Below are positions 1-31,669 of a DNA stretch of 31,669 nucleotides, one piece after another. The DNA comes from a virus, in IMG/VR virus record IMGVR_UViG_3300023180_000241, positions 1-31,669 of that record; one strand, 5' to 3'. The translations under genes and the position numbers were made by a program. Within the stretch, counting starts at the first letter, position 1; each line of letters opens with the position of its first letter. The notes beneath the pieces are model-generated. The model had not been told where the DNA came from and searched no databases. It worked only from the letters and a program-made list of their open reading frames with translations.

Positions 1-756
1 GGCTCTGTCGAGGTGAGGAAGACTCTCATCAAAAAGAATCTTCTCAAATCTATTGTTGCTATTGAGACTGACTTTAAGAATTGGCAGAAGTCTTATGTCG
101 CTCCGTTCGATCGGGCTCCGCGTGGCTGCGGCATCATCATGGTGGAGAATCTAACCGAGTGGCAGAACGAGTTCCGACGAGCGCGACGGGAGTGGGAGAT
201 CGAGGTAGATAAGTTCTGCAACAACTACGACGAAATCATTAACGAGTCTAAGCGTACGCAGGGTACTAACTTTGACGCTACTGATTTGCCTAAAAGCAAG
301 GAGGAAATGAAGAGCAGATTCAAGTTCGAGATGGTCCAGCCCTACGCTCTGGAGAATCCCGATGATCTACGCTTTGCTCTGAATGCTGATGAGATTAAGG
401 AGATCGAGAACAGGGTTGCGAGTGACATCATGTCTTCGGTCGAGGCTTCACTTAAGAAATCCTTTGAGGCCGTTAAGCACTTCAATGAAATGCTTTCGGA
501 GTACGAAGATAATAAGGGAACCAAGGGTAGGAAGTATGGCGACCCCGCATTGGAGAATGTACGCAAGGCTGCTGATGAGCTGAGCAATCTAAACTTCACA
601 GGTAACGAGGGTATCGAGGAGATCCAGCGCAAGATGCGGGAGCTTGTCGATGGTCATACTGCCAAGGAAACCAAGGAGGATAATCACTTGCGGGATAGTC
701 TGGTGTCTGATTCCAAGACTCTGATGGAGAGAAACTTCGCAGCATTTGGATACTAA
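1..756 (+). CDS. DUF3150-like protein, 5' end outside the window
   Basis: The reading frame is open to the first base of the window; a GTG at 13 is the first possible start inside it, but the frame continues upstream, so I treat the gene as partial. About 250 residues are visible, mostly charged and helical, with no membrane segment and no catalytic motif. The residues around the PFDRAPRGCGIIM stretch and the long helical tail, plus the gene order (next gene is a HEXXH/VWA protein), match the DUF3150 proteins that sit between a MoxR-type AAA+ ATPase and a VWA protein in many phages. The DUF3150 assignment rests on context and general look more than on a motif. Function is unknown in the family; an adaptor role between the ATPase and VWA partner is inference. 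Confidence 0.6.
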   Translation, partial: GSVEVRKTLIKKNLLKSIVAIETDFKNWQKSYVAPFDRAPRGCGIIMVENLTEWQNEFRRARREWEIEVDKFCNNYDEIINESKRTQGTNFDATDLPKSKEEMKSRFKFEMVQPYALENPDDLRFALNADEIKEIENRVASDIMSSVEASLKKSFEAVKHFNEMLSEYEDNKGTKGRKYGDPALENVRKAADELSNLNFTGNEGIEEIQRKMRELVDGHTAKETKEDNHLRDSLVSDSKTLMERNFAAFGY

Positions 757-777
757 GTTAAGCCTTAACTTTTTAAA

Positions 778-2283
778 ATGGGAAACATAATGACGACAAT
801 CAAAGACTTGGATAAGATCATCCATCGTGCTAGGAACCACGCGATACTGGACATACCTATGGCGCAGGCTGATGCCATCAAGATGGATTACTTCTTCACT
901 CACAGCATCCCTACTGCTGCAACCGACGGGAAGAGCATTGGATTTAATCCGCTGTTCATTGCATCAATTAACGAGGAGGAGAGGGAGTTTGTTGTTGCAC
1001 ATGAGTGGTCGCACAAATTCTTAAAGCATATCTCTCGTGTTGCGAGGTTGAAATCTAGGTTGGGAAGCGCATGGACGCCTGCCCATGAAGAGATAGCTAA
1101 CATCGCTTGCGATGAAGAATCTAATTACCTTCTTGAGAAGCTAAAGTTAAAGATTCTCAAGGGGGCTTATAGGTCTGCCCGGTTCGATGACATGTGCATG
1201 GAGGAGATCTTTCAGATCCTAATCCATGAAGCCGAGGGGCAGGGCGAAGGCAAGGGTGAGGACTCTGAGCAGGAATCAAGGGAAGATAATAAAGATAGTG
1301 AGAATGAAGATCAGAAGGGTAATGAGAGTAGTGACAATGCACAGCAAGACGAAGAAGAAACTGGTGAAGAAAAGGGAGAGGAAGGACAGGAGGAAGGTGA
1401 ACCTGAGGGTGAAGATGCTGTCGATCAGGATGGTCCCGAGGGTGGACAACCAGATGATGATGGAGGCAATCAGTCAGACCAGCGGGATGGCGGATTCGGA
1501 TCAAACAAGCTGGACGAATCACAGTCTCTAGATCCTAGTGCCATAGATGACTATAAAGTTCCTGAGGTAAAGACTTGGGGACGCATTGAGATCAGGGACG
1601 ACATGTCCGCCAGCGAGTTGCGTGAGCTTGAGATCGAAGAATCTATTGAGCAATCAAACTCGATCGCTATATCCAAGCTGAGTGGCAAGTTGCCTAGAGA
1701 TGTGGAGCAAATTGTCAGAGAGGTTAACTCTCAGTCTAGAGTCGATTGGACTGCCGAGATGGCGGAGTTTATCTCCGAGGCTTGCGGTGAGGACTCAGAT
1801 ACCACATGGTCTAGACCCAATAAGCGATTCGCATCTATGGATATATACATGCCGTCCAATACACAAGATGGTATTGGTGAGATCGTAGTGCTTCGGGATA
1901 GCTCTGGTTCTATGGATGAGGATATGTATGATCTCGCATCCAATGAATGCTTCCATCTAATCAAGCAATCGAATCCTCAAGCTGTTCATATCGTAGACTT
2001 TACTACGGATATTGTTGCATCTGTTACATATGAAAATGGATTCGATGAGGACAATCTCCCTTCTCGCATGAGCCACGGTGGCACTGATGTGCGAGTCGGC
2101 TTCGAGTGGGTGGAGAGCTTCGCTCCTAATGCGACAGGAATTGTGGTCATGAGTGACATGGAGTTTTTCAGATGGCCTGAGGATAATGGAGTGCCCGTGC
2201 TGTGGGTTAAGATCCCGCCCAAGCAGGACTACTCTTGGATCTTCGGCAAGCCCAGCTTCGGAAGGATGATTACGGTTCGTTAG
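778..2283 (+). CDS. Metallopeptidase-like/VWA domain protein (DUF2201 type), partner of a MoxR ATPase
   Basis: 501 residues in three parts. The N-terminal part carries HEWSHKFLKH with a zinc-peptidase HEXXH (H75, E76, H79), as in the putative metallopeptidase domain DUF2201_N. Residues about 150-250 are a low-complexity Glu/Asp/Gly/Gln linker. The C-terminal part is a von Willebrand A fold with a MIDAS motif DSSGS (D374, S376, S378), a second conserved segment around SHGGTDV, and MSDMEF near the end. Known relatives work with MoxR AAA+ ATPases as chaperone-like or metal-insertion machines (compare cobaltochelatase CobS/CobT). ATG at 778 has no clear Shine-Dalgarno; ATG at 790 is an alternative. 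It follows the DUF3150-like gene by 21 bases. Peptidase activity is not proven by the motif. Confidence 0.85.
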   Translation: MGNIMTTIKDLDKIIHRARNHAILDIPMAQADAIKMDYFFTHSIPTAATDGKSIGFNPLFIASINEEEREFVVAHEWSHKFLKHISRVARLKSRLGSAWTPAHEEIANIACDEESNYLLEKLKLKILKGAYRSARFDDMCMEEIFQILIHEAEGQGEGKGEDSEQESREDNKDSENEDQKGNESSDNAQQDEEETGEEKGEEGQEEGEPEGEDAVDQDGPEGGQPDDDGGNQSDQRDGGFGSNKLDESQSLDPSAIDDYKVPEVKTWGRIEIRDDMSASELRELEIEESIEQSNSIAISKLSGKLPRDVEQIVREVNSQSRVDWTAEMAEFISEACGEDSDTTWSRPNKRFASMDIYMPSNTQDGIGEIVVLRDSSGSMDEDMYDLASNECFHLIKQSNPQAVHIVDFTTDIVASVTYENGFDEDNLPSRMSHGGTDVRVGFEWVESFAPNATGIVVMSDMEFFRWPEDNGVPVLWVKIPPKQDYSWIFGKPSFGRMITVR

Positions 2284-2311
2284 TATGATGTTTAATAGAA
2301 AGGTGAAAGAT

Positions 2312-2548
2312 ATGGACACTAAAGAATCTAGGATTGAAAAGATTATGGAGATCGCACATCCCGGTGGGTTCATTGATGAGTCGATGATTGATGAGATCGA
2401 ATCAATCGACAGGTTTGCGATGCTCATTGTCAGGTGTGGTGGAGGCAGGTTTATATGTGCTGCTCAGGACGTAAAGCACTTCATCAATATCATTAACAAT
2501 GAGCGAACGGATTATGTCAGGGATGTATCCGTTGCACCGAGAGGTTGA
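2312..2548 (+). CDS. Small protein of unknown function
   Basis: Start chosen at ATG 2312 because AAAGGTGA lies about 8 bases upstream; the frame also has ATGs at 2285 and 2288 with no ribosome binding site. The product of about 78 residues has an acidic, helical N-terminal half followed by a more hydrophobic stretch (FAMLIVRCGGGRFICA) that could form two beta strands, then a helix. I recognise no family. It lies directly behind the VWA gene and its end overlaps the start of the next gene by 50 bases, so it is probably in the same transcript. Confidence 0.6.
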   Translation: MDTKESRIEKIMEIAHPGGFIDESMIDEIESIDRFAMLIVRCGGGRFICAAQDVKHFINIINNERTDYVRDVSVAPRG

Positions 2549-3005
2549 GTTGATAGTTTTAACCAAGCACGGAACATTCTTAGCTTCAAGCACGGTTGAT
2601 TTTAACCATTGGGTAAGCGAGATTGAAGAGCGGGAGGGTGAAGACCCGGACGGGTACGAGATTCCTAATATGTCAATCGAAGTACGATCGGCATCTCTTC
2701 ATGATATCATGAATCTCATTGAGGATTTAGACGTATCTATAAAGACTCCCATCGAGGACTCACCAGATAAAGACTTTCCTGTCTTCAGGTTCATGATTAC
2801 TCTCGACCCTGAAGAGTGGGTAACGGCTATCGCTCGCATGGGTGCTGGAGTTACTTATCGCACATTTCAAAAAGAGGTAGACTCGTACATAGATAACAAG
2901 TATCTTGAACCAGAGTCTTCTCTGTTCCTTAGGAACTTTGGTAAGTTGGCTTCACAGATTTATACAAATATCTATTCAACTGTAAAAGGAAGGGGATGGA
3001 ACTGA
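2499..3005 (+). CDS. Hypothetical phage protein, 168 aa
   Basis: The product mixes beta-prone segments (VELIVLTKHGTFLASSTV; FRFMITLDPEEWVTAIARM) and an acidic middle, with no recognised motif, signal peptide or membrane span. ATG 2499 overlaps the preceding gene by 50 bases; ATG 2514 and ATG 2523 are alternatives and none has a strong Shine-Dalgarno. The length and steady amino-acid composition argue for a real gene. It sits in the rightward run between the VWA gene and a coiled-coil protein. Function unknown. Confidence 0.65.
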   Translation: MSERIMSGMYPLHREVELIVLTKHGTFLASSTVDFNHWVSEIEEREGEDPDGYEIPNMSIEVRSASLHDIMNLIEDLDVSIKTPIEDSPDKDFPVFRFMITLDPEEWVTAIARMGAGVTYRTFQKEVDSYIDNKYLEPESSLFLRNFGKLASQIYTNIYSTVKGRGWN

Positions 3006-3006
3006 G

Positions 3007-3294
3007 ATGAAATCTGTAATAGGAGTTGAAATCAATTCGATTAAGAAGAAGAAAGACATTCTTGAATCGCTACACAAGGAAGTGATTCGAGAGTTGAATA
3101 GGGTTCATAAACTATCTGAAGTGCTTAAGGATCCTAACTCAAGCATGTCGGATAGGAACAAGTCGCAGTCTGAGATCTATAAAATAAAGGCAAAGTTGAT
3201 GGACATATCTAACGAGATGGACAGCTTGAAAACTAGGATCTATGGTGATTGGGCTCCCGAGTCTGAAAAGGAGAACGAGAAAATTGGCAACTAA
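3007..3294 (+). CDS. Coiled-coil protein, 95 aa
   Basis: The ATG follows the previous stop by one base, with AAGGGGATGG upstream as a loosely spaced ribosome binding site. Almost the whole protein is charged and helical, with Lys/Glu/Leu/Ile heptad-like spacing (LESLHKEVIRELNRVHKL; SQSEIYKIKAKLMDIS), indicating one or two coiled coils. No catalytic motif. Such proteins often dimerise or bind a partner, but nothing here says which. The end overlaps the likely TTG start of the next gene by 11 bases, suggesting coupled translation. Confidence 0.6.
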   Translation: MKSVIGVEINSIKKKKDILESLHKEVIRELNRVHKLSEVLKDPNSSMSDRNKSQSEIYKIKAKLMDISNEMDSLKTRIYGDWAPESEKENEKIGN

Positions 3295-3571
3295 TAAATC
3301 TAATAACTCACGCTTAGCTTCCATGAGAAGCACTCCTATCCATGAAGAGTTGCTGCCCAACTCTAAAGTTGAGCTTAACTTTTCTGATGGGGCAAAAAAT
3401 AAAAAGTCATACTTGACTGGTTTTGAAGCTGGTGTGAACTTAATTATGGAATACTGGTTGAAGGGTGTTGAAAAGAGAGAAGTGCTTGATAACCTTGAGC
3501 AGATCAAATGGGTCATGCGAGATCAGATTCAGCGATCTGGGAAGTCTGCGCCGAAGCCGGTAAGTAGATGA
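3284..3571 (+). CDS. Hypothetical protein, about 95 aa, TTG start
   Basis: I place the start at TTG 3284 because AAAAGGAG sits 10 bases upstream; ATG 3242 lies deep inside the preceding gene, and ATG 3323 has no ribosome binding site. The product has a basic N-terminus, a middle segment with GFEAGVNLIMEYWL, and a C-terminal helix rich in Glu, Gln and Arg. No family recognised. It is the last gene before the terminator at 3643-3685, so the transcription unit entering from the left edge probably ends here. Confidence 0.6.
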   Translation: MATNKSNNSRLASMRSTPIHEELLPNSKVELNFSDGAKNKKSYLTGFEAGVNLIMEYWLKGVEKREVLDNLEQIKWVMRDQIQRSGKSAPKPVSR

Positions 3572-3642
3572 TGGCTGCACGCAGAAAGTAAGACGGGGTT
3601 GCGGATCCGGGGGGATTTTTATCCTGTCTTGCTGTGCAGCTT

Positions 3643-3685
3643 GGGGGGAGGTGAGAGACGTTCTCTTGCCTCCCCCTTTTTGTAG
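3643..3685 (+). terminator. Rho-independent terminator after the first rightward gene run
   Basis: GGGGGAGG pairs with CCTCCCCC, the stem continues with AGAGA/TCTCT around a CGT loop, and TTTTT follows at once. A strong intrinsic terminator between the gene ending at 3571 and the small acidic gene starting at 3694. Confidence 0.85.
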
Positions 3686-3693
3686 GAGGATAT

Positions 3694-3837
3694 ATGCCGA
3701 GAGTAGGTAAAGATATAACACTAGAGCCCTCGTTAGATGAGGAAGATTATCTCGCTGACGAGGAAGAAAAAGATGAAGATTTCTATGGCGATCAAGAAGA
3801 CATAGACATACACTTCAACGGAAGGCATAGGTACTAA
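3694..3837 (+). CDS. Very acidic small protein, 47 aa
   Basis: ATG 3694 is preceded by TAGGAGGATAT, one of the best ribosome binding sites in the window. The 47-residue product is dominated by Asp and Glu (DEEDYLADEEEKDEDFYGDQ in the middle) with a basic tip RHRY. Its stop overlaps the next gene's ATG (TAATG). No family recognised. Small acidic phage proteins are sometimes DNA mimics or host-enzyme inhibitors, but that is only a possibility here. Confidence 0.6.
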   Translation: MPRVGKDITLEPSLDEEDYLADEEEKDEDFYGDQEDIDIHFNGRHRY

Positions 3838-4037
3838 TGGACAAAGAACTTAACGAAGATAATAAAAGAAATAAGTATCTTCTTCCTCACGCTTGTTCTG
3901 CATGTGGAGCATCTGTCTACTTCTGCGAAGACCCAGAGTGCAGATGTTTTCATCACGCATTCGACACGTTCAATGAGTACGAACACGAGCGAACGAACTG
4001 CAAGATCGAAGATGTGGTAGAGTTTATTACTAAGTGA
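3837..4037 (+). CDS. Small Cys/His-rich, probably zinc-binding protein, 66 aa
   Basis: The ATG overlaps the previous stop. The centre holds C20, C23, C30, C35, C37, H39 and H40 in a CxxC...C...C-C-H-H arrangement, which suggests one or two zinc sites; the rest is charged. I cannot assign a zinc-finger family. It is co-translated with the acidic 47-residue protein and immediately precedes the GC-rich structured element and tRNA-Arg. Function unknown; a small regulator is a guess. Confidence 0.6.
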   Translation: MDKELNEDNKRNKYLLPHACSACGASVYFCEDPECRCFHHAFDTFNEYEHERTNCKIEDVVEFITK

Positions 4038-4172
4038 AACCACTGTGCGGAGACCGCAGGCTGCGCCAGTCCCGGACGCTCGTCACGGCGGACCGGTTAG
4101 GGCGAAGTAGCTGTAAGGACCGCCAACAAGGAGATACCGCCCCCGTGACGGGGGGCGGAGACTCTGTTTTAC
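4038..4172 (+). ncRNA. GC-rich structured intergenic element just upstream of tRNA-Arg
   Basis: This 135-base non-coding stretch is clearly richer in G+C than its neighbours. Visible helices: TGCGG/CCGCA (4046-4058, 3-base loop); GGCGGACC (4087-4094) with GGACCGCC (4117-4124), one A/A mismatch; and CCGCCCCC (4137-4144) with GGGGGCGG (4151-4158). The loop and inner stem of the last hairpin, CCGTGACG (4143-4150), is also perfectly complementary to CGTCACGG (4081-4088), so a pseudoknot or switch is possible. GCGGAGAC occurs twice (from 4047 and near 4155). The third hairpin is followed by a short TTTT. It could be a leader, an attenuator or an independent small RNA. No known RNA family recognised. 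Confidence 0.5.
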
Positions 4173-4249
4173 GCACCCGTAGCTCAGTTGGATAGAGCGG
4201 CTGCCTTCTAAGCAGCGGGTCGCAGGTTCGAGTCCTGCCGGGTGCGCCA
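4173..4249 (+). tRNA. tRNA-Arg (anticodon UCU)
   Basis: Full cloverleaf: acceptor GCACCCG/CGGGTGC, D stem GCTC/GAGC, anticodon stem GCTGC/GCAGC with loop CTTCTAA (anticodon TCT), T arm GCAGG-TTCGAGT-CCTGC, discriminator G and encoded CCA. 77 bases. It reads AGA and AGG, codons many bacterial hosts use little. Confidence 0.97.
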
Positions 4250-4294
4250 TGAATAAAACTTTAGGTTTTACAACCCAAAAGAAAGGTGGAAAGC

Positions 4295-4522
4295 ATGAAG
4301 CCTCTAAAGGAAAGCGGAAGGTTCTGGGCTGCTAAATCTTTGCTAGTTGGAAAGGTTGGAGAAAATGCACACTGGAAAGTTTATAGTGAACTAGAGACTG
4401 GAAACATCATTGAGTATTACGAAGACGGGGGGTGCAGGAAGGAGCTGGGCCTACCGTGGGAGCCAGAACTATTGGTTGCCATTGGTGAAGCGATCTGCGC
4501 TCTAGGGGAGAAGAAACAATGA
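4295..4522 (+). CDS. Small protein of unknown function, 75 aa
   Basis: Start placed at ATG 4295, with AAAGGTGG just upstream; an in-frame GTG at 4286 is part of that ribosome binding site. The product reads like a small beta-rich domain (HWKVYSELETGNIIEYYEDG) followed by a helix (PELLVAIGEAICALGEKK). No family recognised. It lies 45 bases behind tRNA-Arg and overlaps the next gene by 4 bases (ATGA), so the two are likely co-translated. Confidence 0.65.
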   Translation: MKPLKESGRFWAAKSLLVGKVGENAHWKVYSELETGNIIEYYEDGGCRKELGLPWEPELLVAIGEAICALGEKKQ

Positions 4523-4905
4523 AGAAGTCTGACGTGAAGAAATGGGTGAAAGCACTCCGCTCTGGTGAGTATCAGCAGGGTAAAGAAAGTCTCTGTAGGG
4601 AAGAGATTAGTGGTGACTACGAATACTGTTGCTTAGGAGTGGCTTGCGACATCCTGACTGAAGACGATTGGGTTGAGCATCCAAGCAAGACCTTATGGAC
4701 CATTGGTAAATACGAAGAGTTTGATATACCCGATTCTATAGATAAGCACGGCTGGGGTCAGACGGAGACAACCTCCTTCCCCAGCTTGGAAACCCTCAGG
4801 AAGATGGGGCTCAATGCAGATTACGCACAAGAGCTTGCTGAGTTAAACGATAGGGGGTGGTCGTTTAAGAGGATCGCCAATAAAATCGAAAAGGATTTGC
4901 TTTAA
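4519..4905 (+). CDS. Conserved phage protein with YCCLGV signature
   Basis: 128 residues. The N-terminus (VKKWVKALRSGEYQQGKESL), YCCLGVACDIL around residues 37-46, and a C-terminal LNDRGWSFKRIANKIE are features I know from a widespread family of uncharacterised phage proteins. The paired cysteines are its most constant feature; no function has been assigned that I know of. The gene overlaps both neighbours by a few bases (ATGA before, TAATG after), so it is part of a tight operon between tRNA-Arg and tRNA-Leu. Confidence is high that it is a real gene, low on what it does. Confidence 0.75.
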   Translation: MKKSDVKKWVKALRSGEYQQGKESLCREEISGDYEYCCLGVACDILTEDDWVEHPSKTLWTIGKYEEFDIPDSIDKHGWGQTETTSFPSLETLRKMGLNADYAQELAELNDRGWSFKRIANKIEKDLL

Positions 4906-5135
4906 TGCCTAACGAAAAAGAACGAGCAATGGAATACAACCTTTCCGCGTTTAACTTTCTATGTAGAAAGCTGGACGTTCATCCCATTGCTCTTGCTTCC
5001 ATTGTGACGAAGGGAAAGATCTGGCACAACACAACGTTCACTTCTATGGACGACCATGAGAAATGCAAAGAGAATCTAAGAAGGTTTCTTCAGGAGATGG
5101 ATTCGGATTCAGAGGAGGGAGATAGCGTTGAGTAG
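4905..5135 (+). CDS. Small protein of unknown function, 76 aa
   Basis: The ATG overlaps the previous stop (TAATG). The product has a helical N-terminus, a middle segment VHPIALASIVTKGKIWHNTT and an acidic tail (EMDSDSEEGD). No motif or family recognised. Its end overlaps the TTG start of the next gene by 8 bases. Reality is supported by the tight packing and the good ribosome binding site it contains for the next gene. Confidence 0.6.
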   Translation: MPNEKERAMEYNLSAFNFLCRKLDVHPIALASIVTKGKIWHNTTFTSMDDHEKCKENLRRFLQEMDSDSEEGDSVE

Positions 5136-5313
5136 TGAAAGTAGGTACGCTAAGACAGGCAAGCCCACAGGTAGGACATGCAAGCAATGTGGTAAGCAAT
5201 GGATTTTTTACTACAGACCAGCAATGGATAAGATACAGGACGGTAATGCAAACCTATTCAGGGTATGCTCTGAGTGCGCTGCTAGGAACTGGCACTTGAG
5301 AAGTATCGGTTAG
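5128..5313 (+). CDS. Small zinc-ribbon-like protein, 61 aa, TTG start
   Basis: TTG 5128 is preceded by GAGGAGGGAGA, a strong ribosome binding site, and overlaps the previous gene's stop. Two CxxC knuckles (C18-x2-C21 and C47-x2-C50) separated by about 25 residues with aromatic residues between them are typical of a small zinc ribbon; nucleic acid or protein binding is likely but unproven. Its stop codon TAG ends on the first base of tRNA-Leu, so translation must finish right at the tRNA's 5' processing site. Confidence 0.65.
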   Translation: MSSESRYAKTGKPTGRTCKQCGKQWIFYYRPAMDKIQDGNANLFRVCSECAARNWHLRSIG

Positions 5314-5399
5314 CCGGGTTGGTGGAATTGGTATACACAGCAGACTTAAAATCTGCCGACCGAGAGGTCTTGCGGGTTCGAGTCCCGCACCCGGCACCA
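5313..5399 (+). tRNA. tRNA-Leu (anticodon UAA)
   Basis: 87 bases with a long variable arm: acceptor GCCGGGT/ACCCGGC, anticodon stem GCAGA/TCTGC with loop CTTAAAA (anticodon TAA), T arm GCGGG-TTCGAGT-CCCGC, discriminator A and encoded CCA. It reads UUA and UUG. The first base is shared with the stop codon of the preceding gene. Confidence 0.97.
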
Positions 5400-5445
5400 T
5401 TATCTTGATAGTGAATAGTGAAAGGGATAATAATAAGGAGCTGTG

Positions 5446-5619
5446 ATGTCTGATGTAGAGGGAAAGAATCAGAGATACTTCAAGATTCAGCAGATAAGAA
5501 ACGGCTACCTCGTTAGCTTTGGATTAACGAATGGCTACTGGTTCTTTCCTAGTAAGGCAGAAGTCCGAGACTACTTGATGGAAGAGATTGATTCCATCTG
5601 GCAGGATCTTGAATCATGA
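5446..5619 (+). CDS. Small protein of unknown function, 57 aa
   Basis: ATG 5446 is preceded by AATAAGGAGCTGTG, a good ribosome binding site. The product has a beta-like stretch (YFKIQQIRNGYLVSFGLTNG) ending in aromatic WFF, followed by an acidic helix (KAEVRDYLMEEIDSIWQDLE). It resembles small phage proteins of one beta hairpin and one helix, but I cannot name a family. It is the last gene before the terminator at 5668-5702. Confidence 0.6.
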   Translation: MSDVEGKNQRYFKIQQIRNGYLVSFGLTNGYWFFPSKAEVRDYLMEEIDSIWQDLES

Positions 5620-5667
5620 ATACAGTATAGATCGCCTGATAGATATCAAATAGGAATCCCATGCAAG

Positions 5668-5702
5668 AAAAAGGGGAGGGGCCAAAAGCCTCTCCCCTTT
5701 TT
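5668..5702 (+). terminator. Rho-independent terminator
   Basis: GGGGAGGGGC pairs with GCCTCTCCCC (one G-T pair) around a CAAAA loop and is followed by TTTTT. It is preceded by A residues, so it might also work on the opposite strand. It closes the rightward unit holding tRNA-Arg, tRNA-Leu and the small genes. Confidence 0.85.
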
Positions 5703-5825
5703 CTATTGGAGAACAATAGATTGTTTCTGTTTATTTCTATATACTTTGTTGTTATACTATTTACTCTCTCTCTTTGCAGAGCATCTTCGCTGGGAGATCA
5801 GCAGCTTAAACAACAGGTGATATCC
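5703..5825 (+). promoter_or_regulatory. AT-rich leader with candidate promoter upstream of the 57-aa gene
   Basis: Right after the terminator comes a short perfect hairpin, TCTATTG-GAGAA-CAATAGA (5702-5720), then a very T-rich stretch with two TATACT boxes (5740-5745 and 5753-5758). No good -35 box is found at standard spacing, so the promoter call is weak. A new start is expected here, because a gene follows the terminator. Confidence 0.3.
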
Positions 5826-5999
5826 ATGTCGAACACGCAAATAATTTGCATACACACAGACGCATCCGATGAAGAATGGGATGCTTTCTACAAGAAAGCA
5901 GCAAAGCTCATAGAGGATTCAAAGGGTAAAACCCTAGAGGATAACGCTGCTAATTATCTATATGGAAGTATCGAGCCAGAGCATCAAGACCAGTCCTGA
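5826..5999 (+). CDS. Small acidic protein of unknown function, 57 aa
   Basis: Start placed at ATG 5826, with CAGGTGAT upstream; the frame continues upstream through the terminator, so longer starts are implausible. The product begins MSNTQIICIHTDASDEEWDA and is helical and acidic afterwards. No family recognised. It is the last rightward gene before the strand switch and overlaps the end of the convergent minus-strand gene by 50 bases. Confidence 0.55.
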   Translation: MSNTQIICIHTDASDEEWDAFYKKAAKLIEDSKGKTLEDNAANYLYGSIEPEHQDQS

Positions 6000-6438
6000 G
6001 TGAATCGAGATCAACGTCTACGTTCATAGATAAGCAAGTCTCCACAGCAATTAAACAATCATTGCCTGCATCCCTAAGCCTAGATCTGGCAGACGATATC
6101 GCCAGTATCTTTGACGCCATAGCGTTAGCTGATTCTTTGAATGTATTTTTAATCCCGCCCTTCATCGAAGGTGATTTGATGAAGCATCCAGATATCTGCA
6201 TAAGATCTAGGTACATCTCAGCAGCGGAGTATTGGGATTTATTTATCTTGTCATTCAGAAATAGCTCATCGAACTTCGTCTGATCCAGAACTCTAGATCT
6301 TCTGAAGATCCCCCTATGATCTATACTTTCTATTTGTATATTCTTTTTTGATCTGTACTCCTCTGTGCCGGACTCAATCAGGACAGGATACTTAGTCTTC
6401 GAGCCAACTATCTTGCTGTATTTCTTCTTGTTCTTCAC
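5950..6438 (-). CDS. Hypothetical protein, 162 aa, downstream of primase-helicase
   Basis: ATG at 6438 lies inside the 3' end of the primase-helicase gene (47-base overlap), so it is translated from the same transcript. The first third is basic; the remainder is helical, with a segment reading like a repeat-searching or coiled domain (FDELFLNDKINKSQYSAAEM) and a C-terminus LDSLRTGLDALARYF. The layout faintly recalls DUF6456-like phage proteins, in which a helical domain ends in a Leu-Asp-Ala-Leu segment; this is a weak impression. Its 3' end overlaps the convergent gene on the other strand. Confidence 0.6.
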   Translation of the reverse strand: MKNKKKYSKIVGSKTKYPVLIESGTEEYRSKKNIQIESIDHRGIFRRSRVLDQTKFDELFLNDKINKSQYSAAEMYLDLMQISGCFIKSPSMKGGIKNTFKESANAMASKILAISSARSRLRDAGNDCLIAVETCLSMNVDVDLDSLRTGLDALARYFHIDN

Positions 6439-8176
6439 CTGAGATCTCCCCGTAATCTATGTTCAGGTCATCGAAGTTTATGTCCATGAGAGATTCGGCG
6501 ATATCTGACGAGCTTTCCCCATCGCTATACCGACCGCATGTCGGGTCATACCTTAGATTGCAGCTACCCACTTCCCCTAGCCACTTGAACCTACACTTCC
6601 ATACGTTCATAGTGGTTGAGCCTTCGGATACATCGCGAGAAACTGTGAGTCCGAAGTCTGCCTTGGCCCACCAAGCAGCCGAGCCAGAGATATCCCCTCC
6701 GTTAGGGATCGGAACTTTTCCTCCCTCTCCCCGATACATCTTCTGCGGGTGAGCAACAATCCATATGTGGATGTGATGCTTCTTAGCAAAAGCATGGAGC
6801 TTGGTTAGCATTGTGCTGATCGCATCGGTCTCAAGGCTAACGTCGGTATAGTTAAATGGATCTATCAAAAGACCATTAACCTTCTCATGCTCCACGAGTA
6901 CCTCGGTCCTCCTGAGGATAGAGTCTATCGTGTTCGAGGATGACGAGTCCAAGAAGAAGAAGTGTCCATCTAGCCACTCCGAAGCCTTGACCAGATCATC
7001 CTCTCCGATCTTTGAAGCGCCCTCAAATATAGGTCTGCCAGAATACTTCTCTATGAGTTTGCCAGCATGGATCTCTATGGGATTCTCAGCGGAGAATATG
7101 GCGAACTTCCACTCCTCCTTCATGGCTAAAGAAACCATAAAGTAATCAATAAGCTCGCTCTTACCTGATCCGGGTACACCAGTCACAACAGTTACTTGAT
7201 CCGAGCATACGGTATACAAACTATCAATGGAAGTTAAACCTATCTTGGATCCGCCCTTGAACCCGCCAGTCCTCAGGTCGTCAATGTATTTCGTGACGGA
7301 CGAAGCTCTAATAATTCCTTCGTAAAGAATGTTCTTAACTTCTGATAGTGCTGTCTCCATAATCTGTGGGCCGTGAACTGAGAGTGCTTCGTTGGCATCC
7401 TTCACCCCGTACTTCGACCAGTCGATTGTCCCCACTCTCCTTCTTCCGAGGTAGTCAGTAAGGGATGAAGCAAACGCCTTGCCCTTCTCGTCTGCATCGA
7501 CAGCGACAACAACGTCTATCCTCCCTTCCTCCAAAGCTATAAGAACTGGACGCAGGAACTCGGGAGGGGCATCGCCTGACATGTTCGCGCCCTTAGGAAC
7601 GCTGTGAGCCTCTATGCCGCACGATCTCATAGCGATAGAGTCGAACTCTCCCTCGACAATTACAACCGTACCTGAGGCATCGTCGGGCAAGGAAGGGAAT
7701 AGCTGGTTGCATACGCCAGTCTGAGAGAAGTCTTTGCTACCAGCCGACCTCCACTTGATAGAGCCATCCTTATACTGGAAGCCTATAGCCTTGCTCTTGC
7801 ATCCAAGTCGATTGAAATACACATCGTCAGACTCAAGCAAACTATTCCTAATCTCACCTATCTTATTTATATCTATTGATCTAGATGATAAAACCTTACC
7901 GAGAAATTCCTCGCTCGCTGGTGAGAAATTAGGAGCCCTCCTGAGTGCAGGCTTGGACGGTGTATGTTCTAAGGCTTCGGTCATGAAAGTCTGTCCTTTC
8001 GCTTCGCAGTGGTGGCAATACCACACAGCTTGGTTTTCTTCAAACGTAATAGTTAAACACTTAACTTTTTTATTATGATCTTTTCTGTCATCTGAACACT
8101 CTGGACATCGGTAATTACGCTTACCCGGAGGGCCAGATGTAAACTCGCTGATGGCTAGATCTCGTATCAAACTCAT
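6392..8176 (-). CDS. Bifunctional DNA primase-helicase (T7 gp4/Twinkle type)
   Basis: 594 residues from ATG 8176 (AAGGG upstream); a TTG at 8191 is in frame but lacks a ribosome binding site. Order of domains: zinc ribbon with C24-x2-C27 and C54-x2-C57; TOPRIM primase core with VIVEGEFDS (E175) and VVAVDADEKG (D227, D229); DnaB/Twinkle-like RecA helicase core with Walker A GVPGSGKS at 333-340, Walker B GLLIDPFNY near 436-443, and IVAHPQK for the sensor/H motif; acidic C-terminal tail, as in T7 gp4, where the tail contacts the DNA polymerase. It would unwind DNA at the fork and prime the lagging strand. No DNA polymerase gene is seen in the window. Confidence 0.95.
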   Translation of the reverse strand: MSLIRDLAISEFTSGPPGKRNYRCPECSDDRKDHNKKVKCLTITFEENQAVWYCHHCEAKGQTFMTEALEHTPSKPALRRAPNFSPASEEFLGKVLSSRSIDINKIGEIRNSLLESDDVYFNRLGCKSKAIGFQYKDGSIKWRSAGSKDFSQTGVCNQLFPSLPDDASGTVVIVEGEFDSIAMRSCGIEAHSVPKGANMSGDAPPEFLRPVLIALEEGRIDVVVAVDADEKGKAFASSLTDYLGRRRVGTIDWSKYGVKDANEALSVHGPQIMETALSEVKNILYEGIIRASSVTKYIDDLRTGGFKGGSKIGLTSIDSLYTVCSDQVTVVTGVPGSGKSELIDYFMVSLAMKEEWKFAIFSAENPIEIHAGKLIEKYSGRPIFEGASKIGEDDLVKASEWLDGHFFFLDSSSSNTIDSILRRTEVLVEHEKVNGLLIDPFNYTDVSLETDAISTMLTKLHAFAKKHHIHIWIVAHPQKMYRGEGGKVPIPNGGDISGSAAWWAKADFGLTVSRDVSEGSTTMNVWKCRFKWLGEVGSCNLRYDPTCGRYSDGESSSDIAESLMDINFDDLNIDYGEISGEEQEEIQQDSWLED

Positions 8177-8206
8177 TTCTGCCCTTGACAAGACATACGA
8201 ATATGC

Positions 8207-8234
8207 CTTATATATGTTCCTAGTAGCTATTCAA
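8207..8234 (-). promoter_or_regulatory. Candidate sigma70-like promoter for the primase-helicase gene
   Basis: Read on the minus strand: TTGAAT (8234-8229), a 16-base spacer, then TATAAG (8212-8207), about 30 bases before the ATG at 8176. Four of six and five of six matches to consensus. It sits directly behind a hairpin terminator, a sensible terminator-promoter arrangement. Confidence 0.4.
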
Positions 8235-8264
8235 TAATAACCAGACCCCACCAAGGGGGTCTGG
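8232..8264 (-). terminator. Probable minus-strand terminator hairpin
   Basis: CCAGACCCC and GGGGTCTGG form a perfect 9-bp stem with a 6-base loop (8241-8264). On the minus strand it is followed by TTATTATTG, an imperfect U tract. It would end the RusA transcript before the primase gene, though read-through is likely. Confidence 0.5.
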
Positions 8265-8353
8265 GATATGTTCTCATAGATTCATATGCTCTCATATTCC
8301 TACTATCTATTAGAGCATAGACTATAGAGTTGGCTCGATCCTCCTGAGCCGAC

Positions 8354-8395
8354 GAGGAGGGGTAGGGTTTTATCCCTTTTTCCCTGCCCCTCCTC
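8354..8395 (-). other. Long 14-bp hairpin directly after the small gene downstream of rusA
   Basis: GAGGAGGGGTAGGG (8354-8367) pairs with CCCTGCCCCTCCTC (8382-8395), with a single T-G pair and a 14-base loop rich in T (A on the minus strand). It begins inside the stop codon of the small gene. Neither strand has a U tract after it, so it is not a standard terminator; an RNA 3' end-protecting or processing hairpin is possible. A second short hairpin, GGCTC/GAGCC, follows near 8334-8350. Nothing else is seen between 8265 and 8353. Confidence 0.5.
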
Positions 8396-8615
8396 AAATC
8401 AATCCCCTCCATTTCCTATACAGATCTTTCCGTATTCTGACTGGCATGTCCAAGAGATCGCTCGCTCGACGGCGAGCCTCGTACATATCCACGTCAGCGC
8501 AGTAGCACACCTCTTCAAAGAACGGCGTGTTAAACCACTGGATGACATCTTCCCAGTCAAGCGGATTTCCCTTGCATAGATCCTTGAATGCCTGCACAAT
8601 AACGGCTGCATTCAA
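8394..8615 (-). CDS. Small conserved phage protein after RusA, TTG start
   Basis: I place the start at TTG 8615, overlapping the RusA stop (TTGA), with GAGGAGG about 11 bases upstream. The frame could extend to 8783, but that would overlap RusA by 172 bases. The 73-residue product starts LNAAVIVQAFKDLCKG and continues with WEDVIQWFNTPFFEEVC and an Arg-rich tail. This pattern (an AVIVQA helix, then a W/F-rich motif and an E-R helix) is one I know from short uncharacterised proteins encoded near phage replication genes. Function unknown. Confidence 0.6.
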   Translation of the reverse strand: MNAAVIVQAFKDLCKGNPLDWEDVIQWFNTPFFEEVCYCADVDMYEARRRASDLLDMPVRIRKDLYRKWRGLI

Positions 8616-9010
8616 TCTTCTAAGAGCCTCCTCACTCCTATAAATGATCTCGGATTCTCCTTGTCTATCTGGTGATATGCTTTGATAATCTTGATCTGCC
8701 TGTCGTTCACTATCACTCCAGTCTCCTGAAGCAGATCCATTATCAGGCTTACGTCTAGGTCTGGTCTTCTTGTTGCGTACCATACTACTACCCCCAGCTC
8801 AACGTCGCCTTCGATCGGATGATCTTCCGATACTTGCGACAAGAAAAGTTTTTTATACTTAATTGCTTTTTCGCTCTTGATTACCCTTGGAATGCCCCGT
8901 ACTCTGACCAAGCGTCGGGAGTTTGACTTGCTTGCTGGCTCGCCTAACACCTCCTTGCTCCAGTCCCAGTCAGAGCTAATCAATATATCGCACTCATCCT
9001 CAGACGCCAT
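8612..9010 (-). CDS. RusA-like Holliday junction resolvase
   Basis: 132 residues, close to the usual RusA length. The signature is RRPDLDVSLIMDLLQETG followed by VIVNDRQI: D84, D86 and D103 match the acidic triad that binds metal in RusA. The lysine of the canonical DxDNxxK is replaced by I90 and its asparagine by V87, a variant I believe also occurs in other phage RusA-like proteins. It should cut four-way junctions made during recombination and replication, before packaging. It is the first gene of the leftward block and starts only 33 bases from the divergent exonuclease gene. ATG 9010 has GAGG upstream. Confidence 0.75.
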   Translation of the reverse strand: MASEDECDILISSDWDWSKEVLGEPASKSNSRRLVRVRGIPRVIKSEKAIKYKKLFLSQVSEDHPIEGDVELGVVVWYATRRPDLDVSLIMDLLQETGVIVNDRQIKIIKAYHQIDKENPRSFIGVRRLLED

Positions 9011-9043
9011 ACATAACCTCGCCAGTGATTGAAAGGGATAACT

Positions 9044-9934
9044 TTGAAGTTAGAGAACAAGCACAGGGCTCCTGAATCCTTCATGAGATTCTGTGCTAGT
9101 GACAGTTACTCGCGTGGAGAGAGTGACTTCTCCGCAACGGATCTGATTGAAGAGCCTAGAATCGTCGCATTAAAAAGGATGTATCCAGACATGGGAACTG
9201 AAGATCCGTATGAAAACCCTTGGAAGTACATAAGCACGATCTTTCACTCTCTGATGGAGTCTCATTCCCCGGACGGTGAGGTTGCTGAGCAGCGACTATT
9301 CTCCGAGATAGATGGTGTAAAAATATCTGGAGCTATGGACGTTCAGGTAATCTCTAATGGGAATGTGACTATTGGAGATTATAAAATGACCACATCGTAT
9401 GCGATTAAAGACACGAAAAAGTGGGAGCAACAGTTAAACATATACGCTTGGCTTGTCGAGAGAGAGTCTGGCTACAGTGTTAGAGAGCTTCTAGTCTACG
9501 CATTCATTAGAGACTGGAAGATATCCATGTCTGAGAAGATAGCCGACTACCCGTCCACGCCGGGCTTGACAATAGACATTCCCCTTTGGGATTTCTCTGA
9601 GCGTCAGGCTTTCATAGAAGCAAGGGTTGATCTGCACAGCAGGTGTGCGAGCATGAGCGAGGCGGAGCTACCTGCTTGCAGCGAGGAATCTAGGTGGCCC
9701 TCTGGAACTCTCTGGTCAGTTGAGTACCTTTTAGATTCCAATGAGCCATCTAAGAAATTCTTCAGAACAAAGCGAGATGCTAATAAGTTTATAGATAGTC
9801 TCAGCTTTGAAGATCAGTTATTCACTAACCTGAGTAAGACTTACGAGACGTTCAGAAGGTGCAAGTCTTACTGCGAGTTTTCTGACGTGTGTTCCGTGTG
9901 GAATGAATGGAAAGGATCTAGACAATATGACTGA
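9044..9934 (+). CDS. PD-(D/E)XK (RecB/Cas4-type) exonuclease
   Basis: 296 residues from TTG 9044, chosen because AAAGGG lies about 6 bases upstream; the upstream in-frame TTG 9029 has none. Nuclease motifs in order: SATDLIEEPRIVALK (N-terminal helix motif), H68, GAMDV with D99, GDYK with D112 and K114, and QLNIYAWL (Gln-x3-Tyr motif). The C-terminal FRRCKSYCEFSDVC has three cysteines, and C17 near the N-terminus could be the fourth, as in Cas4/AddB-type iron-sulfur nucleases; the cluster is inference. It would resect DNA ends for the Rad52-like protein encoded next. Its last bases overlap that gene's ATG (ATGACTGA). Confidence 0.85.
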   Translation: MKLENKHRAPESFMRFCASDSYSRGESDFSATDLIEEPRIVALKRMYPDMGTEDPYENPWKYISTIFHSLMESHSPDGEVAEQRLFSEIDGVKISGAMDVQVISNGNVTIGDYKMTTSYAIKDTKKWEQQLNIYAWLVERESGYSVRELLVYAFIRDWKISMSEKIADYPSTPGLTIDIPLWDFSERQAFIEARVDLHSRCASMSEAELPACSEESRWPSGTLWSVEYLLDSNEPSKKFFRTKRDANKFIDSLSFEDQLFTNLSKTYETFRRCKSYCEFSDVCSVWNEWKGSRQYD

Positions 9935-10619
9935 AGCAAAGGGAAAAAAGAGGGACGTGTCAGTGGAGCTTGCCCAGAAGGAGATTGCATTAAAGGCCCC
10001 CTTCCCTCCCCATAGAATAAAGTGGAGAGCTAGTGATTTCAGGGGGAGTAAGTCGAAAGCCCTTCTTTACATCGACGCTAGAGATGTGATGGAGCGTCTC
10101 GACGATGTGGTCGGTATCAATAACTGGAACACGGAATATAAAGACCTAGATAACAGATGCGTATGCAAGCTATCTGTTAGATATGTGAATGATTTCGATT
10201 GGATCACGAAGTCTGACGTTGGAACACAGTCTACTTTTGAAGGTGAAAAGGGTATGTATTCTGACGCTCTCAAGAGGGCTGCTGTTCAGCATGGGATCGG
10301 CAGATATTTATACGATGACAACATCCTTGGTAATAAATCTTTTCCAACAGCGGACAAGTATTTCACCAAGGAAGCAAACGAGGAGATCACAAAGCTAGTT
10401 ACAAATCATTACAGGATGCACACAAACCAGACTGCTGTTCATCTTGATACACTATTCAAATCAGCAATGACGCATAGCGCCCTTATGGATTGCTACCAAA
10501 AGAATAAAGATCTGGTAAATAAGCTGAAGGAGGAAGACTCCGTTGCGGCTGAGATTGTTGGAGCGTCATTCAAAAAATGGGCCAAAGTCCTGAAGGATAT
10601 GGAAGAAAAAAATGCCTAA
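9927..10619 (+). CDS. Rad52/Rad22-family single-strand annealing protein
   Basis: 230 residues from ATG 9927 with AAAGGA upstream; an earlier ATG at 9903 lies inside the nuclease gene. Residues 48-130 show the family core: LLYIDARDVMERLDDVVG, WNTEYKDL, SDVGTQSTFEGEKG and SDALKRAAVQHGIGRYLY, the last being the most recognisable segment. The protein should form rings that anneal complementary single strands, the phage counterpart of Red beta. The C-terminal 100 residues are helical and charged and not conserved in what I recall. It is in a coupled operon with a nuclease before and an SSB-like gene after, as expected for a two-component recombination module. Confidence 0.9.
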   Translation: MTEAKGKKRDVSVELAQKEIALKAPFPPHRIKWRASDFRGSKSKALLYIDARDVMERLDDVVGINNWNTEYKDLDNRCVCKLSVRYVNDFDWITKSDVGTQSTFEGEKGMYSDALKRAAVQHGIGRYLYDDNILGNKSFPTADKYFTKEANEEITKLVTNHYRMHTNQTAVHLDTLFKSAMTHSALMDCYQKNKDLVNKLKEEDSVAAEIVGASFKKWAKVLKDMEEKNA

Positions 10620-10986
10620 AGTATATGGAAGCATCAGAAAGAATGAGAATCGAAATAGCGACAGAGCCCCCGAGCTTACTGGTTATGTCAGGCTTGGTGG
10701 TTACAAGGGCCAGAGAGCAGAGGAGAAGAACAGGGAGTGTGCTTCTTGGCTAAGGAATCTCGCTAAGGATTTCGCTGAGAACAAGCAGACCTATATTAAC
10801 CTCGCTGTCTGGAAGGCTGAAGACAGAGAATCTGGCGAGCCTTATTTCTCGATCTGCATGGAGGACAGCGCATGGCGTTCATCCAATTCTGGTCAAGGGG
10901 GAGGCGGTCAATCACAGCGAAGTGTTCCGAACTCGGCCTCTCCGAAGAGCGCAGACCATTCGGAACTAGAGGACGTAGACTTTTAG
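10612..10986 (+). CDS. Probable single-strand DNA-binding protein (SSB-like architecture)
   Basis: 124 residues; the ATG overlaps the end of the Rad52 gene by 8 bases. The N-terminal 80 residues have aromatic and basic positions (GYVRLGGYKGQRAEEKN; YINLAVWKAEDRESGEPYFS) compatible with a small OB fold. A Gly/Ser/Gln linker (SSNSGQGGGGQSQRS) follows, then an acidic, Phe-ended tip (SELEDVDF), the usual layout of bacterial and phage SSBs, whose tip recruits partners. There is no direct family signature, so the call rests on architecture and on its place right after the annealase. An alternative is another small recombination accessory protein. Confidence 0.55.
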   Translation: MPKVYGSIRKNENRNSDRAPELTGYVRLGGYKGQRAEEKNRECASWLRNLAKDFAENKQTYINLAVWKAEDRESGEPYFSICMEDSAWRSSNSGQGGGGQSQRSVPNSASPKSADHSELEDVDF

Positions 10987-10991
10987 TTCTC

Positions 10992-11267
10992 ATGTTTAAA
11001 TCAGAGGACTATCTCAAGGATGTTCGCAGTCATGCTTGCCTGATCTGTGGCAAGGATGGGGTTGATGCACACCATCTGAGATCCTCTGTTACTGGTATAC
11101 ATACCGGAATTGGCATGAAGCGGTGCGGCGATGATCTCGCCGTGCCGCTATGCCGGACAGATCACATGCTTTGCCATGAGTTTGGCAGAGAGATAAAATT
11201 CTGGATCAAATACGGCGTCGATCCTATCCATTGGGCAGAGGAAAACTTTAAAAAGTGGAAGACTTAG
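10992..11267 (+). CDS. HNH-type nuclease (DUF968/Ref-like)
   Basis: 91 residues from ATG 10992; the frame extends back to 10872, but only as an overlap with the SSB-like gene, and no good ribosome binding site is found for either start. Motifs: CLICG and DAHHLR (C16, C19, H27, H28), then DDLAVPLC, TDH and CHEFG (C54, H58, H62). This is the zinc-binding HNH pattern of the small DUF968/Ref-like phage nucleases, in which the first histidine is catalytic and the cysteines structural. It would nick or cut DNA during recombination or replication. Neighbours are recombination genes, and it overlaps the next gene's GTG by 13 bases. Confidence 0.75.
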   Translation: MFKSEDYLKDVRSHACLICGKDGVDAHHLRSSVTGIHTGIGMKRCGDDLAVPLCRTDHMLCHEFGREIKFWIKYGVDPIHWAEENFKKWKT

Positions 11268-11728
11268 CCATTAAATTTGAAGCCCAACTTGTTTCTGCAA
11301 GCATGACAGCAAATGGCGGACACAAGATCGTCTTGAGAATAAACCCAGAAGACATATTGGATAACCCATACAACTCGCCAGAGAAGTCTATGGAGGCTTC
11401 AAAGGTGAGATCCCTAATGCTTCAACAACCGAACACAAGATTCATATGCGCTCTTGTTCAGCTAGAATCTGACAGCGACCAGCCAGTCGAGCCTGAGTCT
11501 ATAGTGAGGGCTAGGAAGATATCGAATGTTATCTCCATGCTTTGCCGAACTGAGAATGAAGAGCTTCTTGAATGGTTGAGCCATAGATTTATATGGCTAG
11601 AAGAGGATAAAGATTCCCTTTCCGCCCTGAAGGAAGTAGCTGGATTTAAATCTAGGTCCGAGTTAAAGTCCAACCCGGAAGCTGTTGAGTCTCTAGAAAG
11701 GATTGTCCGTGAGTACCGATCGAGCTAG
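11255..11728 (+). CDS. Hypothetical phage protein, 157 aa
   Basis: Probable GTG start at 11255 within the end of the HNH gene; no strong ribosome binding site. The first half is beta-prone (AQLVSASMTANGGHKIVLRI; NTRFICALVQLE) and the second half helical, ending ESLERIVREYRS. No family recognised. Its place in the recombination operon between the HNH nuclease and the DUF3310 gene suggests a role in DNA metabolism, but the sequence itself gives no clue. It overlaps the next gene by 20 bases. Confidence 0.65.
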   Translation: MEDLAIKFEAQLVSASMTANGGHKIVLRINPEDILDNPYNSPEKSMEASKVRSLMLQQPNTRFICALVQLESDSDQPVEPESIVRARKISNVISMLCRTENEELLEWLSHRFIWLEEDKDSLSALKEVAGFKSRSELKSNPEAVESLERIVREYRSS

Positions 11729-11975
11729 TCAAAACTTTGACCCTGTAACCAAGCCTGCCCATTACACGGAAGACAGGGAGCATGAAACGATTGACGTGAT
11801 AGAAGATTGGAATCTTGATTACCATCTAGGCAACGTAGTTAAGTATATTTCTAGAGCTGGTAGAAAGGGATCCTTGCTAGAGGATCTCAAGAAGGCAGAT
11901 TTCTTTCTCCACAGAAGACTCGATATCGAGTACGAGCGAGAAGAAGAAAGGGCTAAGCGCGAATGGGAGGGGTGA
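11709..11975 (+). CDS. DUF3310 protein (similar to T7 gp1.7-type proteins)
   Basis: About 88 residues from GTG 11709 (AAAGGA 6 bases upstream); TTG 11703 is an alternative. Signature segments: NFDPVTKPAHYTEDREHET, VIEDWNLDYHLGNVVKYI and SRAGRKGSLLEDLKKADF, the standard pattern of DUF3310, in which the conserved H-Y, the GN-V-KYI helix and the R-x-G-K turn are constant. A T7 relative, gp1.7, has been described as a nucleotide kinase; whether that applies here is unknown. It is near the end of the rightward operon and is followed by the 59-residue gene, which it overlaps by 13 bases. Confidence 0.85.
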   Translation: MSTDRASQNFDPVTKPAHYTEDREHETIDVIEDWNLDYHLGNVVKYISRAGRKGSLLEDLKKADFFLHRRLDIEYEREEERAKREWEG

Positions 11976-12142
11976 AAAATAGAAAAGGCGACTCCATCAA
12001 TCGCGAATGGTACGAAGCTCACACCGATAATAAGTTAACCAGAGTTATGGTTGTGTACGGGGGGAAGAAGAGAATGGTCTGGGGTATAAAGAGCGGTGAT
12101 TCATACCGCTTTGTAGACAAGTCCAAGGCTGTTCTCAGGTAG
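11963..12142 (+). CDS. Small protein of unknown function, 59 aa
   Basis: ATG 11963 overlaps the DUF3310 gene; AAGGG lies about 10 bases upstream. The product is basic with a short beta-type core: NREWYEAH, LTRVMVVYGGKKRMVWGI, YRFVDKSKAVLR. No motif recognised, though the size and charge would fit a small nucleic-acid-binding protein. Its stop is the last coding position before the structured spacer and tRNA-Ile. Confidence 0.55.
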   Translation: MGGVKNRKGDSINREWYEAHTDNKLTRVMVVYGGKKRMVWGIKSGDSYRFVDKSKAVLR

Positions 12143-12257
12143 TTTGCTGGCAACCTGAAAGAAGGGTTGATCGGGAGCGATCCTTTACAACGGGGATGGA
12201 TGAATATCTCGTTGCCAGCATATGATGACAGAGATAATCCATCCCTCTCCCGACCGT
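12143..12257 (+). ncRNA. Interlocking-repeat (pseudoknot-like) structured element upstream of tRNA-Ile
   Basis: Three perfect complementary pairs lie in this 115-base spacer and interlock: TGCTGGCAAC (12145-12154) with GTTGCCAGCA (12211-12220); TCGGGAG (12171-12177) with CTCCCGA (12247-12253); and GGGATGGAT (12193-12201), extended by TATCTC (12205-12210), with GAGATA (12231-12236) plus ATCCATCCC (12237-12245). The second 10-mer lies in the loop of the GGGATGGAT hairpin, so pairing 1 and pairing 3 can coexist only as a pseudoknot or as alternatives. Pairing 2 encloses pairing 3 and ends just before tRNA-Ile (12258). No coding frame fits. Not a known RNA family to me; a riboswitch, leader, or independent small RNA are all possible. 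Confidence 0.6.
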
Positions 12258-12334
12258 GGGCTCGTAACTCAGTCGGTTAGAGTGCCGTTCTTATAAAGCG
12301 GTGGTCGCGGGTTCGAGTCCCGCCGAGCCTACCA
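12258..12334 (+). tRNA. tRNA-Ile (anticodon UAU)
   Basis: Acceptor GGGCTCG/CGAGCCT (first pair G-U), D stem ACTC/GAGT, anticodon stem CCGTT/AGCGG with loop CTTATAA (anticodon TAT), T arm GCGGG-TTCGAGT-CCCGC, discriminator A, encoded CCA. 77 bases. It reads AUA directly, while most bacteria use a lysidine-modified tRNA-Ile(CAU). Confidence 0.93.
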
Positions 12335-12335
12335 C

Positions 12336-12551
12336 CTACCTGTCAGCAATCCTCATGCTGATACTGATACCGTCTATAACATTCCTTATGCTTTTCCTAA
12401 GCTCGTAGATAAGGTTCTCATCTAGAACTTGTTCTACTTCATCGGTAATCAGAAATCCCTCTGCGTTCATAAGACATACCTTTGCTTGATATAAACTAGC
12501 CAGAGATTTCTTCTGATTAGAAATCTCCGCTCTCAACATTTCCACCTTCAT
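12336..12551 (-). CDS. Small helical protein of unknown function, 71 aa
   Basis: Two starts are possible on the minus strand: ATG 12551 (ACAGG upstream) and ATG 12539 (AAGGTGG 4 bases upstream). The protein is nearly all helix, with an N-terminal coiled-coil-like stretch (LRAEISNQKKSLASLYQAKV) and a second helix IYELRKSIRNVIDGIS. No family recognised. The start overlaps the end of the SprT-like gene by about 35 bases. The stop is 1 base from the end of tRNA-Ile on the other strand. Confidence 0.55.
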   Translation of the reverse strand: MKVEMLRAEISNQKKSLASLYQAKVCLMNAEGFLITDEVEQVLDENLIYELRKSIRNVIDGISISMRIADR

Positions 12552-12915
12552 AAAAATACCTGTTCTCTACTTCGTACAATATTGAATAGAAGTTTTTATC
12601 ATGACCACCATATTTTCTTTTCCAGTGTGGTCCGTGTTTGTAGTGCGAAATCACATGGCAGTATTCATGTATCAATACGGATATAGATTCACTTCTAGAT
12701 AAGAACTTGCTGACTCTAATGAGCGGAGTACCACTTCCAAGCTCGACATAACCCAAGCAATCCTTTTCGGATTTGGGTAGTTTTTCGACCCTCAAACGAG
12801 TTTTTCGACCGTACTCATTTATTAGCCATTTATGTATCTGGTGCAACCTATCTCTCTTGGGTATCTGTTTACGAATACTTCGCCTTGATCCTTTCCATTC
12901 CGATCCATTCGACAT
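12517..12915 (-). CDS. SprT-like zinc metalloprotease
   Basis: 132 residues from ATG 12915, which follows TCAGGTGA; a GTG at 12924 is in frame and part of that site. The active-site helix is SVLIHEYCHVISHY, with H83, E84 and H87, and GGHDKNFYSIL supplies H105 as the third zinc ligand, the typical SprT/Wss1-like arrangement. The N-terminal 50 residues are basic, consistent with DNA binding. In cells such proteases degrade proteins crosslinked to DNA; the phage use is not established and other roles are possible. It overlaps the metallophosphoesterase gene by 47 bases. Confidence 0.75.
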   Translation of the reverse strand: MSNGSEWKGSRRSIRKQIPKRDRLHQIHKWLINEYGRKTRLRVEKLPKSEKDCLGYVELGSGTPLIRVSKFLSRSESISVLIHEYCHVISHYKHGPHWKRKYGGHDKNFYSILYEVENRYFYEGGNVESGDF

Positions 12916-13687
12916 CGAAGTCACCTGACTTTACGTTATGCAGTACAGACAATCCTCTTCTCCACATCTGATTAGCCGGACCAGCCCAAGCCTCTGAGTG
13001 TTCAAAGTAACACCCAGCCACTAGGCCATGTAGGCTTTTACCCATGCTGTCCGTCCTTACGGAGTGGTCATATGTATGGGTATGGCCCTGTATGCAAGTC
13101 CCAAATTGCTTAGTCAGCAGACTAGCTGCCTGATGAAGTCCAGATATCGGCCTGCCCATAACGCCAGACGTGAAGTAATGCGCGAATGAGCATCCATGTA
13201 TCTTTTTAGGTACAAGAAATGGAACCTCTTCCCATCCCAGATCAGATAACCTTAGATCTTTTGTGGATATAATCTCCTCAAATCTAGGCTCTGAATCAAT
13301 GAACTTCGATATTCTGTTTTCATGGTTACCCATGCAGAACACAAGCTCTGGATTGTATTTATTTTCTTCTTTAGTTCCTTTGTTGTATTCATCTATCTGG
13401 TTGTGGAACCTGAGCATCCCATCAAGTCCAACATCTATATCTTTCCAGTAAGACGCTCCATTGAAAGACTTGCTTCCGGGTTTCTCAAAGGAGTTCAGCG
13501 AGTGCATGTCCCACAAATCGCCGAGGTTGACTACGTAGTCAGGCTTTATATCAACGACCATCCTGCCTAACCATTCGTATCTATGATTTGGTATACCCGG
13601 CTTTGCGTGACTGTCTGGTATGACCAGTATTTTCTTGCCGAGCTTAGGCTTTCTGTCGTTTCTTTTGTACGGAGGGGGTGGCTTCAT
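12869..13687 (-). CDS. Calcineurin-like metallophosphoesterase
   Basis: 272 residues from ATG 13687, which has AGGAGGGGG about 9 bases upstream. The frame extends to an ATG at 13747, but that codon directly follows the U tract of the terminator and lacks a ribosome binding site. Motifs: PDSHAK (D25, H27), NLGDLWD (D57, D60), MGNHE (N121, H122, E123), and CIQGHTHTYDH (H202, H204); together they form the two-metal site. Substrate unknown: it could be nucleotides, nucleic acid ends or phosphoproteins. It heads a three-gene leftward unit right after the late-operon terminator. Confidence 0.85.
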   Translation of the reverse strand: MKPPPPYKRNDRKPKLGKKILVIPDSHAKPGIPNHRYEWLGRMVVDIKPDYVVNLGDLWDMHSLNSFEKPGSKSFNGASYWKDIDVGLDGMLRFHNQIDEYNKGTKEENKYNPELVFCMGNHENRISKFIDSEPRFEEIISTKDLRLSDLGWEEVPFLVPKKIHGCSFAHYFTSGVMGRPISGLHQAASLLTKQFGTCIQGHTHTYDHSVRTDSMGKSLHGLVAGCYFEHSEAWAGPANQMWRRGLSVLHNVKSGDFDVEWIGMERIKAKYS

Positions 13688-13747
13688 CTGGTGTATCCCC
13701 CTCCTGATCTTCTCTTCCTCTGCGTCGATCTTTTGTTTGTTGTCCAT

Positions 13748-13782
13748 AAAAGAAAAAGCCCCCGCACTAAGCGAGGGCTAAT
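13748..13782 (-). terminator. Strong terminator of the late (virion and lysis) operon
   Basis: On the minus strand AGCCCTCGC pairs with GCGGGGGCT (TTAGT loop, one G-T pair) and is followed by TTTTCTTTT. It lies 8 bases after the o-spanin stop and just before the metallophosphoesterase gene. Confidence 0.85.
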
Positions 13783-13789
13783 CTCCTTG

Positions 13790-14017
13790 TCAATCTCTGA
13801 TAGAATCTATAGCATTGCAGAACATATCTATATCTATTAGATATTCTAGTATAGGTTCTGGTATGTCATCATTCCTTAGGGATGCTATCGCTTCTTCGTT
13901 CGGAGCTGGACAGGGAGGTACTATCGCCTCCACCGGACGCTTCACGCATCCTCCGCTCCCAACGCTTAATAAGAAGACTGCGAGAAGGGCGTGGGCCAAC
14001 GAGCTTTTCCATTGCAC
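13790..14017 (-). CDS. Rz1-like outer-membrane lipoprotein (o-spanin)
   Basis: About 75 residues from GTG 14017 (AGAGGT 6 bases upstream); TTG 14032 is an alternative. A signal peptide starts with MQWKSS, continues with the hydrophobic LAHALLAVFLLSV and ends in the lipobox-like SGGC, with C24 as the lipidation site. The mature part begins with Val-Lys-Arg-Pro and has Pro-rich and acidic stretches, as in small o-spanins. Its 5' half overlaps the i-spanin gene in another frame, the classic arrangement of Rz/Rz1 pairs. It should link outer and inner membranes and fuse them at the last step of lysis. The exact family cannot be read from sequence alone. Confidence 0.7.
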   Translation of the reverse strand: MQWKSSLAHALLAVFLLSVGSGGCVKRPVEAIVPPCPAPNEEAIASLRNDDIPEPILEYLIDIDMFCNAIDSIRD

Positions 14018-14159
14018 GGATAGACCTCTCAACTTTCTTCTCTGCTGATTCTTTCTCAGAGCTGATCCTACCTACATATTCCTTGCCCATACCCCATAGG
14101 ATAAAGACAATGAAAAGCATTATAGATAAAATCAATATTAAAATAACAGGCTCAAGCAT
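13869..14159 (-). CDS. Rz-like inner-membrane spanin (i-spanin)
   Basis: 96 residues. One N-terminal membrane span (LILILSIMLFIVFILWGMG) with a very short cytoplasmic tip, then a charged helical periplasmic domain with Glu/Lys/Arg spacing (SSEKESAEKKVERSIRAMEK), ending Ser/Arg-rich. This is the i-spanin topology (N-in, C-out). The ATG overlaps the holin stop (TGATG), and the C-terminal half is overlapped in another frame by the Rz1-like gene. It would complex with the o-spanin to disrupt the outer membrane. Confidence 0.7.
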   Translation of the reverse strand: MLEPVILILILSIMLFIVFILWGMGKEYVGRISSEKESAEKKVERSIRAMEKLVGPRPSRSLLIKRWERRMREASGGGDSTSLSSSERRSDSIPKE

Positions 14160-14335
14160 CAGCCATTGCTGGCCTTGCCGAAGTTAGCGCCGAGCGTGTT
14201 GATGACATTGAGGACAAAGGCGACAATCTTGTTATCGCTTTCATTCGGAGTCATCGTTGCAATCACAGCAAACGCTCCAACTAAATTAAGAACAACCTCA
14301 ACCACGTTCGAGAAATTCTCAGTCAACCATTCCAT
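14159..14335 (-). CDS. Small membrane protein, holin candidate, 58 aa
   Basis: ATG 14335 has AGAGGTG upstream and overlaps the endolysin stop (TAATG). The product has one hydrophobic span (VVEVVLNLVGAFAVIATM) and an amphipathic second segment (IVAFVLNVINTLGANFGK), fitting a short holin or pinholin. Position between endolysin and spanins supports the role: it would permeabilise the inner membrane to time lysis. I cannot name a holin family. Confidence 0.55.
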   Translation of the reverse strand: MEWLTENFSNVVEVVLNLVGAFAVIATMTPNESDNKIVAFVLNVINTLGANFGKASNG

Positions 14336-14658
14336 TATCTCACACCTCTATTCTTTGGCTGGAACTCTATGTGTATATGATCTTTCTCAAGTACAACATC
14401 GAACTCGCTGCCAAGTTCTTCAGCTAAGCCCTCTGTGAACTCAGCTAAACCTTTAGATTCTATTGCCCATATCCTTATATCAGCAGCATACCCAATATAA
14501 TGAAGGGAACCGTGAGAATGCTTCCCGTCAACAATGGACGTTAGAACCATCTCGTTTATTCCCATACTGTTAAAGTATCCATGAGCTATATCTATACCTA
14601 GCACAAGCTCAGGCTTTATGCCGTTGATAGAAACTCCGTGCTTAGTCCTAATCGCCAT
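14335..14658 (-). CDS. Peptidase M15-like endolysin
   Basis: 107 residues with the M15 zinc-peptidase signature: SLHYIGYAADIR gives H53-x6-D60, and EKDHIHIEF gives H94 and H96, with E91 nearby as the probable catalytic base. The enzyme should cut peptide crossbridges of peptidoglycan, as L-Ala/D-Glu or D-Ala/D-Ala peptidases do. No signal peptide is seen, so export would depend on the holin. The ATG overlaps the giant gene's stop (TGATG), with AGGGGAA upstream. The family has single-domain endolysins of this length. Confidence 0.85.
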   Translation of the reverse strand: MAIRTKHGVSINGIKPELVLGIDIAHGYFNSMGINEMVLTSIVDGKHSHGSLHYIGYAADIRIWAIESKGLAEFTEGLAEELGSEFDVVLEKDHIHIEFQPKNRGVR

Positions 14659-17600
14659 CAGTTTATTCCCCTAAAGAACGGTATAGGTCCGGGCATCATT
14701 TTAGTAAACTCCTGCGTGTTACTAAGAATCTGCTTTATTCTATTATCTATACCATCAATTATATCTCTTTTTCGGGAATCATCCATATTCTTATCTAGGA
14801 AAACCCTAGTCTTCATAGACCTTAGTTCATTAAGATCTGTTTGAATGCTTTCAAGAGAACTCTTTATGGACAGAACATCAGCGTATTTCTCTCTCATTTC
14901 CATAGCTCTTTCTGGATCTTCTTTTTCTAGATCTCTGAGCCCTGAAACAATTCCCCTGACAGAGAAGAAGAAATCATTCCATCTTTGCGTCTGCCCTTCT
15001 GATGCGTTGGCACTTTGGAATATCGCACCGACGATCGGGATTTCATCCTGCCTCCAATTCATCATGATCGGCTTTCCGCTAACCAAAGACGTTACTGAAT
15101 CGAGTAAGCCAAGCATGTAGCTACCCATAGTCCCAGCATATCCTTCTAGAACATGCTCGACAGAAAGGGGGCTAAGCGGTACTGGGCTCAGGTATGAAAG
15201 CTGCTTTGCGAACTCGCTGGTATAATATTTAGCTTGAAGTTCTTTCGGCCTATCTTGCATATACTCAGGAACGATAGGCTTGCCGGTAAACCAACTCTTA
15301 TTAACCAAGACTTCAAATATCGGAGCCACCGCTTGCGGTCCAGTCAGCGGAAGCTCAAGCGAGTTGACGATTCCTCTAGTTACGGAATTCCCAGCTTCCC
15401 TAAGCGACTCATCTTGTAGTATGGCTCTAGTTATATGCTCTGGAATTACCTTGAATATAAGACCAACTTCAAAGGGGATGGGTATCTTTAAAGTTGTTTG
15501 ACCGGGTAGCGTAATGAGCCAGTTGTCATCTCTTTCCGCGTCTGTCGCGCCCTTGTATTCTTCATCGTCTATGGATAGGGATGTATACAGGACAGTCATA
15601 GCTGCCAGAAACAGTCCCCTTCTCAAGAACGATGCTTGAGCTTCTTCCTTACCCAACCTGTTAGCTGAATACTCTCCAGTTAAAGACCTGTATATCACGT
15701 CCAAGCCTTGCATTCTCGCGTTGAAGAACGGAAGGGTTGGCAGTATGGTATTTAGGAAAGCATTGTTTCCCTTTCTGGTGAAGTTCAGAACTTCCATAGC
15801 CTGAAATATTGCTTCGGCTTCGGCCTCGGCTCTTCCAACGCCCTTGTTGAGCAGTCTCTGTAGAGTGTCCTCATAGACTACTTGCCTTGTCGCAGCATCG
15901 GAAACTTGAGATGCTTCACCCAGCGAATCCCATATTCTTGAGAAGATGGGAGTGACAGAATCAACACTCCCCTTCTTCATGGTCATTCCCTGCTTACGCA
16001 TCTTCTTTCTGAAGTTTTCTTCAAACTTCTTAGGCTCGAACACATAATCGTACCCGCCTACGATCCCAGCATTTTCAAGTACTGAGTAGGTCTGTGTTCT
16101 GTCGCCAGATAGATCACCAATGAATTTATTCATAGTGTCTATTACTGGTTTCATTTCCACACCGGATGTAACATAAGAAGATACTGAATCCCTGAACAAG
16201 TTCCTGAATATAAACATAGGACTTCTTGCTACGGACTCTCGCAACCAAGAAGCTGGCTTAGCGAAGAACGGGGATATGGATACGTTCGGCCTTGTAAATC
16301 CCTCTATCGCAGCAACCAACTTATCATCAGTAACATCAAAGTATCTCTCTTCTCCGTTGACCCTCACTGTGTAGTATGCGGGATCAACATATCCATTCTC
16401 ATCCGCAAATACTTCTGTTGCGATCCCTGCATCGACAGCATCTTTCATGGTCTGCTGAGCTGCAAGATTCTTCATGCCAGCAGTTATTGATGCGCTTAGG
16501 TTTTTCATGATGCCCGTGAGGGGATCATCTAGCTGCTGCTCTCCACCCTTCATCCTTCTGGGTACTTTATTGTCTATAAGGCTAGGGAATAAACTCTTTA
16601 GCCTTCTCACTCTTCCCAGTGTGAGATCAATTCCTTCATCCTGAAGAATCTGCTTGAATATCTCCGGCCTTACGCCTTCTTCCCCGGTACCATCCAGATC
16701 TAAGTTTCTGTAGAAGGGAATGTAGTCAGCGTACTTAACAAATACTCTCGCGAGTTCTTCGTTGATTACGCCTGTGTCTTTCAAGAACTCGACTAGGCTT
16801 CCATTCCATTCTTCGTAATCTCTTCTCACGCTCTCGAAGAGCTGTAGATTCCCGCTGCTATTTACATAGTCATTAACTCTGTTCACTTCTTCTTGTGACA
16901 GAGGAGTAAGCCTTCCTGATCTCATGATATTTGTAGATCTGTTTGCGACCATCCAAGTCGCCCACTCTCTATACAAATATTCATTAGATTCAAACAGTGG
17001 CTGAAGAGCCTGCGTTAAACTCTTTTTTGTCGGATCTATTCTTGCGATCCCGCCTCTTAAAACTACGGCTCCATTGTTTATCATTGCTGAAGTGAGACTG
17101 TTGGATCTGTCAGCTAAGAGCCATAGGGAATGAGCATTCGTGCTTGCGAGTAGCTCTCTCTCATCTTTCTTGCGTAAAGATGCTTTCTTATTTACTTTAG
17201 CTATGTAATCATATTTATCTAGGAATGCAGACCTGAATCTAGATATGTATTCTTTTCTTTTTTCATCATCAAATATGATGGACTTTATCTTGTCAAAGAA
17301 AGACTCTTGAACATTCGGCTTTGCGTAAAGAGTGTTGAGTATTTGTTCAATACTTCTATCTACTCTCGGCTCCGTCCTGACGATTCTATTTTTATTTGAA
17401 GCAGATAATCTTTCAGGCTTTGTATTTCCGTCTGCTATCGACGCAGATCTGATGCTAAGTCTTTCGTCAGACTCGAAAGCAGGACGCTTTTTAGCGTAGA
17501 GTTTCTTAACTATTGATATGGCTTTGTCTTCGTAGATGACGTAGTTCTTTGCTTTCGGATCGTAACCCGGCGTTAGTGAGGCGGCATCATAGTAATGCCC

Positions 17601-20600
17601 CTTGATTCCGTACTTATTCAAAAGCTCTGAAGCGTACTGCTCTCTCTGCCCAAGGAATGAAAGCTCGTCGTAAAATTCAACGGCTAATGCGTCTCCGTCC
17701 TCTCCGTAGAGTTCATTAAACTCCTCGGACATATTTTCAGATTCAAAAGCCTTCCTGAAAGCTTCCACAACCTTCGGGCTCTGGTCTCTCATAGAGCCGT
17801 TGTAATCAAATAGGTCTTCTTTTTCAGGTATTTCAACTTCGTAAAGTTGAGATTCTATATTAAAATCATCTTTTGATATAGAATTCATAGCATTAACAAA
17901 CTCTTCGCTAACAAGCCTAGCAGCATTATCTTTTACTTTTTCAGATTCATAAAAGATTCCTATATTTTTAATCCCTCTAAATACTGCGTCGCTAATTGAT
18001 GTAGCTATTTCAAAAAATCTATTTGAATACCAATCATCAGTATTTAAAATATTAAGATCTGTGTTGACTTGTTTTCTAAGGTCTGATAAAGATGCTCTTG
18101 CAATTTCATTTTCTATACTTTTTCTTACTTCGCTTCTCTGGGCATCTGTGAAATCTATGTTGTCATAAATTTTTATTTTCGATATCTCAACCGCTTTATT
18201 AGCTATGTTAAATGTTGTAAATTGCTCGTCCAGTGGGTGAAACCCAAACTCTTCTCCCTTGTAAGTAATTTTACTTAGAGAATTCGCATAGAATCTCCCA
18301 ATAGATAACAAGTCAGTGAAGTAAAGTCCCCACCCAAAGGCTTGTGCGCCCTCACCAGTACCTATGAAATCCAAACTAAACTCGTCAAAGTCTTCACTAG
18401 ACCCGTGATAAGCTTTCGCTAGCCGCTCGTCATTGAAGTCTCTAACAGCTCTGTTTGTGAAATCCATCCTAGAATATTCATTTACTCTAGGGATAGACCG
18501 TTGTGCATTCGGGCTCGGCTGATTTAGCTGAGTGTAAGGGGATACTGAAAACCTTTCTGACTCATCTGACTGCCTTATTTCGTTCTCCCACATTTCAGTA
18601 GTGGCAGTATCCGCATCCATCAGATAGTCTACAGCTTTATCGAGTGCTATTTTGTAATTTAACGCACGATCTCTAAGAGCATCAAGCTCATCGAAAACGT
18701 ATTCCATCTGCTGTTCTTGACTGAGATAATCAGCTCCCATATCTACAGCCGCTCGCCGTGCTGTTACAAAGGCTTCACTATCCATTGCCAAGCCGGTCTT
18801 AGCTTCAACAAGTCTCCTTTCAAATCTAAGTTCGTTTTCTCCTTCCCTAAGCTGTCTATACGAATCTCCATATCTTCTATTCGCTGATAGATCTAAGGAG
18901 GATCTAGAGAAAGGTTTTAAATAAGAGGGAAGTATCGAAAGGTCAGAGCCAATCATTTCAAGAACTTTATCAATTTTCTCTTCTAGCTTCTGACCTAAAG
19001 ACCCTATCTCTACAGACAACTCACCCGGTATCTCAAATCTTTCCCAAACATAGTAGTCTCCAGAAGAACGATTGTTTTCTACGTCATCGGACTGCCTTAT
19101 TTCGTATTCTGGCATAGACCTTTCAATCAAAGTGTATTCTGGCATAGACCTGTCAATCAAAGTGTATTTATAATTACCTTTCTGCATTGTGAAAAGAGAG
19201 TCAAGCCGCTCTGCCTCTTCCGTTACCTCGTATCCAAACTTCTCACCAAGCTGCTTAGATCCTCTTCTGTATATTTTAATTCTTGATCTTTTTTGTTTTG
19301 AATTTTCTTCTCGTGTGGTAGTAGCAGCGGAGAAGAAAATTCTTCTAGGGTTTTTTAAAAGAATAATCTCTTCCATGATATCGAAAATAGTTTTGAATAT
19401 TCTGATAGACCCTAATCCATGTAAGCCAGTTACTCCGTAACCCATTTCATCATCTTTAAAAACTACGTCGTAATCTCCGCTGTCACCGTAAGTACTTGCA
19501 TTTAAAGTTATAGTGACATTATTTTCCGTGGCGAACGTAGCGAGTAGGCCGCCATCCCATGAAGGCCTCATTTCATAAGGATATGGAACCGCTCGATCGA
19601 CAAGCGATGCGTACCTTTCCTCAAACTCTTCTTCATTTTCCCTTAGTATAAACTCGTACTCGCCGTCTTCTGTCTTTTCTAATATGAACTCTGATCCGCC
19701 CTCGGTCCTTTCTTCAATTAACCTGTATCCATACTTCTTCGCTAGATTATTTATTCCAGCCCCGTACAGCCTTTGCCTAGTCTTTACCAGCCTGAATGTT
19801 CCGTCTGGTTCCTCTCTAAGATCTGACGCAGCATCGAAGTAAAGAGATTTAAAGTCTTTATTCTTTATAACTTCTTCTGTTAAATCAAAAACTGTAGCGA
19901 ATAATCTTCTAGCTTTTCGACTGCCTAACTTGCCTGTTCTATCAAATTGAAGCCCCGGAGAAGCTAATGCATCCTCAAACGCTACATAGTATTCTCCGTC
20001 ATACCCGAAAGCATCATAGTTAATTCTTGCTAATACAGAATTTCTTTTTATATTCTTGTCTTCATCATATTCAAAACTTTCGCCGACGGGAATAAGTATC
20101 GTTGCTCTTAACGAGCTTCCGTCTTTTCCACCAATTTCTCTTTCCGTTATAGAATATTCAAATCTTTTAGATTTATCTAGAATAGAAGATAATCTTTCAT
20201 CGCTGATATCATCTATTTCTACTTCTTCTGAAAGGTTGACTTGATCTGGCGATACAGAAAATGGCGACGGAGCGACGGACATTCTCTCGCCAGAACCAAC
20301 GCCGCTTTCATCCTGCACCGTGTAACTGTACTCGCCCTTCTTCGCTAAAAAGAAAGATTCCTTATCTCTTACAGTTTCCTCTACGGCGTACCCGAAGTCC
20401 TTGCCCACATCCTTCATCATGCGACGGTAGATACTCGCTCTGGATGTAGATTTCTCCCCTTTCCTGTTCAGTCTGCTGGCGGAGATGCTTAACTGTTCAG
20501 GGTTCTTAGACTCCACAAATTCCCTGAGTAGGTTGTGTACAGTCTTAAAGACCCTGAGAGCGCCGATGCCTTCCTTTCCAGTGTCCCCGTAGCCAAGTAG

Positions 20601-23600
20601 AGATTTCTTGTCTCTATCGTCTAGATCCCTAAATTCTGCGGTCCAACGTATGCTGCCCCCGTCGTTGGACGCAAAGAATTCAAATCTGCTTCCTGACTCA
20701 GAAACGAAGTTTGCAATAAACTCATTTGGATTTGAGTCAGACACCTCATACTCATACGGATCAACCCGACCCATAAACCTTGCAAGTCTTTCATCTACAT
20801 CTACAGAAAATCTTGCGTCAACATCTTCTTGCGTCGTGTCTTCTTCTGGGATCTCTATAGGCAAAGCAGGCATGAGTTTATTTCTCTGCCCCTGTATCGT
20901 TCTGACTTCGCCCCGATCCCTTGCCTGTATCTTCTTCATGCCGCTGATAACATCAGCCGCATTGACGAATCCAGCTCCGCTTAAAGCGTTGAACATCTTC
21001 TCTAAGAACATCGCTATTCTTTCGATAAGAGTTCTGGGCTTACCAGCGATCTGCCTTCTCACCTCGGGAACGCTGTAATACTGCCGGTACATCTCTGCCA
21101 CAGCTTCTTCTAGTATATATTCAGCGTCGCCCATTCCTTGATAGGTCTGAGATGCCCAGTCGAAGAATGTCTGACCGTCTCTGTTCCTTACCCGATAAGT
21201 TGAATTGGATAAGACATTCCATTCTTGAATGGTAAATAAGTCTAAGTCTCTCATTGCATGGACTATCTCATGGTCCATGATGCTGGCAATGAGAACTCGC
21301 ATCTCTTCGTTGGTCTTGGCCTTGCTGACTGCTTCTAAGCTTATAGCTATACGCCTGAACCCATCGTCATTAGGGCTGTAAGCTCCTTCGTTGATTCCGC
21401 TAGAGCCTATCTTTTCCCTTACAGATGCAATGACTTCCTTGCTGAGATTCGCTTCTTTCAGCTTGCTATCTATAATAGATAGAATCTCTTCACCCTTCTT
21501 AACGCTCCCTTCGGGAATGCTCTTGAGAACCTTAGCTCTCTTAGATACGGGAGTGAGTCTCTCGGGTTCTGCCGGTAACACAGCCGTGGAGACAGCCGAA
21601 TCAATATCTCTTAAGAATCTTCTTTGAAGTGATTGCTTCTTTCTTTCCTTTGCTCGCTCGCTGTTGGCTTCCCAGTTAGATTCTCCGGGCTCAAAGGACT
21701 TCGAGTATTCATCCTTTAATGCTTCAGCAATATCTCTAGTCGGAGCGAAGGTTATCTCGGTAACATTCACCCTCTTGTTACTGGACGGATTCTCAGATCT
21801 AGATACTTCGCCCGTAGCTCTGTTCTTGAAATAATCATAGGGTGAAACAAACTGTCGAACTGCGAACCCTTCGCCGTCTATGACAGAGAACTTACCCTTG
21901 TAAGGCTCTATCTTCTGACCGCGATAGTCCGCGAGTCTGGCCGTACCTCTCATGTATCCGGGGAGTCCGGCAGATCCAGTCTTGGATCGTTCGACTGCGG
22001 CCTTTACGTCTGAATACTTGCCGACCAGCGGGTTACCAGTTGTCTTATCGAAAACTCTATACAAAGCCCTGTTCTGGTTTAGGAACTTTGCTTCTTTCTC
22101 TGCATCCTTTTTGTTTACAGATCCACCCACAACGGTTCCATCTTCGTCCACAACGAAGAAACCATTCTGAGAATCCATAACTTCAGTCACAACATTGCCA
22201 GCGGTTGATCTGCTGAGTATTCTTTTCTTATCCACAGCACCGGCTTTGATTACCGGAGAGCCGTTCTTATTGAGTAAAGGTCTTATATCCGCGTCTTCAG
22301 AAGATTCATCCATTTTAGATCTAAACGATACGGGCGCGTATTCGCCTGCGGATTTCATTTCTTCAGTTCTTGTCTTGGATAGATCACCTCTGACAGTCGC
22401 ATCTGAAACAAAAGAATTGAAATCCTCTTCGTTGAATCTTCCGGTTACTCTTTCGTAATCACCACGATTTATAGAACCAGAATCCTGAGCTTCTTCGATT
22501 AAAGCTTCGTACTGAGCTTCTGTATACTTAGGCTTTCGCGCTTTCAATGACCCCTTTTCTTCTACCGCATATCCCTTCCTCTTCATCTCTTCGATGATGG
22601 AGTTGGCTATAATCCTAGAGCCTTCGGAGTCTGCGAACTGAACAGGAGATTCTTGATTCTTCTTGAAGAACCTATCGTTCAATCTCTTTCTTACTGCATC
22701 TGAAGTAATCTTCTGCCCACTCTTGAAACCCTTTACCGCAGAATCAAACTCCTCTGAAGTAAACGAGGGAAGGCTTACGCCATCCCCCTCTTCATCGAAG
22801 TATGATTGAACTGTCAGTCCAGAAAGAATTGTACGCATTGCACTACGCTCATCTTGCGTAGTCTCATTTAAGTTTGAAGTTCTTCCTCCGGTACTTCGGT
22901 ACACAAAGGATTTGAAAGCATTATCGTTTGTCTTTATATTTCTAGATCTGGCAGCGTCTATGACATGAGAAGCATCCACAGGGAACTCGTCTTTGGCTCT
23001 CTGTGCTTCCCTTTCGATATTCTCTCTCTGTCCAGATAGAGCTGCTTCTTCTGCCGCTACTCTGCTTTCGTACTGGTTGAGATTATCTTTGTATCTCGCT
23101 ACAGATTCTTCGTATCTTCTCTGTAGAGTATCTTCTCTTCTTTTTTCGTATCCATTTCTTATTTCCTTTTCTTTTTCGGATAGCTTTTCCCAATTATCAA
23201 ATGCCTTTTTGTTGGATCTGTACGCTCTAGCAGTTCCGAATGATCCAAACGCGCCGACAACAGGAGCGGTTCCAGCTACAACATCCATCATCTCGCTGAC
23301 GAAATTTGCGTCCTCGAACGAAATGGACTCTCCAGCTTGAGCCCTTTCAAGCACGGTCTGTGCAAGCTCTGTCGGAAACTCAAGCAGAGACTCTGTGAAA
23401 GCTTCTTTTGCAGATTCCTTCAAGCTAGGGAACGTGGCTGCTCTGGCTGTCCCACCGGCTAACCTGAGGGAATCTTTCACAGACTTGGCGGCGGCGATCT
23501 GAACTCCCCTGCCAAGTCCTGAAGTTAAGGCTATCGTTATGAAGTCCATTGCTGCTTGCGGTCCAGCAGCCAAAGCGGCAGAGTATAGGGTTATGTCATC

Positions 23601-24254
23601 AGGCGTTACCCTGCCTTCAGGGTCCTTGCTCTCGGCAACCTCATATTGTCTTTGCAAATTGTCGCCAAGGAACTGTAGGGCGAGCGTGCCAACACCCGCC
23701 AAGGTTCCTAAAGCAACCTTCGCATATGGGTTGGGTATTGCTGCACCAGCCCTAGCGAGCATGGGAACAGCCCTGCCAATCATAGATGCTGCTCTTACGC
23801 CGAGTGAAGTTTGTGCCGCAGATGAAGCAGCTAATGAGGGAAGCGTGTACGGTATTGTCTGGCCTATGGCCTGAGCGCCAAACCTATAAGCCTCTGGTAA
23901 CGCTCCAGATATCCCTTCTTTCTCATAGGCTTCTACAACATCTTCTCTGGTTGTCGGTAACGGCTGAAGCTTTCTCTGCTCTTCCTGAGTGGCTCTATAT
24001 ATTTCCCCGGCTTCATCTAGACTTTCTTGAGATCCGAACACGTCCCCGAAGATCATACTCGGAAGAGCAGATATAGATCCCTTCAGGGATTCAACGCCAG
24101 AAAGGAAGGCATTATCCAGCCCGCCAGTCAGCCCGGTGCTTCGCCTTCTAAGTTCTTTCTCTACATCATAAAAGGAAGTACCCTTTTTAAATTCAACGAT
24201 CTCACCGTTGATGGGGACTTTAAAATCTCTGTCGAGAAAACCTTCTTTAGCCAT
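14658..24254 (-). CDS. Giant polyvalent protein (3198 aa): zincin motif, three-copy repeat, ART-PolyVal, LPD38-like
   Basis: By far the largest gene. From the N-terminus: an Ala/Gly-rich hydrophobic region (about 100-340) that may touch membranes; coiled charged segments; a zinc-peptidase motif MDHEIVHAMRDLD (HEIVH at 995-999) with a downstream EEAVAEMY; three tandem copies of one domain (about 1165-1310, 1363-1530, 1556-1695); an ART-PolyVal-like domain with AYHGSSEDFDEFSLD and GWGLYFTD (about 1945-2265); and a C-terminal region with SPFFAKPASWLRES and LNFTRKGNNAFLNT, as in LPD38 (about 2620-2880). Position after virion genes and before lysis genes suggests an ejected internal virion protein, playing the part of T7 gp16 or the N4 virion polymerase, though no polymerase motif is seen. 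It overlaps the endolysin start. Confidence 0.85.
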   Translation of the reverse strand: MAKEGFLDRDFKVPINGEIVEFKKGTSFYDVEKELRRRSTGLTGGLDNAFLSGVESLKGSISALPSMIFGDVFGSQESLDEAGEIYRATQEEQRKLQPLPTTREDVVEAYEKEGISGALPEAYRFGAQAIGQTIPYTLPSLAASSAAQTSLGVRAASMIGRAVPMLARAGAAIPNPYAKVALGTLAGVGTLALQFLGDNLQRQYEVAESKDPEGRVTPDDITLYSAALAAGPQAAMDFITIALTSGLGRGVQIAAAKSVKDSLRLAGGTARAATFPSLKESAKEAFTESLLEFPTELAQTVLERAQAGESISFEDANFVSEMMDVVAGTAPVVGAFGSFGTARAYRSNKKAFDNWEKLSEKEKEIRNGYEKRREDTLQRRYEESVARYKDNLNQYESRVAAEEAALSGQRENIEREAQRAKDEFPVDASHVIDAARSRNIKTNDNAFKSFVYRSTGGRTSNLNETTQDERSAMRTILSGLTVQSYFDEEGDGVSLPSFTSEEFDSAVKGFKSGQKITSDAVRKRLNDRFFKKNQESPVQFADSEGSRIIANSIIEEMKRKGYAVEEKGSLKARKPKYTEAQYEALIEEAQDSGSINRGDYERVTGRFNEEDFNSFVSDATVRGDLSKTRTEEMKSAGEYAPVSFRSKMDESSEDADIRPLLNKNGSPVIKAGAVDKKRILSRSTAGNVVTEVMDSQNGFFVVDEDGTVVGGSVNKKDAEKEAKFLNQNRALYRVFDKTTGNPLVGKYSDVKAAVERSKTGSAGLPGYMRGTARLADYRGQKIEPYKGKFSVIDGEGFAVRQFVSPYDYFKNRATGEVSRSENPSSNKRVNVTEITFAPTRDIAEALKDEYSKSFEPGESNWEANSERAKERKKQSLQRRFLRDIDSAVSTAVLPAEPERLTPVSKRAKVLKSIPEGSVKKGEEILSIIDSKLKEANLSKEVIASVREKIGSSGINEGAYSPNDDGFRRIAISLEAVSKAKTNEEMRVLIASIMDHEIVHAMRDLDLFTIQEWNVLSNSTYRVRNRDGQTFFDWASQTYQGMGDAEYILEEAVAEMYRQYYSVPEVRRQIAGKPRTLIERIAMFLEKMFNALSGAGFVNAADVISGMKKIQARDRGEVRTIQGQRNKLMPALPIEIPEEDTTQEDVDARFSVDVDERLARFMGRVDPYEYEVSDSNPNEFIANFVSESGSRFEFFASNDGGSIRWTAEFRDLDDRDKKSLLGYGDTGKEGIGALRVFKTVHNLLREFVESKNPEQLSISASRLNRKGEKSTSRASIYRRMMKDVGKDFGYAVEETVRDKESFFLAKKGEYSYTVQDESGVGSGERMSVAPSPFSVSPDQVNLSEEVEIDDISDERLSSILDKSKRFEYSITEREIGGKDGSSLRATILIPVGESFEYDEDKNIKRNSVLARINYDAFGYDGEYYVAFEDALASPGLQFDRTGKLGSRKARRLFATVFDLTEEVIKNKDFKSLYFDAASDLREEPDGTFRLVKTRQRLYGAGINNLAKKYGYRLIEERTEGGSEFILEKTEDGEYEFILRENEEEFEERYASLVDRAVPYPYEMRPSWDGGLLATFATENNVTITLNASTYGDSGDYDVVFKDDEMGYGVTGLHGLGSIRIFKTIFDIMEEIILLKNPRRIFFSAATTTREENSKQKRSRIKIYRRGSKQLGEKFGYEVTEEAERLDSLFTMQKGNYKYTLIDRSMPEYTLIERSMPEYEIRQSDDVENNRSSGDYYVWERFEIPGELSVEIGSLGQKLEEKIDKVLEMIGSDLSILPSYLKPFSRSSLDLSANRRYGDSYRQLREGENELRFERRLVEAKTGLAMDSEAFVTARRAAVDMGADYLSQEQQMEYVFDELDALRDRALNYKIALDKAVDYLMDADTATTEMWENEIRQSDESERFSVSPYTQLNQPSPNAQRSIPRVNEYSRMDFTNRAVRDFNDERLAKAYHGSSEDFDEFSLDFIGTGEGAQAFGWGLYFTDLLSIGRFYANSLSKITYKGEEFGFHPLDEQFTTFNIANKAVEISKIKIYDNIDFTDAQRSEVRKSIENEIARASLSDLRKQVNTDLNILNTDDWYSNRFFEIATSISDAVFRGIKNIGIFYESEKVKDNAARLVSEEFVNAMNSISKDDFNIESQLYEVEIPEKEDLFDYNGSMRDQSPKVVEAFRKAFESENMSEEFNELYGEDGDALAVEFYDELSFLGQREQYASELLNKYGIKGHYYDAASLTPGYDPKAKNYVIYEDKAISIVKKLYAKKRPAFESDERLSIRSASIADGNTKPERLSASNKNRIVRTEPRVDRSIEQILNTLYAKPNVQESFFDKIKSIIFDDEKRKEYISRFRSAFLDKYDYIAKVNKKASLRKKDERELLASTNAHSLWLLADRSNSLTSAMINNGAVVLRGGIARIDPTKKSLTQALQPLFESNEYLYREWATWMVANRSTNIMRSGRLTPLSQEEVNRVNDYVNSSGNLQLFESVRRDYEEWNGSLVEFLKDTGVINEELARVFVKYADYIPFYRNLDLDGTGEEGVRPEIFKQILQDEGIDLTLGRVRRLKSLFPSLIDNKVPRRMKGGEQQLDDPLTGIMKNLSASITAGMKNLAAQQTMKDAVDAGIATEVFADENGYVDPAYYTVRVNGEERYFDVTDDKLVAAIEGFTRPNVSISPFFAKPASWLRESVARSPMFIFRNLFRDSVSSYVTSGVEMKPVIDTMNKFIGDLSGDRTQTYSVLENAGIVGGYDYVFEPKKFEENFRKKMRKQGMTMKKGSVDSVTPIFSRIWDSLGEASQVSDAATRQVVYEDTLQRLLNKGVGRAEAEAEAIFQAMEVLNFTRKGNNAFLNTILPTLPFFNARMQGLDVIYRSLTGEYSANRLGKEEAQASFLRRGLFLAAMTVLYTSLSIDDEEYKGATDAERDDNWLITLPGQTTLKIPIPFEVGLIFKVIPEHITRAILQDESLREAGNSVTRGIVNSLELPLTGPQAVAPIFEVLVNKSWFTGKPIVPEYMQDRPKELQAKYYTSEFAKQLSYLSPVPLSPLSVEHVLEGYAGTMGSYMLGLLDSVTSLVSGKPIMMNWRQDEIPIVGAIFQSANASEGQTQRWNDFFFSVRGIVSGLRDLEKEDPERAMEMREKYADVLSIKSSLESIQTDLNELRSMKTRVFLDKNMDDSRKRDIIDGIDNRIKQILSNTQEFTKMMPGPIPFFRGIN
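19111..19170. repeat. 30-bp tandem duplication inside the giant gene
   Basis: Two copies of a 30-base unit beginning GGCATAGACC, 19111-19140 and 19141-19170, with a few mismatches (T/G in the middle, last bases). It encodes a repeated TLIxRSMPEY decapeptide just after the third domain copy. In-frame, so the protein is not broken; probably a recent slippage or linker duplication. Confidence 0.8.
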
Positions 24255-24255
24255 T

Positions 24256-25719
24256 CTATCTGATCGCCTCTAGCAAATCGTTAAGACTATCCGAACTCGC
24301 GCCAATCTCTGCCATTAAACCTTCTAGTCCATACTTTTCGTACACAGACATAAGCCTGAGTCTTTCTTGAACTTGAAGGTCTAAGCCTATTCCTGAATTA
24401 AAAAGATAGTCGTCTATCAGTTTAATAATCTGGGCATTTGCCCTGTTGTAGCCACGAGATTTTTGGTAATCTGCCTGAGCCTTAAGCAAATCTATTGCAT
24501 AAGGCTGTCTCTCTTGCTGCATAGCCAGTTGGGCTTGCCTTATGTCCATTCCTTCAAGCTCCAACGCATCACTCTGCCTCTGTCTCGCTATTTCTCTATC
24601 GCGGTCCTGCATTGCTGTGACATAATCCATACCAGCAATTCCAGCTTTTCCTAAGTCTTGACCGAGATTCCCCTTCCCGGCAGCAAGCTCAAGTCCAGCC
24701 CTAGTCATGAACTGAAACAGGGGATTGAACTCGCCCGACTTAAACCTATCTGCGATCGTCGGGTCAGCCTTGTCCGTAGCCTCGCCACTGAACGTCTCGT
24801 CTGTGCTTATTGCTGTCTCTTCTTCAGGGACGTATCCCATTTCACTGTCGGTCAGGGCGAAATATTCACGCGGTTTAATCGGTTCATTATCTCCATAGAT
24901 AGAACTTCTTAACGCCTGAATTCCGCCGCCTAGTGCAGTAGCCCCATATATCCCCCTGATACGGTTTGCTTCTCTCCCAATCAGACCAGCCCTCTCTGCC
25001 TGCCATCTCGGAGGAAAATAGGTATCCGGCAGGTCGATTGCTTTATCAATATTCCTAGTTGCCCTGCTCGTTGGGAACATAGATCTGATTTTGCTCATCC
25101 CTCTTGACCCAAGCCTCTTAGCTGCGGCAATAAGGCCACGCCTTGCTACTAAGGGTCCAGCCGCTAAGCCTCCCGTTGCAACGAGCGCCAACCCCTCAAG
25201 GCCCAATAATGCAGCTTCTCCGGGGTTCTCCTTGACCCAGTTTGCAGCAGTCTCTAGTATACCTAAGTCTTCTTCTGATATATCTTCATTGGTCGATCCG
25301 CCGGGGGCGAATCCGCGAACGGAACCCCCCGATGCAAACATCGGATATTGCATAGGATCTTGCTGCATATCTGGAGCCATCGAGGCAATTCCACCCTGAG
25401 GGTAAGGAACACCCTGTCCAGCGGTTGGCATCATCCCTTGCTGCGGCATCGCCTGTTGCTGTGGCATCATCTGTTGAGCCATAGCAAGATACTGATCTAT
25501 CATCGGAGGCTGGCCTGACTCCCCCTCGGCTTTCTCGCCAGCAAATTCAGCAAGCTGCTGATTCCTTCTGCCGATTTCATCCATAGCAAATACCTGAGCA
25601 ACAGGGCCAGAAGCTCCCTGTGCCACCTGAGAAACTTCATCCATAGACATATTTTTAAGCATGTCCTGAAGCTTCAGGTAATCTATTGTGCTTGACTTCG
25701 TTTGCTTGGGGAGTGCCAT
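24256..25719 (-). CDS. Probable internal virion protein, 487 aa
   Basis: ATG 25719 has AAGAAGG 7 bases upstream; the stop is one base before the giant gene's ATG. Residues about 60-125 are Met/Gln/Pro-rich low complexity, and MFASGGSVRGFAPGGS is a glycine-rich motif seen in virion proteins of marine podoviruses. A short hydrophobic stretch (AALLGLEGLALVATGGLAAG) is followed by a basic segment, and the C-terminal 150 residues are helical and Gln-rich. The gene order matches T7-like gp14/gp15/gp16 modules, where such proteins are packed in the capsid and ejected with DNA. No catalytic motif. Confidence 0.6.
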   Translation of the reverse strand: MALPKQTKSSTIDYLKLQDMLKNMSMDEVSQVAQGASGPVAQVFAMDEIGRRNQQLAEFAGEKAEGESGQPPMIDQYLAMAQQMMPQQQAMPQQGMMPTAGQGVPYPQGGIASMAPDMQQDPMQYPMFASGGSVRGFAPGGSTNEDISEEDLGILETAANWVKENPGEAALLGLEGLALVATGGLAAGPLVARRGLIAAAKRLGSRGMSKIRSMFPTSRATRNIDKAIDLPDTYFPPRWQAERAGLIGREANRIRGIYGATALGGGIQALRSSIYGDNEPIKPREYFALTDSEMGYVPEEETAISTDETFSGEATDKADPTIADRFKSGEFNPLFQFMTRAGLELAAGKGNLGQDLGKAGIAGMDYVTAMQDRDREIARQRQSDALELEGMDIRQAQLAMQQERQPYAIDLLKAQADYQKSRGYNRANAQIIKLIDDYLFNSGIGLDLQVQERLRLMSVYEKYGLEGLMAEIGASSDSLNDLLEAIR

Positions 25720-25722
25720 TTT

Positions 25723-26652
25723 TTAACCTTCTTTCGATCCGAAATAAGAACCTGCTGCGCCTAAACCGGCTATCCCAAGCCCGGCGACAGTCTGGCCGAG
25801 GCCGGGTCCGCCACCACCAGACTTTGTAGTCTGATTCATTGCGCTTGCGTAGGGAGTGCCAGCCAATAAGGCAGCAAAGTAATTTAGCTGATTTCTTTTA
25901 TAGTCTCTTCGATCAAGAAAATCCTGATACGCTTGATCCCTAATAGCTTGCTCCATCTCTCGCCCTCTGACCCCAGCCTGTTGTAATGCGTTGATTCTTT
26001 CAAACGCTTGGGTTTGCTGAGTTCTGGCTAGGTTTTCAAGCTGAGTTCCAGCATCTAGCCCGAGCCTTGCGCCAGCCTGCCTCGCAGCAACGTCGGACTG
26101 AAAGGCTTGTTGCGCTTGGTCGAAAGCCTTGAATCTTGTATCAGCTTCAAACTCTCTCATAGCTCTGAAGGCTTCATCCGAGATTGCGGCGGATTCTCTT
26201 GCTCCAGCTAGGGAACCCCTTCCACCTACCACTCCAGACTTGATGGCGGCGTCCGACGTTCTTCTTCTCCCATCCCCGAGGGCCTGCTGGTAGTCCCTCA
26301 TCATGCGACTTCTTCCGAGATCTAATACATTCTCCAGATACGGGTTCATGTACTGATCTGCCATGCCCGGAAATGTGGGTGTGTTAAAACCTATATTGGA
26401 TGCTTGAGTGGCTATGCCTCTCGCTTGGGCAAGTTCCGGCCTAGCGCCCTGATCGTAAATAGACTGAACACCACTAAAAGCCTCTCGCTCCATCGGGTTA
26501 AATAGAGCGATCCGCCTTCCGGGGAACTCCTTATAGGGTTCTCTGGCTAAAGCCTTTCCAGACCTTGCAATTCCTTCCCAATAAGGCTTAGACCAATCGG
26601 GTAGATCTTGAATAACTCTTTGAGTGGAGCTTCCGCCTCCGCTAGAACCCAT
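25723..26652 (-). CDS. Probable virion/DNA-ejection protein, 309 aa
   Basis: Start ATG 26652 with GGGAGAAG upstream, inside the end of the previous gene; a TTG at 26676 is in frame but unsupported. A Ser/Gly-rich tip is followed by MNPYLENVLDLGRSRMMR, a long Ala/Gln/Arg helical region with SGVVGGRGSLAGARESAA, and the segment YQDFLDRRDYKRNQLNYF. The tail is Gly-rich (SGGGGPGLGQTVAGLGIAG). This set of segments recurs in uncharacterised virion proteins of marine podoviruses, which are usually placed with tail or ejection proteins. Spaced 3 bases before the 487-residue gene. Confidence 0.65.
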   Translation of the reverse strand: MGSSGGGSSTQRVIQDLPDWSKPYWEGIARSGKALAREPYKEFPGRRIALFNPMEREAFSGVQSIYDQGARPELAQARGIATQASNIGFNTPTFPGMADQYMNPYLENVLDLGRSRMMRDYQQALGDGRRRTSDAAIKSGVVGGRGSLAGARESAAISDEAFRAMREFEADTRFKAFDQAQQAFQSDVAARQAGARLGLDAGTQLENLARTQQTQAFERINALQQAGVRGREMEQAIRDQAYQDFLDRRDYKRNQLNYFAALLAGTPYASAMNQTTKSGGGGPGLGQTVAGLGIAGLGAAGSYFGSKEG

Positions 26653-29194
26653 AATCTTCTCCCATCGCGCTCGCAAAGATTCCGTCGTTTATCGGCGCGG
26701 GCTGCTCAGTAGAACCAGTCTTCGACATTCTTACCTCATCTAAAAATCCGTACAGCTTTTGCGCTCCATTCTGATTGTTTCCATCTCCCAGATGAGATAC
26801 AACATCTGCGGGTATGACAAACTCGCCGCTGGAAAGCGCCGCCGGATTTGATCCGTCCACGGTGGCGGGAATAGTGTCGTCCATACCACCAGCAATACCA
26901 CCAATGTACCCGCCTTGGGCAAGGTTCAGGGCAGTGTCTAAGTAGTCGGGTAGCGGCGGATTACCAAATTCATCAATGTAAGAACTGGCTATCGACAATC
27001 CGCCAAAGTCATTACCTTCAAGCCTTGAATTGTACTCATCGTCGATTCTTGAGAATATCGGATGAGCTAATCCGGCAGTCATTAATGCAAACCTCGAAAG
27101 GTTATACATTGTGTCAAACTCTTCCGATGTGTAATTGCTAAGTTCTGTATCGAACTCAGTCTTCATCTTCTCAAATATTCCATCCCAACCCTCGTCTTCG
27201 TTTCCGAATACGAAACTCTGGACATCGAATATGTCGGGTGAATCACTTCCAGATCCAATATCTTCTTTCTCTTGGAATGCGACAGATCTAAGACTTTTTC
27301 CAGTCTGTGAAAGATAATCATTTATTTCTTGAAGCATGAAAGACTGAACATCTACGTCATCGTAAAACTGCCTGAATCCGGGGGCTCTAGTAAAAACTCT
27401 TTCGCTTTGCTGATTGTTATTTTCTTCGTATCCAGTCAAGTCAAAGAATATATTATTGACATGTTCATTTAAGAAGTTTTCTCCAGATGCGTCAAACAAT
27501 CCTGCACTTTCATATTCCAAATCAGACTTAGGAACAACCGAGACATAGTAATCAGTAATTTGGTCGTACACGGTCCTATATCCTGTGGCACCTCTTACTG
27601 TTCTAGGCTCGCCTCTCCTTGTCACGGCAACCCTCTCATCTGCCGGTGCCAAATTAAACTCCGACTCAGATACAGGCTTAAATTTGTTCATATCAAAAAC
27701 AGGCGTTCTGGAAAATCCAGTCGTAAGTTCATCCATTAAATCACTTGTGGATAATCCGTAGTCGCCATCCGAGAAATACATACTAAGTACATTCTCTGGA
27801 CTTCTACTGTAATCTTCCCCAAGATCGTAAACCCCTTGACTGTTTACCGGAGGGATAAGAGATTCATCAATAGTCCTTCCGAACTCAGCACCTTGTTGCG
27901 CTCCCAAATTAACGCCAGACATATCTCCTGAGAAAAAATCAGGATATTCATTTAGCGGTTTAATTTCAGAAACTCTTTGAGTATTCGGATCGGTGGTGAC
28001 AATTACATCCATGCCATTGTTGTCTAAAGTAATTATTTGATTTTCATTCAAGGCAGGAGCAAATTGATTGATTGATTCGTCGAATACAAAGGGATATTCT
28101 TTATTTTCGTCCCACGAAGCGTACTGTATCTGCCTTCCTTGAGAATCTACTTCTCCGACATTAGATATACCCTGATCGTTTCCAGAGCCTACATCCTCTT
28201 GATTGTCTACATCCTCTTGATTGTCTACAACCTCTTGATTATCTACAATCTCTTGGTTATCTACAGCCTCCTGTTGGTTCAAAAGGCTGAGGAGTCCAGC
28301 AGGGTTGGATGCAAGGAAAGCAGCTTCTTCAGGGGTGTAGACACCGAGAGAGACTAGATCTCTCAATGTATCCATACCCATTTGTATTCTTTCAGATTCA
28401 GATCTAAACTCTGTCGGGATCTGCTGGGCTTGATAGAGTGAGGTTTGAAATCTATACCTGTCTCCAAACTCACCCATGAGAGATGCGCTTTCATTCACTT
28501 TATTACTAAGCGCAGCAAAATAGTTAGGATCGTTTATTTCCAGCGATCTTAGGAAATCTTCAGTGGATGAAAAACCCTGACTCGCAGCCTCTTGATTTAA
28601 AGATATTAAGAATAGCTCTGCATCCTGAATCACATTCATCAACTCAGGCTCAAGCAATTCTCCTTCATACCCAATAATGTCCCTAAACTCAGCGTCCATC
28701 CAGTCTGCTCTGAACGGATCCCTTTCGGTCGGTGCGTATATGGCTTCTATCCCGGATGGAACCTCTGGCTGCATAAATCTATAAGAAAGATCTGTCTCAC
28801 CTAAGTAGTCAAAGCTATAGGGGTCAAAATCAGAAGAAAGCTCTACAGGTACAGGAAGAACCCTTCCATCATAACTGTAGAATTGAGAACCCTCTGGTCT
28901 TTGATACTCAATAGGGCCTTGATATGCTTGAGGTTCTTGAGGTGCAGTTGGCGCAGCGTAGCTATAAGCGTCCGATAAGTACCCAAAAGCCCGACTAGGA
29001 TCAAAAGACTGAAAATTAGACACCATCTCTGAGGCATTCGCTTGTCCTAGAGCAGCGCCAGTATCTAAACTGTCCGTGTTTAACGGGGTTTCAAACATGC
29101 TTTGAGCATTTGCTTGACCAAGCGCAGCTCCAGTATCTAGGCTGTCCGGGTTGATCGTCTGTATTCCGGTCTGATTAGGATCTTCAATAGCCAT
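26642..29194 (-). CDS. Large structural protein with IPADVVSHLGDGN motif, 850 aa
   Basis: ATG 29194 has AGGAG 6 bases upstream. The N-terminus holds a duplicated DSLDTGAALGQANA. A hexapeptide repeat VDNQEx follows around residues 305-335. The middle is acidic, Asn/Ser/Gln-rich and without clear domain. The C-terminus has GGYIGGIAGGMDDTIPATVD, GEFVIPADVVSHLGDGNN and GAQKLYGFLDEVRMSK, a conserved module found near the end of virion proteins of many marine podoviruses. It is probably part of the internal core or tail, but no T7 gene number can be given. Overlaps the next gene by 11 bases. Confidence 0.7.
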   Translation of the reverse strand: MAIEDPNQTGIQTINPDSLDTGAALGQANAQSMFETPLNTDSLDTGAALGQANASEMVSNFQSFDPSRAFGYLSDAYSYAAPTAPQEPQAYQGPIEYQRPEGSQFYSYDGRVLPVPVELSSDFDPYSFDYLGETDLSYRFMQPEVPSGIEAIYAPTERDPFRADWMDAEFRDIIGYEGELLEPELMNVIQDAELFLISLNQEAASQGFSSTEDFLRSLEINDPNYFAALSNKVNESASLMGEFGDRYRFQTSLYQAQQIPTEFRSESERIQMGMDTLRDLVSLGVYTPEEAAFLASNPAGLLSLLNQQEAVDNQEIVDNQEVVDNQEDVDNQEDVGSGNDQGISNVGEVDSQGRQIQYASWDENKEYPFVFDESINQFAPALNENQIITLDNNGMDVIVTTDPNTQRVSEIKPLNEYPDFFSGDMSGVNLGAQQGAEFGRTIDESLIPPVNSQGVYDLGEDYSRSPENVLSMYFSDGDYGLSTSDLMDELTTGFSRTPVFDMNKFKPVSESEFNLAPADERVAVTRRGEPRTVRGATGYRTVYDQITDYYVSVVPKSDLEYESAGLFDASGENFLNEHVNNIFFDLTGYEENNNQQSERVFTRAPGFRQFYDDVDVQSFMLQEINDYLSQTGKSLRSVAFQEKEDIGSGSDSPDIFDVQSFVFGNEDEGWDGIFEKMKTEFDTELSNYTSEEFDTMYNLSRFALMTAGLAHPIFSRIDDEYNSRLEGNDFGGLSIASSYIDEFGNPPLPDYLDTALNLAQGGYIGGIAGGMDDTIPATVDGSNPAALSSGEFVIPADVVSHLGDGNNQNGAQKLYGFLDEVRMSKTGSTEQPAPINDGIFASAMGEDYGF
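28191..28280. repeat. Five tandem 18-bp repeats coding VDNQEx
   Basis: Units beginning ACATCCTCTT, at 28191, 28209, 28227, 28245 and 28263, with the first two identical and later ones increasingly diverged. They encode a hexapeptide repeat within the 850-residue structural gene. In-frame multiples of three, so copy number can vary without breaking the gene. Confidence 0.9.
29034..29147. repeat. Direct repeat at the 5' end of the 850-aa gene
   Basis: Two 42-base segments (29034-29075 and 29106-29147), 72 bases apart, encode DSLDTGAALGQANA twice. DNA identity is partial, with mostly third-position changes, so the peptide is under constraint. Confidence 0.85.
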
Positions 29195-29206
29195 CAAATG
29201 CTCCTG

Positions 29207-30505
29207 CTAAGCAATTCTTCCAGAGCCGGGGAGGGAGCTAACCCCGCCCTGCATTCTTCTTTTCATAATCCCATAAGGACTAACGGGATCTGAATTTCTT
29301 ATCGGCATCCCTTTGGGTGAAGCCGGAGTTGGCATACGGGGAGTGCTTCTCTGTTGATCTTCGGATTGAGACATCAAAGAGGACAAGCCAGATGCACCAG
29401 CTCTCGCAAGCCCAGCTTTCGATAGTCCGCTAGCTGCCTCCAGCCCAGCACCAGACATACCAGCGAGTTCAGTACCTGCGACGGTAGGGGCAGCACCCAT
29501 AGCAGCGGCTTCTGCGGCAGTTACTCCGCCACCGAAGCCCGGAGCTAGTACACCGGCACCCGGAGCTAGTGCAGAAGATCCACCCATCAAAGAAGCTGTG
29601 GTCTGAGCAGCCTGAACCGCTGGCGTTGCTCCTGCCGCAGATAAGAGAGGCACACCACCTCCTCCACCAGCAGCAGCTCCCGCGCCAGCTCCCGCTGCGC
29701 CTAGTCCTCCAGCTCCGAGAGTCCCAAGCATACCACCTATAGCTAGACCTTTAAGGGCTCCATCCTTACCTCCTGCCGCAGCACCTATCCCAGCTCCTGC
29801 ACCCGCGCCAGCTAATGCGCCCACTCCGAGTTGGGCTACAAGCGGGAGGGCAGCGAACCAAGCAAAAGCCTCTGGATTTCCCGTATCTGGATTCACTGTT
29901 ATCGGGCCGAGGAGAGATTGAAGTCCTCCAAGCTCCTGAGGATTTATGTGCATCAACATGGTGTCGCCATTCCGACCCATCGAAGCTATCTCTCTGGACT
30001 TATCAACCATGCCTCCCTGCGCGTAGCTATTTACTCCGCCGGACTCAAGCTCCATAGTGACTTGGTTGTACAGATCCATTGCAGGGTTGGACGATCCAAC
30101 CTGACCGCCCATCGCAAACCCGCCTTGCGGCTGATTGTCCATGGTTAACCCCTGCCACAGCTCGCCCATCCATCTATCGCCAGTCCCAGTATCCATATTG
30201 GGAGAGCCTTGCTGCTGGGGCTGACTGGCCGTCGCTGGTTGCTGGGGTCTAGGCATCCCAGTTACCGGACCAAGCGGGGATTGCTTTGGCATCTGGCTCA
30301 TTCTCTTCGCCGCATCTTTTCGGTTCTGGAACTGCTTCGGAGAAGGGTCGTCCTTGGAGGGGAAAACACTACCCATAGTCTTGTTTCTCATGCCAGCATT
30401 CGGCATGGGAGTCCCTGCTATGGGCGGCAACCCAACAGGCTTGTTCGCCTGCGTTGATTCCGAATCGGAGATAGGTTCAAACTGACCGAAAGTTTTACTC
30501 ATCAT
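29207..30505 (-). CDS. Structural protein with Gly/Ala-rich domain, 432 aa
   Basis: ATG 30505 with AGG 7 bases upstream. Pro/Gln/Met-rich N-terminal 150 residues, then SMGRNGDTMLMHINPQELGG and ITVNPDTGNPEAFAWF, a motif I know from structural proteins of marine podoviruses; next a Gly/Ala stretch (LGVGALAGAGAGAGIGAAAG) of nearly 150 residues that may be a hydrophobic, membrane-active or disordered domain, and a basic C-terminus. Position between the 136-residue virion protein and the 850-residue protein suggests an internal or tail-hub role. Family not established. Confidence 0.65.
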   Translation of the reverse strand: MMSKTFGQFEPISDSESTQANKPVGLPPIAGTPMPNAGMRNKTMGSVFPSKDDPSPKQFQNRKDAAKRMSQMPKQSPLGPVTGMPRPQQPATASQPQQQGSPNMDTGTGDRWMGELWQGLTMDNQPQGGFAMGGQVGSSNPAMDLYNQVTMELESGGVNSYAQGGMVDKSREIASMGRNGDTMLMHINPQELGGLQSLLGPITVNPDTGNPEAFAWFAALPLVAQLGVGALAGAGAGAGIGAAAGGKDGALKGLAIGGMLGTLGAGGLGAAGAGAGAAAGGGGGVPLLSAAGATPAVQAAQTTASLMGGSSALAPGAGVLAPGFGGGVTAAEAAAMGAAPTVAGTELAGMSGAGLEAASGLSKAGLARAGASGLSSLMSQSEDQQRSTPRMPTPASPKGMPIRNSDPVSPYGIMKRRMQGGVSSLPGSGRIA

Positions 30506-30513
30506 AATATTGC

Positions 30514-30924
30514 CTAGACTACTTCTGTTCCAAAAATACTTATAGATAAATCAGAGAATGAACTCGCGTTCTTATAGGACTCAGCGTATATCGCGTCACC
30601 AGAAACTAATCCTATTCCCAATGAAAGAACGTCAGTATCGCTTGCCGATAAATTTTTGTTATAAATTACATACTGCTTATTGTCGAAACCAGAACCACTT
30701 TTTACTACTCTTATTGTATACGGGTGGGTGGCGGCCGACGAGTCTACATGGCAAACAACTATTGAAGATATAACTGCTTGAGAGTAATCCCTTGAGTTAA
30801 ACCTCGCGGCGGAAGCAGCAGGTACTTGATAGATCAAACAATCAGCGGAGTCAGCAAGGGGCAATGACGCAGGGTCAGAAGAAAGAAGTATCGCCTGAGC
30901 AAGTATCTTGAATCCATCAGCCAT
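30514..30924 (-). CDS. Small beta-rich virion protein, 136 aa
   Basis: Reads as a compact beta-sandwich: FKILAQAILLS, CLIYQVPAASAARF, VISSIVVCHVDSSAATHPYT, IRVVKSG, then YNKNLSASDTDVLSLGIGL and SGDAIYAESYKNASS, ending ISIFGTEVV. This pattern is common in small structural proteins of tailed phages (capsid decoration, tail or baseplate-like proteins). The ATG overlaps the end of the 51-residue gene; AGG upstream is loosely spaced. It follows the tail gene at the right edge and so belongs to the tail or neck part of the late operon. Specific role unknown. Confidence 0.6.
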   Translation of the reverse strand: MADGFKILAQAILLSSDPASLPLADSADCLIYQVPAASAARFNSRDYSQAVISSIVVCHVDSSAATHPYTIRVVKSGSGFDNKQYVIYNKNLSASDTDVLSLGIGLVSGDAIYAESYKNASSFSDLSISIFGTEVV

Positions 30925-31072
30925 AAGTAACTATGCCTACCGGCGGAAACGCCATAGTCAATTTTATAATTTTATTGTTTGATCGCCTGTCTTCCGCTGC
31001 GTAGTTTTCTTTCTTTCCAGCAGGAATATTCACAAAGATCTCTCTATTCAAGTTATCTTTACTTTCGGCCAT
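30917..31072 (-). CDS. Small protein of unknown function in the tail block, 51 aa
   Basis: ATG 31072 overlaps the stop of the tail gene (TAATG) and is preceded by GGAAGAAG. The product begins MAESKDNLNREIFVNIPAGK and ends MAFPPVGIVTYG; short charged and beta-like segments, no motif. It overlaps the next gene by 8 bases. Tight coupling to virion genes suggests a minor structural or assembly protein, but this is inference. Confidence 0.5.
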   Translation of the reverse strand: MAESKDNLNREIFVNIPAGKKENYAAEDRRSNNKIIKLTMAFPPVGIVTYG

Positions 31073-31669
31073 TATCTTCTTCCATCCGGCTTAGCTCTCA
31101 TCCTTGAGTCACCAAGTTCCCACCCTGCTTCTTCCTGAGTGCTGTTATTGTCGTAGAATTTGACCGACATAGTCCTTCCTCGAATTCTTGTGTTTACATA
31201 TTCGATGGACTCGTCGAGAGTTAAAGATCTTGTACTTGTTCTAGTTGACGATGGATAGTCTTTGGCGACGAGATCTACGGAAATCTCCGGCGTTGTCCCA
31301 TATAAACCCCTTATGTCTGGAATGAATCTGTCTATAAATATAGATTCATCCCCGTCGTCAAGGTCGAAGTATGCGCTTTCTATATAGGAATTCATTTTCG
31401 ATTGATCGTCTTTGTATCCATCTTCTTGGTTGTAGATTATAGATCTTTCAATCCCTTGATATGCACCAGAAGAATACTGACCCCTGTTGTAAGAAGAGTT
31501 CGGTTTTTCCCTTAGTCCAGAGTCCGACCAAGAAGTTCTTGGCATAGATCCATATGCCCAAGTTCCATCTATATAATTATACAAGACATACTTATTCGGT
31601 TCTTCCGAAGAGCCAGACGGGTAAAACCATATTATTTCATTGAAGAGCAGGTTAGATGCAGAAAATATA
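31072..31669 (-). CDS. Tail/neck protein C-terminal part (T7 gp12-like nozzle family), cut by the window edge
   Basis: The frame is open through the last bases of the window; only the C-terminal ~198 residues are seen. The visible part contains LFNEIIWFYPSGSSEEPNKY, VLYNYIDGTWAYGSMPRTSW, IDRFIPDIRGLYGTTPEISV, and a terminal block IRGRTMSVKFYDN, GWELGDSRMRAKPDGRR. These segments match the C-terminus of a large beta-rich tail protein found in marine podoviruses, related to T7 gp12 (tail nozzle). A TTG at 31584 is in frame but almost surely not the start. It heads the late operon shown in this window. Confidence 0.7.
   Translation of the reverse strand, partial: IFSASNLLFNEIIWFYPSGSSEEPNKYVLYNYIDGTWAYGSMPRTSWSDSGLREKPNSSYNRGQYSSGAYQGIERSIIYNQEDGYKDDQSKMNSYIESAYFDLDDGDESIFIDRFIPDIRGLYGTTPEISVDLVAKDYPSSTRTSTRSLTLDESIEYVNTRIRGRTMSVKFYDNNSTQEEAGWELGDSRMRAKPDGRR

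Follow-up and report, generated by a model that had tools for sequence, protein, structure and literature searches.

Comparative analysis gives good support to the view that nucleotides 4038–4165 of the window, by which is meant the whole 31.7-kb viral (IMG/VR) fragment analyzed here, specify a real structured RNA from an uncatalogued family common to several kinds of environmental phages. It is likely that the family is new and that its members are compact structured noncoding RNAs carried by phages, which possess two arms with kissing loops, are released from a longer transcript, and act in trans. Our best reading is of a mobile and dispensable phage noncoding RNA that probably acts in trans, the function being one that we infer. 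The element and its immediate neighbors are:

3837–4037, plus strand: open reading frame for a Cys-rich protein of 66 amino acid residues, ending directly before the RNA
4038–4165, plus strand: the whole noncoding RNA element, approximately 128 nt, its limits taken from the covariance model and the alignment
4173–4249, plus strand: tRNA-Arg(UCU), starting 7 nt after the RNA

The stretch containing the element has a GC content of 65%, against 45% for the window as a whole, and only 51 of 31,534 segments of 135 nt are equally GC-rich; on this point, and in placing the element just before a tRNA, the original prediction was correct. Folded as a single sequence (137 nt), it gives a z-score of −2.4 relative to shuffles, indicating moderate stability only. 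The octamer GCGGAGAC does occur twice, at 4047 and 4155 and nowhere else in the entire window, as had been remarked, but it is not conserved among relatives, looks incidental, and was rejected as a significant feature. Attention had also been drawn to a perfect 8-bp complement, and 4081–4088 (CGTCACGG) and 4143–4150 (CCGTGACG) are indeed exact reverse complements. Since a perfect complement of at least 8 nt arises in 272 of 2000 dinucleotide shuffles (14%), this feature alone is unremarkable for such a GC-rich stretch, and homologues were needed to settle the case.

Ten further distinct homologues were found, giving 11 sequences with the window; all members besides the window derive from uncultured metagenomic viral contigs. 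A primase/helicase search supplied relatives of the phage; the element is 95% identical to that of the window in L012 (with an identical copy in L027) and 78% identical in L009. Scans with the conserved core yielded L032, L033, L039, L041, L043, L046, and L048, and then the divergent L091. Identities measured against the window and against L091 range over 52–93%. Most members served to train models R1 and R2, and the 147 bits scored by the window with R1 is the score of a sequence in the training set; L091, scored by a model from which it had been left out, reached 47 bits (E 3.8e-9). Nineteen other contigs with the same 16-nt core received no model score, and the remaining hits of the broad scans were, by model score, chance matches. 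Nothing beyond chance hits came from a scan for the kissing loop together with the core. Among 84,980 prokaryote genomes, pattern matching picked out a single site, attributable to chance, and in 398 Pseudomonadota genomes the model matched nowhere. Blastn of three family members against phages, and of the window's copy against plasmids, returned chance-level pieces only, and the RNA is absent from five cultured relatives of the phage backbones. A search with the neighboring protein (778–2283) obtained no relatives. The PHROGs name for this protein is HNH endonuclease, which may be a misannotation; Pfam assigns it DUF2201 metallopeptidase and VWA-like domains. Elsewhere in the window, 14658–24254 encodes a protein of 3198 residues that matches only PHROG families of unknown function.

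Comparison of the homologues shows an RNA composed of a long irregular 5′ arm (P1, P1a, P1b, P2, and P3) and a 3′ hairpin (P4), the 6-nt loops of which kiss:

4047–4050 with 4120–4123, plus strand: P1, 100% paired, with compensatory versions GCGG/CCGC, GUGG/CCAC, GCAG/CUGC, and GGGC/GCCC
4056–4059 with 4111–4114, plus strand: P1a, three pairs compensated, 89% of cells paired
4064–4067 (CGCC) with 4101–4104 (GGCG), plus strand: P1b, 100% paired and invariant
4072–4075 (CCGG) with 4093–4096, plus strand: P2, with compensatory C-G/U-A and G-C/U-G changes
4077–4080 with 4087–4090, plus strand: P3, two of four pairs compensated and G-U variants at the other two
4081–4086, plus strand: loop of the 5′ arm, CGUCAC, one half of the kissing helix, pairing with 4145–4150 in 11 of 11 sequences
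4096–4110, plus strand: the GUUAGGGCGANGUAG core, the most conserved stretch (alignment columns 67–81) and a candidate contact surface
4130–4165, plus strand: P4, the 3′ arm, with outer stem 4130–4133/4162–4165, a 3 × 3 internal loop, and inner stem 4137–4144/4151–4158
4145–4150, plus strand: loop of the 3′ arm, GUGACG, the other half of the kissing helix

In the full structure (11 sequences, including L091) 95% of the cells of its 38 pairs are paired, and 23 of these pairs exhibit changes on both sides that preserve the pair, against 3–8 in slid control structures; none of 500 shuffles matched the observed structure on any of five measures. When 10 sequences were aligned, RNAalifold and manual inspection for covarying helices agreed on P1, P1a, P2, P3, and P4, the program independently recovering a nearly identical nested structure. 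Compensation in P4 extends to all four outer pairs and to six of the eight inner ones; L091 has only a weak inner stem, and P1a is formed only in part in L009 and L041. Since P1b never varies it is a putative pairing only, and RNAalifold offers CUGC/GUAG as an alternative in that region. A local GCGG/CCGC hairpin at 4047–4050 was rejected, being paired in 8 of 10 sequences versus 10 of 10, with covariation, for P1. The window element possesses P1, P2, P3, P4, the 6-bp loop–loop helix, and the GUUAGGGCGANGUAG core, the features that define the new family. The alignment contains G-U pairs in 28 cells and A-C in 3, an asymmetry that shows the RNA to be read from the plus strand, the same strand as the tRNAs; a minus-strand RNA was rejected on this ground. 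The homologue alignment also includes stop codons and single-base indels, which break the reading frame, so that a protein-coding element was likewise rejected.

In every one of the 11 sequences six of the eight pairs of the complement persist, three of them by compensatory change, and it is because the homologues preserve the pairing that we regard the complement as real. The kissing helix itself comprises 6 bp, 4081–4086 with 4145–4150, and is 100% paired across the 11 sequences. Its loop sequences are invariant in ten members and have both changed in L091, where CACUAC and GUAGUG stand in place of CGUCAC and GUGACG; all six positions still pair, three of the pairs being compensated. The loop covariation, read on a MAFFT alignment built without structure, depends on this one divergent sequence, and half of the helix never varies. 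An exact 6-nt complement occurs in 0.7% of shuffles of the L091 apical hairpin. Scan 37, by which further members were found, required neither loop, and the loop conservation in those members is therefore not an artefact of the search. The contact may be made within one molecule or between two; the two arms are unequal in length.

The original prediction offered a pseudoknotted small RNA or a switch, to be judged by covariation among homologues. The former is borne out in the shape of a kissing-loop RNA that is conserved, with strong covariation, in its relatives. The latter held that 4081–4088 and the 3′ hairpin were mutually exclusive, in the manner of a terminator and an antiterminator. The complement that this requires does exist, but six of its eight paired bases on either side are hairpin-loop bases, so the contact accommodates both hairpins and there is no competition. 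Prohibiting every other pairing of the loop bases left the minimum free energy unchanged in 9 of 11 homologues, so that these bases are free for the loop–loop contact; the two conformations that had been proposed as rivals are consequently one structure. In seven of the sequences the conserved helices depart from the optimum by no more than approximately 0–2 kcal/mol. Furthermore, no U-run follows P4, the hairpin was not called as a terminator, and the only terminator-like site nearby in a terminator scan is upstream, at 3643–3677. The switch is largely refuted and we give it practically no credence; a loop contact kept by matched mutations points to a real RNA rather than to a terminator switch.

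Two other noncoding stretches of the window deserve mention. The element had been likened to one near 12143; the likeness holds for position, but the two are unrelated, and kinship between them was rejected. That stretch (12130–12257), which lies ahead of tRNA-Ile, is a candidate RNA in its own right: it comprises a GCTGGCAAC/GTTGCCAGC stem, an AAGGRTYG hairpin, and perhaps a GGGATGGAT/ATCCATCCC pseudoknot, and of the relatives only the close ones L002, L003, L004, and L014 were seen to have it. A third structured noncoding stretch, 3568–3690, contains nested GCTGCAC/GTGCAGC, AAGAC/GTCTT, and GGAT/ATCC arms, is 82% conserved in L009 (14188–14262) across 79 nt, and has the strong terminator at 3643–3677 after it.

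The RNA precedes tRNA-Arg(UCU) in the window, L012/L027, L032, and L041, while in L009 it lies after tRNA-Leu, tRNA-Arg being elsewhere; the upstream neighbor is a tRNA in L032 and L009. In the siphovirus-like contigs L033, L039, L043, L046, and L091, it follows the small gene that ends the replication cluster (DNA polymerase, helicase, and dNMP kinase were identified in L039 and L091), and downstream are found a terminator hairpin and then convergent lysis/tail genes. In the T7-like phage L048 the RNA likewise comes after a small gene, with a terminator as well as a T7-type portal gene downstream; the homologues without a tRNA have a separate terminator after the RNA. Within the siphovirus-like group L091 is only about 57–62% identical but retains the genomic slot; alignment of these copies indicates that the sequence has drifted while the structure has held. 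The fragments of these various backgrounds have almost no proteins in common, a comparison that is a limited test since they represent different parts of the genome. Very similar copies of the RNA are found in L041 and L009, the backgrounds of which differ, and L003, a 95%-identical phage, has neither the RNA nor the 66-residue open reading frame. Judged from these contexts, the RNA is a discrete unit that occurs in different phage backgrounds and gene settings and can be missing from a near-identical phage.

Several side observations concern the same neighborhoods. The RNA and the 66-residue open reading frame are jointly missing near L003 8003–8009, as if a cassette had been lost or gained, and a relative of this Cys-rich open reading frame is located elsewhere in L032. 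Directly after tRNA-Arg, L027 (7824–8310) and L012 (8565–8990) contain a long run of GAxLxG-type (pentapeptide-like) repeats. L091 4348–4782 encodes a phage protein with a C-terminal VPEP-hydrophobic-Arg tail, matching PEP-CTERM weakly and below the curated cut-off, which is possibly a clue to the host.

A riboswitch or cis-acting leader is expected to precede a conserved gene or pathway; no such gene or pathway is shared by the contexts here, where the RNA is followed by tRNA-Arg in some contigs and in others by further genes or by a terminator facing convergent genes. A cis-acting 3′-end element, the fold of which would shield the upstream transcript from exonucleases or govern processing between genes and tRNAs without any target in trans, is an unlikely alternative. 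In most contexts without a tRNA the RNA starts some 0–15 nt after the upstream stop codon, it is placed last before the terminator or tRNA, and the single slot retained throughout the siphovirus-like lineage would also fit such a role there. Against this, the upstream partners share no function, being tRNAs in two contigs, and a plain stabilizer would need neither an invariant core nor a specific kissing loop. Very unlikely, in our estimation, is a cis regulator of the put-RNA kind (phage HK022) that helps polymerase to pass the next terminator. A terminator does follow the RNA in the siphovirus-like group and in L048, an agreement in position only; the genes past it in the former are convergent, so that read-through would be antisense, and the tRNA arrays have no following terminator.

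At the curated threshold, Rfam yields no match for the window or for four further members, and permissive thresholds gave no convincing match, the best permissive hit of L091 covering its downstream terminator. No description of this RNA was found in the open-access literature. It is best read as broadly similar in kind to GOLLD and ROOL but as a separate family. GOLLD is a structured phage noncoding RNA of unknown function, with kissing loops and often near tRNA islands, and ROOL, which occurs in phages or prophages close to tRNA islands, has conserved kissing loops; in GOLLD, ROOL, and OLE kissing loops form between chains (PMC12286853). Our RNA resembles GOLLD in being a structured phage noncoding RNA with kissing loops and a tRNA-island association, but many GOLLD members exceed 800 nt, whereas this one has about 128 nt and a single loop–loop contact; it ends at that length, where GOLLD members run to several hundred nucleotides and include a conserved 3′ domain, and it matches GOLLD neither by covariance model nor by sequence. 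ROOL shares the position near phage tRNAs and the kissing loops, but is large, has multiple pseudoknots, and its covariance model does not match. In sequence, size, and fold alike, GOLLD and ROOL are unlike this RNA. The phi29 prohead RNA is a further compact phage RNA in which loops pair with each other. It differs from this RNA in fold, no Rfam match to it was found here, and there is no packaging gene common to all the contexts.

Theta ribozymes are small pseudoknotted RNAs beside phage tRNAs, with a cleavage site at the tRNA 3′ end (PMC10879173). A self-cleaving ribozyme trimming adjacent tRNAs in this fashion would account for the tRNA neighbors and for an invariant core within a compact, pseudoknotted fold, but we consider it highly improbable. 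Theta and other HDV-like ribozymes fold into a nested double pseudoknot in which P1 is 5′-terminal, whereas two hairpins and a kissing loop are found here, and no ribozyme family matched even at E 10. Unlike them, this RNA usually stands upstream of a tRNA or has none nearby, and where an upstream tRNA is present its 3′ end is 12–24 nt away.

We favor a trans-acting RNA, an action suggested by one line of evidence, the changing neighbors. It would be made within a longer transcript, a tRNA operon here and the 3′ region before a terminator elsewhere; the finding of no promoter-like site in 3500–4500 fits such production. Processing of the 5′ end of tRNA-Arg, 7 nt downstream, would free the 3′ end of the RNA, and termination would release it in the contexts without a tRNA. 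The RNA would then act during infection upon a host or phage factor through the invariant internal-loop core (GUUAGGGCGANGUAG with CUGCGCC). More tentatively, and as a possibility to which we would not yet commit ourselves, it constitutes a new class exchanged horizontally among podo-like, siphovirus-like, and tRNA-rich phages, the core of which binds a host component and which may form loop–loop dimers or larger RNA-only particles.

Few structured phage RNAs are linked to tRNA islands, and the result extends their number by a compact, well-defined family. With a length of about 128 nt, such an RNA can feasibly be synthesized, probed, and have its structure solved, which makes both its function and the intermolecular loop contacts testable. 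Its spread over phage backgrounds together with its loss in a close relative marks it as an accessory gene, a status that suggests a host-directed or defence-related role.
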